In this document: positions 1-64,000 of the stretch, one piece after another
How the letters are laid out: each line of letters begins with the position of its first letter
Numbering within the stretch: the first letter of the stretch is position 1
Assembly: GCF_008035925.1 (NCBI RefSeq)
Contig: NZ_CP036264.1
Location: 8,222,343-8,286,342 of the forward strand
Direction of reading: 5' to 3'
DNA length: 64,000 bases
Source: Stieleria maiorica
Lineage (GTDB): Bacteria > Planctomycetota > Planctomycetia > Pirellulales > Pirellulaceae
Program-made: the position numbers and the translations under genes
The notes under the pieces: model-generated
What the model was told of the DNA's origin: nothing
What the model saw: only the letters and a program-made list of their open reading frames with translations
Databases searched by the model: none

Positions 1-3000
1 GGTGAATTCATCACCATCACGCAAGGCTCGGTGAGTGTCCGCTATGAGTTCGAATCGATCAGCAACGGCGGCGGTGTTCGCAGCGGGGCGATCCCCGTTC
101 CGTTCCAACCCGGCAGCACGACGCTGGATGTCGCCAACAGCTTGGCGGCCGCCATCAGCAGCAACCGGGGTGGATTGGTCTTCACCGACGATCCCGCGGT
201 CACGCCACAAGGCCTGGTCGCGCTCAATGACGTTCCGGGCACGTTGATCGATGTGGCGACGGCTCCTTCTCTGATCCTGGGCGGCGTCCCCGGCGGGGCG
301 GTGGCGGTCAACTTCTCGCCGGCCGATTCCAAGTTCGACATCAACCAGGCCCTGCTCAACGCGATCAATTCGATCGGATCGGGATCGACCCTGTTTGCCA
401 CCGATCGCGGCGGAGCGACGTTGTTCGTCGAAAACGGCCGGTTGTTCGAAGGGGTGTTGGATTCATACTTCTTGCCGGCGATCAAGGACGTCAGCGGCAA
501 CACGTTGATGCCCAACCGCGAAGACAACACCACGCAGTTCACGCTGCTGTTGCCGACGGTCGCCTTGGATTACGGCGATGCGCCCGATCCACGCGATCTG
601 ATTCCCGGACGTTATGCCTCCTTGCTGCTGAACGATGGTGCACGGCACGTCGTCACGCCCGATCTGAAACTCGGCTCGCGGGTCGATTCGGAGCCGGATG
701 CCCAAGTCACCGGCAACGCCGATGGCGACGATCTGGTGGTGTCCATCTCGACGTTCCCGGTCAACGGAGGACTGTTCGGAGCGTTGAAGGGCAACGGTTT
801 CGCAGAGATCCAAGTGCTCTCGAGTGTCGATCCGCTGACGCGTGACGGCGACATGGTCACGCTGACGTTGGCCGACCGAACGGTCACGATCGAATTTGAT
901 ATCGACGGGATCTTCGCCGAGCAGAACTTCGCCATCACGCCGACCGACCCGACGTCGACCGCCTCGATCGCCGAAGCGGTTGCCGCGGCGATCCGGCAGA
1001 CGGGACTCGATGCGGGCGAATTGGAAGTCATCGGTGATCGCGTGATCGTCTACAGCGACGACGAAGACGGCGTCTCCTTTGCCAGCGAATTCAACCCCAA
1101 CGGAAACCTGAGCAAGGGGATTCCGACACCGATCAGCGTCACCGTGACCGGAGGGGGACACCTGCAAGGTTGGATCGACTTCAACGCCGACGGCGACTGG
1201 GACGATCCGGGCGAGCAGATCATCGGTGCGTCGACGCCGGGATCGGTGTTCAGCGACATCGGATCGCCGGTGACCCGCGTCTTCAACGTCACCGTGCCGC
1301 CGTTCGCCTCGCCGCCACCGGAGTCGGTGACGACGTACGCCCGCTTCCGCGTGTCGCGCGAAGGCGGACTGCAACCCGACGGTTTGGCGCTCAGCGGTGA
1401 AGTGGAAGATTACAGTGTCTTGCTGGTCCCCGGATCGGCGCCCACGATCCCCGCGGCCCAACGCAACCCGATTTACACCGCCCAGGAAGACGGTTCGCTG
1501 TTGGTGTTGGACGAGGACGGTTCGTCCACGACGACGCCGACCGATGACGGGCTGCTGCGTGGCATCTTTGATCCCGACGGCGACCCGGTGGCGATCTATC
1601 GCGGCGATGTCGGCGTTCGAGACCTGTTCACCGACTCGGGAGAGAAGGCCGGTGAATTGGATCTGGCCGCCAACGGCACGTTCACCTTCATCCCCGAGCC
1701 CGACTTCAACGGCCAAGTTTCCTTCACGGCGCTGGTCACCGACGTCAAACCGGGCGCACCGGGAACGGAGTTGGTCAACCCGAATCCGCTGACGGTGACG
1801 ATCGATGTCGCCGCGGTCAACGACAAACCGTTTGCCACCGTTTCGGACGTGACCACCAACGTCACGATCGATGAGGACCAGGTCACGATCTTCACCGCGG
1901 AGGACCTGATCGATCCGTTCTACCTGCCGGGACCGGCCAACGAATCGGATCAAGTCTTGATCTTCCAGTCGGTGTCCAGCCCGGTCTTCGGCGACTCGGT
2001 TTCCTCGCTCGGCGGAATCCTGGAAATCCTGGCCGACGGGCGAAGCGTGCGTTACACACCGCCGCAAGATTACAACGGCACCGCGCCGGATACCTTCAAC
2101 TTCGTCGTTGCCGATGTGCTGCAAGGAAGTTTGATCACTCAGTCGGCGGATAAACCGGGGACGGTTTCGATCACGATCAACGCGGTCAATGACCCGCCGA
2201 TCGCCAACCCCGATTTCTTCCTCGATGCCCAAGAGGACACCAATTACTCCATCGCCATTCGTGGCGGCGGATCGATCGTGGGGATCTTGGACAACGATTC
2301 CGCCGGACCGGCCAATGAGGTTCCACCGCTCGGAAACCAAACGATCACGCTGCCGTTGGATCAGTTCAACGGCGGGCTGAGCACCCAACGCGGTGGGGTC
2401 GTTCGCCACGTCAACGGACAACTGGTTTACACGCCGCCGGGACTGTACAGCGGTCCGGACGGTTTCACCTATCGAATCGTCGACAGCGAAGGTGCCGAAG
2501 CATTCGGTGCGGTCACGATCCGAGTCGGCGGCGAAAACAACACGCCCCGATTCGAAGGCATCAACGGCGAAAAGGATCTCAATGGGAACCCCGTCGACAC
2601 GATCACGTTGGCCGAAAGCAAGCCGAATGACGCGACCGAGGTCTACGTGCTCGATACCTGGTTCTCCGATCCGGAAAACGACAACCTGGCGTACTCCGTG
2701 ACCAGCAGCAACAGCCAAGTGGTGGCCGCTGCGGTCGACAACGGTTCGCTGACGTTGACCCAAACCGCGTACGCCTTCGGTAACGTGCTGTTGACGATCC
2801 AAGTCAGCGACCTGGACGAAAACAACCAGCCCAAATCGACGATCACCGAAACGGTGACGATCAGCATCGCCAACGAAAATGACCCGCCGGAGTTGCTGGA
2901 CGATCTGGGAACGGTCACCGCGATGGAGGGCGATCAGGTCACGCTGCAACTGACCCGACCGACGCGAGACGGTGTCGGGGCATTCTTCGATCCCGATGGC

Positions 3001-4080
3001 GATACGCTGACCTATCGCGTGGTGCGAATCGGTGACACGCGTTACACCACCGATCCGCCCGCCGAACCGCATCCGTTGATCGACACGATCTCGACCGCGG
3101 GCGGTCAGTTGACGATCAACCTGGACTCCGATGCCAGTGGGTTCGTCGAGATCGAAATCGAAGCGGCCGATTCGGAATCGCTGATCCGCGATGTGTTGAC
3201 GTTGAACGTGTTGCCGGTTCCCGACGCTCCGGTCGCGACCGACGATGCCTACAACGTCGCGATCGGTGCGACGTTGCGAGTGCTCAATCCGAACAACGGC
3301 TTGCTCCGCAACGACTTCGACGCCGACAACGACCCGATTACCGTGGACCTGGCCACCGTGACTCAACCGTCACGCGGGACCTTGGAAATCAACGCCGACG
3401 GCACCTTCGTCTACACCAGCATCGGCGGAACGATCGGTCAAACCGACTCCTTCACCTATCGCGTGATGGATCATCCGGCCAGCGGTTCATCCCGGTTCAG
3501 CGAGTTCCGAACGGTGACGTTGACGCTCAGTCAGTCGCAGTACCAGAACCCGATCGCCGGACGCGCCGCCGACGTCACCGCCGACGGATTCGTCACCCCG
3601 ATCGATGCCCTGCGGATCATCAACTTGCTGGCCCGCCGCAATCCGCCGACCGGGGCATTGCCGGTTTCGGAAATCGGTACCGCGCCGCCGGACTTCTATG
3701 ACGTCGACGGCAACGGAGAGATCTCGCCCAACGACGCGTTGGTGGTGATTAACACGTTGGCGTTGATGCAAAACGCCGGTGGCGAAGGCGAAGGATTGGC
3801 GGGCGGAGCCTCGGCAACGGCCTTTGCCGCTCCGAGTTCCGATTTCCTGCCCACCGCCGACCGCGTTGCCGCGCCGATCGTACCGCAAACCGAACCGGCC
3901 ATGACGGTGACCGAGTCGACCGACGCCCTGTTGACCGCGGGTCTGCAGATCGAATCGGTTAACCTGGACGCCGCCGGAAACGCGTTGGCAGACCACACCG
4001 CCGGGGAGACCGATGAATCGTCGGTCGACGACGCGTTGGCCGACTGGTTCGCAGAATTGGAGTCGCCGCTTGATCCCTAA
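1..4080 (+). CDS. C-terminal part of a giant secreted dockerin/GEVED/cadherin-like protein (5' end outside window)
   Basis: The frame is open from the first base, so the gene starts to the left; 1,359 residues are visible. A start at the GTG at 31 is possible but unlikely, because the sequence before it (EFITITQGS) is the same kind of beta-module. Order seen: beta-sandwich modules; a DYGDAP motif with 'NDGARHVV' (about nt 565-660); a GEVED module with 'WIDFNADGDWDDPGE' ending in GEVEDY (about nt 1150-1420); several Ig/cadherin-like repeats with 'VNDKPF' and 'VNDPPI' linkers (about 1470-3520); two dockerin-type calcium loops, DVTADGFVTPIDAL and DVDGNGEISPNDAL (about 3575-3770); and an acidic tail. 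Known of these families: secreted or cell-surface proteins of Planctomycetes. Function is inferred only as surface structure or adhesion. It is a paralogue of the C-terminal half of the next gene. Confidence 0.9.
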   Translation, partial: GEFITITQGSVSVRYEFESISNGGGVRSGAIPVPFQPGSTTLDVANSLAAAISSNRGGLVFTDDPAVTPQGLVALNDVPGTLIDVATAPSLILGGVPGGAVAVNFSPADSKFDINQALLNAINSIGSGSTLFATDRGGATLFVENGRLFEGVLDSYFLPAIKDVSGNTLMPNREDNTTQFTLLLPTVALDYGDAPDPRDLIPGRYASLLLNDGARHVVTPDLKLGSRVDSEPDAQVTGNADGDDLVVSISTFPVNGGLFGALKGNGFAEIQVLSSVDPLTRDGDMVTLTLADRTVTIEFDIDGIFAEQNFAITPTDPTSTASIAEAVAAAIRQTGLDAGELEVIGDRVIVYSDDEDGVSFASEFNPNGNLSKGIPTPISVTVTGGGHLQGWIDFNADGDWDDPGEQIIGASTPGSVFSDIGSPVTRVFNVTVPPFASPPPESVTTYARFRVSREGGLQPDGLALSGEVEDYSVLLVPGSAPTIPAAQRNPIYTAQEDGSLLVLDEDGSSTTTPTDDGLLRGIFDPDGDPVAIYRGDVGVRDLFTDSGEKAGELDLAANGTFTFIPEPDFNGQVSFTALVTDVKPGAPGTELVNPNPLTVTIDVAAVNDKPFATVSDVTTNVTIDEDQVTIFTAEDLIDPFYLPGPANESDQVLIFQSVSSPVFGDSVSSLGGILEILADGRSVRYTPPQDYNGTAPDTFNFVVADVLQGSLITQSADKPGTVSITINAVNDPPIANPDFFLDAQEDTNYSIAIRGGGSIVGILDNDSAGPANEVPPLGNQTITLPLDQFNGGLSTQRGGVVRHVNGQLVYTPPGLYSGPDGFTYRIVDSEGAEAFGAVTIRVGGENNTPRFEGINGEKDLNGNPVDTITLAESKPNDATEVYVLDTWFSDPENDNLAYSVTSSNSQVVAAAVDNGSLTLTQTAYAFGNVLLTIQVSDLDENNQPKSTITETVTISIANENDPPELLDDLGTVTAMEGDQVTLQLTRPTRDGVGAFFDPDGDTLTYRVVRIGDTRYTTDPPAEPHPLIDTISTAGGQLTINLDSDASGFVEIEIEAADSESLIRDVLTLNVLPVPDAPVATDDAYNVAIGATLRVLNPNNGLLRNDFDADNDPITVDLATVTQPSRGTLEINADGTFVYTSIGGTIGQTDSFTYRVMDHPASGSSRFSEFRTVTLTLSQSQYQNPIAGRAADVTADGFVTPIDALRIINLLARRNPPTGALPVSEIGTAPPDFYDVDGNGEISPNDALVVINTLALMQNAGGEGEGLAGGASATAFAAPSSDFLPTADRVAAPIVPQTEPAMTVTESTDALLTAGLQIESVNLDAAGNALADHTAGETDESSVDDALADWFAELESPLDP

Positions 4081-4100
4081 CCCGCCCCCGATCGGCTTCG

Positions 4101-4147
4101 GTCCAGGCGGGCGACGCCCGACCACAGGGTGGCCGCCCGACCTGGAC
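4101..4147. terminator. Imperfect inverted repeat after the first giant gene
   Basis: Arms GTCCAGGCGGGC (4101-4112) and GCCCGACCTGGAC (4135-4147) pair with one unpaired base around a 22-nt loop. It starts 21 bp after the stop codon. There is no T-tract, so a terminator role is inferred from position only; it could also be a REP-like palindrome. Confidence 0.4.
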
Positions 4148-4189
4148 AAACGGCCACGACCCGACGCCGACATCGATTATGCTGTCACG

Positions 4190-4200
4190 GACATAATGTC
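4190..4200. promoter_or_regulatory. Small perfect palindrome in the leader of the giant gene
   Basis: GACAT-A-ATGTC is an 11-nt palindrome about 95 bp before the chosen start of the giant gene, in the more A+T-rich part of the 214-bp gap. It could be an operator, but no regulator can be named and chance occurrence is possible. No convincing -35/-10 pair was found next to it. Confidence 0.2.
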
Positions 4201-4294
4201 AGAACTGATTTGATTGAACGGACGGTCGCACGACGACTTTCCCTTGTTATACCTCCCTGTTTATTTCCTCACCGTTCTAGGCCAAGGTCAACCT

Positions 4295-7200
4295 ATGACC
4301 TCTCGACGAAACACTAAGCTCAAGTCTGCTCACAAGTCTTCGCGACGCACGCAACACGAAACGCTTGAGCGACGTGAACTGCTGGCGGCGGAACTGGAAG
4401 CACCGCGTTTGATCGCCGTCTCGGCAAACTCGGGCGAGCAGTTCGATCTCCAAGACAACACCGTGCTCTCGACCGCTCCGACGGAATTGAAGTTCCGCTT
4501 CGGTGGCGACCTGATCGATGCGGCGACGCTCGCCGGGATCCAGTTCAAACGCGCCGGCGGCGACGGTTCGTTCACTCCCGATGCCAATGAAGCCGCCGCG
4601 GGCCTGCCCGGGTACCAAGTCGTCACCCCTGGCTTCTTGGGATTTGAGGACGACGACGGGACCAACATCATCGTCGCCCGCTTCGCCGAGACGTTGCCCG
4701 ACGACCAGTACGTCGCCGAACTGGCTGGGTTTGACGATTCCAACCAGCAAATCGTCGGCCTCCGCGATGTCGACGGGGACCTGTTGCACACGGTCGGTGC
4801 AACCGACCCGGTCCGCCCGATCCAAACCGTCCGATTCGAAGTCGAAGTCGGTCCACGCGTGGTCTCGGTCGTCCCGCAGCCGGTCGAGAACATCAACGGA
4901 ACGTTGACCCAGCAACGCAACCAGGTGTTCGTTTACTTCAACGATGATCCGCTGTCCAACCCGCTGGCCGGACCGATCTCGTCGGCCACCAGTTCGCTGC
5001 CGGTGGTCAATCCGTCGTTCTACAAACTGATTTACACAGGCGAAACGGTTGAGAACACCGATGACCTGGTGACGGCGCCGTCATCGATCGTCTACGAACC
5101 ACTGCTCAATCGCGCCCGATTGACGTTCCCGGGCAATGATCTGGTCGATCTGTTGCCGCCCGATGCCAACGGCGATCCGATCGTCGGGGGGACATTCCGC
5201 TTACGCGTCGGCCGCGGTGACAGTTTGCCCTTGGCTCCGCAAGAACTGGCCAGCGGCGGAGGCGGCGCGGATACCTTTGATGCCGCGATGCCGCTGGGAA
5301 CAACCTTCGGCGCCGGCACACAAAGTGTTGTCGTGACCGAGGGCCTGATCAAAGCCTCCAATCCGATCATTCCCGATTGGCCGGGCGCCTATGACGCTCC
5401 GGGGCTGAGAGACCAACGCCGCGATGCACAGCAAAACGGACAGTCCGATACGACGGTCGGGATCAACATCTTTCCGTACAACTTTGCGCGGATCTATGGC
5501 ATCGATCCCCAATTCAATCGATTGGAAAACGCGATCACCGAAGCGCAGAAGCAGCGCGTTCGCGAAGTCCTGGATCTGTACAGCGAACGGCTGGGTGTGG
5601 AGTTCGTTGAAACCACCGATGCCGGATTGCAAATCGTCACCGGCGACATCCGTGCCATCGTCCAGACGGCTGATACCGGGGCCGGGGCAGACACGCCGCT
5701 CAGCCTGTACCGTGTCAATGAACGGGATCAATCCAAGGGCCTGTTGGTCCTCGATGCCGGCGAGAACTGGTACGACGGATACGGTTTCTCGCCCGACAAC
5801 CGGTTGAGCTATTTCCAAGAGGCGCTTCGGGGCGTGGGCGACTTGCTGGGGATCGGGAACCTGTTTGAACTGGCCCCGGGCGTCGCGGCCGGCGGCAGCA
5901 GCCCGGACGAACCGAACTCGGTGCTGTTTTCTGACCAGTACCTGCCGAATCTGCCCGTCGAGCCGGAGTTCCTGAGCCAGAGTGACATCACGATCGGGCA
6001 AGCATTGCATCGGCCCGAAAGCAACGACGTCGACTTCTACTCCTTTACCGCGACCGAAACGGGCCAGATTTCGATCGAAACGATCGCCGAACGTCTCGAC
6101 GGCAGCAGCCTGCTGGACACGCACCTGAAACTGTACCGTGTCATCGATGCGGCGGCCGACCAGTATGAGTTGGTCGCGCAGAACGACGACTTCTTCAGCG
6201 AAGACTCCTTCATCGGTCTGGAAATCGCCGCGGGCGATTACATCGTCGGCGTCAGCGCGAGCGGCAACGATCAGTACAACGGTTTGATCTCCGGCAGCGG
6301 ACTCGGTGGGACCAGCGAAGGCACGTACGAACTTCGCATGACCTTCAAATCCTCGGTCGGTCAAACGATCACCGACTCCAACGGCACGCAGTTGGACGGG
6401 GACGCCGATGGCGTTGCCGGGGGCGAGTTCAATTTCTGGTTCCGTGTGGCTCCCACGGTAACCAACGCCACCGCCGGTCAGCCCCGCACGATCTTTGTCG
6501 AAAAAGTCACCGGTGACGACGGTGTCGACATCAACGGCAACCCGGTCAACGATGGTTCGCTGCAGCGTCCCAAACGCACGATCGCCGCGGCGCTGCGATT
6601 GGCCCGCCCCGGTGACGTCGTGCGGATTTTGCCCAACGGCGGTGTCGACGGGTTGATCCACACCCAGCAGGACAACCTGGCGTATGAAATCGGCATCGGC
6701 GGTTCGAGCAATTCGGCGCTCAGCGACGGATCTGAATTCGTCGTCCCCAAGGGCGTGACCGTGATGATCGATGCCGGTTCGTTGTTCAAGATGAAAGACG
6801 CCAAGGTCAGCGTCGGTAGCGAAACGGTCGACGAAGATCGCTCGCTGGCCGCGCTGCAGATTCTGGGAACGCCCGTGATCGCGGGCGAGACCGGAGGGAC
6901 CGGCGAAGTGTTCTTCACCAGCTGGGACGATGAATCGCTGGGGGTGGACACGAATCCGCTGCCGACCACCGCCCAGCCGGGACAGTGGGCCGGCATCGAG
7001 TTCCGCAACGATTTCGATTATTCCGAAGGCCGTCCGGTTTGGGAAACCGAGGGGATCTTCCTGGACTTCGTCTCCCACGCCAACATCCAGTATGGCGGTG
7101 GCAGTATCAGTTCCAACGATCCGATTGTCACGCCGATTCAGATGAACGAGAGTCGGCCGACGTTGATTTACAACACGATCCGCAACAGCGCTGATGCGGC

Positions 7201-10200
7201 GATCAGCGCCGACCCGAACAGTTTCCTGGAAACCAATTTCAACGCGCCGGTCTACCAGCGCGCCCAACGGTTCACCAGCGACTATGACCGAGTTGGACCG
7301 GAGATCTCCGGGAACCGGTTGATCAACAACAGCATCAACGGTCTGTTCGTCCGCGTGGAGACACCGGCGGCCGGAGAGCTGGAGCCGATGACGGTCAGCG
7401 GCCGATTTGACGACCAGGACATCGTCCACGTGCTGAGCCAGGTGCTGGTGCTGCAGGGACAACCCGGCGGTGCGATTCTGTTGGAAGATCGGCCCGACGT
7501 GCTGAGCGTTTCGCCGACCTTGCGGGCCGACGGAACCCTGGTTGAAAACGTGGCGTATGACTATCGCATCACCTACGTGACCGCCGCGGGCAACGAATCG
7601 CTGTCCAGCTTGCCGACCGCTTCGATCGTGACGTCCAGCACGTCCAAGACGATCCGATTGGCAAATCTGCCGACGACGCCGCCGGAGTTTGTCGGCCGAC
7701 GTTTGTATCGAAGTATCCCCGGGTCGACCAATTACGAATTCGTCACGCAGCTCGACCGCGTGACGACCGGCTACACCGACAACGGATCGGCGCGCGGGGG
7801 ATTGCTGCGCGAACAAATCCGCCCCGATGCCAGTGGAGTCACGACCACCGCCGGTGCCGGCGGATCGCTGATCGCCGGCACGGCGTACGATTACCGCCTG
7901 ACCTTCTTCAACGCACTTGACGGGGAAACCCAGGCCAGCGACTCGACGGCGTCCTTCGTCGCGCCCGCCTCGGGGTCCATCGAGCTGGCCGGATTGCCGG
8001 CCGTTCCCGATGGATTTGTCGGTTTGCGGATTTATCGTTCGATTCCCGGCGGCAGCCAGTACGAGTTGATCGACCAACTGATCGCTGGAGAAACGTCGTA
8101 CGTCGACGAGGGCCGCGAGATCGATTTGCCGCAGCGGATTCTGCGCAATGACGGCAACAACGGCACGCTGTTCTTGCCCCGATTCGACGCCCGCTTGTCG
8201 ATCGACCCCGGTCTGGTCATCAAGCTGCAAAACGCGCGGATCGAAGCCGGTTTTGGCGCCGATTTTTATGCCGAAGGGGAGGACGGCAAAGAGATCATCT
8301 TCACCAGCCGCCGTGACGACAGCTACGGGGCCGGTGGAACGTTCGATACCAACAACGACGCGATTGCCGACAATGCCGCCCCGGGCGACTGGGGCGGGTT
8401 GGTGTTCCGTCAAGACGCCAGCGGCAGCCTGGACTTTGCCGAGGTCCGCTTTGGCGGCGGATCGACCGCGATCGACGGTCAGTTCACCGAATTCAACGCG
8501 ATCGAAATTTTGCAGGCCGATGTTCGCATCGCCAATTCAACGATCACCGACAACGACAGCGGGTTCGCCGCGGCGTCCACTCGTGGCGGTATCGGGTTCA
8601 ACGATGAGGCCGCCATCTTTGTCCGCGGCAGCCAACCCGTTTTGGTCGGCAACACGATCGAAGGCAACATCGGGGCCGCGATCAGCATCAACCCCAACGC
8701 GCTCAATGCCGATCCGATGCTGGACTACGGCCGATCGACCGGGGGCGTGGGAATCTTCACCGTCGACATGGACAACCAGGGGCCGGTGATCGCGGGCAAC
8801 CGTCTGGACGATAACACGATCAACGCCGTGCGTGTCCGCAGCGAAGTGCTGACGACCGACAGTGTTTGGGATGATACGGATATCGTGCACGTGGTCGAAG
8901 GTGAAATCGCATCGGCCACCCATCATTACCGCGGCGCATTGCGGCTCAAGAGTGACCCCAATCAAAGTCTGGTGGTGAAGTTCGGTCCCGGCGCCGAGCT
9001 GGTCGGCACGGGGCGTCCGCTGGACATCGAAGATCGGATCGGCGGCACGGTGCAGGTGCTCGGCACGCCCGGCAACCCGGTCGTGTTGACCAGTTGGAAC
9101 GACTCCACCGTCGGCGCCGGATTCACGCCTGACGGCGAGCCGATGAATTGCACGCTCAGTGCGTTGCAGTGCGAAGACATCATCGTCGAAACCGATGTGC
9201 CCTATGTCGACGTCGTGGTCGTGATGGATGAATCCGTTTCGATGGGATTTGTCCAAGATTTCAGCGAGCAATTCATTGTCGATTTGGAAGCGGGCCTGAC
9301 GGCCGCCGGGATCGGGGTCTCCGCGGGCAACCGCTACGGAGCCGTCGGATTCGGACGATCCGGCGCCGGGCAGTTGGGCAGATCGCTGCTGGTCGGCGGC
9401 AATTTGTTCGGCAGTGCGACCGACTACGCCGTTGCGGCGCAGAATTTTGTGACCGCGGGGTCCGCCGAAGATGGATTCGCGGGCATCGATTTCACGCTGC
9501 AAAACTATGCCTTCCGACCTGACGCGGCGAAGTTCATTATCCTGGCGACCGATGAACCCCGCACGAATCTGGTTCAATCCCTGACCCAAGCGTCGACGAT
9601 CCAAAGCCTGCGGTCGGCCGATGTGGCGGTTCAAGGCATTTTGGGAGTTTCGATCCAAACGGACGGTGGCGTCCGTGCCCTGGCGATCGACAACGAGGAT
9701 GTCTACGTCGAAACCGGGAACAGCTTTGTGACCGAACCCGGCGGACAGATCACCTTCGGCGCCAGCCTGGCCGACTATGTGCCGCTGGTCCAGGCGACTG
9801 ACGGAATCACCGGCGACCTGTCACAGATCGGCCGCAGCACTCAGACGGCACAAGTCTTCGGTGACGCGTTGATCTCTTCGATTATCGGCCAGGCCGGCGG
9901 GTCACAAGCCGACCGCGGTGCCCCGGGCGACTGGCTAGGTCTGCGGCTGGAGTCGTACATCAACGACCGCAACGTCGCCTACGTGCTGGAGCAGGAGACC
10001 GCCGACCCCGCCTCGATCGCGACCAACGCCTTTGCCGACAACGCGCAAATCGTCGGTGACTTGGCCGGCGGCGAATTCGCCGGCGATGAAAACGAACGAC
10101 TTGGATTCAATATCCGCGGCGCACTTGCGTCGCCCGACGACGTCGACACCTACAGCTTCACCGCGACCGGCGGGACGGGCGTCTACATCGACATCGACGA

Positions 10201-13200
10201 AACCAGCGTGGGACTCAACACGATCGTCGAACTGGTCACCGCCAATGCCGAGGAAGTCGACGGGGATGTCGAAGTCCTGGCCCGCAGCGACGATTCGTTC
10301 CGCGAAGCCAACGACCGCTCGCTGTTGTTCTCCGCCCTGCCCGACGGCACGGTCCAACCGCTGTATCAACTCGGAACCGGCAACGTCGAATCGGCAAACC
10401 CCTACGACGCCGGGATGCGGGTGATCCTGCCGGGATCGAATTCCAGCGAAAACACCTATTACGTTCGCGTCCGCAGCGACGGAAAGTCGGCCGGTTCCTA
10501 TCAGCTGAGCGTCCGCTTGCGGGAAACCGAAGAGGTCGCCGGGTCGACGATCCAGCTGGCCGACATTCGTTTCGCCACCGACGCGATCACCGTCAACAGC
10601 GCGCCGTTGCACTCGCCGCTGACCGGAACCGCGGGCGAGAGTCTCAACTACACCGCGACGGGCACGCCGTTCACTCAGGAAGCGGCCAACAATCGTCTTT
10701 CCTTCACCAACGCCCAGGCCGATCAGCTGGGCAACCTCGGGACGTCCGATCGCGGCTCGTTGGTCGTCAACGGCGAGATCGGGAATATCAATTCCACCAA
10801 TGCCAACATCCGATTGGAAGACGTCGATGTTTATCAAGTGGACCTGTTCAACGAGCAGCTTGAACCGGACGTCTTTGACAGCGAGAACCGATTCGTCACC
10901 ACGACGTTCGACATCGATTACGCCGACGGTTTGGGACGCCCCAACACATCGATCGCGGTCTACGATGCTGCCGGCCGATTGATCCTGCACAGCCGCGATT
11001 CGAACATCGCCGACGACCGCGGCCGTCCGCTCAACGGCGTCGATTCGGCAAATCTGAACGGCGGATCGGCCGGCTCGCTGGATGCCTACATCGGCCCGGT
11101 CGAATTGCCCGAGGGAACCTACTTTGTGGCGGTCAGCAATGCCGCCGTGGTCCCCAGTGATCTGGATCAATTCTTCAATCCGACTGCAGCCAACACGGAC
11201 GTGCGTCTGATGCCGATCAACTCGACCCGTCGATTGGTCGATGATTCCCTGGACCTTTACAACCCATTGTTCATTCCGGCCGATTCGGAATCGTTCGCCC
11301 TGCTGGACCAAACCAACTACTCGGCCGAGCGTCCGATTATCGAACCGGCGTTTGACGTCGAATCGATCGTGCCGTATTCGCTCGACGACATGCGGTTGTT
11401 TATCAGCGTCGATTCCGGAATCACCGGAACCAACCAGTCGTCGTTGGTCAGCGTCAATCCGGTCACGGGTGTGGTGGAGCGATTGATCGGTCAGTCGTCG
11501 CAGCCGACCGGCGACATCGCTGCTCGTACCGACGGTGAATTATTTAGTTACACCGTCGGTCCGCCGGCCGGAACGGCACCGGACGATGGCAACATCGGCG
11601 GCTATGAAAACATCAGCCCGGTCGACGGATCGGTGCTCAGTTCCAGTGACGACGGCATCGTCTTCAGTCGAACCAACCAGGCCGGCAACGGGATGGAAGG
11701 CGACGACCCGGCCCAGCTGATCGTCGAAGCGATGGCGTTCCCCTTGTCCGACCGCGGCGGCCCGACCGGCACGATCACAACCAACGCGCTCAACAACAAC
11801 GGACAAGGATTCCTGGTCGGTTACCGCGACACGCTCGGCCGTGGTGAAATCCCGATCGAACTGACACGCAACATCTTGTATTCGTTCCGTCAGGTCACTG
11901 GTGAAATCACGACCTTCGGAAGTCTCAATGCCAACGCCGACCGGACTTTTCCCGCACAGGCTCCCTACAGCACCCGGTTCGGACCCGCATCGGATGAACG
12001 CGAATACGGGATCATCGACACCGGAAACATCTTCCCGACCGGCGGCGACGGCGGGGACATCACCGGTCTGGCGAACTTCCCCAACAGCAGTTTCCAGTTC
12101 TATGCGGCGACCGACCAGGGTGGGATCCACTCGTTCGATTACACCGACACCGTCGATGCTCCGCGGACCAGCCCGGCGTTCGGCTACGGCAGTGTGATCC
12201 CGACGACGTTCCACGGCGTCGTCCAGAAAGACCCCGCGCACGCGGCGGTGTCCGGAAACTTCCCGCCTTCGTTTAGCGGTTTGGCACTCGGACCGAGGAC
12301 GATCGAAGACGGCGCGTTCCGCGAGACGATGTTCTTGACGACCGATGACGGTTGGTTGTACGCCGTCAACCTGGATGAAGACGGCCGCGTGCAACCCGCG
12401 CGGGTGCTCAACAACGGTCGATCCGCGATCCAATTGTCCTACAGCAGCGGGATCGTCGGTGTCGGCAGCCAACCCACCGGTCTGGCATTCGGCAACCTCG
12501 AAGCCAGTCCCTGGCACTACACGACCGACCGCAACCTGGATGACGGACACGGCATCAAGGACAACTACGACAATAGCCGCGCGGAGTTTTCGACGCGTGG
12601 TGGCGGCAGCCTGTATTACGGCTTTGAAGTCAACCCGGGGACGAACAACGGCGGAAACAACCCGCAAGGGAACACCATCTCGCGTGCCGACGACAGCAAC
12701 CTGGGCGAACTCGCACCCGGTGGGTCCCACGGCACGATCGTTTCACGCCCGATCAATCTGGAAGGATACAGTGCGGCTGACAAGCCGACGTTGTACTTCA
12801 GCTACTTCATGGAAGTCGAGGCGGACGACGACTACCGACCGAACCGTCTGCAACGCGACAGTTTCCGAGTCTTTGCCGCCGGGGACGACGGCGAATGGAA
12901 GCTGCTGGCGACCAACAACGATTTCCGACAGCTGCCGTCGCTTGACGAGTACGACTACTACAACGAAACCGGGATTCCGGTCCAAGAGTTGTTTGACGAC
13001 AGCAACGCCTGGCGACAAGCACGCGTCGATTTGTCTCCGCTTGCCGGTAACGAGAACGTGCGTCTGCGGTTCGACTTCTCGACCGCCGGCGGCATGCGTC
13101 CCCACTTCGATTCGGTCGAATTGGTCGGCATCGAAGGTGATGAGGTTGTCCACGGTCAACAGATTTCCTTCAACGACGAACTCGGAAACCAAATCCTGCT

Positions 13201-16200
13201 GGAGAACGTTGTCGGGACGACCGTCGTGTTCCCGGCCGGGGCGGACATCGCCAGCGGCGACACGATCACCTTGTCCAGCGCCAACGGAAACGTTGCAACA
13301 TTGACCTTCGTGACCGCAAATGCCGGACCCGGCGAAGTGGAAGTGAACGCGTCGATGAATGCCAGTCAAGTCGCCGCCGCCGTCTTCGACGCGATCGACC
13401 GACACACCCGTCCGATCAACCTGGGAGGCGGACGAATCCGCTTTGCCGCGGTCAGCACCGTGACTTCGACGGTGCAACTGGGGCTGGCGAATCCGAACCC
13501 GGTCCTGGTTCAACGTTTGGATCCGGTTTTCAACGGGAACACCCAGTTCGACGGTGCGTTGCAACTGGTGATCCCCGACGGCGATCAGATCTTCCCCGGC
13601 GACCGGATCGAGATTTCCGATCGGCTGTTCAATCCCCTCAACCCGACGATTCAGGATCAGTTCACGTTCGTCGAAACCTTGACCGGTGCCCCGAACGAGA
13701 TCCTGTACACCCGCACCGACACGGCCGACACGATCGCGCGGGCGCTGTTCGCCTTGCTGCCGTTGGAATTGCAACCGGTCTATGAAGGCGACGGCGTCAT
13801 CACGCTGCTCGCCGAGGTCCAGGCGGGGAATTCGATTCAATTCATCGCGGCCACCCCGTCACCGTTGATTCAGCCCCAAAGTGACCTGAATCTCAGTCGT
13901 ATCGAGGTTGATTTCTCATTCACGACGTCGTTTGCCAACGAGGTGTACACGTTCAAGCACGCCGAAGGCATCGATCGGATCGTCATTTCCGCCACGCCGG
14001 TCAACATCCCCGGCGTGACCAACGTGCTGGTCGACTTCTTTGCGTCCCCGGCTGAAATCGCCGCCCAAGTCGCCCTGGTCTTGCCGCCGAGCGCGGGCGC
14101 GTACGTCACCCCGCAAGGCGAATTGTCCTTCAGCGGGGCGTCGGTCACCGTCGCATCGTCGGCGACCACAATGTCACTGGGTCGAGTCAATGCCCGCACG
14201 ATCACCGTTCCCGACGGGACGGGAATCCGCTCCGGCGAAACGATCACGTTGGTCGGCGATGACAGTATTGTCACGTTGACGATGGTTCAAAACCCCGCGG
14301 TCGGTCCGCCGAATTCGGTCAACTACAACACGACCGATACCGCGGCAACGATCATTTCCAACATCGTTGCGGCGCTCGGTGCCGATGCCGAAACCTTCGT
14401 CAGCGGGAACGAACTGACGGTCCTCGGTGTCTCGACCGTGATGTCCGATGACCCGACCACGAACTTCTCCAGCGTCGGCGCGCTCGACTACCACGAAATC
14501 GTAGTGCCCGTTGGCAATCAGATCACCGACGGCCAAACGCTGACCGTCGACGGCCGAGTCATCACGTTTGTGCTCAACGGTGCTCCGGCCGTCGACACCG
14601 TTCCCTATGCAAATAACGAGTCGGGTGCGGTGATCGCCCAACGGCTTGCCGTCGTTCTCGGTTCGAGCAATCCGTTGCGTCGCGACAATCCGTTCGCCAA
14701 CACGCTTCGAGTCCAGGCAACCACGATCAATCTGTCCGGATTCAATCCGACGGCCAGCTTCACAACGGACAGCTACGACGATACCGGTGTGTTGTTGCCG
14801 CTGACGGATCTGGGCCAGTTGCGAACCGGATTGCGAATCGAGGTGGACCCCAATGGATTCGGAATCCCCGGATTTGGAACCACATTGGTCTTCGTTGAAC
14901 GCGGCTCGACGATTCCGCCCAGCAACGACGTCGAGATCTACTTCAGCCGAAACGCCTTTGATCCAGCGGTGGAACTGCAGGACGTTTACCAACAGATCAT
15001 CGACGCCCTCAGCAGTGGATTCAATCCGGTGCAGGTCCAGATCGATCCGTACGGTCGCGGGCTGTTGATCTTGGACAACAACGCACAGGTCATCCTGCCG
15101 ACGCCCGATCCGACCCGATTCACGCTGGAAGACCGCGACGTCAATGAAAGTGCAGTTCCGATCAGCTTCCCGTCCGGTGATCGCATCACGGAATCGACGA
15201 CGGTCACGGTGATCACCAAGGGCGACCCCCAAGGGGCGGCACCGATCGTGCTCTCGTTCGTCACCGCGGCCAACGCCACGGGAGCCTTCGGCGAGATCAT
15301 TTTTGATCCGAGTGCTTCCAACACGCCGACGATGGTTCGCGACATGGTGTTGTCGCAATTACCGCTCGAATTGCAGGGCTTCCAATTCGGCAGCGACCAG
15401 ATTCTGTTGCTGGACGCACTGTCGGTCGAAATCCAAACGCCGTCGGGTGTCCCGTCCAACATCGTCAGCTACAGAGCGACGACCAGCGGCGTGATCCCGA
15501 TCTTGGTCGACAGCACGATGGACTCGCGCGCCGTCGCGGAACGGCTGAAGATCGCCTTGAACGAAGGCGTCGCACAGTACGTCGACGGCGGTCCGACTCA
15601 ATCACAGACCCGTGACTTCACGGCCTACGCCGGCGACCGCATCCGGTTGTACAACCTGACACCCGCCGACGTCGGCAACTATGGCTTGTCGGGCTACGAA
15701 TTGTTTGACAACGGTTCGGGTGCCTTGACGACGTCGGCCGTTCCCGGCGACGAATTCGGGCTGGGGCGACCGTTCGGATTCGCCAACAGCGAAATCGATA
15801 CCCGAGGTGCATCCAACAACGAAGTCGAAGGGGTTTACATCGACGACATCATCGTCGGCTTCGCCGAGCGTGGAGAGATGGTGGTCGAAAGCACCAACGG
15901 CGAACGGACGTTTACGTTCAACCCCGAAACGTTGCCCGACACACACCCGCAAGCGGTTCAACCGGAACTGCAAAACGAAATCCTGACCGGCCCCTACTCG
16001 CTGGAAATTCGTACCTCCGACGAATATGGCGTCCCGCAGGATTATTTCCCGATCAACCTGCAATTGGGTGAATTGAACAGTTGGGGCCGCTCGTTCGACA
16101 CCAACGATCGATTGACCGGAGGCGCGGTCAGCCTGATCGCACCGCCCGGGCTGGAGTTGGTCGATGGGGACTTCTTCGTCATCAACGACGGCTGGCGAGA

Positions 16201-19200
16201 AATGACGTTCGAATTCGACAGCACGCTTGACCGCGGTGTCGCGCCCGGGCACGTGCCGGTCGTGTTCGACCCGATTTCCACGCAGACCTCTGCGACGGCC
16301 GATTCGATCCGAAACGCCATCAATTCGGCACAGGTCCAAAACGTGTTGGACATCACGGCGGCAACGTCTGACAGTTTCCAGTCAGCCGCCAGCACGAGCA
16401 ACCGTGTCGAGCTGTACGGATCCTCGGCGATCACGATCAATCCCAGCGGCGGGCGGATGATCAAATTGGATTTGGTGGACGCGGAGACTTCGCAAGGGCG
16501 TGAGACGTCACGGCAAATCCCGATCGTCGATCAGGTCACCGAAAGCGTCCAAGGACGGATCTTTGCCGACGAACTTGATCGCAGCACGCCCAGCGGGTTC
16601 ATTGACGCCGCACGCGATACGGTTGTCGCGATCGGTAAAATCGGTGACGCGGTCAACAGCGGCCAGCCCCCGTTCAACCTGCAGGATGATGCGGTCATCG
16701 TCGCCTCCGATCCGGGAGCCGATTTCGACTCGGTGCGGATCTTCCTGCGTGAGGGAGAAACGGTCGACATCGACGTCGATACACTCGGATTCAGTCGGGC
16801 CGGAGAGATTCTGGACCTGCCCGTGATCACGGTGTTCAACGACGGCGAGATTTTGACCGAGGATTTGTTCGGATTCTCGATCGATCGCACACGCCAATCC
16901 AGCTTGTTCGAAACCAGCGTCGCACCGGGTGAATCCAGCGGCGGGGCATTCCTGCAATTCACCGCACCGCAAACCGGTTTCTTTGACGTCGTCGTCAGCT
17001 CGGCCAATGTCTTCGGGACGCAAACGATGACCGTTCCGGAATTCGTCACCGGGGCATTGTTGGAACAGAGTTTCTTTGGCACATCGGCCGAGACGATTTC
17101 GATTTCGTCGGGTACGTCGCAGGTCGTGTACGAGTACACCACCAACGCACAAGTGGTCGCCGGGAACGTTCCGATTTTGATCAACGCGACCGACACGCCG
17201 GAAATGATCGCGACGAAGACGCAAAATGTCATCAACGCGACCCAATCGGCCGTCGTCCGCGTCCAAGCCGATGGTCGGTTCCTGAACATCATCGAAATCG
17301 CCTCGCCGGTGACGATCACACATGGTTCGACTTCCGGGTTCTTCTTCGGTTCATTCATCTCCACTCAAACGCGTGAAACCGACTTCGGCGAATACGCGTT
17401 GACCATTCGTCCGACCGTCTATAGCCAACCGACGGCGGATCCGAATCTGCCGAACCTGTTCCCGGCCAATCCAGACATCCCGGTGCGGGACGTGCTGATG
17501 GTCGACTACCAGTTCGGCATCAGCGACCAGAACCGTGTGCAGGACCAAGGGCAGCTGGTCATCGCCAGCAACTTCATCACCGAATCGGCCGGTTCGGGCG
17601 TGGTTGCCGTCAGTGACACCCGCGGTCAGCGACTGGTCAACAACGGCGGTTTGGCGGTCAATCCAGGACCGGATTCGTTGCCGGTGCCGGGTTCGGCGCG
17701 GCTGTTGCGGAACCAAAACAGCGACAGCTTGATCCCGGGTGTCGTGATCAGCAACAACGTGATCTCGGACTCCGGCGATGCCGCGATCCACTTCGGCGGC
17801 GACGTCAACACCAACGGCCAAGTGCCCTCGCCGGTTTCGTTCGGTCGGATCGTCAACAACACCGTGGTCAACCGAGGCAGCGGTGACGGCGTTCGCATCA
17901 GCGGAGCGGCCAGCCCGACCGTCTTGAACAACATCTTCAGCGGTTTCACCAACGGCATCGCGACGACCGCCAACCAGTTCGGTCAGATCGTTGTCGGCGG
18001 CAATGCGTTCCAGGACAACGGCACCAATTCGTCGGTTCCGTTGGCGACGTCCTCGTTCGTCGTCCCGACCGGAGTGCCGTTGTTCGAAGATCCCAACCGC
18101 GGCATCTACATCCCGGCGGCCGGAAGTGCGGTGATCGACAGCTCGTTCGCATCGCTGCCGGACCGCAGCAACTTCCTGCAAACGGTCAAGCAGCCGGCGG
18201 GGATTTCGCCGTCGCCGATCATCGCACCGGAATTCGACGCCTACGGGCAACCCCGTGTCGATGATCCGTTGGTCGCGACGCCCGGCGGGGTCGGGGCAAA
18301 CGTCTTTATCGATCGCGGTGCCATCGACCGCGCCGACGACGTGCGTCCGACGGCCGTGCTGACCGGACCGCAAGACGCGATCGGATTCCGCATCGATGGC
18401 GGTGACCAGGATCGCGATGGATCCTTTGTCCGACTGACCGAGGGCACGCTGTCGTTCTTCGAAGTCCAATTGCTTGATCCGGCAGGGACCGGGATCGATC
18501 CCGACACCGTCACCGACGAAACGGTCATTCTGACCGAAAACGGCGCGCGACTGATTCCCGGCCGCGATTACATCTTCGGCTACAGCAGCAACAGCAACAC
18601 CATTCGTCTGACGCCCCTGACGGGAATCTGGCGACCCGACGCGGTTTACGAGATCACGCTCAATAACAAACAGCGAATCGAAGTCTCGCTCCGATCGGGC
18701 GATCAGATCCCCGATGGATCGCAAATTGTCATCACCGAAACCGACGGAACGATCACCAATTTCGAATTCGAAGCCGGGTATAGCGTGGTGATCCCGGAAA
18801 CCACGACGTTGACCGTCGACGGTATCAACCTGAACATCATCGACGGTGAAACGATCACGATCAACGACGTGAGCGGAAACACCCGCGTCCTGGAATTCGA
18901 TAAAGACGGCTCGACGACCGCCGGATCGATTCCGGTGGACGTCCGCAGCGCCGGCACGATCGTCCAAGTCCGAGATGCCATCCTGGCGGCGCTCTCGAGC
19001 GTGGACCCCGGTTCCAATCCGGCCGAAACGGTCGCCCAGGCCATCGGTTTGGCACCGATTGCCGTTGGTTCTGACAAGATTCAACTCGGGACGGTCAACG
19101 GCCATCTGGTGACCACCACCTCCACCGCGATCCTTCAGTCGGGTGTCGATCAAGGGGTTTCCCAAGGCGACCGTCTGGTCTACAGCAACGGGATCAACAC

Positions 19201-22200
19201 GGTCACGTTCGAGTTCACTCAAAATACGACCAGCGATCCGACCTTTGTCCCGGTCCTGTTCTCGCGGACCGACACGCCGGATCAGATCGCCCAGGCTCTC
19301 GCCGCAGCGGTCTCGACGCAGCCGATCGGATTGGGCAACGCCGCGGCGATCGACAATGCCCGCGTCGCGTTGGGCGGACAGATCGGCGACACGGCGTTTT
19401 TGACCAGCACTGCCGCTTCGTTGCAGGGGGCCCCGGGCGTCTCGGTCGGCGCGATCGCGCTGCCGTACACCCAGACGGCCGACTTCACCGCCTCGATCGC
19501 CGCGGCTCGATTGCAGTCGGCGATTCGCGACGCCAACCTGAACGTCCAGTCGTTCAATCCCGGCGGCGGAACACTTCTGATCGAAGGCGCGGTGTTGGTC
19601 GACGGCAACTTCGATGGTGTCTTGATCAGCATCGGCAACAATCTGCCGCCGATCGCCGACTTGAGCGGAAATCGTGTTCGCGAGACCCGCATCAACGACG
19701 AGACGCGATTCACCATCGTGATGCCCGAGGTCGAATTTGATTTCGGTGACGCCCCGGTTTCTTACAACACGCTTTTGGCCAACAACGGGGCACGCCACAC
19801 CGTGTCCGGGGACAGTGTGACTCGATTGGGCGTCTACTTGGACACCGAAGTCGATGGTCAACCGTCGCCCGCATCGGACGACGCGCTGCTGGCGATCTCG
19901 TTCAACGAAACCGGTGACCTGTTCACGTTCCAACCGAACACCATCGTGGTTTCCGGGGCCGTCGCAGGTGGGGAAACGCTGGCGGTCACAATCGGATCAA
20001 AAACGGTCACCTTCGAAATGATCCGCGCGACCGACAACCCGACCGGCGGAAACGAGCCGATCACCTTTGTCGACGGCGAATCGGCCGACAGTATCGCGCT
20101 GAAGATCTTCCAGCAGATCCGAGCGAAATTTGATGTCATCGACACGTCGGTGCTGATCAATCTGTCCGGCGACACGATCTCGCTTCAACCGATCGACGAT
20201 GAAGACGGCGTGCCGGTGGGAACCTACATCAAGGACAACGTCCCGTATCTGGTCTTTGCCGACGATCCCACGATCACCGGCAATTTGAACGCCGACAACG
20301 TCGTCGGATTCTTGAACCCCAGCGACCCGTCCGGCAGCACGATCCCGGTCTTCGTGACCGGCAGCGGCCTGGTCGATATCTGGGTCGATTTCGACGGCAA
20401 CGGAACCTTCGACGCGGACGAAAAGATCGCCAGCAACGAAGCGGTCAGTGAAAGCTTGAATCCGAATCCGATCATCATCCCGCAAAGTGCCTTCCCGGCC
20501 GACGCGGTACCGCCGGGACACGTTCAGGGCCAGAAGTTGCCAGACCGCTGGATGCGGGTGCGGCTGAGCCAATCGGGTGATCTGAGCCCGACCGGCGTCG
20601 CCGTCGGCGGTGAAGTCGAAGACTACATGGTTTCGATCGCCCCGTTCGATCCCCCGGTGCCATCGCCGGATGAATACACCGTCGCCGAAGACAGCACGCT
20701 GGTGATCGACACCAGCATCGCCACGCCTCCGACGTTGATCGCCAACGACACGAACTTGGATCAATTGTTGCCCGTTCGCTTCTTCGTCGGACGACAACCG
20801 GCCAACGGAACGTTGGTCATCAACCCCGGCGACGAACTGACCGGTTCGTTCAGCTACGTGCCCAACAGTGATTTTGTCGGCCAGGACACCTTCACCTATC
20901 GGCTCAGCACCCAACGCAATAGCGGTTCGGTCGCGGCCAATGCGACGTTTGCGACCGTCACCATCAACGTGACGCCGGTCAACGACGCACCCGGTGTGCT
21001 CGATCAAAACCTGGTCGCGCTGGAGTACCAGCCCGGTCAAACGCCGGCCGACCAGCCGGAGGTCTTCCTCGCGTCGACGCTGTTGGCAGGGGCGACCGGC
21101 GATGGCGATCCGATGATCCCCGGGTTGCCATTCGATGAATCCAACCAGGACGCCGGATTGCGGCTGATCTCGATCACCGTCGGCGGTGTGACGATCGACG
21201 CGGCAAACCAATCCGCCGTCGGCACCACCCCGCGAGGGGCGACCGTGACGGCCGAGTTTGACACCGAATTGGCCGACCCGCTGGATCCCACGACGTTCGA
21301 TCGAACGTTCATCACGCGGATCTTCTATCAGGGAGCCGACTACTTCAACAGCGACAACCTGAGAGCAGATACCGATCCGCCGCTGTTGGATAACTTCACC
21401 TTCACGGTTCAGGATGATGGCCGAAGCTTGGACGGAAACGGAATCATTGTTGGCGGAACGCCGCGAACCGCCGATGGGGTGGCCAGCGTTCGCGTGACGC
21501 CCCAGAACACCCTGCCGACGCCGTTGCCGGAATTGATTTCGATTTCCGATGACAGCTATCGCAACTTCTATCTGAATCAAGGGCTGCAGGTTCCGACGCC
21601 GACCGAGGACAACGCTCTGCTGATTCCGTCAGCGTTCCTGCTGGCGAACGATCTGCAAGGATCGCCGCAAGCCGAGGATGAAAATCAGGGCATCAACGGA
21701 AACGACGGAAACCTTCGCATCACCGCGGTGTCGATCGATCCCTTCTTCGGAAGCGTCGCCCTTGATGCGACCACCGGCGACGTTCTGTTCACGCCGGCCG
21801 ATGACATCTACGGCCAAGTCGAATTCGTATACGAAGTCGAGGACCAGGGACAGGATGAGGCCAAAGACGGCACGCGGACGGACAACTTCCGACGCGCCAG
21901 CGTGACCAGCACGATCTTTGTCGAACCGGTCAACGATGCACCGGTCGCCTACGATCGCAACCTGAGCGTGGTCGAGGCGGTGGAACCGGCCGGACCGGCG
22001 ATCCTCAGCTTCACCGCCAACGACTTGATCGTCGGTCGCGGTGTGGTCCCATCACCGATCATGACAACCTCCAATTCGATCACCGTGGTCGATGGGGCAT
22101 CGATGGTGGACGGCCAGACGGTCGTGATCACCAACTCGCTCGGTAAACGCAGTGTCGTCGAGTTCAGCACGTCGCCACTGCGATCGGTCGGCACCGATGT

Positions 22201-25200
22201 GCTGGTGACCTACTCGGCCTCCGACACCGCGGCCGACATCGCGGCACGTTTGCAAACGCTGTTGCGGGCTGCCGGCCTGGGCGGCGTCAACGCCACCGAT
22301 CGGGTCGAATTGACCAACGTCACCTCGATCGCGACCAGCAGCTACACCGCGGTCACCAACGCGTCGGCGGCCGGATTCGATGTTCCGGACGGATCGATGG
22401 TTGTCGGCGGCGAGATGATCGAGTTCACCGACAGTCGCGGTCGAACGACGACATTGGAATTGAGCACGACCGGTGTCTCCATCACCGGTGCGGATCTGCT
22501 GGTGGTGGTTTCGCCCGCCGACACTGCGGCGACGGTCAGCTCGGCCGTCAAGGCCGCGTTGTTGTCGGTCGGCATCGGCGGAATCGACAACCCGACCCCG
22601 CCCGCCGGACGCGCCGGGGTGCAATTCAGCAGCACGACCGTGGCCGGGTTCACCAACCCGAGCTCCGCAATCACGTCGACGGTCGACGGATTGATCATGG
22701 CCGATGCCGACGACCTGCTCGAAGGCGAAACGGTGATCTTGAACAACAGCCGGTCTGGACAGATCCGGGTCGAGTTCAACAGCAGCGGTTTGCCCTCGGC
22801 CGGAACGGATATTCTGGTTCAGTTTGCCGCCGGTGAATCGGCGCTCGTGCTGGCGAACCGCCTGGAGGCCAGTTTGCGAGGTCTGGAGGTCGGTGCGATT
22901 TCCAACGGCGACGGCAGCGTGTCCTTCCGGGCGGTCGCATCGGCGGTCGAGTTCGCCCCGATGTCGTCCATCATCGCGTCGACCGGACTGGTCGTCTTCC
23001 CCGCCGGGGCTCAATTGATCGATGGCGAAACGGTGTCGATCACCGATGGCGGCGGCAACGTGACGGTCGTGGAATTCAGCACGTCGGCAACGCCATCGGC
23101 TGGTACCGACGTGTTGGTCACCTATTTCTTGACGGACACGGCGACCGATGTCGCGACACGATTCCGAAGCCAGCTGCAATCGTCCGGTTTGGGCGGATTG
23201 GTGGCGACCGATACGGTGACGTTGCCGGTCGTCTCGTCCGTCTCCACGACCGTTTACACCGCCGTCAGCTCCGCGTCGGGAAGCGGGATTTCCGTCCCCG
23301 ACGGTTCGACGTTGATCGGCGGCGAAGTCATTCGCCTGACCGACCAGAGCGGTGCGACGACCACGGTCGAACTGAGCACCAGTGGGATTTCCATGACCGG
23401 TGCCGATCTTCTGGTGCAATTCAACCCCGCCGACAATGCCGCAACCATCAGCGCGGCGATCAAGGCGGCCCTGTTGGCCGCCGGCATCGGCTCGGTCGAC
23501 GATCCGGCGCCGAATGCCGGACGTGCCGGATTGTTGTTCAACCACACTTCGGTGACAGGGATCAACGATCCGAATTCCCAGATCACCTCATCGGCGTCCG
23601 GAATGACACTTCCCGACGGTGCCGGACTGATCAACGGTGAAACGATCACGCTTGCTGACGGGCTTGGTGGCGTGTTGACCGTTGAATTCAACACGACGGG
23701 CACGCCCGCGGCGGGGACCGACGTGGTGGTCCAATACGCGGCCGCTGATCTGGCCGCGGCGATCGCCGCCAATTTGGAAACGGCACTGCGTGGTCAAGGT
23801 CTCGGTGTGACCGACAACGGTGACGGGTCGCTTTCGTTCAGTGACATTGTTGCCGGTGCGGTGCTTCCTCCGATGACTTCCTTCACCGTCTCGGCGACCG
23901 AAATCGTCGCCCCCGAGGCCAACCTGGTCGTCGACGGCGAAAGGATCACGTTGACCGTCGATGGCAACCCGGTCGTCGTGGAATTCAACACGACGGGCAT
24001 TGCCGCCAGCGGTTCGGACTACGTCGTCTCGTACGCCTACGGCGACAGCGGCGACTTGTTGATGGCGAATCTGGAAAGCCTGTTGCGGGCCGACGGATAC
24101 GCGGTCACCGCCGACGGCAACACGCTGCATCTGTCCAACAGCTCCGACATCGTCGTGACGGAACTGCCCGATGTTGCCGGTGACTTCGACGAAAACCTGC
24201 CGGCACCGTACAACGAAATCGAACAGTCGCTGCGGGTCGTGGCATTTTCGACCAACCAGGGCACGGTTCGCGTCGGTGCCGGATTCAGCGGCTCACAAAC
24301 GCTGGGCACCGCCAACGGCGGCTTGCTGACGTTCAACTTTGCCAACGGCATTTTCGTCAGTGGAACGTATGCTCCACCGGTCAACTACAACGAACTGCCT
24401 CCGTTTGCCCCGGTCGACTTGTTCACCTACAAGATCGCCGACAACGGACGCACCCGCCTGCCCGTCGCGAATCTGATTCGGATTCTGCCGGCCCAGGAGA
24501 GTGTCCAGCAGGCAACGGTCACGATCAGCGTCAAACCGGCCAACGACCGGCCCTTCATCGTCAACGAGGATCAGGTCGATGTGATGGAAGATCCGACGGC
24601 GGCCCAGGCGACGATTCCCGACGTCTTCACGACCGTGTTGCCGGCTCCGAGTTCCGCCGAGGACGAGTTGCTGACGCAAGGTCGGCCGACGGTGACCAAC
24701 ATCAGCGTCACCGATGTGCGTGGTGTGATGGCGCAACTTCCCGACGTCGACGATACCGGCGCACTGACCGTGTACCCGAATGCGGATGCCGTCGGATCGG
24801 TCGTCTACGTGTTCACGTTCACCGATGACCACCCGACCAACCCGCAGTCGACCGATGTCACCGTGACGGTCAACGTCCGTCCGGTCAACGACGCACCACG
24901 GTTCAACCCGAGCGTGGCCGGAAGCTCGGCGGTCAACAACGCCGACGACGCCTACTCGGTCGCTCGTGGAGTCGACCCGAACACGGGAGCGATCATCGAT
25001 GCGGCGATCACCTACACGCTTCGCGAAGACAACACGCAACCGGTCGGAGATCCGCCGCGACAGTACTTTATCCCGCTACGACGTGATCCCTCGGTGATCG
25101 GCTACAACCGGGTCGGGTTGTTGGATGTGTTCACCGTCGGCCCCGCCAATGAGGCCAGTGCGGCGATCGAAGGCGGAAACCAGACGCTCGACATCGGCCA

Positions 25201-28200
25201 GGTGCCGCCGCAGACGGTTCTGGGCGGAACGCTGACCGTCGGCGTCAATTCGTCGGGCGTCCCCGGCGTCTTCTACACGCCGCCGCAGGATTACAACAAT
25301 CAAATCGGCGGTGTCGACCAGTTCACCTACTCGGTCATCGACGACGGCACCACGTACGTTAATGGACAGCTGGTCTCCGACCCGCAGTCCAGCACCAACG
25401 TCGTGCGGTTCAACCTGAACCCGGTCAACGACAAGCCGCAGTTCGCCATCAATCTGCCGCCGGCGGATCTGAACGATCCCACCGGACCGCTGCAAACCAT
25501 TGAAGTGCTCGAAGACAGCGCGGCGACGACGATCGACAACTTCGCCTTCGATATCGAAGCCGGTCCGCCGACGACGGCCTTTGATGAGGTCAACTTTGCC
25601 ACCGGGCAAAACGTTCGCTTCAGTGTCACCTCGCTCGGGTTCCCGCTGTCCCAGGCCAGTGACTTCTTCACCGAGTTCCCCTCGATCACGCCCGATGGCC
25701 GGTTGAATTTCCGTCCCGCCCCGGACGTCTTCGGCAGCTTCGACTTCGAAATCGTGCTCACCGACGACGGTCCCGGCAATGAGACCCGTGGCGATTTGAT
25801 CTCGTCGGACCCCAGGACGATCACGATCGACGTGCTGCCGATCAACGATCCCCCGGTGATTCGGCCCAATTCGACGCCGCTGGATTTCGCGATCCTGGAA
25901 GACACCAGCATCGACGTGATGAGCATCGGCGACGGCACGACGCCGGGCTTGTTGGACGTCTTTGCCGTCGGCCCCGACAACGAAGCATTGAACATCACCC
26001 CCGGTGGCAATCAAACGCTGACGCTGAAAGAACCCACGCCGATTCAATCGACGTTCGGGGGAACCGTCACACAGATTCGTGAAAACGGTGTCCTGACCGG
26101 ACTGCGGTACACGCCGCGGGCGAACTTCGTGGGCATCGACACGTTCACCTACAGCGTGACCGACAACGGGATCACCGTCGACTTTGGGACCGATGGTGCC
26201 GAACGGCCTGATCCACGGATCGCTTCCAACACGGTCCGAATTCAAGTCAATCCGGTCAACAACGCACCCCAGTTCAGCGGGCCGGCCAACGTGGCGGTCA
26301 GCGAGGATGCCGGTGCCGTTTCGATCGCCAACTGGGCCACCAACGTGCTGGCCGGTCCGCCGACGGCAATCGACGAACTGAGCAGCCAGGCGGTCTTCTT
26401 CACCATCACACGGATCGATGGTGGAGACCCGGGGCTGTTCGCTGTGGACCCCGTTGCCGTCGTCGACAGCAGCAACAACACCGCGGCGCTTGAATTCACG
26501 CCGGCACCCGATGCCAACGGTGTGGCGACGTTTACCGCCCAGTTGTTCGACATTCCGACCGATGGCACCACCCAGGCGTCGAGCTCCGTGCGGACGTTCA
26601 CGTTGCGGGTCAATGCGGTGAACGACCCGCCGACGTTCGATCGAGTGGACAATCCGATCACCGTCAACGAGGACAGCGGCCCTTACTCCCAAGTCTGGGC
26701 GTCCAACATCAGCCCAGGGCCGATGGACGAGTCGTCGCAAACGGTTCGATTCGAAGTCGCCACGCCGGTCGACGCGCAAAGCCTGTTCCAGCAATTGCCG
26801 ACGATCAGTGACGACGGGATCCTGCGATTCATTCCTGCGGCCAACGCCAACGGGTCGGTCGACTTGACCGTCACCGCGATCGATTCCGACGGCGAATCGA
26901 GTGCCCAGGAAGTGTTGCGATTGGTGATCACCGCGGTCAACGATCGTCCGACGGCCGTGACCGATAGTGTGTCGACCGACGAAGACTCGGTGCTGACAAT
27001 CAGCGTGGCGCAGTTGCTGGCCAACGACATCGATCCGGACATCGACAACCCCAGTGATTCGCTGACGATCGTGCTGGATGCCGAGTCGTTCTCCCTGAGC
27101 GGTGCTCGGGTGTCCTACGACGAAGCAACCGGTGTGATCACCTACGACCCGTCCACTTCGATCGCCTTGCAGGCGTTGACCGAAGGCAGCTCCGGTGTCG
27201 ACTCGTTCAATTATCGAGTCGTCGACTCCCAAGGGGCACTCAGCAACATCGTGTCGGTTGCCGTCACGGTTGAAGGACGCAACGACGCCCCGGTCGCACG
27301 TCCCGATAATCCGACGCTTAACCCGAGCGGCCCCACGATCATCGAGATCCTGGCGAATGACACCGATGCCGATGGCGTTTTGGTTCCGACGTCGATCCAA
27401 ATCACGCTGCAACCGGCGTTCGGATCCCTGTCGATCGACGATCAAGGTGTCGTGACCTACACCGCCTTCCAAAGCTTTGCACTGGAAGATGTGTTCCGCT
27501 ATCGGGTCGCGGACAACGATGGCGAGTACAGCAACCAGGCTTTGGTGACGATCGCGGCCAATGCGGCGCCGATTGCCCGCGACGATCAGGCATCGACATT
27601 CATCAACGAAACGATCGTGATCAACGTGGCCGCCAACGACGTGGATCCCGACGCGGTCGCAGGTGCACCCAACCGCGGACTGGACCTGACCTCGATTCAG
27701 ATCGTCGACTCGCCGTTCAGCGGTGATGTCGTGCCACTCGGCGACGGAACCATTCGCTACATCCCGGCCGACGGGTTCTTGGGAATTGATTCCTTCACCT
27801 ACACGATCGCCGATCTGGCCGGACGCGTCAGTAGCCCCGGAACGGTTCAAGTGCAGGTGACCGGCAGTCGATTGCAAAACCCGGATCTGAATCCCGACGT
27901 CAACGACGACGGGGACATTTCGCCGATCGATGCCTTGTTGGTGATCAACCACCTGGCCCGACAATCCTCGGCGAGCATTCCGGTGCAAGACACGGACGTC
28001 GGACCTCCGTACTACGACGTCAACGGCGACAAATTGATTTCGCCCCTGGATGCACTGGCGGTGATCAATGAATTGGCGCGTCGCCAGGCGATCAGCGGGC
28101 TTGGGGAGATGGTCGAAGGAGAGCAAATCGGTGACGAAAGCGATTCCGAACCGGTCAGCTCCGCAATCGCCAGCGATTTCATCGACGCGATTGCAGGCGA

Positions 28201-28261
28201 CGACGATGACGAGGACGACCGCATCAACGCCCTGGACGCCGCCTTCGGTGATCTGATCTGA
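4295..28261 (+). CDS. Giant secreted multidomain protein (7,988 aa): LEPR-XLL, PPC, beta-helix, VWA, GEVED, cadherin-like repeats, dockerin
   Basis: Start chosen at ATG 4295 because it leads directly into a basic stretch and the LEPR-XLL-like motif LERRELLAAELEAP (about residues 23-36); the frame can be extended upstream to TTG 4214 without such support. Modules in order: degenerate matrixin-like region (about 390-525); pre-peptidase C-terminal domain (565-685); right-handed beta-helix segments with PGxWxG motifs (730-1035 and 1290-1640); two FN3-like repeats (1076-1280); VWA with MIDAS DESVSMG (about 1636-1860); second PPC (1927-2080); propeller-like region (about 2360-2740); jelly-roll-like region (2740-2945); many short 'dG..I..G..I.l.d' modules (2950-4070 and 5930-6620); DFGDAP and GEVED (5145-5450); cadherin-like tandem repeats (to about 7860); two dockerin loops (7865-7930); acidic tail. 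Probably exported and surface-bound. The molecular function is unknown. Confidence 0.93.
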   Translation: MTSRRNTKLKSAHKSSRRTQHETLERRELLAAELEAPRLIAVSANSGEQFDLQDNTVLSTAPTELKFRFGGDLIDAATLAGIQFKRAGGDGSFTPDANEAAAGLPGYQVVTPGFLGFEDDDGTNIIVARFAETLPDDQYVAELAGFDDSNQQIVGLRDVDGDLLHTVGATDPVRPIQTVRFEVEVGPRVVSVVPQPVENINGTLTQQRNQVFVYFNDDPLSNPLAGPISSATSSLPVVNPSFYKLIYTGETVENTDDLVTAPSSIVYEPLLNRARLTFPGNDLVDLLPPDANGDPIVGGTFRLRVGRGDSLPLAPQELASGGGGADTFDAAMPLGTTFGAGTQSVVVTEGLIKASNPIIPDWPGAYDAPGLRDQRRDAQQNGQSDTTVGINIFPYNFARIYGIDPQFNRLENAITEAQKQRVREVLDLYSERLGVEFVETTDAGLQIVTGDIRAIVQTADTGAGADTPLSLYRVNERDQSKGLLVLDAGENWYDGYGFSPDNRLSYFQEALRGVGDLLGIGNLFELAPGVAAGGSSPDEPNSVLFSDQYLPNLPVEPEFLSQSDITIGQALHRPESNDVDFYSFTATETGQISIETIAERLDGSSLLDTHLKLYRVIDAAADQYELVAQNDDFFSEDSFIGLEIAAGDYIVGVSASGNDQYNGLISGSGLGGTSEGTYELRMTFKSSVGQTITDSNGTQLDGDADGVAGGEFNFWFRVAPTVTNATAGQPRTIFVEKVTGDDGVDINGNPVNDGSLQRPKRTIAAALRLARPGDVVRILPNGGVDGLIHTQQDNLAYEIGIGGSSNSALSDGSEFVVPKGVTVMIDAGSLFKMKDAKVSVGSETVDEDRSLAALQILGTPVIAGETGGTGEVFFTSWDDESLGVDTNPLPTTAQPGQWAGIEFRNDFDYSEGRPVWETEGIFLDFVSHANIQYGGGSISSNDPIVTPIQMNESRPTLIYNTIRNSADAAISADPNSFLETNFNAPVYQRAQRFTSDYDRVGPEISGNRLINNSINGLFVRVETPAAGELEPMTVSGRFDDQDIVHVLSQVLVLQGQPGGAILLEDRPDVLSVSPTLRADGTLVENVAYDYRITYVTAAGNESLSSLPTASIVTSSTSKTIRLANLPTTPPEFVGRRLYRSIPGSTNYEFVTQLDRVTTGYTDNGSARGGLLREQIRPDASGVTTTAGAGGSLIAGTAYDYRLTFFNALDGETQASDSTASFVAPASGSIELAGLPAVPDGFVGLRIYRSIPGGSQYELIDQLIAGETSYVDEGREIDLPQRILRNDGNNGTLFLPRFDARLSIDPGLVIKLQNARIEAGFGADFYAEGEDGKEIIFTSRRDDSYGAGGTFDTNNDAIADNAAPGDWGGLVFRQDASGSLDFAEVRFGGGSTAIDGQFTEFNAIEILQADVRIANSTITDNDSGFAAASTRGGIGFNDEAAIFVRGSQPVLVGNTIEGNIGAAISINPNALNADPMLDYGRSTGGVGIFTVDMDNQGPVIAGNRLDDNTINAVRVRSEVLTTDSVWDDTDIVHVVEGEIASATHHYRGALRLKSDPNQSLVVKFGPGAELVGTGRPLDIEDRIGGTVQVLGTPGNPVVLTSWNDSTVGAGFTPDGEPMNCTLSALQCEDIIVETDVPYVDVVVVMDESVSMGFVQDFSEQFIVDLEAGLTAAGIGVSAGNRYGAVGFGRSGAGQLGRSLLVGGNLFGSATDYAVAAQNFVTAGSAEDGFAGIDFTLQNYAFRPDAAKFIILATDEPRTNLVQSLTQASTIQSLRSADVAVQGILGVSIQTDGGVRALAIDNEDVYVETGNSFVTEPGGQITFGASLADYVPLVQATDGITGDLSQIGRSTQTAQVFGDALISSIIGQAGGSQADRGAPGDWLGLRLESYINDRNVAYVLEQETADPASIATNAFADNAQIVGDLAGGEFAGDENERLGFNIRGALASPDDVDTYSFTATGGTGVYIDIDETSVGLNTIVELVTANAEEVDGDVEVLARSDDSFREANDRSLLFSALPDGTVQPLYQLGTGNVESANPYDAGMRVILPGSNSSENTYYVRVRSDGKSAGSYQLSVRLRETEEVAGSTIQLADIRFATDAITVNSAPLHSPLTGTAGESLNYTATGTPFTQEAANNRLSFTNAQADQLGNLGTSDRGSLVVNGEIGNINSTNANIRLEDVDVYQVDLFNEQLEPDVFDSENRFVTTTFDIDYADGLGRPNTSIAVYDAAGRLILHSRDSNIADDRGRPLNGVDSANLNGGSAGSLDAYIGPVELPEGTYFVAVSNAAVVPSDLDQFFNPTAANTDVRLMPINSTRRLVDDSLDLYNPLFIPADSESFALLDQTNYSAERPIIEPAFDVESIVPYSLDDMRLFISVDSGITGTNQSSLVSVNPVTGVVERLIGQSSQPTGDIAARTDGELFSYTVGPPAGTAPDDGNIGGYENISPVDGSVLSSSDDGIVFSRTNQAGNGMEGDDPAQLIVEAMAFPLSDRGGPTGTITTNALNNNGQGFLVGYRDTLGRGEIPIELTRNILYSFRQVTGEITTFGSLNANADRTFPAQAPYSTRFGPASDEREYGIIDTGNIFPTGGDGGDITGLANFPNSSFQFYAATDQGGIHSFDYTDTVDAPRTSPAFGYGSVIPTTFHGVVQKDPAHAAVSGNFPPSFSGLALGPRTIEDGAFRETMFLTTDDGWLYAVNLDEDGRVQPARVLNNGRSAIQLSYSSGIVGVGSQPTGLAFGNLEASPWHYTTDRNLDDGHGIKDNYDNSRAEFSTRGGGSLYYGFEVNPGTNNGGNNPQGNTISRADDSNLGELAPGGSHGTIVSRPINLEGYSAADKPTLYFSYFMEVEADDDYRPNRLQRDSFRVFAAGDDGEWKLLATNNDFRQLPSLDEYDYYNETGIPVQELFDDSNAWRQARVDLSPLAGNENVRLRFDFSTAGGMRPHFDSVELVGIEGDEVVHGQQISFNDELGNQILLENVVGTTVVFPAGADIASGDTITLSSANGNVATLTFVTANAGPGEVEVNASMNASQVAAAVFDAIDRHTRPINLGGGRIRFAAVSTVTSTVQLGLANPNPVLVQRLDPVFNGNTQFDGALQLVIPDGDQIFPGDRIEISDRLFNPLNPTIQDQFTFVETLTGAPNEILYTRTDTADTIARALFALLPLELQPVYEGDGVITLLAEVQAGNSIQFIAATPSPLIQPQSDLNLSRIEVDFSFTTSFANEVYTFKHAEGIDRIVISATPVNIPGVTNVLVDFFASPAEIAAQVALVLPPSAGAYVTPQGELSFSGASVTVASSATTMSLGRVNARTITVPDGTGIRSGETITLVGDDSIVTLTMVQNPAVGPPNSVNYNTTDTAATIISNIVAALGADAETFVSGNELTVLGVSTVMSDDPTTNFSSVGALDYHEIVVPVGNQITDGQTLTVDGRVITFVLNGAPAVDTVPYANNESGAVIAQRLAVVLGSSNPLRRDNPFANTLRVQATTINLSGFNPTASFTTDSYDDTGVLLPLTDLGQLRTGLRIEVDPNGFGIPGFGTTLVFVERGSTIPPSNDVEIYFSRNAFDPAVELQDVYQQIIDALSSGFNPVQVQIDPYGRGLLILDNNAQVILPTPDPTRFTLEDRDVNESAVPISFPSGDRITESTTVTVITKGDPQGAAPIVLSFVTAANATGAFGEIIFDPSASNTPTMVRDMVLSQLPLELQGFQFGSDQILLLDALSVEIQTPSGVPSNIVSYRATTSGVIPILVDSTMDSRAVAERLKIALNEGVAQYVDGGPTQSQTRDFTAYAGDRIRLYNLTPADVGNYGLSGYELFDNGSGALTTSAVPGDEFGLGRPFGFANSEIDTRGASNNEVEGVYIDDIIVGFAERGEMVVESTNGERTFTFNPETLPDTHPQAVQPELQNEILTGPYSLEIRTSDEYGVPQDYFPINLQLGELNSWGRSFDTNDRLTGGAVSLIAPPGLELVDGDFFVINDGWREMTFEFDSTLDRGVAPGHVPVVFDPISTQTSATADSIRNAINSAQVQNVLDITAATSDSFQSAASTSNRVELYGSSAITINPSGGRMIKLDLVDAETSQGRETSRQIPIVDQVTESVQGRIFADELDRSTPSGFIDAARDTVVAIGKIGDAVNSGQPPFNLQDDAVIVASDPGADFDSVRIFLREGETVDIDVDTLGFSRAGEILDLPVITVFNDGEILTEDLFGFSIDRTRQSSLFETSVAPGESSGGAFLQFTAPQTGFFDVVVSSANVFGTQTMTVPEFVTGALLEQSFFGTSAETISISSGTSQVVYEYTTNAQVVAGNVPILINATDTPEMIATKTQNVINATQSAVVRVQADGRFLNIIEIASPVTITHGSTSGFFFGSFISTQTRETDFGEYALTIRPTVYSQPTADPNLPNLFPANPDIPVRDVLMVDYQFGISDQNRVQDQGQLVIASNFITESAGSGVVAVSDTRGQRLVNNGGLAVNPGPDSLPVPGSARLLRNQNSDSLIPGVVISNNVISDSGDAAIHFGGDVNTNGQVPSPVSFGRIVNNTVVNRGSGDGVRISGAASPTVLNNIFSGFTNGIATTANQFGQIVVGGNAFQDNGTNSSVPLATSSFVVPTGVPLFEDPNRGIYIPAAGSAVIDSSFASLPDRSNFLQTVKQPAGISPSPIIAPEFDAYGQPRVDDPLVATPGGVGANVFIDRGAIDRADDVRPTAVLTGPQDAIGFRIDGGDQDRDGSFVRLTEGTLSFFEVQLLDPAGTGIDPDTVTDETVILTENGARLIPGRDYIFGYSSNSNTIRLTPLTGIWRPDAVYEITLNNKQRIEVSLRSGDQIPDGSQIVITETDGTITNFEFEAGYSVVIPETTTLTVDGINLNIIDGETITINDVSGNTRVLEFDKDGSTTAGSIPVDVRSAGTIVQVRDAILAALSSVDPGSNPAETVAQAIGLAPIAVGSDKIQLGTVNGHLVTTTSTAILQSGVDQGVSQGDRLVYSNGINTVTFEFTQNTTSDPTFVPVLFSRTDTPDQIAQALAAAVSTQPIGLGNAAAIDNARVALGGQIGDTAFLTSTAASLQGAPGVSVGAIALPYTQTADFTASIAAARLQSAIRDANLNVQSFNPGGGTLLIEGAVLVDGNFDGVLISIGNNLPPIADLSGNRVRETRINDETRFTIVMPEVEFDFGDAPVSYNTLLANNGARHTVSGDSVTRLGVYLDTEVDGQPSPASDDALLAISFNETGDLFTFQPNTIVVSGAVAGGETLAVTIGSKTVTFEMIRATDNPTGGNEPITFVDGESADSIALKIFQQIRAKFDVIDTSVLINLSGDTISLQPIDDEDGVPVGTYIKDNVPYLVFADDPTITGNLNADNVVGFLNPSDPSGSTIPVFVTGSGLVDIWVDFDGNGTFDADEKIASNEAVSESLNPNPIIIPQSAFPADAVPPGHVQGQKLPDRWMRVRLSQSGDLSPTGVAVGGEVEDYMVSIAPFDPPVPSPDEYTVAEDSTLVIDTSIATPPTLIANDTNLDQLLPVRFFVGRQPANGTLVINPGDELTGSFSYVPNSDFVGQDTFTYRLSTQRNSGSVAANATFATVTINVTPVNDAPGVLDQNLVALEYQPGQTPADQPEVFLASTLLAGATGDGDPMIPGLPFDESNQDAGLRLISITVGGVTIDAANQSAVGTTPRGATVTAEFDTELADPLDPTTFDRTFITRIFYQGADYFNSDNLRADTDPPLLDNFTFTVQDDGRSLDGNGIIVGGTPRTADGVASVRVTPQNTLPTPLPELISISDDSYRNFYLNQGLQVPTPTEDNALLIPSAFLLANDLQGSPQAEDENQGINGNDGNLRITAVSIDPFFGSVALDATTGDVLFTPADDIYGQVEFVYEVEDQGQDEAKDGTRTDNFRRASVTSTIFVEPVNDAPVAYDRNLSVVEAVEPAGPAILSFTANDLIVGRGVVPSPIMTTSNSITVVDGASMVDGQTVVITNSLGKRSVVEFSTSPLRSVGTDVLVTYSASDTAADIAARLQTLLRAAGLGGVNATDRVELTNVTSIATSSYTAVTNASAAGFDVPDGSMVVGGEMIEFTDSRGRTTTLELSTTGVSITGADLLVVVSPADTAATVSSAVKAALLSVGIGGIDNPTPPAGRAGVQFSSTTVAGFTNPSSAITSTVDGLIMADADDLLEGETVILNNSRSGQIRVEFNSSGLPSAGTDILVQFAAGESALVLANRLEASLRGLEVGAISNGDGSVSFRAVASAVEFAPMSSIIASTGLVVFPAGAQLIDGETVSITDGGGNVTVVEFSTSATPSAGTDVLVTYFLTDTATDVATRFRSQLQSSGLGGLVATDTVTLPVVSSVSTTVYTAVSSASGSGISVPDGSTLIGGEVIRLTDQSGATTTVELSTSGISMTGADLLVQFNPADNAATISAAIKAALLAAGIGSVDDPAPNAGRAGLLFNHTSVTGINDPNSQITSSASGMTLPDGAGLINGETITLADGLGGVLTVEFNTTGTPAAGTDVVVQYAAADLAAAIAANLETALRGQGLGVTDNGDGSLSFSDIVAGAVLPPMTSFTVSATEIVAPEANLVVDGERITLTVDGNPVVVEFNTTGIAASGSDYVVSYAYGDSGDLLMANLESLLRADGYAVTADGNTLHLSNSSDIVVTELPDVAGDFDENLPAPYNEIEQSLRVVAFSTNQGTVRVGAGFSGSQTLGTANGGLLTFNFANGIFVSGTYAPPVNYNELPPFAPVDLFTYKIADNGRTRLPVANLIRILPAQESVQQATVTISVKPANDRPFIVNEDQVDVMEDPTAAQATIPDVFTTVLPAPSSAEDELLTQGRPTVTNISVTDVRGVMAQLPDVDDTGALTVYPNADAVGSVVYVFTFTDDHPTNPQSTDVTVTVNVRPVNDAPRFNPSVAGSSAVNNADDAYSVARGVDPNTGAIIDAAITYTLREDNTQPVGDPPRQYFIPLRRDPSVIGYNRVGLLDVFTVGPANEASAAIEGGNQTLDIGQVPPQTVLGGTLTVGVNSSGVPGVFYTPPQDYNNQIGGVDQFTYSVIDDGTTYVNGQLVSDPQSSTNVVRFNLNPVNDKPQFAINLPPADLNDPTGPLQTIEVLEDSAATTIDNFAFDIEAGPPTTAFDEVNFATGQNVRFSVTSLGFPLSQASDFFTEFPSITPDGRLNFRPAPDVFGSFDFEIVLTDDGPGNETRGDLISSDPRTITIDVLPINDPPVIRPNSTPLDFAILEDTSIDVMSIGDGTTPGLLDVFAVGPDNEALNITPGGNQTLTLKEPTPIQSTFGGTVTQIRENGVLTGLRYTPRANFVGIDTFTYSVTDNGITVDFGTDGAERPDPRIASNTVRIQVNPVNNAPQFSGPANVAVSEDAGAVSIANWATNVLAGPPTAIDELSSQAVFFTITRIDGGDPGLFAVDPVAVVDSSNNTAALEFTPAPDANGVATFTAQLFDIPTDGTTQASSSVRTFTLRVNAVNDPPTFDRVDNPITVNEDSGPYSQVWASNISPGPMDESSQTVRFEVATPVDAQSLFQQLPTISDDGILRFIPAANANGSVDLTVTAIDSDGESSAQEVLRLVITAVNDRPTAVTDSVSTDEDSVLTISVAQLLANDIDPDIDNPSDSLTIVLDAESFSLSGARVSYDEATGVITYDPSTSIALQALTEGSSGVDSFNYRVVDSQGALSNIVSVAVTVEGRNDAPVARPDNPTLNPSGPTIIEILANDTDADGVLVPTSIQITLQPAFGSLSIDDQGVVTYTAFQSFALEDVFRYRVADNDGEYSNQALVTIAANAAPIARDDQASTFINETIVINVAANDVDPDAVAGAPNRGLDLTSIQIVDSPFSGDVVPLGDGTIRYIPADGFLGIDSFTYTIADLAGRVSSPGTVQVQVTGSRLQNPDLNPDVNDDGDISPIDALLVINHLARQSSASIPVQDTDVGPPYYDVNGDKLISPLDALAVINELARRQAISGLGEMVEGEQIGDESDSEPVSSAIASDFIDAIAGDDDDEDDRINALDAAFGDLI
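7553..8130 (+). repeat. Tandem pair of FN3-like modules inside the giant gene
   Basis: Two copies of a module beginning AYDYR(I/L)T and containing 'GFVGLR(I)YRSIPG' type sequence start at nt 7553 and 7883, an offset of exactly 330 bp (110 residues). Each ends in a 'Y.D.G' strand. The pair sits between two beta-helix segments. Confidence 0.75.
22085..24160 (+). repeat. Seven-module tandem array with an exact 912-bp three-module super-period
   Basis: Modules start (aligned on the VPDG/VVDG-type motif) at nt 22085, 22382, 22697, 22997, 23294, 23609 and 23909. Spacings are 297, 315, 300, 297, 315 and 300 bp, so modules 4-6 repeat modules 1-3 at exactly 912 bp and module 7 begins a third round. 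Each module reads roughly 'DG..l..GE.I.l.D..G...tvEfsT.g....GtD.lV.y...D.a..ia..l...L...G'. The matching pairs (1 and 4, 2 and 5, 3 and 6) also share their distinctive linkers, for example 'PxAGRAG' in 2 and 5 and 'NGDGS' in 3 and 6. Confidence 0.88.
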
Positions 28262-28287
28262 TCCCGATCGAGTCGCAACAGTGTCGA

Positions 28288-28402
28288 ACTGCTGTCCTCA
28301 GCTGTTCACGTGTGGCCGCGAAGCGGACACGTCCAAAACACCCGGTCAGCCGATGCGGCTGGCCGGGAGAGCCGTTGAGGACAATCGCTACATTTGGTGG
28401 GT
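28288..28402 (+). repeat. Diverged solo copy of the structured intergenic repeat
   Basis: The stretch starts AGTGTCGAACTGCTGTCC, matching AGTGTAGAACCGCTGTCC at the start of each repeat at 60901-61415. It ends TTGAGGACAATCGCTACAT, resembling TTGAGACAATGGTGCTACAC at the end of those repeats. In between it also has a strong GC hairpin. It begins 27 bp after the giant gene's stop codon on the same strand. Homology is judged by eye. Confidence 0.6.
28341..28367 (+). terminator. 12-bp stem hairpin after the giant gene
   Basis: CCCGGTCAGCCG (28341-28352) pairs with CGGCTGGCCGGG (28356-28367) around an ATG loop, with a single G-U pair. No T-tract follows, so intrinsic termination is uncertain. It is also the central hairpin of the solo repeat copy that surrounds it. 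Confidence 0.55.
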
Positions 28403-28479
28403 GGCGTTGAATCCGGTACCCCCGTTGTCGGACGTCCAGCGAACTCGATCGATCAGCCAGTGAGTGAAGGATACGAGTG

Positions 28480-30138
28480 ATGAAGTGTTGTGGGTGGACG
28501 ATGTCTTGCAATCTCATCCGTCCATTTGCGTTTGTGGTCTACGCGCTCCTCGCGCTCGCCAGCCATTTGGGGGCCGACGAGCCGCGACGAGACGATTTGT
28601 GGTGCCGGTACCGCGGACCGTCCCATGGCCGCGCGCACTTGGCCGATGCGCCGGGGCCGCCACTTACGCTCAAATGGACGATCGATCTGTCGAAGTTCAA
28701 CCCGACGCTCGCTCCCGACAACAGTATTCTGTTTGGGCGGAAAAGACCGTTCGAATTTTCCCCCGCCGGATTGGGGATCGCTTGGCGGATGGACCAAGAT
28801 TTCCTTTACGCGTTTGAAATCGGTTTTTACACCAGTGGCAAACGCGTCGCCGTTTTTGATCGTCGTACGGGAGAGTTTCTGGGGCGGACGTCTGACGGAA
28901 AATCGCAACCGTTGGCTAATAAACGTGTCGTTTCGATTCACGACGATCCCGGTTTTGGAACCCCCTTCGTTTTCTATGGAAACTTTTATTCAGGCCAGCG
29001 GCTTTTCGGAATCGACTCCGGCGGAAGTCTCTCGCCGTTGGATCTGACCCAGATCAACATGCGGAAAAAGATCGCTGGGCACGCCTGTGAAGGACCTCGC
29101 TGGTTGCAGGGCCGTTTCTATCTCAACGGCGGCGGGGCTTGGATCGATGCCGGCGCGAGTTACCGCTGGGGGAGCCATTTGGTCCGCTGGGGACCGGATG
29201 AACATCAAGTCGTTTTGCGGGACGTCTCCGTCCCCTGCGCCGTTTGGGATCACGACCAATTGATCCTGTTTACCCGCGGAGGGCTCAGCGGACACCGGCC
29301 GGATGCGGTTTTTTCTTGGCAGGAGTACATCAAAGTCGGAGTCGAAGACGACCGGGGCGTCATCCTTGCGCGACGACGCGTCACGAATCGCGACAACCCG
29401 ACCGGAGAGGATCTGTTCGAAGATCCGATGCCGACCAGCGACGACCAACGAATGACCAATCGCGCACGAAACGCCGTCAATGCGATGGCCATCAGCGTTG
29501 ACGGTCAATTCGTCTATTGTCAGGAAAGAGTCACCGCCGGCGAACAGCGAATCGTCCGCCGAAAAATTGATGACTTTTCCATCGATGGAGTGATCCCATC
29601 GGCGATTCTACCGCCGGTCCGTGAACAGAGTACCTTTGGGCACGCGAATCTGGAGTTGGGTGTTGGGATGGCGGTTGACGATCAACACTTCTACTTGCAT
29701 CTGGTGGATCGAGTCGTCGCGCTGTCGCTTGACCTGAGGACCATTGCGTGGTCGGCCAAGCTACCGCCCCGACAACTGGACGGCCACTGTGCGTTCAGCA
29801 TGAATCGCTACCTTCCCAAAAGCAATCAGCAATACGCGTGCCGCGGTACGGAGAACACTCTGGCAGTCAGCGGTCGGCATCTTTACCTGACGACAGATAG
29901 CTCGCTGCAGGTCCACAGCACCGCGACGGGAGAGAAACTGTGGAGCTATGAATTCAACAGCCTCCCCCGTTTTTCCGAGTTGGTCACGCATCCGCATACG
30001 AAAGCGATGACCCGTTTGAAGGCGTTCGGTTATCCCGGCGATATCCTATTGGCCGACGATGCGGTTTACGTCAGTACGCATGGAAACCAATCGCATCTTT
30101 ACTGCTTTGTCCGCAGCGACACTTTGCCTTCCCAATGA
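28480..30138 (+). CDS. Secreted PQQ-propeller-like protein
   Basis: 552 aa. ATG 28480 is preferred over the adjacent GTG 28477; GAAGG lies about 10 bases upstream. An N-terminal hydrophobic stretch (about residues 9-27, LIRPFAFVVYALLALASHL) followed by GADEP suggests a signal peptide. 'LWCRYRGPSHGRAHL' resembles the 'W..FRGP.G.G' entry motif of planctomycete PQQ-like (BamB-type) propellers, and the C-terminal part has a typical blade (LYLTTDSSLQVHSTATGEKLW, then DDAVYVSTHGNQSHLYCF). Known of the family: beta-propeller scaffolds, often outside the cytoplasm; PQQ binding cannot be assumed. No operon partner is evident, as 380 bp separate it from the next gene. Substrate and role are unknown. 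Confidence 0.75.
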   Translation: MKCCGWTMSCNLIRPFAFVVYALLALASHLGADEPRRDDLWCRYRGPSHGRAHLADAPGPPLTLKWTIDLSKFNPTLAPDNSILFGRKRPFEFSPAGLGIAWRMDQDFLYAFEIGFYTSGKRVAVFDRRTGEFLGRTSDGKSQPLANKRVVSIHDDPGFGTPFVFYGNFYSGQRLFGIDSGGSLSPLDLTQINMRKKIAGHACEGPRWLQGRFYLNGGGAWIDAGASYRWGSHLVRWGPDEHQVVLRDVSVPCAVWDHDQLILFTRGGLSGHRPDAVFSWQEYIKVGVEDDRGVILARRRVTNRDNPTGEDLFEDPMPTSDDQRMTNRARNAVNAMAISVDGQFVYCQERVTAGEQRIVRRKIDDFSIDGVIPSAILPPVREQSTFGHANLELGVGMAVDDQHFYLHLVDRVVALSLDLRTIAWSAKLPPRQLDGHCAFSMNRYLPKSNQQYACRGTENTLAVSGRHLYLTTDSSLQVHSTATGEKLWSYEFNSLPRFSELVTHPHTKAMTRLKAFGYPGDILLADDAVYVSTHGNQSHLYCFVRSDTLPSQ

Positions 30139-30518
30139 CGACATCGCGGTCAGCGACCTTCCTACCTGACGGGCCGATTTCGCGACCTCCAGCGACAGCC
30201 GTCTGCCGACAGAGACCATCTGCCTGCTGAACGGTGCTCTTTCAATAACTCACTCAACTGCATCGCTGCTTTCAGTCATTGCGGCCCGGTGTTTCTGGTG
30301 GATGGAACCCACATTGCGACCGGTTTTGCCCACTTCGCCGACCGCGATTAGCAGCCTTGCCTGGGCCGCAACCGGATCAGTCCCCGCAAGATCCAGACCC
30401 AACTTCGGTTCGGCTTGGTGGGGAGGCGCCTTTTCCCCCGATTGGCTGGACTCCGTCACAAGTTTGACCGATTACACCAAATGTAATTGATTTATCAGGC
30501 CGAAATGCTGACACCGAC
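30139..30518. other. 380-bp intergenic region, nothing recognised
   Basis: No RNA gene, strong hairpin or convincing promoter was seen. A 69-codon minus-strand open frame (30250-30459) has no recognisable product and no start context. The last 60 bp before the porin gene are A+T-richer than the surroundings, which would fit a promoter, but no clear -35/-10 pair with good spacing is present. Confidence 0.5.
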
Positions 30519-32192
30519 ATGAGCAGAATTGCAATTATCTTTATGACCCACCTCATGTTGTTGGCATTTGTACCGGCCAATGCAGTGGACCCTGAAGTCG
30601 AAGTAGAACACGACCCTGCTTCGCTACTCCAATTGCCATCGAGCCTGAACGACGGCCCAGCGCACTCAGGGGACACACCTACCGAATGGTTGCAATCGGA
30701 GGAATGCGTCGCTGCGACGTCTCTTACCAATCGAGCCATCAATTCAATGCTGGGAAGAGATGATTGCCTGCGAAAGGTGGGCATCACTCGGTACCGAGTC
30801 CACCCTCAAGATGGCACGACATTGTTCTATGATTCCGATAGCAGGGAATACCGATTACCGCTCGACGAGTTGCCGCCTTCGGCTGATCCCAACGATTTTC
30901 ACGCCAATCCATTGGTCTCCGATCCCGGGTTGAGCGTTGCCGCACAATCTCGGCTTCTACAATTCCTAGCCTTGCCGATAGGAACGCAATACGCCAACGC
31001 TTTGCCGACAACGTCCTACGCTCTGCAGGTCCGTCCCGGCGTGTACTATGACACGGGCGCTTTTGAGTCGACACCGAATCGATTTTTTCCTGGCAATATT
31101 GCGTTGGACAACACTGCAGCAGCGCGCAAGCGTGGCAATGCGGTCTTCAACGACTTGGAAGATAGCCTGCAGAATATCCCCGTTCGGGCACAGTTGAACA
31201 ATACGTTCAAGGGCCTCTTTGCGTCAGATCTCCTGCAGGCCTATGCAGATTTTTTCTACGCCGGTCGTGGAGATTTGCGTGGGCGTAGCTACTTTGCCCG
31301 GGGGTACTCCGGAGACTTCGGTTTTCTGATTGGAAAGGCGGAAACCGCGTTTGGTGACCTGGGATCAGCACCAATGTTGGTATCTCACGGTGCGGTTCCC
31401 GTTGGAGCACCCGGGGTAATTGATCCAAGTACGTTTACACATGCTGGTATCAATCAGATCCGCCTCACGCGCCATTGGGATTCAGATACGATTGAAACAA
31501 CATTCGCGATTGAAGAATCATTCACTGCGAGCGACGTCATCGCAAACGACCAAGACCTTCATGACTGGCCGGCATTCGTATCGCGAGTCAGATTCAGCCC
31601 TGACGATTTCGACAGCTATCAAATCGCTGCGATGTATCGGCCGATCGGATTCATTAGCCCGACGTTTGTCGACCGCACGACCGACGGGTGGGGATTATCT
31701 TTCATTGGAAGGCGAGCCAATTCCGAACGAACAAGAGCGATTTACTGTGGCGCTGTTGGCGGTGAAGGAATCGGCGGGTACATCTTCGGCGGTGTCGATG
31801 CGGCCGTCGTCACGTCGCCCGAACAAATAAACGCTTTAACGAACTATGGCGGATACGTTGCGTTTCAGCAGGTGTTAAGCCGATCGGATGAACTGTCAAA
31901 CCTGACGACCAACATTGCGTACGGATTTGTTGACTCGGATGCGGTTATGGCGAACCAGAATGCAGTGCTTCAGCAGGCTTGGTGGAACCTGTTGTGGAAT
32001 GCAACGGATTCGGTCGCGTTGGGGATCGAGTACCAATATGGGTACCGCAAAATTCAGGACGGAAACAGCGGTGACAACCATCGATTCAGCTTTATTGCCC
32101 AATTCACGACTCCGAGCGCCCGTTCGACAGCAGCCGTCCTGAAGAGCACACGATCTCCAAATCAAACGCTTGTCCGGAACCGAAGATTGTAA
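30519..32192 (+). CDS. Putative outer-membrane beta-barrel protein (DcaP-like porin)
   Basis: 557 aa. The N-terminus MSRIAIIFMTHLMLLAFVPANAV is a clear signal peptide with an ANA cleavage motif. The second half carries alternating, aromatic-rich strands typical of a barrel (YADFFYAGRGDLRGRSYF, YSGDFGFLIGKAETAFGDLG, WNLLWNATDSVALGIEYQYGYRK, HRFSFIAQF). The segment with 'GKAETAFGD' followed by 'HAGINQIRLTRHW' resembles DcaP-type porins, which carry organic anions or peptides across the outer membrane. That assignment is inference; a generic carbohydrate or phosphate porin is the alternative. The gene is noticeably less G+C-rich than its neighbours and uses more A/T-ending codons, so recent acquisition or different expression is possible. 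It stands alone between two gaps. Confidence 0.65.
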   Translation: MSRIAIIFMTHLMLLAFVPANAVDPEVEVEHDPASLLQLPSSLNDGPAHSGDTPTEWLQSEECVAATSLTNRAINSMLGRDDCLRKVGITRYRVHPQDGTTLFYDSDSREYRLPLDELPPSADPNDFHANPLVSDPGLSVAAQSRLLQFLALPIGTQYANALPTTSYALQVRPGVYYDTGAFESTPNRFFPGNIALDNTAAARKRGNAVFNDLEDSLQNIPVRAQLNNTFKGLFASDLLQAYADFFYAGRGDLRGRSYFARGYSGDFGFLIGKAETAFGDLGSAPMLVSHGAVPVGAPGVIDPSTFTHAGINQIRLTRHWDSDTIETTFAIEESFTASDVIANDQDLHDWPAFVSRVRFSPDDFDSYQIAAMYRPIGFISPTFVDRTTDGWGLSFIGRRANSERTRAIYCGAVGGEGIGGYIFGGVDAAVVTSPEQINALTNYGGYVAFQQVLSRSDELSNLTTNIAYGFVDSDAVMANQNAVLQQAWWNLLWNATDSVALGIEYQYGYRKIQDGNSGDNHRFSFIAQFTTPSARSTAAVLKSTRSPNQTLVRNRRL

Positions 32193-32206
32193 CGCCAAAA
32201 TAAACG

Positions 32207-32662
32207 CTAACAAAACGCGCCGGCCACGTCCCAGGATGAAAGGAAACCGACCAGCTTGCCGTTTTCTTCGACAACTAGGTGATGGCGGGAACAGGTCGAT
32301 AATCGCTTGGCGGCGTCACACAGCGGTGTCTGTGGCGAGACCGTCTCGACCGAGACACTCATGATCTCGTGGACCGGTTGTTGATCTAATTTCCGATGCG
32401 CCAAGTCCACCGCCCACAAGCAGTCTTCGTAGTGCGGGTAACCGCTGCGGAGTGCCGCGTTGGTCTCGCGAATCAACCTCACCAAGTCGGTCGCCGTGAC
32501 GATCCCCACACACTTGTCATGGTCGACGACCGGTAACGCGTGCACTTGATTTTCCTCCATGATCTCCAAGACCTTGCCGGTCGGCGTTTCGGACGAGACC
32601 GTCTTGACCTTGCCCTTCATCACGTCGGCAACGAGTAACCGGCCCGTGGATTCAGAAATCAT
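32207..32662 (-). CDS. CBS-domain pair protein
   Basis: 151 aa. Start at ATG 32662 (MISESTGRLLVADVMKG), preceded by GGGGAG seven bases upstream; a longer frame exists but has no such site. Two CBS motifs: 'VADVMKGKVKTVSSETP...HALPVVDHDKCVGIVTATDL' (about residues 8-65) and 'VHEIMSVSVETVSPQTP...HHLVVEENGKLVGFLSSWDV' (about 93-148). CBS pairs usually bind adenosine nucleotides and act as energy sensors; with no effector domain here it probably works by protein contact. It lies 48 bp after the hemerythrin-like gene on the same strand, which suggests co-transcription in redox or energy sensing. Confidence 0.85.
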   Translation of the reverse strand: MISESTGRLLVADVMKGKVKTVSSETPTGKVLEIMEENQVHALPVVDHDKCVGIVTATDLVRLIRETNAALRSGYPHYEDCLWAVDLAHRKLDQQPVHEIMSVSVETVSPQTPLCDAAKRLSTCSRHHLVVEENGKLVGFLSSWDVAGAFC

Positions 32663-32710
32663 GTTGAAGCTCCCCTTTGACGCTCCGGCGGATTCTTGCA
32701 GGTGAGACAA

Positions 32711-33199
32711 TCATGATCCGCCGACCAAACCGTCTCCCGGATCGCTCGTCCCCGGCATCAACATGCCAACGCGATCCGCTTCGCTGCGTTCATGCTGCTC
32801 CATTTCCTCGAAGAACACGTCCACTTCGTCCATCGCGTCGGTCCAACTGGCAAACGGAGGATCCACCTCCTTCAGCCGGTCATGCAGTTCGTCCAAACGA
32901 GAGAGCAACAGACGATGATCCGCACTCGTTTGCCGCTTGAACGCATTGACCTCCGGCGATGCGGCGGGATAGAGCTCGGCCAACTTGGCCAACATCGTGT
33001 CCTCACGCTCGAAGTGCTCCGTCAAACAGTCACGCAGCGGCTGTAATCGGGATGCGGTTTCGCCGAAATGCGGGACCCCCAACTGATTGACCTCCGACAT
33101 CCAGTCACGGATCTCGTCGACACATGCGGCCAGTTTCCGGTCTTCGGTTCGCCAGTCAGCGAACAGATGACAAAGTTCGGAGGTCCCTTTGCTGTTCAT
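32711..33199 (-). CDS. Hemerythrin-like (HHE) protein
   Basis: 162 aa. Start at ATG 33199 (MNSKGTSELCHLF) with GGAG six bases upstream. The helical protein carries metal-ligand style motifs: 'VPHFGETASRLQPLRDCLTEHFEREDTML' (H..E...H..E) near residues 43-75, 'SADHRLLLSRLDELHDRL' and 'FFEEMEQHERSEAD' near the C-terminus. This fits a hemerythrin HHE cation-binding domain, known to bind a di-iron centre and O2 or NO. Cytoplasmic, as no signal peptide is present. The neighbouring CBS gene and the upstream cytochrome c'-like gene support a role in handling or sensing O2, NO or redox state. Confidence 0.8.
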   Translation of the reverse strand: MNSKGTSELCHLFADWRTEDRKLAACVDEIRDWMSEVNQLGVPHFGETASRLQPLRDCLTEHFEREDTMLAKLAELYPAASPEVNAFKRQTSADHRLLLSRLDELHDRLKEVDPPFASWTDAMDEVDVFFEEMEQHERSEADRVGMLMPGTSDPGDGLVGGS

Positions 33200-33412
33200 C
33201 GCAATCTCCAACGTAGGTGCGCGTTTCCGCGCTCGGTGGAAAGCCCGAGAGGTTGCCCGTTATTGTACTGCAAAACCGATGCCGTCCATCGCGAAGAATC
33301 GATCGAATAACGGGTGGTCGGTCCCCGCCCTGCCGAGCCGTGCTGATCGGAGAATTCAATCGGGACGTTCGGCCGAGCATGGTTCGGCCGCCGTTTGGCG
33401 ACAACAGCGACC

Positions 33413-33853
33413 TCACTCGGATTCAGGCCCGCCATCATTCCGCAGCGATTTGTGGCATTCGACACAGCTGACGGTGAGTTGGTTGAAGGCCAGCGTCGCC
33501 CCCTCGATATTCTGCTTTTCGGCCTGACGCTCGATTTCCGCACTGACGCGGCTGAACGTGTTCAAATGCACCCGATAATCGGGGTTCCTGCGACGCACAA
33601 ATCCCTCCACCCGGTTCAGCAACTTCAACCGACCGGCGTTGTATTTCACGTCCTCGAAATCGCCCATCGCCAACCCACGCAGGATGGCTTGGGAATGTTT
33701 CAGTTTCTTCTCCATCCAGACACTCATCGTCTTGGCATCGTCCTGATCAAGCTTCGGCGCCGGATCCCTCGTCTCGGATGCCGCTTGTGGCCCAATTCCC
33801 CAGCCGACCACCGGTAGCAATGCGATCAGAAGTACAATGGCGAGTCGTTTCAT
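33413..33853 (-). CDS. Cytochrome c'-like periplasmic monoheme protein
   Basis: 146 aa. Start at ATG 33853 (MKRLAIVLLIALLPVVGWG), with an AAAGGA site seven bases upstream and a signal peptide immediately after the start; the longer frame lacks both. The mature part is mostly helical and carries one CXXCH heme-attachment motif near the C-terminus (C130-V-E-C133-H134). That position, after four predicted helices, is the arrangement of cytochrome c' / cytochrome b562-like proteins. Known roles of that fold are electron transfer and NO binding; which applies here is not shown. It is 213 bp upstream of the hemerythrin-like gene on the same strand, and the AsmA-like gene is divergent. Confidence 0.75.
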   Translation of the reverse strand: MKRLAIVLLIALLPVVGWGIGPQAASETRDPAPKLDQDDAKTMSVWMEKKLKHSQAILRGLAMGDFEDVKYNAGRLKLLNRVEGFVRRRNPDYRVHLNTFSRVSAEIERQAEKQNIEGATLAFNQLTVSCVECHKSLRNDGGPESE

Positions 33854-34099
33854 CGTCAAATCCTTTTGGCTGAAGGTGCACACCGAATTCGAAGGCCAAC
33901 ACTGTCCCGATGCCAGCGCCGGCGAACCGGGGTCCCCTAGGCAAGCAATCGCTGTGCCGCACGTAAAGTACGGCTCCAATCCACACCGCGGTCACTCCGC
34001 TGGACTGGATGTCGTGCCAAATCGCCTCAGCTGGGCGAATACGCACATTCCAACCGGATTGCCCTAGCCAACGCGATCGCGATCGAGTATCCCGAAATC

Positions 34100-37054
34100 A
34101 TGATCCGTCCCGCAAACCTGTTGATCCCGCTGCTGATCGCCGCACTCGCCGCGTCCCCCGCGACGGGGCAACAGAATCCACCGGCCCCTGCTCAGCCGGT
34201 CCCTGCTCAGCCCACGTATCGCTACTGGACCACCCACTGGTCGCTCAAAGACATCGCCGTGGGGGACTTGGCCAACAAACTGCGCGCGATCGGCCTGGGG
34301 CTGCCCATCAAAGTCGACGGGCTGGCGACGGTGGAATTCGACGTCAGCGTTCCGCTGAACGCACTTCGCACCGGCAAGGCCTATCGGATCGAAGGGGCGC
34401 TGACGATCCGTGATCTGGTCGCCGACCAAATCCGGTTCGATTTATTTCAAGCCGAAGTGACCTATGCCGATGGCCGATTGGACCTGGACGCCCTGCGCTG
34501 CATCGAGCAACTTGATGAGTCCGGCCAGGTCGCTCCCGGCGGCGGTCGGCTGACCGGAACCGCTTCGGCCGAACTGTTGCCTCGCGGCAAGTTCAACGCC
34601 GAGGTCAATACCGCCAACCTACGTATCGGACCGATCGGAAAGCTGCTCTCGCGTTTCGGTTTCGTCGATGCCCGGGGTGTCGTCCAAGGCGCGGTCACCG
34701 CCACGGTCTCCGTCGATGGGCAAGTCGACCAGCTCAGCCAGCCGGAACATCTGACGATTCGAGGCGATTTAGCGGCGACCGACCTGCGCCGCACTCCCGC
34801 GATCGGATTCAACTTGGCCGCCAAACAGTTCCGCTGGGAACAGCGTGAACTGCACCTGCCCGAGCTGCGGATCGAATCGCGTGACCGTCCCGACTTCTTC
34901 ATCAACGCCGACGCCAATGTCCGATTCGCCGACTCCACTGCGTTCAATGCCAACCTGTCGGCCAACGACGCTCCATTGGACCAGCTGCTGGGACTGATCC
35001 TGGCCGACGCGGAATCCATCGTGCAGGGCAAACTGGATGCGAAAGGCAGCGTCAACGGCGAAATCGGACCGCAGACGACCGTCAAAACGCTGGACGCCAA
35101 CCTGACCGTCGCGTCTCCCTCGGTCGCACTCGGTGGCGTGCAACTGGGCTTGTTGGAACACGACATCCGTCTGACGGAGAATCACGTTTCCATTGCCGCT
35201 CGCAGACCGGCCGGTTCGGCGAACAACAGCGCACCGCAATCGGCTCCGCCGCCCGAGTTGATCGTTCAGTCGTTGGATGCCGATTTCGAAACGACGGATC
35301 AAATTGCACGGTTCAGCAATCTGAATGGACAGCTCTTCGGCGGTACGGTGACCGGCGAAGGGCAATTCGCTCGGGACGCTGCCCTGACGCATCAATTGGA
35401 TGTGCGTTGGCAGAACATCAATCCGGAATTCACGCTGCCGTTCGGCGCGCTAGCCCAGAACGCCAAACTGTCGGTACAGACCTCCGGCGACGTCCGGTGG
35501 AGTGCTCCGGCGGACAAACTGATGCAACCCAATGTTCATCGGGGAGAACTTTCGATCCAGGTGCAGGCGTTGAAGATCGGCCAGGAAACGGTCGGTCAAG
35601 CCGACGTCCAGGCCAAGGTGGCGCCCGAGTCGCTGGAACTGTCGGTAGGCGGAACGCTGCTGGGCGGCACCTTCTTGATTGAATCCGACGCGGCACTTGA
35701 AACGACAACCCGTTGGGACCAGATTCCGGCGACGTTGCGTTTCAACGAGTTTCGTTTCGACCGACTTTCGCTGCGACGCCTGATCGGTCTGACGACCACC
35801 AACCGGTCCCGCTATGACGGACGTTTGGGGCTGGTCGTGACGCCGACCACCGCAATGTCGATCACGTCCGAGACCGCCGAGACGAATGCGGCCCTGGCGA
35901 TTCGGTTGGACGGGGTAACCGCTGACGGAGTGTTGGTCGCCCGGACGCTACGAATTGACGCCGATTTGGTCGGCCTAACGCCGGTCATTCAGTCCGTCCG
36001 CGGCACTTATGCCGGCGGCCAACTGGATGCAGAAGGCCGTTGGACGCTCGGGGAAGGCGAAAAACTATTGACCGCCAGGCTGAACCGCGCCGATGGCCGC
36101 AGGATCTTGTTGCCGATTCACCCGCAAGCCGACCAGTGGGTCGGAGGTCTGGTCATCGGACGCGCGACGTTGACCGGTCGCGGGGACGGGCTGGTCGATT
36201 CCCTCCGCATCTCCGGTTCGGTTCGGGTCGAAAAAGGGACAACATTCGGCATGCCCGTCGGCGACGCCACCAGTCCGATGGACGTCACCGTCGACTTCAC
36301 TCCGCTGACCTGGAGGGCACGTTTTCCCGCCATTCGTTCCACATTGGCCGGCGGCCGGGTGACAGGGAATCTGGCGTTTCGGTCGGCCGGAGCAAACGTG
36401 GACGGAGTCCACTTGGACAGTAATTGGCGCGTCAACCATGTCGATTTCGAGTCCTTGCTGGATACCTACGTGGGCACCAGCACGATCGGTCGCGGTGACC
36501 TGACGGGCGACTTCCGACTGAGAGGGCGAAACATCAAAGACGCGCGCGACTTGGAGGGCCAATTTCGCGTGCGCCTCGGCGGAACCGACGCGACCGCCGT
36601 CCCTGGACTTTCCTCAGCCGGCTCGCTGCTCGGCGCGACCTCGCTGGTCGGTGTCCGATTCGAACAGGGCGAAGCGGTCGGCCGCATCCGCAAAGGCGAC
36701 TTGCTGTTGGAATCGGTCGCGATGACATCCGATCGCGTCCAGGTCACGGCCAGCGGCAAGGTCGGCCTGCTTAATCGCCGACTGGACATCGACACCGTGA
36801 TCTCGACCGGAAACTTCCAAGGCCAAAACGTGCTGCTTCAACGACTCGGCACCGAAACACTGACCGAGATCGTTCCGATCGGTGCGGTCAATCGAATTCT
36901 GAGCGATCGTACCATCGTGATTCAGATGGTCGGTCCGGCTCGTGATCCGGTGATCCGGCTGATGACCGGCGAAACGCTGCGAGCCAACGCCAGTCGCTTT
37001 GCACGCCAACAAGCACTCGGATTGATCATCGCCGACTCGCTGCTGATCGATTAG
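34100..37054 (+). CDS. Large AsmA/TamB-like envelope protein
   Basis: 984 aa. Start ATG 34100 gives a signal peptide (MIRPANLLIPLLIAALAASPATGQ) followed by a proline-rich linker with the direct repeat PAQPVPAQP. The remainder is repetitive beta-strand sequence with recurring 'G.l...G.v.a.G....' patterns: 'VDARGVVQGAVTATVSVDGQ', 'LNGQLFGGTVTGEGQF', 'VRGTYAGGQLDAEGRWTL', 'IRSTLAGGRVTGNLAF'. The end, 'VGPARDPVIRLMTGETLR', is typical of AsmA-like C-terminal regions. Known of the family: periplasmic repeating beta-groove proteins that move lipids or assist outer-membrane assembly. The usual N-terminal membrane anchor is replaced by a cleavable-looking signal. The neighbouring export lipoprotein supports an envelope role. 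Confidence 0.75.
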   Translation: MIRPANLLIPLLIAALAASPATGQQNPPAPAQPVPAQPTYRYWTTHWSLKDIAVGDLANKLRAIGLGLPIKVDGLATVEFDVSVPLNALRTGKAYRIEGALTIRDLVADQIRFDLFQAEVTYADGRLDLDALRCIEQLDESGQVAPGGGRLTGTASAELLPRGKFNAEVNTANLRIGPIGKLLSRFGFVDARGVVQGAVTATVSVDGQVDQLSQPEHLTIRGDLAATDLRRTPAIGFNLAAKQFRWEQRELHLPELRIESRDRPDFFINADANVRFADSTAFNANLSANDAPLDQLLGLILADAESIVQGKLDAKGSVNGEIGPQTTVKTLDANLTVASPSVALGGVQLGLLEHDIRLTENHVSIAARRPAGSANNSAPQSAPPPELIVQSLDADFETTDQIARFSNLNGQLFGGTVTGEGQFARDAALTHQLDVRWQNINPEFTLPFGALAQNAKLSVQTSGDVRWSAPADKLMQPNVHRGELSIQVQALKIGQETVGQADVQAKVAPESLELSVGGTLLGGTFLIESDAALETTTRWDQIPATLRFNEFRFDRLSLRRLIGLTTTNRSRYDGRLGLVVTPTTAMSITSETAETNAALAIRLDGVTADGVLVARTLRIDADLVGLTPVIQSVRGTYAGGQLDAEGRWTLGEGEKLLTARLNRADGRRILLPIHPQADQWVGGLVIGRATLTGRGDGLVDSLRISGSVRVEKGTTFGMPVGDATSPMDVTVDFTPLTWRARFPAIRSTLAGGRVTGNLAFRSAGANVDGVHLDSNWRVNHVDFESLLDTYVGTSTIGRGDLTGDFRLRGRNIKDARDLEGQFRVRLGGTDATAVPGLSSAGSLLGATSLVGVRFEQGEAVGRIRKGDLLLESVAMTSDRVQVTASGKVGLLNRRLDIDTVISTGNFQGQNVLLQRLGTETLTEIVPIGAVNRILSDRTIVIQMVGPARDPVIRLMTGETLRANASRFARQQALGLIIADSLLID

Positions 37055-37158
37055 TGATCCGTTCCCCCCGACGTCTTAATCCGTAACGGGTGGTGAAACT
37101 GTAACGCCTGGTCTGTTTCTGTGATTCTGGTGCGACCGGTCATGCCGATACTCCGGTT

Positions 37159-38169
37159 ATGACTACCACGCGAAACTTGATCCCGTTGTTCTTGCAAATG
37201 GCCCTACTGCCGCTGCTGGCGGGATGCAGTGCGCTCGGGTTTTCAACCTATCCGGTCGCCCACGTGATGACCGACGATACCAAGGCGGTGCTGGAACAAA
37301 CGCCGCGCAACTTGGACGTCGCCCGTGAATTGTCCAAAGAGGTCCAGGTGGCCCACTACCTGCAACCCGGCGACGAGTTGCTGATCGAAACGATCGACGC
37401 GGATGTCGATTTTCGTCTGCCCGCCGATCAACGCGTCCTCGCCGACGGAACGATCGATCTGGCACGCTTCGGTCGCGTCGTCGTTGCCAGCAAGACCTTG
37501 GAACAAGCCGAAGCGGCCATCCAACGCCTGATCTATGAAGTCACCGACCGGCCGACACACGTCAACGTCCGATTGATCGATCCCATTCACCGCTACTACG
37601 TGATCGGAGAAGTCAATTCGCCGGGGGCCTATTCGTTGACCGGCCATGAAACCGTGCTGGACGCGATCATGGAAGCCGGTGGATTGACGCCGCGGGCCTC
37701 GGCGTGCGATCTGTTGCTCGCCCGACCGACCGAACCGGGATCCTGTCGGGTCACGCTGCCGGTCTGCTACCGGGCGATCACCCAACTGGGCGATACAACG
37801 ACCAATTATCACTTGAAACCGGGCGACCGGATCTTTGTGTCTCGTCAATCGCTCTGTGAAGAACTCACCGGGCCGCTGCTTGGCGGACGAACCTGTGACC
37901 GCTGTTGCAAGCGACAAGTCGCCTGCTGTGACCCCCGCGTCGCCCCCACCGATCTGCCCAATTTCGCCGCACCGATGGTCGATTCGATCGCGCCGATGGA
38001 TCCGCCCGGGTCGCTTGTTCCCGACGCAAGTATCCCGGATCAGGAATACGTCCCATCGGCACCGCGAGATCAAGACGCGGTGGAACCGTTGCGGCGGCCC
38101 GCCGAACCGCCGAAAGAGACATCACCCAGCCTGGATGGTGAACTCGACTTCGGATCGTTGCAGGGTTAG
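37159..38169 (+). CDS. Wza-type polysaccharide export lipoprotein
   Basis: 336 aa. A lipoprotein signal ends in the lipobox LLAGC with C23. Residues about 65-145 are a Poly_export domain ('YLQPGDELLIETID', 'LADGTIDLARFGRVVVASKTLEQAEAAI'), followed by an SLBB-like domain (about 148-230; 'YYVIGEVNSPGAYSLTGHETVLDAIMEAGGLTPRA', 'YHLKPGDRIFVSR'). Known of the family: octameric outer-membrane channel for exopolysaccharide or capsule. The C-terminal third is a proline-rich tail preceded by a cysteine cluster (C246, C249, C250, C256, C257). It follows the AsmA-like gene by 104 bp. The other glycan genes are 14 kb away, so the cognate polymer is unknown. Confidence 0.88.
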   Translation: MTTTRNLIPLFLQMALLPLLAGCSALGFSTYPVAHVMTDDTKAVLEQTPRNLDVARELSKEVQVAHYLQPGDELLIETIDADVDFRLPADQRVLADGTIDLARFGRVVVASKTLEQAEAAIQRLIYEVTDRPTHVNVRLIDPIHRYYVIGEVNSPGAYSLTGHETVLDAIMEAGGLTPRASACDLLLARPTEPGSCRVTLPVCYRAITQLGDTTTNYHLKPGDRIFVSRQSLCEELTGPLLGGRTCDRCCKRQVACCDPRVAPTDLPNFAAPMVDSIAPMDPPGSLVPDASIPDQEYVPSAPRDQDAVEPLRRPAEPPKETSPSLDGELDFGSLQG

Positions 38170-38819
38170 GGGATGGCGGACTGTTGGGGCGTTGCGCGGC
38201 TCACGCCTCCGCGACCTTCCCTGGAAACGTCGTGCCGCTAGGCCATGGGCGTGAACGGCCTTTGGCGGAAAAAAACGCACGACCTCCCCGAGGGAGGGTT
38301 GGGTCATCAAATCTTTCCTCTGGCGTTCGACTTGGACCGGACGCCAGGGTTCTACGGGCCCCGAAAACGACTATCGAGTTTCACGCACGGTGCGACCAGC
38401 GGGCGCTGCTGCAGAAGACGGCAAATCGCTAGCAACTCGCCCGCTATTTGAACTCTTTAACCAGTCGGCGGGGACCGTAAACAGCAAGCCATGGACTGTC
38501 GAAATGACGATCTGGGAAGTTGAAGGACCGTTAGACGCCGCTTGCGGATTGATTGTGCTCATTTGTGATCTCGCTTCCGATGATGAGAAGAATCTGGTAA
38601 TGGCTTATCGGCAATCGGAAAGCAACATTCATTCCAAACTTGAAATCAAGTCAGGAAATCGCCGAATACCGATGGTTCACGCACTCCCCCAACGGAATAT
38701 CCCACCTTCACTTGCACTGAGGACGTGATCCCGATGAAATGTGCGATATCGTCACGGTGAGGTTCAACTGGAACGTTTTGAACCACCGGTGATCCCCCAA
38801 CCTCTCGATCACAACAGAG
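38170..38819. other. 650-bp gap with palindromic elements and no convincing gene
   Basis: Two hairpins lie near the left end: CCTCCC-CGA-GGGAGG (38283-38297) and CTGGCGT/ACGCCAG arms (38320-38326 and 38341-38347, 14-nt loop). Both look like REP-type elements or terminators without T-tracts. A plus-strand open frame from 38390 to 38728 (112 codons) has no recognisable domain and no good ribosome site, so it is not called; it could be a remnant or a small unknown gene. Base composition in 38440-38720 is less G+C-rich than the flanks. Confidence 0.5.
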
Positions 38820-39281
38820 ATGACCGACAAAACCAACCTGCCGATCATTGGTTGGCGCGAATGGATCGCCCTGCCCGAATTGGGCATCAAATTCATCAAG
38901 GCCAAGATCGATACCGGCGCCCGATCTTCCTCATTGCATGCGTTCGACATCGAGGTGTTTGAACAAGACGGTGGGCAATGGGCGCGATTCAAAGTCAATC
39001 CGGTCCAGCGGAACGAGACGTGGGAGATCGAATCGACCGCTCCGGTGATCGACATGCGGGCGATCCGCAGTTCCAGCGGCGAGACGCAGGTCCGCCCGGT
39101 GGTGAAGACGGCGGTGAGACTGATGGGCCAACAATTCGACATCGAACTGACGTTGGCCGACCGCAACCAAATGGGTTTCCGAATGCTGCTCGGACGGGAA
39201 GCGTTTCGCCGACGCTTTTTGATCGATCCCGGCAAGTCCTATCGTGGGGGAATCCCCAAAAAGCGGAAACGTCACCCCTAG
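38820..39281 (+). CDS. RimB-type retropepsin-like protein ('ATP-dependent zinc protease' family)
   Basis: 153 aa. The start 'MTDKTNLPIIGWREWIALPELGIKFIKAKIDTGARSSSLHA' is the family signature: an IGWREW segment, then the aspartic-protease-like DTGARSS motif (D at about residue 32). 'LLGREAFRRRFLIDPGKSY' forms the C-terminal strand. Proteins of this family are often next to RimK-like ATP-grasp ligases and have been proposed to cut the poly-glutamate tails those ligases add; despite the old name they lack zinc-protease motifs. Here the rimK-like gene follows after 73 bp, supporting that pairing. Length is typical for the family. The exact substrate is unknown. Confidence 0.85.
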   Translation: MTDKTNLPIIGWREWIALPELGIKFIKAKIDTGARSSSLHAFDIEVFEQDGGQWARFKVNPVQRNETWEIESTAPVIDMRAIRSSSGETQVRPVVKTAVRLMGQQFDIELTLADRNQMGFRMLLGREAFRRRFLIDPGKSYRGGIPKKRKRHP

Positions 39282-39354
39282 GTGTTCGCGTTTCTTCCAC
39301 TCGCGGTCGCCGTCAGCGTCGGCTCCACTCCCCCACCCCGCCAGACATGGTCCC

Positions 39355-40602
39355 ATGAAACTCGGAATCCTTTCATGCAGCCCCCGGGCCTACAGCACGC
39401 GTCGATTGCGCGAGGCGGCCGTCCAACGTGGGCACAAGGTCAAGGTGCTCGACACGTTAAAATTCGCGATCGATTTGGAACGGGGTGCGCCGGATCTGTA
39501 TTTTCGCCGCAAACATCTCAGCGACTACGACGCGATCCTGCCCCGGATCGGCGCATCGATCACGTACTACGGCACCGCGGTCGTCCGGCAGTTCGAGCAG
39601 ATGAACGTGTTTTCGGCCAACACGTCATCCGGGATCGCCAATTCACGTGACAAGCTGCGCAGCCTGCAGATTCTCAGCCGCCACCAAATCGGGATCCCCC
39701 GCACGACGTTTGTACGTGACAAACGGGACGTGTTACCGGCCATCGAGCGAGTCGGCGGGGCGCCGGTGATCATCAAACTGCTCGAAGGGACCCAGGGGAT
39801 CGGCGTGCTGTTGGCCGAGACGATTCAGTCGGCCGAGACGATTGTTGAACTGTTGCAAAGTCAAAACCAAAACGTCCTGATTCAAAAATTCGTCTCCGAA
39901 AGCAAGGGCCGCGACATCCGCGCCTTCGTCGTCGGCGATCAAGTGATTGCGGCGATGCGGCGTGTCGCTCAGGGTCACGAGTTCCGCAGCAACGTGCATC
40001 GCGGCGGCGTCACCGAAGCGATCGAACTGGATGACGAATATCGCAACACGGCGCTGCGGGCCACCCAAATCATGGGGTTGCGCGTGGCAGGCGTGGACAT
40101 GTTGGAAGGCCGTGACGGCCCCCAGATCATGGAAATCAACTCCTCGCCGGGCCTGGAGGGCATTGAACGCTGCACCCAGTTGGATATCGCCGGGGCGATC
40201 GTCGACCACATCGCTTCCCACGTCGACTTTCCCGAAATCGATCTGCGACAACGATTGACGGTCAGCCGCGGTTATGGCGTGACGGAAATCAGCATCCCCG
40301 AAGGAGCCGACATGGTCGGTTCGACGATTGCCAGCAGCGGGCTGACAGACAATCATGTCAACGTGCTGACGCTCTACCGTGATGCCTCGGTGATCCCCAA
40401 CCCACGCGGCGATCGTGAACTTCAAGCCGGCGACCGATTGCTGTGTTTCGGTAAACTGGAAACCCTCCGCCATCTGGTCCCCAAAAAGACGCGCCGGCGA
40501 CGACGACCGGCCGTCAAAGAATTGCCGGAATTGCCGGTGGCCAATCAGGTGCACGAAGATCACGAGGATCCGATCCCCGGCCCGCTGCGAGAAGCGATCT
40601 GA
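39355..40602 (+). CDS. rimK: RimK-like ATP-grasp glutamate ligase fused to an RCK_C domain
   Basis: 415 aa. Start ATG 39355 (MKLGILSCSPRAYSTRRLREAA) fits RimK N-termini; the frame extends upstream without support. ATP-grasp domain at about residues 95-290 with 'VIIKLLEGTQGIGVLLAE', 'LIQKFVSESKGRDIRAFVVG' and the metal-binding 'IMEINSSPGLEGIE'. Classical RimK (about 300 aa) adds glutamates to the C-terminus of ribosomal protein S6. Here an extra C-terminal domain (about 305-375: 'VTEISIPEGADMVGSTIASSG', 'GDRELQAGDRLLCFGKLETLRHL') matches RCK_C/TrkA_C, a ligand-sensing domain of K+ transport systems, followed by a basic KKTRRRRRP stretch. The antiporter gene starts 54 bp downstream, so the ligase and the transporter may share a signal. 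Confidence 0.88.
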   Translation: MKLGILSCSPRAYSTRRLREAAVQRGHKVKVLDTLKFAIDLERGAPDLYFRRKHLSDYDAILPRIGASITYYGTAVVRQFEQMNVFSANTSSGIANSRDKLRSLQILSRHQIGIPRTTFVRDKRDVLPAIERVGGAPVIIKLLEGTQGIGVLLAETIQSAETIVELLQSQNQNVLIQKFVSESKGRDIRAFVVGDQVIAAMRRVAQGHEFRSNVHRGGVTEAIELDDEYRNTALRATQIMGLRVAGVDMLEGRDGPQIMEINSSPGLEGIERCTQLDIAGAIVDHIASHVDFPEIDLRQRLTVSRGYGVTEISIPEGADMVGSTIASSGLTDNHVNVLTLYRDASVIPNPRGDRELQAGDRLLCFGKLETLRHLVPKKTRRRRRPAVKELPELPVANQVHEDHEDPIPGPLREAI

Positions 40603-40656
40603 CGGACCGAACTGCACGACCGACCTGACGCCCCCACACGATTGCAAGCTCGGCTC

Positions 40657-42483
40657 ATGGAATTCCTACTCTACCTCGCGTTGATTCCCGCCCTGGCGGT
40701 GGCCGCCCAATGGATCGCCTGGCGGACCAATCTGCCCGGCATCTTGCTGTTGCTCTTGATCGGCGTGGCCGTCGGCGGACTGACGCGTCCGGATGACCTG
40801 CTGGCCGAATTGGTCAATGGCGACCCGACCACGACCGGCCCGCGATTGCTGTTTCCGCTGGTGTCGTTGGCGGTCGCCGTGATCATGCTCGAAGGCGGAT
40901 TGTCGTTGAAGCTGAGCGACTTGCGCGAAGCCGGTTCGCCGGCGTTTCGACTGTGCACGCTCGGTGCCGCCATCACCGCGATCACCACCACGATCGCCGC
41001 CCACTTCTGCTTCTGCTTCGGTTGGCGGTTGAGCGCGCTGCTGGGCGCCATCCTGGTCGTCACCGGTCCCACCGTCATCGGCCCACTGCTCCAGCAAGTC
41101 AAACCGAGTCGCCGTGTCTCCAACACGCTGAAGTGGGAAGGGATCGTGATCGACCCGATCGGAGCGGTGCTGGCGGTTCTGGTGTTCGAGATCTTGCTGC
41201 TGCATCCCGGCCAGGCCAACCTGGGGCAGGGGGCGATGCTGTTGGGATGGACGGTCCTGGTCGGCACGGTGCTGGGGGCGGCCGGTGGTCTGCTGTTGAC
41301 CTACGGCATCCGGCGTTACCTGATTCCCGATCACCTGCACGGCGTCGTCGCATTGACAACCGCGCTGTTGCTGTTTGCGGTCAGCGACCATTTCGCGCAC
41401 GAATCCGGTTTGATCACGGTGACCGTGCTCGGAATCTGGCTGACCAACCAACACAACTTCGATATCGAACACATCATCGAATTCCAAGAACACCTGCGGA
41501 CACTGTTGATCGGGTGCTTGTTCATCGTGCTGGGATCTCGCGTCGACATCAGCGCGGTCGGACAGGTCGGCTGGTCCGGTTTGTTGTTCGTCGCCGTGTT
41601 GATCCTGGTGGTCCGCCCGGCGTCGGTATTTCTGTCGCTGCTCGGCAGCGGGCTGAATCTCCGCGAACAAGCGTTCATCGCGACACTCGCCCCGCGCGGG
41701 ATCGTGGCGGCGGCGGTCAGCAGTATCTTCGCGTTGCGGATCGAACAGACCGCCAAAATCAATGTGGCCGACGCCGACCAGCTGGCCACCATCACCTTCA
41801 TCGTCATCGTCGGCACCGTCGCCGTCTATGGCCTGTTGGCGTCCCCGATTGCTCGCTGGCTGGGGCTTTCCGATCCCAATCGCAACGGGTTGCTGATCGC
41901 CGGGGCGGACGACTGGGTGATCCGCTTGGCGATGGAGCTGAAGAAAGTCGGTTGCCCGGTCGTCATGATCGACACCAACTATCGCAAGGTCACCAAGGCG
42001 AAATTGGAGGGGTTGGAGGCGATCTGCGCCAACCTCATGAACGAACACGCTCGCGAAGAACTGCCGTTGTCGGGAATCGGACACATGCTGGCCATGACCC
42101 CCAACGACGAAGTCAACAGTCTGGCCGTCCGCGAATGTCGATCGATCTTCGGACGGGCCAACACCTATCAGCTGACCTTCAAATCAGAAAACCCTCGCGG
42201 GATGACGCGGCACCTGATGGGCCGTGAACTGTTCGAACCCGGGTTGACCCACACACGCATCAACCAACTGTTCGCTGCAGGGTTCGAATTCAAGACCACC
42301 GCGATCAGCGATGAATTCACCTTCAAAGACTTTCAAGAGCTGTACAGCGAACAGTACGTCTTGGCGATCCTGACCGAAAAGAAGTCGCTGGAGATCATCA
42401 CCACCGATGAACCGGCCGCGCCGGCCGCCGGCGACACCTTGTTGGCACTCGTCAACCCGACTCAGCCAGACCCGTCGACCTAG
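40657..42483 (+). CDS. CPA-type cation/proton antiporter with a C-terminal RCK-like domain
   Basis: 608 aa. ATG 40657 (MEFLLYLALIPALAVAAQW) begins the first membrane segment; TTG 40642 is less likely. About 12 hydrophobic segments span residues 1-400, with 'LEGGLSLKLSDL' and 'VVTGPTVIGPLL' as in NhaP/KefB-like exchangers. A Rossmann-like RCK_N region follows (about 412-510; 'GLLIAGADDWVIRLAMELKKVGCPVVMIDTN'), in which the usual GxGxxG is replaced by GADDWV, so nucleotide binding may be altered. The C-terminal 'KKSLEIITTDEPAAPAAGDTLLALV' resembles a degenerate RCK_C domain. Likely role: Na+ or K+/H+ exchange at the inner membrane. Probably co-transcribed with the RimK-RCK gene. Confidence 0.88.
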   Translation: MEFLLYLALIPALAVAAQWIAWRTNLPGILLLLLIGVAVGGLTRPDDLLAELVNGDPTTTGPRLLFPLVSLAVAVIMLEGGLSLKLSDLREAGSPAFRLCTLGAAITAITTTIAAHFCFCFGWRLSALLGAILVVTGPTVIGPLLQQVKPSRRVSNTLKWEGIVIDPIGAVLAVLVFEILLLHPGQANLGQGAMLLGWTVLVGTVLGAAGGLLLTYGIRRYLIPDHLHGVVALTTALLLFAVSDHFAHESGLITVTVLGIWLTNQHNFDIEHIIEFQEHLRTLLIGCLFIVLGSRVDISAVGQVGWSGLLFVAVLILVVRPASVFLSLLGSGLNLREQAFIATLAPRGIVAAAVSSIFALRIEQTAKINVADADQLATITFIVIVGTVAVYGLLASPIARWLGLSDPNRNGLLIAGADDWVIRLAMELKKVGCPVVMIDTNYRKVTKAKLEGLEAICANLMNEHAREELPLSGIGHMLAMTPNDEVNSLAVRECRSIFGRANTYQLTFKSENPRGMTRHLMGRELFEPGLTHTRINQLFAAGFEFKTTAISDEFTFKDFQELYSEQYVLAILTEKKSLEIITTDEPAAPAAGDTLLALVNPTQPDPST

Positions 42484-42742
42484 CAATCCGTGCGGTCGGA
42501 CCAAACCGTCCAACCATCCGTACTGCTTTCAATGTGCTGATGTTGATCATTCGCCTATTCAGAAAAGACGCCACCTTCGTCAACCCTTCTGATTCACTCG
42601 TTCAGATTCACCAATCAATTGGCAAGTCTGGACGCGGCGATTCGATGACAACCATTGAATCGGGGGCGATTGACGTAAAAAACGCGGGCGCGAAACGCTC
42701 TCCGATGATTGCCCCTCATTGGGACAGACCCGGAGATTGTTT
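42484..42742. other. Leader region of the chemotaxis cluster
   Basis: 259 bp, less G+C-rich than the flanking genes, as expected for a promoter region. No strong hairpin, RNA or small gene was recognised, and no unambiguous -35/-10 pair could be chosen by eye. Confidence 0.35.
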
Positions 42743-45004
42743 GTGGACGGTTTCGAAGACATCATCAAGGAATTTCTCGTCGAAAGCTACGAGAATCTCG
42801 ACAAGCTTGACGGTGATCTGGTCGCCCTGGAAGGTACGCCCGAGGACCGCGAGCGGCTGGCAAGCATCTTCCGCACCGTCCACACCATCAAGGGAACCTC
42901 CGGATTCCTCGCCCTGCCCAAATTGGAACGTGTCACCCACGTCGGCGAAAACCTGTTGGTGCCGCTGCGTGACGGAGAACTGACACTCACCCGTCCGATC
43001 GCCGACACGCTGCTTGAAATGGTCGATGCGATTCGCGCGATCCTGCAACGCGTCGAATTGGGGCAAGGTGAAGGCGAAGAGGACTACGACGGACTGGTCA
43101 ACCGTCTGCAAGCGGCACTGGAACAATCGCAGGATTCGGAGGGCTCGGATCCGGCGGATGCCACAACCGCCCCCGCAGACGCAATCGCCACTGAGAAACC
43201 GGACGAGGCGAATTCCGACGATGTCACCGCAAAGGGGGCGAGCGATGCGAACGACGCGTCCACCCAGAGTGGTCCCGCAGCGTCGGCTCCCTCCAAACAG
43301 GAACCCTCGCTGGTCGATGCCTCTGTGCGTTTGGATGTCGGATTGCTCGACAAACTGGTCAACCTGGTCGGTGAACTGGTCCTGGCACGCAATCAGATTG
43401 TCCAGTTCAGCCGATCGATGGACGACGCCCCGATGCTGGCCGCGGCACAGCGTCTGAACCAGATCACGACGGAGTTGCAAGAAGGCGTGATGAAAACGCG
43501 GATGCAACCGATCCGCAACGCTTGGGGAAAACTGCCACGTGTCGTTCGTGATCTGGCCGCTTCTTGCGGCAAACAGATCGACGTCCGCATGGAGGGCGAG
43601 GAAACAGAAATCGACAAAACGGTCCTGGAAGCGATCAAGGATCCGTTGACCCATATCGTCCGCAATGTGATCGATCACGGCATCGAACCGCCGCAGCAAC
43701 GCATCGCTTGCGGAAAACGCCCCCAAGGCACGCTGCAACTCAAAGCGTTCCACGAAGGCGGCCAGATGATCATCCAAGTCATCGACGATGGGGCCGGCAT
43801 CGATACCGACGCCGTTCGCGCCAAAGCGATCGAAAAAGGCATTCTGACCGAATCACAGGCTGCAAAGCTCAGCCAAAGCGAATTGACCAACCTGATCCTG
43901 TTGCCGGGGTTCTCGACCGCATCGTCGGTGACGAACGTGTCCGGCCGAGGCGTCGGAATGGATGTCGTCAAGACAAATATCGAGTCGATCGGTGGGACGT
44001 TGAGCATTCAAAGTGAGCCGGGCAAAGGCACCACACTGCGAATCCGAATTCCGCTGACGCTGGCGATCATTCCCGTCCTGCTGATCACCGCCGACGGCGA
44101 TCGATACGCGATCCCACAGGTCAGTCTGATCGAACTGGTTCACATCGATAGCCAGCGGGCCGGACACGAGATCGAATTCATTCACGATGCCCCGATGTTC
44201 CGGCTTCGCGACCGGTTGTTGCCACTGGTCTATGTAGACGAACAATTGGGCCTGCACCCGCCGCGTCATCGTGGTGATCGACCGACGGACCTGAACATCG
44301 TCGTGCTGCAGTCCGACGGGCGTCAATTCGGGTTGGTCGTCGATGAGATCACCGACACCCAAGAGATCGTCGTCAAACCGCTCGGCCATCACCTGAAAGA
44401 CATCCCCGTGTATGCGGGCGCGACCATCATGGGCGATGGCAGAGTCTGCTTGATCCTGGATCCGATCGGTTTGGCCCTGGCCGGAGGTGTCACCGATGGC
44501 CAGACCGAACGCCAGCTGCCGACAACCATGCCCTCCCAACGCCCCCACGCCGCGTCACAACAATCGCTGTTGATCGTCGACATCGGAAACGATGCCCGCG
44601 CCGCGATTCCGTTGTCCTCGGTCGCACGGTTGGAGGAGTTTTCCGCATCAAACGTGGAACATTTAGGCGGATTTGATGTCGTTCAATACCACGGCCAGAC
44701 GATTCCGTTGTTCGCTTTCAGCCCGTCGCTTGAATGTCAACCTCTCATGATGACGTCCCAACACGGCGGCACCTCGTCGCCCTTGCACACGGTCGTCTTC
44801 CGGGACGGAAATCGTGTCGCCGGGGTCGTCGTCGGCACGATCCTGGACATCCTGCAGCAACGATCGCTGCGCGAATCAATCGCCGACGATGACCGCGATC
44901 CGACTCATTTGGTGATTCAAGGACGTGTCACCCAGGTCATCGACCTGAAATCATTCCTCCAAAACGCCCTCCGGCAATGGGACCAGGCCGGCTTTGCCGC
45001 ATAG
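42743..45004 (+). CDS. cheA: Chemotaxis histidine kinase CheA with two CheW-like domains
   Basis: 753 aa. GTG 42743 is chosen because GGAG lies seven bases upstream and the product then begins 'VDGFEDIIKEFLVESYENLDKLD', typical of CheA. HPt domain with phospho-accepting H47 in 'TVHTIKGTSGFL'; acidic/alanine-rich linker (about 130-195); dimerisation helix 'LLDKLVNLVGELVLARNQIVQ' (about 200-220); ATPase domain with 'LTHIVRNVIDHGIE', 'DDGAGID' and 'GRGVGMDVVKTNIESIGG'; CheW-like regulatory domain (about 440-575); and a second, divergent CheW-like domain (about 606-750; 'QSLLIVDIGNDARAAIPLSSVARLEE', 'IQGRVTQVIDLKSFL'). The kinase passes phosphate to CheY and CheB. It is first in a same-strand run of nine signalling genes. 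Confidence 0.95.
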   Translation: MDGFEDIIKEFLVESYENLDKLDGDLVALEGTPEDRERLASIFRTVHTIKGTSGFLALPKLERVTHVGENLLVPLRDGELTLTRPIADTLLEMVDAIRAILQRVELGQGEGEEDYDGLVNRLQAALEQSQDSEGSDPADATTAPADAIATEKPDEANSDDVTAKGASDANDASTQSGPAASAPSKQEPSLVDASVRLDVGLLDKLVNLVGELVLARNQIVQFSRSMDDAPMLAAAQRLNQITTELQEGVMKTRMQPIRNAWGKLPRVVRDLAASCGKQIDVRMEGEETEIDKTVLEAIKDPLTHIVRNVIDHGIEPPQQRIACGKRPQGTLQLKAFHEGGQMIIQVIDDGAGIDTDAVRAKAIEKGILTESQAAKLSQSELTNLILLPGFSTASSVTNVSGRGVGMDVVKTNIESIGGTLSIQSEPGKGTTLRIRIPLTLAIIPVLLITADGDRYAIPQVSLIELVHIDSQRAGHEIEFIHDAPMFRLRDRLLPLVYVDEQLGLHPPRHRGDRPTDLNIVVLQSDGRQFGLVVDEITDTQEIVVKPLGHHLKDIPVYAGATIMGDGRVCLILDPIGLALAGGVTDGQTERQLPTTMPSQRPHAASQQSLLIVDIGNDARAAIPLSSVARLEEFSASNVEHLGGFDVVQYHGQTIPLFAFSPSLECQPLMMTSQHGGTSSPLHTVVFRDGNRVAGVVVGTILDILQQRSLRESIADDDRDPTHLVIQGRVTQVIDLKSFLQNALRQWDQAGFAA

Positions 45005-45048
45005 CACGACGGCCCGCCGATTGGCGAGCTCGTCCCGAGACCACCTAC

Positions 45049-45498
45049 ATGACCAACACCACCACGCACCACCGAGCCGATTCGTATTGCACGTTCCTCG
45101 TCGACGGGCTGTTGTACGGCATCGAAGTCGAAAAGGTGCAAGAAGTCCTCCGAACCCAGCCGACCACCCGCGTCCCGCTTGCACCGGGCGTCGTCCGTGG
45201 GCTGATCAACATGCGCGGCCACATCGTCAGCACCCTCAGCCTGCGCAGCGCACTCGGGCTGCCGGCCGGATCCAACGTCCGACAAGAGATGAACGTGATC
45301 GTTCGCTCGCCCGAAGGACCGGTCAGTTTGCTCGTCGACGAAATCTGTGACGTCGTTCGCGTCGATCAAGCGGACTGTGAACCGATCCCGGGAACGCTCC
45401 GACGCCAGCAGCGCCTGTTCCTGCAATGCGCTTACAAACTGCAACAACGCCTGCTCTTGATCCTTGATGCCGACCGCGTCGCCACCGTCGCCCATTGA
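45049..45498 (+). CDS. cheW: Chemotaxis coupling protein CheW
   Basis: 149 aa, single CheW domain: '[60 protein letters not shown]', then '[25 protein letters not shown]'. The start at ATG 45049 gives the normal family N-terminus; an upstream extension is open but overlaps the cheA end. It links receptors to CheA in the signalling array. It lies 44 bp after cheA and about 95 bp before the receptor gene. Confidence 0.95.
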
Positions 45499-45503
45499 CT
45501 GCC

Positions 45504-45546
45504 ACACTGCCCAGCAAGCCACACTGCCCAGCAAGCCAGACTGCCC
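45504..45546 (+). repeat. 17-bp tandem repeat in the receptor gene leader
   Basis: ACACTGCCCAGCAAGCC occurs twice back to back (45504-45520, 45521-45537), followed by a partial third copy AGACTGCCC (45538-45546). It fills the space between the cheW stop and the receptor start. Confidence 0.8.
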
Positions 45547-45593
45547 GCCACCCCAACAACGTCCAACCGTTTCGCCCGAAAAGGAATCGATTC

Positions 45594-47168
45594 GTGTCCT
45601 TCAAACGCCTCACCGTACGCACCAAAATCTTCATCCTGGTCGGTGCCTGCGCACTTTCGTTCATCGGCTACGGACTTTGGTCCTGGAACACGCTCGCGGT
45701 CGCCAAAGTCCATGGGCCGTATTACAACCGCATCATCCAGGGCAAGGACCTGATCTCGGACACGATTCCGCCGTCAAACAATTTGATCGAATCCTACCTG
45801 TTGTCGCTGGAAATGGCCGATGACGTCGAGGAGGGGATCGAACGGGACCAGATTCAATCGCTGGTCCGACGTGGCACCGACTTGAAACGAAAATTCGAAG
45901 CCGGACATCGCTTCTGGGAACAGGAATTGACCGACGGGGCGATGAAAAAGATGAAAACCATCGACTGTTATGAAACGGCGATGGAGTTCTTCCGCGTGCG
46001 TGACCAGCAATTCGTTCCGGCGTGCTTAAGCGGTGATGTCGCGACTGCCAAATCGCTTTCCCGGGGCACGATGAGGCGGTTGTATGAAGAACACAAATCG
46101 GCCGTCGATGCGGTCGCGTCGATGGCGACCCGACGCAACGCCTCGGACGAAGCCGCCGTGGACGCCTTGGTCGATGCACGCATGGCCCTGTCATGGGCCG
46201 GCGCTGCGGTGATCTTGTTGGCGATCGCCGGGTTCGGGTCCTACGTCGCCCGCGAAACGATCCAACCGCTGCGCCGCTCGGCAACCAATCTCCGCTACCT
46301 GTCCACGCACGACCTGACCGACGTCAGCCGGCGACTTCGCTGCGACGCCGAAAACACCTCCGTTCAAGCCACGATGGCCAGTGGTGCGGCCGAGGAAGTC
46401 AGCGCCAACGCACACGCCTTGGCGACCGCGGTCGAACAGTTCGAAGAAAGCATCAAGGAGATCGCCGCCACCGCCGCCAACGCCGCCTCGGTCGCCCGCA
46501 ATGCCGTCTCCGCGACCGAACAAACCAACCACACCATCACCCGGCTGGGCGAAAGCAGTGCCGAAATCGGCAACGTTATCAAAGTCATCAATTCGATCGC
46601 CCAGCAGACCAACCTGCTGGCCCTCAATGCGACGATCGAAGCGGCACGGGCCGGCGAAGCCGGCAAGGGATTCGCCGTCGTCGCCAACGAAGTCAAGGAA
46701 CTGGCCAAAGAAACCAGCCGGGCCACCAAACACATCATCGGACGCATCGAAGCGATCCAAAGTGACACCCAAGAAGCGGTCAACGCGATCGGATTGGTCA
46801 GCGAAATCATCCGCGAGATCGATGAGAGCCAGAACGTGATCGCCGGTGCCGTCGAAGAACAAACCGCGATGACCTCCGAAATCTCTCGCAACATCTCCGA
46901 CGTCGCCTCGGGCAGCTACGAAATCGTCAAGAGCATCACGATGGTTGCCGAGACGGCCCAGAGCACGACATCCGGCAGCGACGCAACCCTGGTCACCGCC
47001 GCCAGCATCGAACGGCTGGCCGCCGACCTGATGTTGCTGGTCGGGCAATCCGGCGAGTTCGCCGGACGAGACGATTCCGGCGACGACACCGCGTCCGACC
47101 AAGTCCCCGCAGAAGGCAAGTATCGCCTGGCGGCGGCCAAAGAAGACGAGTTCCTGGAAACGCTCTAG
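45594..47168 (+). CDS. Methyl-accepting chemotaxis protein
   Basis: 524 aa from GTG 45594, with AAAAGGA eight bases upstream; the longer frame runs through the tandem repeat and is unlikely. Membrane segment 1 at about 10-31 ([21 protein letters not shown]), a helical periplasmic sensor of roughly 160 residues, membrane segment 2 at about 196-217 ([21 protein letters not shown]), a short HAMP-like stretch, then the signalling domain. The hairpin tip is the canonical '[35 protein letters not shown]' region (about 335-375), the site that binds CheA/CheW. No NWETF-type receptor tail is present. The ligand is unknown. Confidence 0.95.
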
Positions 47169-47464
47169 CGGCCGCGAAGGGGACCGCTGCGAAAGGGCGT
47201 CAGGCCCGAATGGAACGGACTTAGTGAGCCGACGGCGCTAGCCGCGGGCCTTGACACGTCTTTTTCATACGGCGGTACGGCCCGAGGCTAGCGCCTACGG
47301 CTCAGCGTCTTGGCTGAAGCTGGAAAAGGGGCCTGACCCCTTTTGACGCGTCTGTCCGTCTTCCCTCACGTTCTGCAAAATTCGGACTTCGTTCCGACCC
47401 CGCCGCTGAACGCCACCGACAATTGCCCGACTCTTCTACGCAATAATCATACGTGGTACATCAG
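47169..47464. other. Intergenic region with REP-like inverted repeats
   Basis: Two palindromic elements lie here. Imperfect 25-bp arms at 47226-47250 and 47279-47303 (22 of 25 positions pair; core GGCGCTAGCC) flank a 28-nt loop. A second hairpin, AAAAGGGG-CCTGA-CCCCTTTT (47324-47344), ends in a T-run and could terminate the cheA-cheW-mcp transcript. Such elements recur in planctomycete intergenic DNA (general knowledge). Confidence 0.7.
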
Positions 47465-48358
47465 ATGACCGTCGAAACCTGCTCACCACCCGAAAAGCTC
47501 AAGCAAGCCCTTTTGAAGCGGTCGGACGAATTGGCCATGCTGCCGGCCGTTGCCACCGAAGCGTTGGAGTTGGCTCAGGATCCCGACTGCGTCGCCTCGG
47601 AATTCGCCGGCGTGATCGAACGCGACGTCAAACTCGCCACGGAGATCCTGTCGCTTTCCAACAGCGTGTATTTTGCAGCCAGCGCCCCGGTGGTCAGTCT
47701 CCGCCAAGCCGTCGTTCGGCTCGGACTGCGGCAATGCCGAAATCTGATCCTGACCTCCAGCGCCGCCAGCTTGATGAAGAGCATGCCGTTGGAACAGGAG
47801 TGGGTTCGCGAAGTCATTTGGCAACACAGCTTTCGGACGGCCAAGGCAGCCACCTACATCAACAAAAAACTTCGCATGGGATTCGAGGGCGAAGAATTCA
47901 CGGCGGGACTGCTGCACGATTTCGGCCGCCTGTTGTTGGCCGTCGCCGCCCCGGAATCGTTCGCCAAGGCCGATCCGCTGGCGTTCGTCGAAGACGGCCA
48001 GTGCTTGACGGCCGAAAACGAGATCCTGGGCATCGACCACTGTGCCTTCGGGGCTTGGTTCGCCACTCACAACGGACTCCCCCGTGCCTTGGTCGCGTCG
48101 ATCGAACTGCACCACCTGCCGGAAACCCATCACCCGGACAGCAAGCTGATCGCGTTGGTCGCCGCCGCGGACCACATCGCCAACCACTTCCAACGCTACG
48201 AAGAAGCCACCGACTATGACGTCGGCCTCAACCGCGGGGCACACGTGATCGCCAAGATCGGACACCCGCAATTGCTGAAGAACGAAAACGGAATCGTCGA
48301 TGCGCTGTTCGGCGAAGTCCTGCCCGAGGCCCAGGGTGATCCCAGCGATCTTTCCTAA
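47465..48358 (+). CDS. HDOD-domain signalling protein
   Basis: 297 aa from ATG 47465 (MTVETCSPPEKLKQALLKRSDELAMLPAVATEALELA); GTG 47453 is an alternative. The HDOD signature is clear: 'LPAVATEALELAQDPDCVASEFAGVIERDVKLATEILSLSNSVYF', 'LRQAVVRLGLRQCRNLIL', 'EEFTAGLLHDFGRLLLA' (HD kept, though HDOD proteins are usually catalytically dead), and 'LVASIELHHLPE'. Known of the family: signalling scaffolds related to HD-GYP proteins, often found with chemotaxis or c-di-GMP genes. It sits between the receptor and cheB and ends 19 bp before cheB, so it is probably part of the same system. Its biochemical activity is unknown. Confidence 0.9.
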   Translation: MTVETCSPPEKLKQALLKRSDELAMLPAVATEALELAQDPDCVASEFAGVIERDVKLATEILSLSNSVYFAASAPVVSLRQAVVRLGLRQCRNLILTSSAASLMKSMPLEQEWVREVIWQHSFRTAKAATYINKKLRMGFEGEEFTAGLLHDFGRLLLAVAAPESFAKADPLAFVEDGQCLTAENEILGIDHCAFGAWFATHNGLPRALVASIELHHLPETHHPDSKLIALVAAADHIANHFQRYEEATDYDVGLNRGAHVIAKIGHPQLLKNENGIVDALFGEVLPEAQGDPSDLS

Positions 48359-48377
48359 CGTCGAAGGAAGTCAGACA

Positions 48378-49484
48378 ATGAACAAAGAAATCCGCGTCAT
48401 GCTCTGTGACGACTCCGCGATCATGCGCCGGTTGATCAAAACCGCGCTTGACCTGGAGCCGTCCTTGAAGGTGGTCTGCGAGGCAAAGCATGGACGCGAG
48501 GCCGTCGACCAACTGGAAGAAACCCGTCCCGACATCGTGGTGATGGACATCGAGATGCCCGTCATGGATGGTGTCGAGGCCGTGCGGGAGATCCGCAAAC
48601 TGAATCGTTCACTGCCGGTCATCATGTTCAGTTCGCTGACCAACCGCGGCGCCGAAGCGTCGCTCGATGCGATCGCCGCCGGCGCGACCGACTTCGCCAC
48701 CAAACCGACCGGCGCCGGACACATCCAACAGGCTCTGGAGTCGCTGCGGCGTGACCTGATTCCCAAATTGCTGCAGTGGACCGCGGGCAAGCGAGATGAT
48801 TCCGGTCTTGCAGCCCCGGGCGCCGATCTGGCCCCCACCGCGTCCTACGAATCCCTCGAAGCCGAGGACGCTAAACCGAACGTCGCTGCCGTGGCCATCG
48901 GCGTCTCGACCGGAGGCCCCCAGGCACTGTCCAAATTGCTCTCGGGACTGCCCGAGGATTTCGCGGCGCCGATTTTGATCGTTCAACACATGCCACCGGT
49001 GTTCACCGGATTGCTGGCCCAACGCCTGTCCGCCCAAACCGGACACGACGTGCGGGAAGCGGTCGATGGCGATCGGCTCACCCCGGGGACCGTCCTGATC
49101 GCCCCGGGGGATCATCACATGTTGGCCTCGCGCGAGCACGACGGAGTCCGCGTGCGGTTGAACCAAGATCCACCGGAAAACTCCTGCCGCCCTTCGGTCA
49201 ATCCGCTGTTTTGTTCGCTGGCCAAATGCTTCGGTGAACACTCGCTGGGAATCGTCTTGACCGGGATGGGGCAGGATGGAACGCGCGGCGCCAAAGCCCT
49301 GAAATCGTGTGGCGGCCGAGTCTTTGTCCAAGACAAGGAAACCAGCATCGTCTGGGGAATGCCCGGCCAAGTGGCCCAATCCGGGTTCGCCGATCGCGTT
49401 TTACCGCTCGACCAAATCGCCTCCCACGTCGTTCGCGTCGTCGGTTCGGGCGTGCGTGAATCCATGACCGTCTCGTCCAGTTGA
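48378..49484 (+). CDS. cheB: Chemotaxis response regulator / methylesterase CheB
   Basis: 368 aa from ATG 48378, with GAAGGAAG upstream. Receiver domain with phospho-acceptor D57 in 'VVMDIEMPVMDG' and 'KPTG' lysine; linker about 128-168; methylesterase domain with catalytic triad S177 (GVSTGG), H204 (VQHMPP) and D300 (GMGQDGT). It removes methyl groups from receptor glutamates, opposing CheR. Both domains are full length and all key residues are present. It lies 19 bp after the HDOD gene and is followed directly by cheR. Confidence 0.96.
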   Translation: MNKEIRVMLCDDSAIMRRLIKTALDLEPSLKVVCEAKHGREAVDQLEETRPDIVVMDIEMPVMDGVEAVREIRKLNRSLPVIMFSSLTNRGAEASLDAIAAGATDFATKPTGAGHIQQALESLRRDLIPKLLQWTAGKRDDSGLAAPGADLAPTASYESLEAEDAKPNVAAVAIGVSTGGPQALSKLLSGLPEDFAAPILIVQHMPPVFTGLLAQRLSAQTGHDVREAVDGDRLTPGTVLIAPGDHHMLASREHDGVRVRLNQDPPENSCRPSVNPLFCSLAKCFGEHSLGIVLTGMGQDGTRGAKALKSCGGRVFVQDKETSIVWGMPGQVAQSGFADRVLPLDQIASHVVRVVGSGVRESMTVSSS

Positions 49485-49513
49485 TTTCCACGACACAGCC
49501 GGTCGCCGTCGCA

Positions 49514-50338
49514 ATGTCTCTCGCCACTGCCGATTTCACCTTCCTACGCGAGCTTGTCGCCAGTCAATCGGGACAATGGCTTGCGGCACGTCACGCCGCC
49601 GTGCTCGAACAACGCCTGGCATCGGTCGCCGGGGCCGTCGGGTTGCCCAGCGTGACGTCCCTGGTCCAGCGGTTGCGGCGCAGCGATGACGCGGACCTTT
49701 CGGCGCAAGTGGCCGAAGCCGTGACCGTCAATGAAACCAGCTTCTTTCGCGACGCCAACGTCTTCGAAACGATCGCGCACCGCGTGCTACCGAAAATCAT
49801 CGCGAACAACGCTGACCGCAAACACCTGCGGATCTGGTGCGCCGCGTGCTCCTGCGGTCAAGAGGCGTACTCGATGGCCATGCTGCTTGGTGAACACTTT
49901 GCAGACCTGGATGACTGGGACATCCGCATCACGGCTTCCGACTTGTCACAGAACATGATTCGGCGGGCGGAACTGGGCGCGTTCAGCGAGCTGGAAACCG
50001 CGCGCGGGTTGCCGCCACAAAAACGGCTTCGCTACTTTGATCGTCACGGTACGGCGTGGCAGGCGAAACCCGAGCTGCGTCAGAGGATCCAATTCCATCG
50101 CATCAACCTGTTGCGTCCCTGGCCGTACCTGGGGCCGTTTGACCTGGTGCTGCTTCGCAACGTGCTGCTGTATTTCGATCCACCGACCAAACAAGACATT
50201 CTGAAACGACTTCGCGGTGCAATGCGTCCCGACGGCTATCTGTTCATCGGAGCGGCCGAAACCCTGATCGGATTGTGCGTTCCCTACCAAAGGAAAGAAA
50301 TCGATGACACCGTCCATTATCGACCCGCTGCCATCTGA
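49514..50338 (+). CDS. cheR: Chemotaxis protein methyltransferase CheR
   Basis: 274 aa from ATG 49514 (MSLATADFTFLRELVASQSGQWL), the usual CheR N-terminus; an in-frame TTG at 49481 overlaps the cheB stop codon as TTGA and is an alternative start. N-terminal helical domain, then 'VTVNETSFFRD' and the SAM-binding 'LRIWCAACSCGQEAYSMAM' (the first usual glycine of AGCSxGQE is alanine), 'DIRITASDLSQNMIRRAE' and 'FDLVLLRNVLLYFDPPTK'. It methylates receptor glutamates using S-adenosylmethionine. Its 3' end overlaps the cheX start by 35 bp. Confidence 0.95.
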   Translation: MSLATADFTFLRELVASQSGQWLAARHAAVLEQRLASVAGAVGLPSVTSLVQRLRRSDDADLSAQVAEAVTVNETSFFRDANVFETIAHRVLPKIIANNADRKHLRIWCAACSCGQEAYSMAMLLGEHFADLDDWDIRITASDLSQNMIRRAELGAFSELETARGLPPQKRLRYFDRHGTAWQAKPELRQRIQFHRINLLRPWPYLGPFDLVLLRNVLLYFDPPTKQDILKRLRGAMRPDGYLFIGAAETLIGLCVPYQRKEIDDTVHYRPAAI

Positions 50339-50780
50339 GCGGCCGAGCGACGCCGAGATCGGCCCCGAAACGCTTGCCCCGATGGTTCAAGACGTCTTGG
50401 CAACGATGCTCGAATTGCCGCGTCTGGCATGGGACGCGTCGCCGGAATCCGGCGGCCGGGATCAACTGATGGCGGCCATTCGGATCGCCGGAAACTGGAG
50501 TGCAACTCTGCAGATTTACGCCCCCGAGAAACTGGCCCGACACATCGCCTGTGCTATGTTTGCGCAAGCTCCTGGCGTCCTGGACGACGAAGACGTTTTG
50601 GACGCTTTCGGCGAAGTCGTTAATGTCATCGGTGGGAACTTGAAAGGAATGATCGACCAGGATTGCACGCTCTCGCTGCCCTGTGTCGGCCCCGCCCAAC
50701 CGGATCCGACGTCAGGCGGACTGACGATCGTGCAAGACGTTTGCGGTGCCCCACTGACCATCGTGCTGTTCCAAGAATGA
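50304..50780 (+). CDS. cheX: CheX-like chemotaxis phosphatase
   Basis: 158 aa; ATG 50304 has AAAGGAAAG upstream, inside the 3' end of cheR. The helix 'LDAFGEVVNVIGGNLKG' holds the E-x-x-N pair that CheC/CheX/FliY phosphatases use to speed CheY-P hydrolysis. The surrounding sequence ('ATLQIYAPEKLARHIACAMF', 'PLTIVLFQE') fits the CheX fold. Only one such motif is seen, as in CheX rather than CheC. It is followed 43 bp later by cheY, its expected substrate. Confidence 0.8.
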   Translation: MTPSIIDPLPSERPSDAEIGPETLAPMVQDVLATMLELPRLAWDASPESGGRDQLMAAIRIAGNWSATLQIYAPEKLARHIACAMFAQAPGVLDDEDVLDAFGEVVNVIGGNLKGMIDQDCTLSLPCVGPAQPDPTSGGLTIVQDVCGAPLTIVLFQE

Positions 50781-50823
50781 GCCCCACCCCGACTAATCGC
50801 CCATCGTTTCGAGGAGAACGAAG

Positions 50824-51186
50824 ATGAAAATCCTGATCGTCGACGACAGCAAAGCAATGCGAATGATCGTCTGCCGTACACTCAAGCAAACCGACTTCAG
50901 CGGTTTCACCGTGATCGAAGCAGAAAACGGAATCGAGGCGCTCTCCAAGATCGCCAGCGAATCTCCCGACCTTGTCCTGTCGGATTGGAACATGCCGGAA
51001 ATGAAAGGCATCGACCTGCTCAAACGTGTTCGTGATTCGGGCAACCGCGTCCGCTTCGGTTTTATCACTTCCGAAAGCAGTCTGGAAACCAAGAAATTGG
51101 CTCACGAATCCGGCGCCGACTTCCTCGTCACCAAACCCTTCACGCCGGGCTCGATGCAAGCCGCACTCGATCCGATCCTCGCCTAG
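50824..51186 (+). CDS. cheY: CheY-type single-domain response regulator
   Basis: 120 aa, receiver domain only. Metal-binding D7/D8 (LIVDDSK), phospho-acceptor D54 (VLSDWNMPEMKG), T82 (FITSES) and K104 (VTKPFTP) are all in place. GAGGAG sits just upstream of ATG 50824. The DWNMPxMxG loop is that of chemotaxis CheY. Its output target, whether a flagellar motor, a pilus or another system, is not in the window. Confidence 0.93.
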   Translation: MKILIVDDSKAMRMIVCRTLKQTDFSGFTVIEAENGIEALSKIASESPDLVLSDWNMPEMKGIDLLKRVRDSGNRVRFGFITSESSLETKKLAHESGADFLVTKPFTPGSMQAALDPILA

Positions 51187-51242
51187 CGTGTCACTGCGGT
51201 CCGAAGTCACGATGCCCCGTCCAACCGTTTTTGACTGATTCC

Positions 51243-51716
51243 ATGTCTATCGCCAGCCCTGCTCCCCTTGCCGACGAAATCGGCAAATTCATGACTCACC
51301 TGTTCGGATTGAAGGTTTCGACCACCGAAATCAAGTCCCAGGAACTCTGCCAGCCACTGGCGGCCGTCGCAACCTATACCGACGGTCACGATCTGATTCG
51401 CGGCCAGATCGTGTGTGACCTCCGCTGCGCCTCCATTTTGGGCGCCGCGCTGACGCAAATCCCGATGGGCGTCGTCGACGACAGTCTGGAATCGGGCGAA
51501 CTGTCCGCCAATCTGAGAGCCAACGCCTACGAAGTCTTCAACATCTGCGTCAACCTGTTCTCTTACCCGCAAAGCCGTCGCGTCGTACTTAGCGAGGTGC
51601 GATTCGAAAAACAGGCCGAGACGCCTCCGATGAAACCCACCTGGAGAAGCGACGCGTTTCAAGTCAACATCGAACGCTACGGAAGCGGATTCCTGCGTTT
51701 GATCCACTGCGCGTGA
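51243..51716 (+). CDS. Second, divergent CheX-like protein
   Basis: 157 aa from ATG 51243; TTG 51231 is possible. The helix 'ANLRANAYEVFNICVNLF' contains an E-x-x-N pair in the same setting as the CheX active site. The preceding text ('LIRGQIVCDLRCASILGAALTQIPMG') resembles the strand-helix part of the CheC/CheX fold, and 'FEKQAETPPMKP' is a short linker. The gene ends the che run, 56 bp after cheY. The assignment is inferred from motif plus position; overall similarity to known CheX is weak by eye. Confidence 0.55.
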   Translation: MSIASPAPLADEIGKFMTHLFGLKVSTTEIKSQELCQPLAAVATYTDGHDLIRGQIVCDLRCASILGAALTQIPMGVVDDSLESGELSANLRANAYEVFNICVNLFSYPQSRRVVLSEVRFEKQAETPPMKPTWRSDAFQVNIERYGSGFLRLIHCA

Positions 51717-51766
51717 GTAGAGCGGCACCGCCGCATCCAACTCCGCCAACCGTTCGTCCGACTCCG

Positions 51767-53149
51767 TCAATCACTCCGGCCGCTCTTTCGTGCCGTCCAA
51801 TACAGACCGGTGACGTCCTTGCCGGCCTCTTTTCTCAAGACCGACTCTGACATCCGGATCTCCGAAAATCCGCATCGCTCCAGAGTCTCGCGCACATAGC
51901 CCGCATGATGCGCGTACCGCCCCGACGCATTGAATTGATACCCCGTCGTCGGATCCGTCACCTCCCATTTTTCGAGCGAAAAAACCAGCGCCGCTCGATC
52001 CCCACGCAACGCCCGATGCGCCGCGCGAAAGACGGCGGACAATTCGCCAAAGTAGATCAACGTGTCCATCGACACGATCAAATCAAATTGCTCCGGATGA
52101 TCGATCAAAAACGCCCCCAATTCCGAGCACACCAGCGAGTCGTAGCCACGATCTCGGGCCCGAGAGAGCATCTTGGGCGACAGGTCCACGCCGACAAGCT
52201 CCGATGCATACGGACGCAGAGGTTGCCCCATCAACCCTGTGCCGCAGCCCGCATCAAGCACGCAATGCCTGCCATCGGCCGCCACGTCCAATCGGGCAAG
52301 CAGCGTGCGGACCCACTGCGGCGCCGCGTAGCCGAGTGAGTTCAGTTGATCGTCAAAGGTCTCGGCGAATTGATCGAACACGTCGCGAACATAGTCGTCG
52401 GGCGCCCGCGCGGGCGCCGCCGCGGCGCCCGCGGCCAGCGATTCCTGGGCGGCCAAAAGGTGACGGGCGATCGAATTGTCGGGCTCTTGATCCAGCCATT
52501 CGCGAAGCGTTTGGGTGACGGCGTCTTGATCGTCCAACCTTCGGTACGCCGTGACCAGCTTTCTCCTCGCTCGGGCGTGACCAGGATCCAACGTCAACAC
52601 CCGCGACAAGGCGTCGGCCGCCGACCGCCACGACTCGGTCGCCATCAACAAGTCCGCCAGCTGAACCGCCAGCTGTACATCGCCCGGCCAACGCTCGACC
52701 GCGGCGCGACAATGCCTCAACGCGACTTCGCACTGCTCGGATTCCTCTAGCACCAAGACCAGATTGCGGGCGATCGCGATTTCATCCGGATGCTGCTGTC
52801 GTAGCGTTGTCAAAACCTCGATCGCTTGGTCATGCCGTTTCGCGGCGAAATAGGCCTTGGACAGATCATTTCGGATCGCCAACGCTTGCGCGGCGTTCGG
52901 TTCCGCTTGGCTGCTTTGCTGTGCAAGCTCAAGCATCTCGACCGCCTGATCAAAATGCCCTAGCCGGGTCAACGCGACGCCGTAAACATGGCTGGCCAAC
53001 GTCGACAACGGAACGAGTTTCCGCTGTCGTTCGCACGCGGCCACGACTTCATTGAACCGGCCCTGCTGGGCCAGTTCGACCATTGCTTGTTCAAAATCGG
53101 CGTGACGGTGTCGTTGTTTACGCCGACGCGGTGGACGTTGATTGGCCAT
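51767..53149 (-). CDS. TPR-containing class I methyltransferase
   Basis: 460 aa from ATG 53149. A basic N-terminus (MANQRPPRRRKQRHRH) is followed by about five TPR-like helical repeats (residues 17-230). An Ala/Pro-rich linker comes next (AAGAAAAPARAP, about 243-254), encoded by extremely G+C-rich palindromic DNA. A methyltransferase domain follows: 'VLDAGCGTGLMGQPLRPYASELVGVDLSPKMLSRA', 'FDLIVSMDTLIYFGEL' and 'SLEKWEV'. Known of the fold: SAM-dependent methyl transfer; the TPR part would bind a partner or substrate. Convergent with the che run, it shares its strand with the deacetylase and FemAB-like genes. Substrate unknown. Confidence 0.85.
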   Translation of the reverse strand: MANQRPPRRRKQRHRHADFEQAMVELAQQGRFNEVVAACERQRKLVPLSTLASHVYGVALTRLGHFDQAVEMLELAQQSSQAEPNAAQALAIRNDLSKAYFAAKRHDQAIEVLTTLRQQHPDEIAIARNLVLVLEESEQCEVALRHCRAAVERWPGDVQLAVQLADLLMATESWRSAADALSRVLTLDPGHARARRKLVTAYRRLDDQDAVTQTLREWLDQEPDNSIARHLLAAQESLAAGAAAAPARAPDDYVRDVFDQFAETFDDQLNSLGYAAPQWVRTLLARLDVAADGRHCVLDAGCGTGLMGQPLRPYASELVGVDLSPKMLSRARDRGYDSLVCSELGAFLIDHPEQFDLIVSMDTLIYFGELSAVFRAAHRALRGDRAALVFSLEKWEVTDPTTGYQFNASGRYAHHAGYVRETLERCGFSEIRMSESVLRKEAGKDVTGLYWTARKSGRSD

Positions 53150-53221
53150 CCAGTGGTGATCACCCCAAGGATCCGCAGCGTCGGATCCCGCTCGCGAGTT
53201 GTGTGAAGGAACTCGCGTAGC

Positions 53222-54097
53222 TTAACAGATCGTCGCGGCAGCGATATCGACGACCCTGACGTCGGTTTCGGGAAACGTGTACCCACGCCCAAAACCGACC
53301 TTGCGACGATCGATCGTGACCCAGTTCTTCAAACGAATGAACTCCGGGTCCGCGTGAAAACGCTGAATGTGAAACGGATCCGCGCCGGGGAAATTGTAGG
53401 CGCCGTAGGCCGAGCACACGCCCCGCAATCCCTGTTCACCCGCCAGATGCACCGCCGCCGCGCTCAGGTTGTTCGTCTGTCCGTACGGAAATGCGAAGTA
53501 GCGGATCGGCCGGTCCACCAATCGGCCAAGCTCCTCCGTCGCGGTGACGATTTCATCGACCATCGTTGCCGCATCTGCGATCGCCCCGACGTCACAATGG
53601 GTGCGAGTGTGGGCCCCGATTTCGATCCCCGATGCAGCCATCTGGCGGAGCTGATCCGGCGTATTGACTGGCAACGGAATCCCCCGTTCCAGATCGTGCG
53701 GAAAAGGCCGAGCGTGGACGACGAAATCCAAGGCCACGAAATACGTCATCGGGATCTCGTGCTCGATCAAGAACGGGATCGCTTGTTCACAGTTTTCCGC
53801 ATAACCGTCGTCAAACGTCACCGCCACGGCCAACCGATCGTTGCGGCCACGTCGCATCCGCGTTTGAATCTCCGGCAGCGAAACGACATCGGCGTTCTGT
53901 TTCAACCAACGCATCTGGCGTTGAAATTCGCGATTTCCGATTGTCCAACCGTTGGGATGTGAATCCGCGACCCGGTGATAAAACAACACGCATAGCGGTG
54001 CCTGTCCCGCGGCCTCCAGCCGACGGCGGTACCGCATTCGCATCGGCAACGTGCCGTAGTAGTACGCGTGTAACGCAATTTCTCGTGCTTTCTTCAT
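53222..54097 (-). CDS. Polysaccharide deacetylase (NodB domain)
   Basis: 291 aa from ATG 54097; TTAGGA lies about nine bases upstream. Motif 1 'TFDDGYAEN' (D96, D97) and motif 2 'HTRTH' (H163, H167) supply the catalytic base and metal ligands of carbohydrate esterase family 4, and 'FPYGQTNNLS' is motif 3. 'CVLFYHRVADSHPNGWTIGNREFQRQMRWL' is the usual entry of export-linked deacetylases. No signal peptide or membrane anchor is seen. It would remove N-acetyl groups from a glycan. The FemAB-like gene ends 10 bp upstream, so the two are probably co-transcribed. Confidence 0.9.
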   Translation of the reverse strand: MKKAREIALHAYYYGTLPMRMRYRRRLEAAGQAPLCVLFYHRVADSHPNGWTIGNREFQRQMRWLKQNADVVSLPEIQTRMRRGRNDRLAVAVTFDDGYAENCEQAIPFLIEHEIPMTYFVALDFVVHARPFPHDLERGIPLPVNTPDQLRQMAASGIEIGAHTRTHCDVGAIADAATMVDEIVTATEELGRLVDRPIRYFAFPYGQTNNLSAAAVHLAGEQGLRGVCSAYGAYNFPGADPFHIQRFHADPEFIRLKNWVTIDRRKVGFGRGYTFPETDVRVVDIAAATIC

Positions 54098-54107
54098 CTT
54101 CTGCGTC

Positions 54108-55244
54108 CTAAGATTGCGGTTGGCCGATCCCCAGGCCCGACTTGACCAGATTCTTGAACGTTACGCCGGCGCGGACGACTTGATGGCGCAACTGTGCCGC
54201 ACGCCGGGGACTGCAGACACGAATTTCCTGGGCCGGCAAAAGCTCGGCCCGCCAACGCAACTTGTACGGTTCGTCACCGCGCATCATGTCGAAGGTCTTG
54301 CGCCCCGTCACGATCGACTCGCGGATCGCATGACAGAACATGCTTAATCCCGGTCGCAATGCCTCCGCATCCGGATCCATTCCGGATTGATAGAAATACC
54401 AATGGTCCTTGTCGGCGATCGCAAAGTGGGCCGCCACCGCTGCGCCGTCGTGGGTCGCGATGATCAGCTCCAGCAACCCCGCGTCGAGCAACTGCGCGGC
54501 CGCATCCCGCAGGAACGCCTCAAAGGGTGGATGATCAAAACATCCCGTCGTCCCCGACGCATGGCGACGACGCTGGTGCAGCGTGACGAATTGGTCCCAA
54601 ACCGAATCAAGTTGCGGGCGGCTTTCGACGCGTTGCACCACGATCGTCCCGGAGTCGATGTTTTTAAGCGATTGTCGAACCTCGCGACGTCCACTCTTGG
54701 AACGCATCCGGACATACTCGTCCCACGTCGGCGGCAGATTGATCGCGTAACACCCCAGACCCTCGGTTTGTTCCACGTCCAACCCGACCGTGCGCATCGC
54801 CCGGGCCAGCGAGTTCATCGCCGCGTCTTCCTGATCCACTCCGATCAATTCGATGGCATCCCAAACGAGATGCTGAACGTTGGGGGTTTGATGCTGGTCG
54901 GCCGAACGGGCCAACCAGCCGGCGACCGCCGTACACACGGCTTCGCAATCGCCTGCGGACACCAACAGCGACAGGTGGTCGGTACAGGCCTTTCCCGATC
55001 CGAGAAACTGAATCGTCTTTCCCGTCCCGACTCGGTTCTCCAAACACCACGGCACGAAGGCGATGGTTTCGTCTTGCCGACGGACCTTGACGATCGAAAG
55101 GCGATAATTGTGTTGGTACGCCCTCCACCAGCTTCCCAACCACTCCCAACGCTGCAGCGGGTTATGGGCCAGCTCGTTCCAACGATCAAGATCACCTTGT
55201 GATAACTGGTCGACACTGCTGATCAATTCAATCGATGGAGTCAT
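54108..55244 (-). CDS. GNAT/FemAB-type acyltransferase (CelD/BioF2-like)
   Basis: 378 aa from ATG 55244. N-terminal 'WNELAHNPLQRWEWLGSWWRAY' and 'VKVRRQDETIAFVPWCLENR', central 'MRSKSGRREVRQSLKNID', and C-terminal 'LLELIIATHDGAAVAAHFAIADKDHWYFYQSGMDPDAEALRPGLSMFCHAI' plus 'FDMMRGDEPYKLRW' are the signatures of the CelD/FemAB-like double-GNAT group. Members transfer acyl or aminoacyl groups in exopolysaccharide or cell-wall pathways. It is the first gene of a minus-strand pair with the deacetylase and is divergent from the flippase. Confidence 0.85.
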   Translation of the reverse strand: MTPSIELISSVDQLSQGDLDRWNELAHNPLQRWEWLGSWWRAYQHNYRLSIVKVRRQDETIAFVPWCLENRVGTGKTIQFLGSGKACTDHLSLLVSAGDCEAVCTAVAGWLARSADQHQTPNVQHLVWDAIELIGVDQEDAAMNSLARAMRTVGLDVEQTEGLGCYAINLPPTWDEYVRMRSKSGRREVRQSLKNIDSGTIVVQRVESRPQLDSVWDQFVTLHQRRRHASGTTGCFDHPPFEAFLRDAAAQLLDAGLLELIIATHDGAAVAAHFAIADKDHWYFYQSGMDPDAEALRPGLSMFCHAIRESIVTGRKTFDMMRGDEPYKLRWRAELLPAQEIRVCSPRRAAQLRHQVVRAGVTFKNLVKSGLGIGQPQS

Positions 55245-55593
55245 GCTTTGGTCCGGTCAAGATTCGGATACCTCTGAAAGAGGTGCGTGGATCAGTCCGC
55301 GCTAAAAAATGTGGGTTGAACCATCGCGAAGGCAACCGTCGGAGAAGAACTTCGGTCCGGATCCAGGCTTCACCCGGCAGTCCGTCATTGCGACCGGACC
55401 AATCGCACTAGCCGGAACTGGGCTCGTGGGCAAAACGATCCTGCGGTCGCGATCGGCGCGAGCGGCTTTCTTCGCAACGTAAGGTTGCCCAACCAGGGGT
55501 CGTTCGTCACGCAAAATCGCGGTTCGGGACACAAGAACGACTGTCAAAAACCGCCGATCGCACTGACATTTGACGTTCACGCTTCTCCGGTCC
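55245..55593. other. 349-bp divergent promoter region of the glycan cluster
   Basis: It lies between the FemAB-like gene (minus) and the flippase gene (plus), so it should hold both promoters. A short hairpin, ACCTCT-GAA-AGAGGT (55270-55284), lies 26 bp from the FemAB-like start. No RNA gene or protein-coding frame was convincing. Confidence 0.45.
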
Positions 55594-57237
55594 ATGAGCC
55601 AAGCCAGCCTTTCCCAGTCAGCGACGAAATCGGCCAAGACACTTACCGCCGATACGTTCTCGCAAAGTGTGTTGCTGATCGGCGGCTTGATGGTCGTGCA
55701 GCGAGGCATCGGATTCGTCCGCAGCTTTTACGTTTGCGGCACATTGCCGGCGGCCGAGGTCGGGCGCTGGGATCTGGCGTTCAGCTTCTTGATGCTGGTC
55801 GCCCCGCTGGCGGTCCTCGGGATCCCCGGCTCATTCGGTCGCTATGTCGCTCGATTTGAAAAGAGCGGTCAACAGTGGCGATTCCTTTGCCAGACCCTCG
55901 CGGCCTGCCTGGCGTTGACGCTGCCCGCCGCGGCGTTGATTTGGCTGTTTCGCGACGCGGTGGCGCGGTACTTTTTCGGCAGCGCCGGGGACGCATCCCT
56001 GGTCTCCATCCTGGCGATCGGGCTGCCGGTCATTGTGTGCTTCAATTTTTCAACCAGCTGGTTTTCCGGCAAACGGCTCAATCGATTCGTCTTCCGAATC
56101 CAGTTCGCCCAAACACTATTCTTCGCATTGCTGTGTGTCGTCCTGTTTCAATTGGCCGCGGTCAACGCCTCGTCGGTCGTCACGGCCTACCTGCTGTCCT
56201 GCCTGGTCGGCACAGCGTTGGGCGCCAGCTACTCGCTGCTGGACCGGCGCCAGACGCCACCCCAAGAAGTCACTCCCGACGCCGCGGGCACAACCGTCGG
56301 TGTTCAGGCTTTAGCCGCCCAGCCTCGCCGCGTCGCGGCGACCGGGGATCGCTTCAAGGCGAGACACCAACGGTTGCTGCATCGTTTTTTTCCGCCCGAG
56401 ACCGATCAGGCCGATTCGATTTGGCGAAAGATTCTTCCGTTTGCGGTCTGGGTCTGGGTCAGCAACGCATTGATCAACCTGTTTTCGGTTTGCGACCGAT
56501 TGCTTCTGGTCAATTTCTTTCCCGATCCGTCGGTCGACATTCAATATCTGGTGGGCCAATACCACACCGCATGCATTTTCCCCTTGTTGCTGATGACGAT
56601 CGGCGCCATGGCGGCATCGACCGGGCTGCCTTACTTGAGCAAGGACTGGGAATCGGGCGACCGTCAGGCGGTGGGCCGGCGGATGAACCTGATGCTCAAA
56701 GCGATCGGCTTGTTTTGTGTGACCGCGTCGGTCGCCATCCTGCTGCTCGCGCCGATTCTGTTCGGCGAATTCTGGAAAGACAAGTTTTCGCTCGGCGAGT
56801 CGCTGTTGCCGATGACGCTGTGTTACTGCTCGTTGGCGGCGATGACGATGGTCGCACAAAAATACTTTTGGTGCCTGGAGAAGACCTGGATCAGCAGCTG
56901 TTGCTTGCTGTTGGGGCTGGTTTGCAATTTCCTGGTCGGTCTGGCATTGATCGGCGACTTCGGGATCGACGGTGTTGTGGCCTCCACGTTGATCTCCCAT
57001 GCAATCGTCTTGGGCGGCGTGCTGCTGATCTGCAAACTTCACCGGCTGCGAATCGATTCCGGTGTGTTCGTCGTGTGCGCTGCTTTGTTCACGATTTGCC
57101 TGGGTAAATGGATCGCCTTACTGTCCCTGGTCTCGTTGCTGCTGGCCGCCTGGTACACCCCGCTATTGGTTAGCGATGCGCTTCGTCGCAGCGCACTTGT
57201 AAAACTCCGCTCCGCTTTTGGCATGAACCCTTCATGA
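55594..57237 (+). CDS. Wzx-like polysaccharide flippase (MOP superfamily)
   Basis: 547 aa from ATG 55594 (MSQASLSQSATKSAKTLTADTFSQSVLLIGGLMVVQRGIGFVR); the upstream TTG 55570 is less likely. About 12-14 hydrophobic segments. The first helix pair with 'GFVRSFYVCGTLPAAEVGRWDLAFSFL' is typical of Wzx/RfbX proteins. A hydrophilic loop of about 60 residues (about 225-285) separates the two halves. Known of the family: moves lipid-linked glycan units across the inner membrane. The stop codon overlaps the start of the ATP-grasp gene (ATGA), so the two are translationally coupled. Confidence 0.85.
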   Translation: MSQASLSQSATKSAKTLTADTFSQSVLLIGGLMVVQRGIGFVRSFYVCGTLPAAEVGRWDLAFSFLMLVAPLAVLGIPGSFGRYVARFEKSGQQWRFLCQTLAACLALTLPAAALIWLFRDAVARYFFGSAGDASLVSILAIGLPVIVCFNFSTSWFSGKRLNRFVFRIQFAQTLFFALLCVVLFQLAAVNASSVVTAYLLSCLVGTALGASYSLLDRRQTPPQEVTPDAAGTTVGVQALAAQPRRVAATGDRFKARHQRLLHRFFPPETDQADSIWRKILPFAVWVWVSNALINLFSVCDRLLLVNFFPDPSVDIQYLVGQYHTACIFPLLLMTIGAMAASTGLPYLSKDWESGDRQAVGRRMNLMLKAIGLFCVTASVAILLLAPILFGEFWKDKFSLGESLLPMTLCYCSLAAMTMVAQKYFWCLEKTWISSCCLLLGLVCNFLVGLALIGDFGIDGVVASTLISHAIVLGGVLLICKLHRLRIDSGVFVVCAALFTICLGKWIALLSLVSLLLAAWYTPLLVSDALRRSALVKLRSAFGMNPS

Positions 57238-58484
57238 GTTTGGCAGAACTGATCGATCAACCAGAGTCCCGCCAACAGGAACCTCCGCAACCGCTGACCG
57301 GCAAGGTGTTGTTGTTGGGAAACGACGACCGCGTGCTGCTGGCCGTTGCCCGGGGCCTCGGTCGCAATGGCATCTCCGTCGATGTCGGCTGGTGCGATGC
57401 AAATTCGCCGGCACTCAAATCGCATTACGTCAACGCGTTTCACTCGCTTGCCCCCTACACGGCCGATGACGACGGGTGGCTTGATGCGTTGCACGGGTTG
57501 GTCAAACGCCACCACTATGACCTGGTCATCCCGTGCAACGACTTTGCCGTCGTTCCCTTGCAACTGGAACGCGAAAAACTCGATCCCGACACGCATTGGT
57601 ATTTAATCAACGACGACGCGTTCCAAGTCGCCTTTGACAAAGCCAAAACCAGCGAACTCGCGGCGGAATTGGGGATCAATCTGCCGCGTGAATGTGAAAT
57701 CACGGCGGAGAATCTGGAGCGAGGATTCAACGACCGCAAGTTCACGCTGGTCGATCGGCGACCACTCCGCTTTCCGGTTTTCGTCAAACCGCGTTCATCG
57801 ATCACCGCCTGCGACGTCGCGAACAAACGCGCCGCAAGGCACGTCGAAACTCCCGATCAATTGGCCGAAGTCCTGATTCATGAATTCCCTGACGATGGCG
57901 TGCTGATTCAGGAAAGCTTTTCCGGCGAAGGGATCGGCGTCGAAGTGCTGGCCCACCAAGGGAGAATCCTGATGCAACTCCAGCATCGACGCCTTCGTGA
58001 AACCATCGACGGTGGCAGCACGTATCGCGAAACGATCTCGGAGATTCCCGAGCTGACCCAGGCGACCGCAAAACTGGTCCAGCGGTTGAACTACACCGGT
58101 GTCGGCATGTTCGAATTCCGCTACAACCGAGAAACCGGTGGTTGGGTGTTTTTGGAAATCAACGCCCGGTTTTGGGGGTCGCTGCCGCTGGCAATCGCGG
58201 CCAAAGCGAATTTCCCGTTCGCACTCTATGAACTATTGGTCAAAGGCAAAACAAACTTTTACACAAATCACACGACCGGTGTCCGCTGTCGCAATCTGAT
58301 CAAAGACCTGCGTGCGTTTCGGCATCAAAAGGCATCGGAGTTTGAACTGGAGAAACTGTTGTTCGGCAAAGACCACTTGGACTTCTATGCGCCCGATGAC
58401 TGGCGACCGCAAGTGGCGACGCTGATGGAATTCGCCCGATCGCTATTGGGTAAAGTCACGCGGCGAATCGAAACGAGTGTCTAG
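57234..58484 (+). CDS. ATP-grasp protein of the glycan cluster
   Basis: 416 aa, start ATG 57234 in an ATGA overlap with the flippase stop. An N-terminal Rossmann-like region ('VLLLGNDDRVLLAVARGLGRNGISVDVGWCDAN') is followed by an ATP-grasp domain: 'FPVFVKPRSSITACD', 'LIQESFSGEGIGVEVLAHQGRIL' and the metal-binding 'GWVFLEINARFWGSLPLA'. This architecture resembles carbamoyl-phosphate-synthase-like or PylC-type ATP-grasp ligases, which join a carboxylate to an amine or thiol. Coupling with a flippase suggests it modifies the exported glycan or its lipid carrier. The substrate is not evident. Confidence 0.85.
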   Translation: MSLAELIDQPESRQQEPPQPLTGKVLLLGNDDRVLLAVARGLGRNGISVDVGWCDANSPALKSHYVNAFHSLAPYTADDDGWLDALHGLVKRHHYDLVIPCNDFAVVPLQLEREKLDPDTHWYLINDDAFQVAFDKAKTSELAAELGINLPRECEITAENLERGFNDRKFTLVDRRPLRFPVFVKPRSSITACDVANKRAARHVETPDQLAEVLIHEFPDDGVLIQESFSGEGIGVEVLAHQGRILMQLQHRRLRETIDGGSTYRETISEIPELTQATAKLVQRLNYTGVGMFEFRYNRETGGWVFLEINARFWGSLPLAIAAKANFPFALYELLVKGKTNFYTNHTTGVRCRNLIKDLRAFRHQKASEFELEKLLFGKDHLDFYAPDDWRPQVATLMEFARSLLGKVTRRIETSV

Positions 58485-58502
58485 GCTGGGCCGGGGCGTG
58501 TT

Positions 58503-58578
58503 GAAGTCGCTGACTTCGCCAGAAGGCGGTTCCGCTGCGTTTTCCACGCTCTGGCGAGCGCAGCGATGTCTCAGAGAC
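58503..58578. repeat. Cluster of adjacent small hairpins
   Basis: Within 76 bp: GAAGTC-GCT-GACTTC (58503-58517), CGCC-AGAA-GGCG (58517-58528), outer arms CGCTGCG (58533-58539) and CGCAGCG (58559-58565) enclosing CGCT-CTGGCG-AGCG (58547-58560), and GTCTC-A-GAGAC (58568-58578). It lies 18 bp after the ATP-grasp stop codon. REP-like element or a structured 3' end. Confidence 0.7.
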
Positions 58579-58682
58579 AGGTCCGTCGGGCGATCGGTCG
58601 GTAGGAATCAACCCCCGGGTGCGATAGACTACTCCGCGCCGATCCCCAGACTTCTGCTCCACCGCAACACGCTTTCCACCTG

Positions 58683-59462
58683 ATGCCGACGCCCGTACCG
58701 CTGACCGATGAAGAACGTGCCACGTACGAGTGGCAGATGTGGGTTCCCGACTTCGGCGAATCCGGCCAAGAAAAACTGAAAGCCGCCTCGGTGATGATCT
58801 CGCGTGTCGGCGGCGTCGGCAGTGTGGTCGCTTATGAACTCGCCGCCGCGGGTGTCGGCAAGTTGGTGCTCGCTCATGCCGGCAACGTCAAACCGAGCGA
58901 TCTGAATCGCCAGCTGTTGATGACCCACGACTGGATCGGCAAACCGCGGATCGAGTCGATTCGGCGCAGGCTGTTGGAATTGAATCCACGGCTGGAGATC
59001 GTGGCCGTCGGTGAAAATGTTAGCCAGGCCAACGCCGCGGATTTGGTCGCCCAGTCGGACATCATCGTCGACTGTGCGCCGCTGTTCCCCGAACGGTTCG
59101 CGATGAACGAACAGGCGGTGCTGCAAAATAAACCGATGGTCGAGTGTGCGATGTACGAACTGGAAGCCCACGTGACGACGCTGGTCCCCGGTCGATCGGC
59201 CTGTCTGCGATGTCTGTTCCCCGAACAACCGCCGACCTGGACCCGCCAGTTCCCCGTCTTCGGCGCCGTTTCCGGCACGGTCGCCTGCATGGCCGCGATG
59301 GAGACGATCAAGACAATTGCGGGAATCGGCCAGCCGCTGGTCAACCGATTGCTTAAAATGGACCTGCGGGACATGAGCTTCCATCGGCTCAACGTGAACC
59401 GACGTCCCGAATGCCCCACCTGTGGTCATCTGCCCCACGCTCCCTCCACGGCTGTCTCATGA
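58683..59462 (+). CDS. ThiF/HesA-family E1-like protein, atypical
   Basis: 259 aa. It aligns without gaps to the MoeB-like protein encoded 1 kb downstream over the first 77 residues. Nucleotide loop 'RVGGVGS' (41-47), R76 in 'DLNRQ', zinc-type CxxC pairs 'CLRC' and 'CPTC'. Where MoeB has D65-F66-D67 (part of the ATP/metal site), this protein has H65-A66-G67, and the 'GTDN' region is replaced by 'VDCAPLFPERF'. Known of the family: adenylates the C-terminal Gly-Gly of ubiquitin-fold sulfur carriers. Activity here may be changed or lost. Its stop codon overlaps the start of the MoaD-like gene (ATGA). Confidence 0.85.
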   Translation: MPTPVPLTDEERATYEWQMWVPDFGESGQEKLKAASVMISRVGGVGSVVAYELAAAGVGKLVLAHAGNVKPSDLNRQLLMTHDWIGKPRIESIRRRLLELNPRLEIVAVGENVSQANAADLVAQSDIIVDCAPLFPERFAMNEQAVLQNKPMVECAMYELEAHVTTLVPGRSACLRCLFPEQPPTWTRQFPVFGAVSGTVACMAAMETIKTIAGIGQPLVNRLLKMDLRDMSFHRLNVNRRPECPTCGHLPHAPSTAVS

Positions 59463-59728
59463 AAGTCATCATTCCCACGGCGCTGCGAAAACACACCGGC
59501 GGCCAGAACCATCTTTCCATCGCCGCCACCACGGTCCAAGACGCCCTCGAACAGGTCGTCACGGCACACCCCCAACTGCGCAGCAGTCTGTTCGATGACC
59601 GCAACCAATTGGTCTCCTACGTCAACGTTTTCGTAAACGATCGCAACATCCGCGACCTGGAAAACGAAGCGACACCGCTCCGCGAGACCGACGAGATTCT
59701 GTTGGTCCCGGCGATCGCGGGAGGCTGA
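59459..59728 (+). CDS. MoaD/ThiS-family ubiquitin-like sulfur carrier
   Basis: 89 aa, start ATG 59459 overlapping the previous stop. It has a beta-grasp pattern and ends in 'LLVPAIAGG', with the C-terminal Gly-Gly that is adenylated and thiocarboxylated in this family. Its length is normal for MoaD-like carriers. It is enclosed by two E1-like genes and followed 4 bp later by moeB. Together with the molybdate/tungstate transporter this points to molybdopterin/tungstopterin synthesis, but a CysO-type or other sulfur-transfer role is possible. Confidence 0.9.
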   Translation: MKVIIPTALRKHTGGQNHLSIAATTVQDALEQVVTAHPQLRSSLFDDRNQLVSYVNVFVNDRNIRDLENEATPLRETDEILLVPAIAGG

Positions 59729-59732
59729 ACCG

Positions 59733-60878
59733 ATGTCGGACCAAGGCATGCTGGCGCGAGAAGAAACCGCTCGCTATGCGCGGCATCTGACGTTACCCGA
59801 AGTCGGCACCGAGGGCCAAGTCAAACTGAAATCGGCCTCGGTCCTGGTCGTGGGAACCGGCGGGTTGGGATCGCCGGTCGCTCTGTACCTGGCCGCCGCC
59901 GGCGTCGGCCGCCTGGGGATCGTCGACTTTGATCGCGTCGAGTATTCGAACCTGCAGCGACAGATCATTCACGGGTCCGACGACGTCGGCCGCCCCAAAG
60001 TCGATTCGGCTGCCGAATCCATCGGCAACGTGAACCCGCTGATCCAAATCGACCGGCACGATCAAGCGCTCACCAGCGCCAACGCGATGCAGATCGCCGC
60101 CGACTATGACATCATCATTGACGGCACCGACAATTTTGCCACGCGTTACCTGGTCAACGACGTCTGCGTGCTGCTGGGCAAACCGAATTGCTACGGCAGC
60201 ATCTTTCGCTTCGAAGGCCAGGCCTCGGTGTTCGGACTTCCCGGCGGCCCCTGCTATCGATGTCTGTACCCGAAACCACCCGATCCCGGCATGATCCCCA
60301 ATTGTGCCGAGGGCGGCGTGCTGGGGATTCTGCCGGGCATCGTCGGCACGATCCAGGCGACCGAGGCGATCAAGTTGATCCTGGGGATCGGTGAGTCACT
60401 TTCCGGTCGGCTGTTGTTGCTCGACGCGTTGGAAATGAGATTTCGCGAACTGAAAGTCAGCCGAGACCCGAGTTGCCCGGTGTGTGGCGATCAGCCGACG
60501 ATCACCGCGCCGATCGATTACGACCAGTTTTGTGGGACGCCCAAACAGGACAGCACGCAAAGCCCCTGGGACATCGAACCGACGGAATTCAAACGACGAC
60601 TGGATGCCGGAGAGCCGATGACGGTTTTGGATGTTCGCAAGCAGCACGAGTATGACATCTGCAATCTTGGCGGGACGTTGATTCCGCTCGATGAATTGCC
60701 CACGCGTCTCGGTGAACTCGATCGATCACGGACGATCGTCGTCCACTGCAAACTCGGCATGCGCAGCGCCAAAGCCGTCCAGATCCTCCGCGACGCCGGT
60801 TTCCCCGACGTCAGCAACCTCAACGGAGGAATCATCCGCTGGTCGAAGCAAATCGATCCCACCATCCCGACCTATTAG
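59733..60878 (+). CDS. moeB: MoeB-like adenylyltransferase with rhodanese domain
   Basis: 381 aa. E1-like domain: 'VVGTGGLGSPVALYLAAAGVGRLGIVDFDRVEYSNLQRQ' (about 39-77), 'IIDGTDNFATRYLVND', zinc ligands in 'CYRC' and 'CPVC', and 'GILPGIVGTIQATEAIKLILG'. A C-terminal rhodanese domain (about 285-375) has 'VLDVRKQHEYDICNLGGTLIPLDEL' and the persulfide cysteine in 'VVHCKLGMRSA'. Known reaction: ATP-dependent adenylation of a MoaD/ThiS-like carrier, then sulfur delivery from the rhodanese persulfide. All expected residues are present. Only 4 bp separate it from the carrier gene. Confidence 0.92.
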   Translation: MSDQGMLAREETARYARHLTLPEVGTEGQVKLKSASVLVVGTGGLGSPVALYLAAAGVGRLGIVDFDRVEYSNLQRQIIHGSDDVGRPKVDSAAESIGNVNPLIQIDRHDQALTSANAMQIAADYDIIIDGTDNFATRYLVNDVCVLLGKPNCYGSIFRFEGQASVFGLPGGPCYRCLYPKPPDPGMIPNCAEGGVLGILPGIVGTIQATEAIKLILGIGESLSGRLLLLDALEMRFRELKVSRDPSCPVCGDQPTITAPIDYDQFCGTPKQDSTQSPWDIEPTEFKRRLDAGEPMTVLDVRKQHEYDICNLGGTLIPLDELPTRLGELDRSRTIVVHCKLGMRSAKAVQILRDAGFPDVSNLNGGIIRWSKQIDPTIPTY

Positions 60879-60892
60879 GAAGCCAGGCTTCC
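60878..60892. terminator. Perfect 15-nt palindrome at the moeB stop
   Basis: GGAAGCC-A-GGCTTCC forms a 7-bp stem whose first base is the last base of the moeB stop codon. It lies immediately before the first copy of the tandem repeat array. No T-tract; may be part of the array's boundary or a terminator. Confidence 0.45.
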
Positions 60893-60900
60893 AGCCGCCA

Positions 60901-61415
60901 AGTGTAGAGCCGTTGTCCCCAACTGTTCCCCCCGGAAAGCGCAGCGCCACACCCCGGCACAACCCCGCAGCCGCAAGCGACTGCGGGGGCACAATTGAGA
61001 CAATGGTGCTACACTGCCCTCCGGCCGCCAAGTGTAGAACCGCTGTCCCCAGCTGTTCCCTCCTGAAAGCGCAGCGCCACACCCCGCCACACCCCGCCAC
61101 ACCCCGGCAGCCGCAAGCGACTGCGGGGGCACAATTGAGACAATGGTGCTACACTGCCCTCCGGCCGCTGAGTGTAGAACCGCTGTCCCCAGCTGTTCCC
61201 CACTGCAAGCGCAGCGCCACACCCCGGCACAACCCCGCAGCCGCAAGCGACTGCGGGGGCACAATTGAGACAATGGTGCTACACTGCCCTCCAGCCGCCA
61301 AGTGTAGAACCGTTGTCCCCAACTGTTCCCTCCTGAAAGCGCAGCGCCACACCCCGCCACACCCTGGCAGCCGCAAGCGACTGCAACAGCACAATTGAGA
61401 CAATGGTGCTACACT
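60901..61415. repeat. Four tandem copies of a 115-125 bp structured element
   Basis: Units run AGTGTAG to CTACACT at 60901-61015, 61031-61155, 61171-61285 and 61301-61415, each joined by a 15-bp spacer (such as GCCCTCCGGCCGCCA). The ends are inverted repeats of each other. Each unit has GCGC-A-GCGC and, in copies 1 and 3, the perfect hairpin CCCCGCAG / CTGCGGGG with a 10-nt loop; copy 2 has a one-base bulge and copy 4 has lost the right arm. Copy 2 is 10 bp longer through a CACCCCGCCA duplication. The array fills the whole space between two convergent genes. Six-frame translation gives only low-complexity products. Confidence 0.9.
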
Positions 61416-62047
61416 TCCCTCAACACTCCCTCGTGAAGTTCGAACCGTTGATCCGCCAAGACTTCGGCTTCTTCGTTGCTGTGGGTGACGTGCAGCGTGG
61501 TCACTCCGGTCGTCTCCTTGACCCGTTTGAGCAGGGCGTGCATTTCCGCGCGGGTCGATTCGTCGAGGGCACTCAGGGGTTCATCGAGCAACAACACTGC
61601 GGGTCGAAATGAGATCGCCCGCCCGAGCGCGACACGTTGCGATTCGCCACCACTGAGCGCGTCGACCTTTCGCCCCAACAACGCTTCGATCCCGAGCACT
61701 TCGGCAAGTTCAGCGATCCGATTATCGATCTCTATCTGAGGCCGCTTTCGCAGCCGCAGCGCGAACGCCAAATGCTGTGCGACCGTCAGCGTGGGAAACA
61801 GCGCCAGGTCTTGGGGGACATATCCGATCTGACGATCTCCCGGCAACCAGGTCGTCACGTCGACGCCATCGATCGAAATCCGCCCCGAAGACACCTTGCG
61901 CAAGCCGCAGATCGATTCCAGGATCGTCGTCTTGCCGCGTCCGGTCCGGCCCATCAGCACGGCGTAGTGACCGCATGGGACGTGCATGGAGATGCCCGAG
62001 AGCGAAAAATCGCCGGCATGAATGGCAACGTTGTCCAGCTGGATCAC
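61409..62047 (-). CDS. modC: Molybdate/tungstate ABC transporter ATPase (ModC-like, no TOBE domain)
   Basis: 212 aa. GTG 62047 overlaps the modB stop (GTGA) and starts 'VIQLDNVAIHAGDFSLSGISMHVP', a normal ABC entry; longer frames upstream are out-of-frame readings of modB. Walker A 'GRTGRGKTT', Q-loop 'YVPQDLALFP', signature 'LSGGESQRVALGRAI', Walker B 'VLLLDEPLSALD' and H-loop 'HVTHS' are all present. It lacks the C-terminal Mop/TOBE domains of E. coli ModC and is closer in length to TupC/WtpC. The last codons and the stop (GTG TAG) lie inside the repeat array. Confidence 0.87.
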   Translation of the reverse strand: MIQLDNVAIHAGDFSLSGISMHVPCGHYAVLMGRTGRGKTTILESICGLRKVSSGRISIDGVDVTTWLPGDRQIGYVPQDLALFPTLTVAQHLAFALRLRKRPQIEIDNRIAELAEVLGIEALLGRKVDALSGGESQRVALGRAISFRPAVLLLDEPLSALDESTRAEMHALLKRVKETTGVTTLHVTHSNEEAEVLADQRFELHEGVLREV

Positions 62048-62889
62048 GCGTTTAATCCCGTCCCGAGCACGCGGAGAATCAACAACACGACCACGGCCAT
62101 CGCGACCATCAACAACGACACGGCGACCGCGGCGTTCAACTGACCGATACTCAATTCCAAGAACACGGTCGTCGAAAGCACCTCCGTCCGCATCCGCGTT
62201 GCCCCGGCGAACACGAGGATCGGTCCGAACTCGCCGAGCGCCCGCGCCCACGCGATCGTCGTCGCGGCGATCATCCCTCGCCACGCTTGGGGCAGCGCGA
62301 TCTGCATGAACGCCTGGCCCCGCGTGCAACCGAGCGTCCGCGCCACGTCTTCGGCGCGTGGATCAATTTGGTCGAACGTCACACGCATCGTTCGCACCGC
62401 AAACGCGCACGCCACTGAAAACTGGGCCAGCACCACCGCGGGCCACTGGTACGTGACCGGGAATCCGACGCTGTCGCGCAACCACGCCTCCAATTCCCAA
62501 CCAAAAATCGGCAGGTGAAACAGGATCAACAGGCTCAGCCCCAACACCAACGGCGGCAACACGATCGGAATATCGACCAGGGTGTCGACCAACCAGCGTC
62601 CCGGAAATCGATAGCGTGACAACAAGTACCCCAGCGGCGTCGCGACCCACAACGACAAGACGGCCGCGGCGGAGCAACTCAGGATCGTCAACCGAAACGC
62701 CGCTTGAATCTCCGGTTTGCGAAGTGCATCGATGAAGTCACTCGGTGAGGTGAACACGACGTCCGCGACCAACAACAGCACGATCAAGACGATGAAGCAG
62801 GCGGAGATCCCGCCCATCACCAGGAAAAATGGCGTGTCGCTGCGGCGCCGAAACGTCCGTGAAGAAGTGGAGTCCACCGGCTCACTCAT
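62044..62889 (-). CDS. modB: Molybdate/tungstate ABC transporter permease (ModB-like)
   Basis: 281 aa from ATG 62889 (MSEPVDSTSSRTFRRRSDTPFFLVMGG). Six hydrophobic segments. Permease motifs 'ATPLGYLLSRYRFPGRWLVDTLVDIPIVLPPLVLGLSLL' and the EAA-type loop 'EDVARTLGCTRGQAFMQIALPQAWRGMIAATTIAWARALGEFGPILVFAG' are those of ModB/WtpB/CysT-like proteins. It overlaps the end of the binding-protein gene by 8 bp and the start of the ATPase gene by 4 bp, so the three are one operon. Confidence 0.9.
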   Translation of the reverse strand: MSEPVDSTSSRTFRRRSDTPFFLVMGGISACFIVLIVLLLVADVVFTSPSDFIDALRKPEIQAAFRLTILSCSAAAVLSLWVATPLGYLLSRYRFPGRWLVDTLVDIPIVLPPLVLGLSLLILFHLPIFGWELEAWLRDSVGFPVTYQWPAVVLAQFSVACAFAVRTMRVTFDQIDPRAEDVARTLGCTRGQAFMQIALPQAWRGMIAATTIAWARALGEFGPILVFAGATRMRTEVLSTTVFLELSIGQLNAAVAVSLLMVAMAVVVLLILRVLGTGLNA

Positions 62890-64000
62890 CGGTCGCTGCT
62901 TTACCAAGATTCTGCCAACGAAACCCTTCGGCGGCGAAGATGTCTTGTGACTCGGTGGAGCAGATCTGCTGGAACAGGCGCGATGCCAAGTTCGGATACG
63001 GTGACTCTTTGGCAACCGCCCATGGTTGAGTCGCCACACTGCACTCGATCCCCTGAATCCGGATCGCGTCCAAAAACTCCGACGCTCCGGCGGCGTTGCT
63101 CAAATAAGCCACCGCGGCGTCCAGCGAACCGGTTTGCAACTGGTTGACCAGCATGTCGCCGGTCGGTGTCTGCACCGTCACATTGGGCATGATCTCCTGC
63201 TGAACGCCGCCTTCGCGAAACGTGTTTTGCGTGATCCAGCCCATCGCACACTGTTTTTCGTGGCCGATCCCGACACGCAACCCTTCTTTGCCCAAATCCC
63301 GCAACGAGGCGATCCCCTTGGGGTTACCCTTCTGGACCAGGATCACGAGTTCGTTTTGCGAGACCGGAACCGGTTCGGGAAACAGATCGTGAACCTGGTT
63401 CATGAACTCACTGTCACACGCAAAGTAGGCGTCGGGGTGCTGGCCGGCCTTCATTTGTGCCACCAAGATCCCGCATCCGTTGTAGACGCGATTGACCTTC
63501 ACGCCCTCGCGTTTTTCGAACGCTGCGATCGTGTCCTCGATCGCCGGACGCAACATCGAACCGGCGAACACCGACAACTCGGGATGGTCCGCCCAAGTGT
63601 CACCGCCGGAGACGCGAAAGCCGTGCTCGGCGTAATGCTGTAGCCCTCGATCGGCTGATGAAACATAGCGAGCAAAATGCAATGCATCGGCTGCATGCTC
63701 GGTCGACGCAATCACACCGACCGAAATCTGCGATGCCGTCGCGGCCAGTTCGGGGATTTCGACGAAGGTCAAATCCGGATAGGTGTGCAGCACCGCGTCG
63801 TACACGATCCCGGCGTCGGCCGCCCCGATCTTGATGTCATTGGCCACTTCATTGACCGTTCCACGATACGCACTCGTGGCCTTGTCCAACGAGTCCCAGC
63901 GACCGAACGCATCCAAGGTTTCGCGGACGACTTTGCCGATCGCCGCCGAATCGGGACTGGCCAGAACGACACGGACGTCATCACGCAACAGATCGTCCAG
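62882..64000 (-). CDS. modA: Molybdate/tungstate-binding protein with two tandem ModA-like modules (5' end outside window)
   Basis: The frame is open to the right edge (…LDDLLRDDVRVV), so the N-terminus is missing; about 372 residues are visible. Residues near the C-terminal 230 form a complete ModA-like domain starting 'ELSVFAGSMLRPAIEDTIAAFEKREGVKVNRVYNGCGILVAQMKAGQHPDAYFACD'. The part before it ('VVLASPDSAAIGKVVRETL', 'AADAGIVYDAVLHTYPDLTFVEIPE', 'HFARYVSSADRGLQHYAEHGFRV') is the C-terminal half of another ModA-like domain. The protein is thus probably a fusion of two binding modules. It would capture oxyanions outside the inner membrane and deliver them to ModB. Confidence 0.85.
   Translation of the reverse strand: MDDLLRDDVRVVLASPDSAAIGKVVRETLDAFGRWDSLDKATSAYRGTVNEVANDIKIGAADAGIVYDAVLHTYPDLTFVEIPELAATASQISVGVIASTEHAADALHFARYVSSADRGLQHYAEHGFRVSGGDTWADHPELSVFAGSMLRPAIEDTIAAFEKREGVKVNRVYNGCGILVAQMKAGQHPDAYFACDSEFMNQVHDLFPEPVPVSQNELVILVQKGNPKGIASLRDLGKEGLRVGIGHEKQCAMGWITQNTFREGGVQQEIMPNVTVQTPTGDMLVNQLQTGSLDAAVAYLSNAAGASEFLDAIRIQGIECSVATQPWAVAKESPYPNLASRLFQQICSTESQDIFAAEGFRWQNLGKAATDE

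Follow-up and report, generated by a model that had tools for sequence, protein, structure and literature searches.

A RAYT-linked REPIN cluster fills the gap between convergent moeB-like and modC-like genes in Stieleria maiorica

The 64,000-nucleotide stretch of the Stieleria maiorica genome that we analysed (the window) contains a moeB-like gene with ThiF and rhodanese parts (59733–60878, plus strand) and, convergent with it, a modC-like gene for an ABC ATPase (61409–62329, minus strand) that adjoins permease and binding protein genes. Lying between the two is an array spanning 60901–61415, which both sequence inspection and a half-site model resolved into four units of 115, 125, 115 and 115 bp and three spacers of 15 bp. 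A preliminary description of this DNA had given the array as four units with AGTGTAG/CTACACT ends and 15-bp spacers filling the gap between convergent genes, and the sequence and the model confirmed the units, the spacers, the convergence of the genes and the span. The inverted ends, however, proved longer than had been stated, being half-sites of ~28 nt that each form a hairpin, and the block does not stop at the gap; it overlaps modC by 7 bp, because modC takes its stop codon (TAG, 61409–61411, minus strand) from the last REP, the right REP of unit 4, as part of that REP's GTAG.

Each unit is a pair of REPs arranged head-to-head around an internal spacer. The four units are on the plus strand, with their right REPs on the minus strand: unit 1 (60901–61015) has its left REP at 60901–60934 and its right REP at 60983–61015; unit 2 (61031–61155), whose interior is 10 bp longer than that of the other units, has them at 61031–61064 and 61123–61155; unit 3 (61171–61285) at 61171–61204 and 61253–61285; and unit 4 (61301–61415) at 61301–61334 and 61383–61415. 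The junction spacers relate differently to the flank left of unit 1, which is repeated in the 3'-most 7 nt of spacer 1 (61016–61030) and the 3'-most 11 nt of spacer 3 (61286–61300), while the end of spacer 2 (61156–61170) has no exact run in common with it. A half-site reads AGTGTAG, with the final G starting the hairpin GAACCGTTG-TCCC-CAACTGTTC, in which TCCC is the loop and the stem carries one C:T mismatch. All eight half-sites of the array were matched by the half-site model with E-values of 6.3e-10 or less in the 64-kb window, and a weight matrix found 0 half-sites in 142 kb of random Markov-1 sequence as against 186 in 41 real loci of equal total length (loci picked for holding half-site matches), so we do not regard the array half-sites as chance matches. 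The window has one more half-site of this family, a weaker one (34.8 bits) that stands alone at 28280–28313 on the plus strand, 18 bp past the end of a called ORF.

REPINs are short DNA elements with hairpin ends that occur in many bacteria and are believed to depend for their spread on a dedicated transposase, the REP-associated tyrosine transposase (RAYT). The preliminary description had left room for a unit unique to this locus and devoid of covariation, which is not what we found: the family is genome-wide. A BLAST search with one unit as query gave 64 matches in the S. maiorica genome, and a covariance model found at least 151 half-sites, a lower bound for which 150 of 4414 first-look candidates were scored. 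The 150 listed half-sites fall into 42 clusters, ranging from singles to arrays, and the 41 fetched loci contain 184 half-sites by the covariance model and 186 by the weight matrix. Geometry is tightly kept across the family: 23 loci contain 73 head-to-head units of under 160 bp, of which 71 measure 107–116 bp and 58 combine half-sites that differ at alignment position 12. GTAG was found at the 5' foot of the hairpin, where G4, T5 and G7 are invariant in 45 distinct half-sites and A6 is replaced by C or G in a minority. With ORF neighbours called heuristically by a longest-ORF script, 37 of 44 clusters lie outside called ORFs and seven within one; 20 lie between convergent ORFs versus six between divergent ones (p 0.009), and 11 are codirectional. 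A REP TAG is the end of a called ORF at eight of the 44 clusters (at one, L177, on an internal REP), and two more called ORFs stop within arrays on codons other than the REP TAG. One locus of this genome (L164, 3589341–3589573) has a different arrangement, with five same-orientation half-sites at a period of 49–51 bp next to a head-to-head unit.

Supporting that the half-site hairpin is a conserved structure, the 45 distinct S. maiorica half-sites have standard pairs in 98.3% of their stem cells and include 31 double-change cells (altered on both sides), values not reached in any of 500 shuffles. This set (A1) came from 82 pattern matches in loci L001–L030, which were reduced to 46 by dropping matches that did not start with GT (one such was kept) and rows with identical letters, and then aligned as 45 distinct trimmed rows; its pair counts lean towards the hairpin because the search patterns resemble it. 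Half-sites of relatives (S. mannarensis JC639 and other genomes), collected with a sequence-only model, gave 96 distinct rows that together contain 78 double-change cells, more than in any of 500 shuffles; in shuffle tests of this kind related sequences are able to beat the shuffles without structure. Of 60 distinct JC639 half-sites, 55 have C:T at the mismatch position, whereas the other genomes in that alignment have A:T there 23 times and G:C three times versus C:T eight times.

To compare larger structures we aligned one unit per locus, 23 from S. maiorica and nine from JC639 (alignment A5, with eight units reversed by eye to place the CAGCCG hairpin on the right). Scored as four separate hairpins, the 32 units contain 41 double-change cells, and none of 500 shuffles was as high. 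Within these units, pairing between the two half-sites had no covariation support, with shuffled columns as high in 498 of 500, and a single long hairpin per unit is not supported on this measure. A whole-unit hairpin is nonetheless the minimum-energy fold in five of five units with RNA parameters and in four of five with DNA parameters. Covariation supports separate REP hairpins over one long hairpin, and it bears directly on the structure that the transposase would read, pointing to the single REP hairpin and not the long duplex. The hairpins of the internal spacer are more weakly supported than those of the REPs: H1 and H2 are 75.8% and 88.7% paired with 18 double-change cells (0 of 500 shuffles), the count of pairs with a double change was equalled by 54 of 500 shuffles, folding of the spacer interior at 23 loci gave mixed z-scores (mean -1.22), and RNAalifold predicted two REP hairpins and no spacer hairpin. 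We can imagine, though we think it rather unlikely, that the unit comprises four hairpins (the left and right REPs with two spacer hairpins between them), that selection acts on each of these separately, that the total length is held near 107–116 bp, and that the spacer hairpins are read by the RAYT or by a second partner. If so, the REPINs of this lineage would be paired single-strand landing pads and not one long cruciform.

When the S. maiorica genome was searched with NCBI's model for RAYTs, 13 matches had E-values of 1 or less. One of these, at ~6.067 Mb (locus L038), encodes 232 residues from its ATG and matches NF047646 with an E-value of 1.7e-15; its score of 57.2 bits is below the curated cut-off of 80 bits, and the alignment covers residue 133 onward. 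The sole PDB match of the protein was to 4ER8, the TnpA-REP of E. coli (E-value 1.7e-6), and its HUH and Tyr motifs, HVH and YxxxNP, are invariant across eight aligned proteins that include it (alignment A4, in which the entries from G042 and L127 are identical and apparently one assembly). Three head-to-head units precede this gene and eight come after it, all of the window's family, and, like modC, the gene ends on the TAG of a REP, here the first one downstream of it. Among 17 scanned transposase loci this was the one locus with the window's half-sites. The earlier observation that the array has no transposase thus holds for the neighbourhood of the array but not for the genome, where the L038 RAYT is flanked by the same family, and we infer that this RAYT moves the window's REPINs.

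Other candidate movers were rejected. The window's half-sites are absent from the 3.3-kb loci of the IS200-type transposases L031 and L032, and the array repeats of the RAYT-like genes L035, L036, L037 and L039 differ from those of the window. Tandem repeats were present at five of six RAYT-model loci inspected (L035 to L039). The genes L035, L036, L037 and L039 (at ~1.964, 1.539, 8.852 and 9.850 Mb) have tandem palindromic repeats of their own, with periods of ~125–128, 78–80, 96–100 and 107 bp, respectively; together with L038 there therefore seem to be at least five RAYT–repeat pairs in one genome. A copy of the L036-type repeat (77–84% identity) also occurs in the window at 56299–56372, within a 555-residue ORF (55570–57237), and is possibly an intragenic repeat of another RAYT lineage. 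Five further matches to the RAYT model (L040–L044) are weak and equal in score (30.9 bits each), with open frames of 396–399 residues and, at L040, no tandem array; they possibly represent a separate Y1-like gene family.

The RAYT of S. mannarensis JC639 (L126) is 78% identical to that of L038 and has half-sites on both sides, and the JC639 genome contains at least 147 half-sites. Three genomes of the same genus (G036, G086 and G111) yielded neither a half-site nor a RAYT match above 195 bits. Across 118 other sampled genomes of the family, half-sites were found in five of five with a RAYT match of at least 230 bits, a threshold set after the matches were seen, versus 13 of the other 113 (Fisher 4.9e-5). 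When any RAYT match was counted (59 of 118 genomes), half-sites occurred in 13 of 59 genomes with a match and in 5 of 59 without, which is not significant (p 0.07), while at least three half-sites occurred in 9 of 59 and 1 of 59, respectively (p 0.017). Low and zero counts in this family-wide scan are lower bounds, because its filters were stricter and at most 59 candidates were scored per genome; G105, for example, had 6 half-sites in the stricter scan and 38 at a looser E-value, for which 150 candidates per genome were scored. Four genomes (G072, G103, G115 and G117) had one half-site match each and no RAYT match. One more genome (G059, locus L113), rated 99% complete, had ten half-site matches and no RAYT match, for which a lost RAYT, a contig gap or another mover are candidate readings.

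The same gene pair could be followed in relatives. In JC639 one contig ends past moeB with two units and another begins before modC with three, and these would be opposite sides of a single gap. As in S. maiorica, the 3' end of JC639 modC and the last half-site overlap. The modC-adjacent unit has 92–94% identity to the S. maiorica array units, and the other four JC639 units are 96–98% alike mutually versus 79–83% against those of S. maiorica, so S. maiorica and JC639 each seem to have multiplied a version of their own. In G111 moeB and modC are convergent with overlapping 3' ends, modC ends four residues later than its S. maiorica counterpart, and a search of the locus for half-sites found none; in G086 the two genes are ~4.4 kb apart. 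The array at moeB–modC would be an insertion, and not something that G111 has lost.

Junction spacers are near-constant inside an array and differ among arrays, and mean unit identity is 0.941 within a locus and 0.806 between loci. Among 22 clean array sides (those with spacers of at least 5 nt and no further half-sites nearby), five share at least 5 nt between spacer and flank versus 0.55 with shuffled flanks; the remaining 17 have spacers that do not repeat the flank. Summed over the sides, the spacer–flank match came to 92, whereas 5000 shuffles averaged 18.6 and did not exceed 88. We discarded a larger total of 246, against a shuffled mean of 34, as inflated, since some of the flanks held further half-sites. 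One JC639 junction spacer repeats 10 nt of its own flank, in parallel to the 11 nt in spacer 3 of the window. This repetition of flank in the spacers of the window and four other arrays points to tandem duplication, and the arrays probably arose by tandem duplication of the element plus flank, at least in the window.

Taken together, we are highly confident in reading the block as four tandemly clustered REPINs (BIMEs, or head-to-head REP dimers) from a RAYT-linked family, with L038 as the candidate mover. A MITE/REP-like element, one of the options raised in the preliminary description, is borne out by the genome-wide family, the covarying hairpins and a RAYT flanked by the same repeats. In mechanism, the RAYT (a Y1/HUH transposase at ~6.067 Mb) would recognise the GTAG-tagged REP hairpin in single-stranded form and would move or copy REPINs to new sites, frequently near gene 3' ends. 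At moeB–modC we infer arrival, then duplication, then divergence: a REPIN would have landed where moeB meets modC, where it now provides the modC stop codon, and would then have been tandemly duplicated with some of its flank, the copies diverging or being homogenised separately in each species.

We consider it improbable that the array is instead a structured RNA array or a bidirectional terminator or insulator, selected to keep convergent moeB and modC apart. Such a role would suit the multiple hairpins per unit, the presence in two species and the excess of clusters between convergent over divergent ORFs (20 versus 6), but we found no terminator-like site (a GC-rich stem followed by a T run; shuffles average 0.9) and no promoter-like site in 60700–61600, on which we rejected a terminator or promoter block, and a small RNA family was likewise rejected, as Rfam searches of 60500–61800 gave solely sub-threshold microRNA matches (three with E-values of 1 or less, the best at 21.6 bits where the gathering score is 83). 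Support is thus lacking for both the small RNA array and the bidirectional termination or insulation block suggested in the preliminary description. In addition, the family is present at dozens of further places, and its 3'-end bias is common to the GTAG REPs of other bacteria in the main text of PMC3733652. Any effect of the array on expression of moeB or modC would be incidental. A smaller chance still attaches to a MITE derived from an ordinary insertion sequence of the DDE type, with AGTGTAG...CTACACT as its terminal inverted repeats by coincidence; this would fit the inverted ends and the interspersed copies, mainly outside called ORFs, but every end forms a covarying hairpin of its own, no covariation is seen in the duplex that the two ends would make, and it is a Y1 RAYT that the repeat family flanks. 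As for plain local duplication of an unstructured spacer without any mobile element, its probability is practically nil: the higher identity within than between loci (0.941 versus 0.806) and the 11 nt of flank repeated in spacer 3 speak for it, but as a whole explanation it is already refuted by the at least 151 half-sites genome-wide, the covariation and the RAYT flanked by half-sites.

As a REPIN cluster of a RAYT-linked family the block is ordinary in kind. Our analysis sets out a REPIN/RAYT system in Stieleria, whose arrays are long and regular, and related systems elsewhere in the Pirellulaceae. These offer natural contrasts, within one genus with and without a close RAYT and at one gene pair with and without an array. 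A search of the REPIN/RAYT and planctomycete repeat literature, in which subscription journals were thinly covered, found no earlier description of this family. Inverted REP doublets, both dispersed and clustered and accompanied by a RAYT, were reportedly described by Bertels and Rainey in 2011 in Pseudomonas fluorescens SBW25. The Stieleria elements share the doublets and the RAYT with these REPINs but differ in having a whole-unit hairpin without covariation support.

Closer likenesses are to the GTAG REPs described in the main text of PMC3733652 (Di Nocera et al. 2013), which likewise have a 5'-foot GTAG, a short stem-loop and head-to-head heterodimers, occur in tandem groups with flanking DNA and near gene 3' ends, supply TAG as a stop codon, are linked to RAYTs and, in some families, have structured spacers. 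That text also reports large REP clusters in which tandem repetition takes in flanking DNA; it names the PVC superphylum and does not mention Rhodopirellula, Blastopirellula or Pirellula. Relative to the REPs it describes, the stem, the 107–116 bp unit and the spacer are peculiar to the Stieleria family. The E. coli REPtron (y and z REPs, BIMEs and TnpA-REP; 4ER8; PMC8266576) is similar in its GTAG, its internally mismatched stem, its tandem heterodimers and its HUH/Tyr protein. Against it, the aligned part of the Stieleria RAYT begins only at residue 133, the Stieleria stem has one C:T mismatch in place of the AA-GC bulge, and the mismatch position is paired in many relatives. In E. coli the activity of TnpA-REP is severely affected when the REP mismatches are corrected (PMC8266576).
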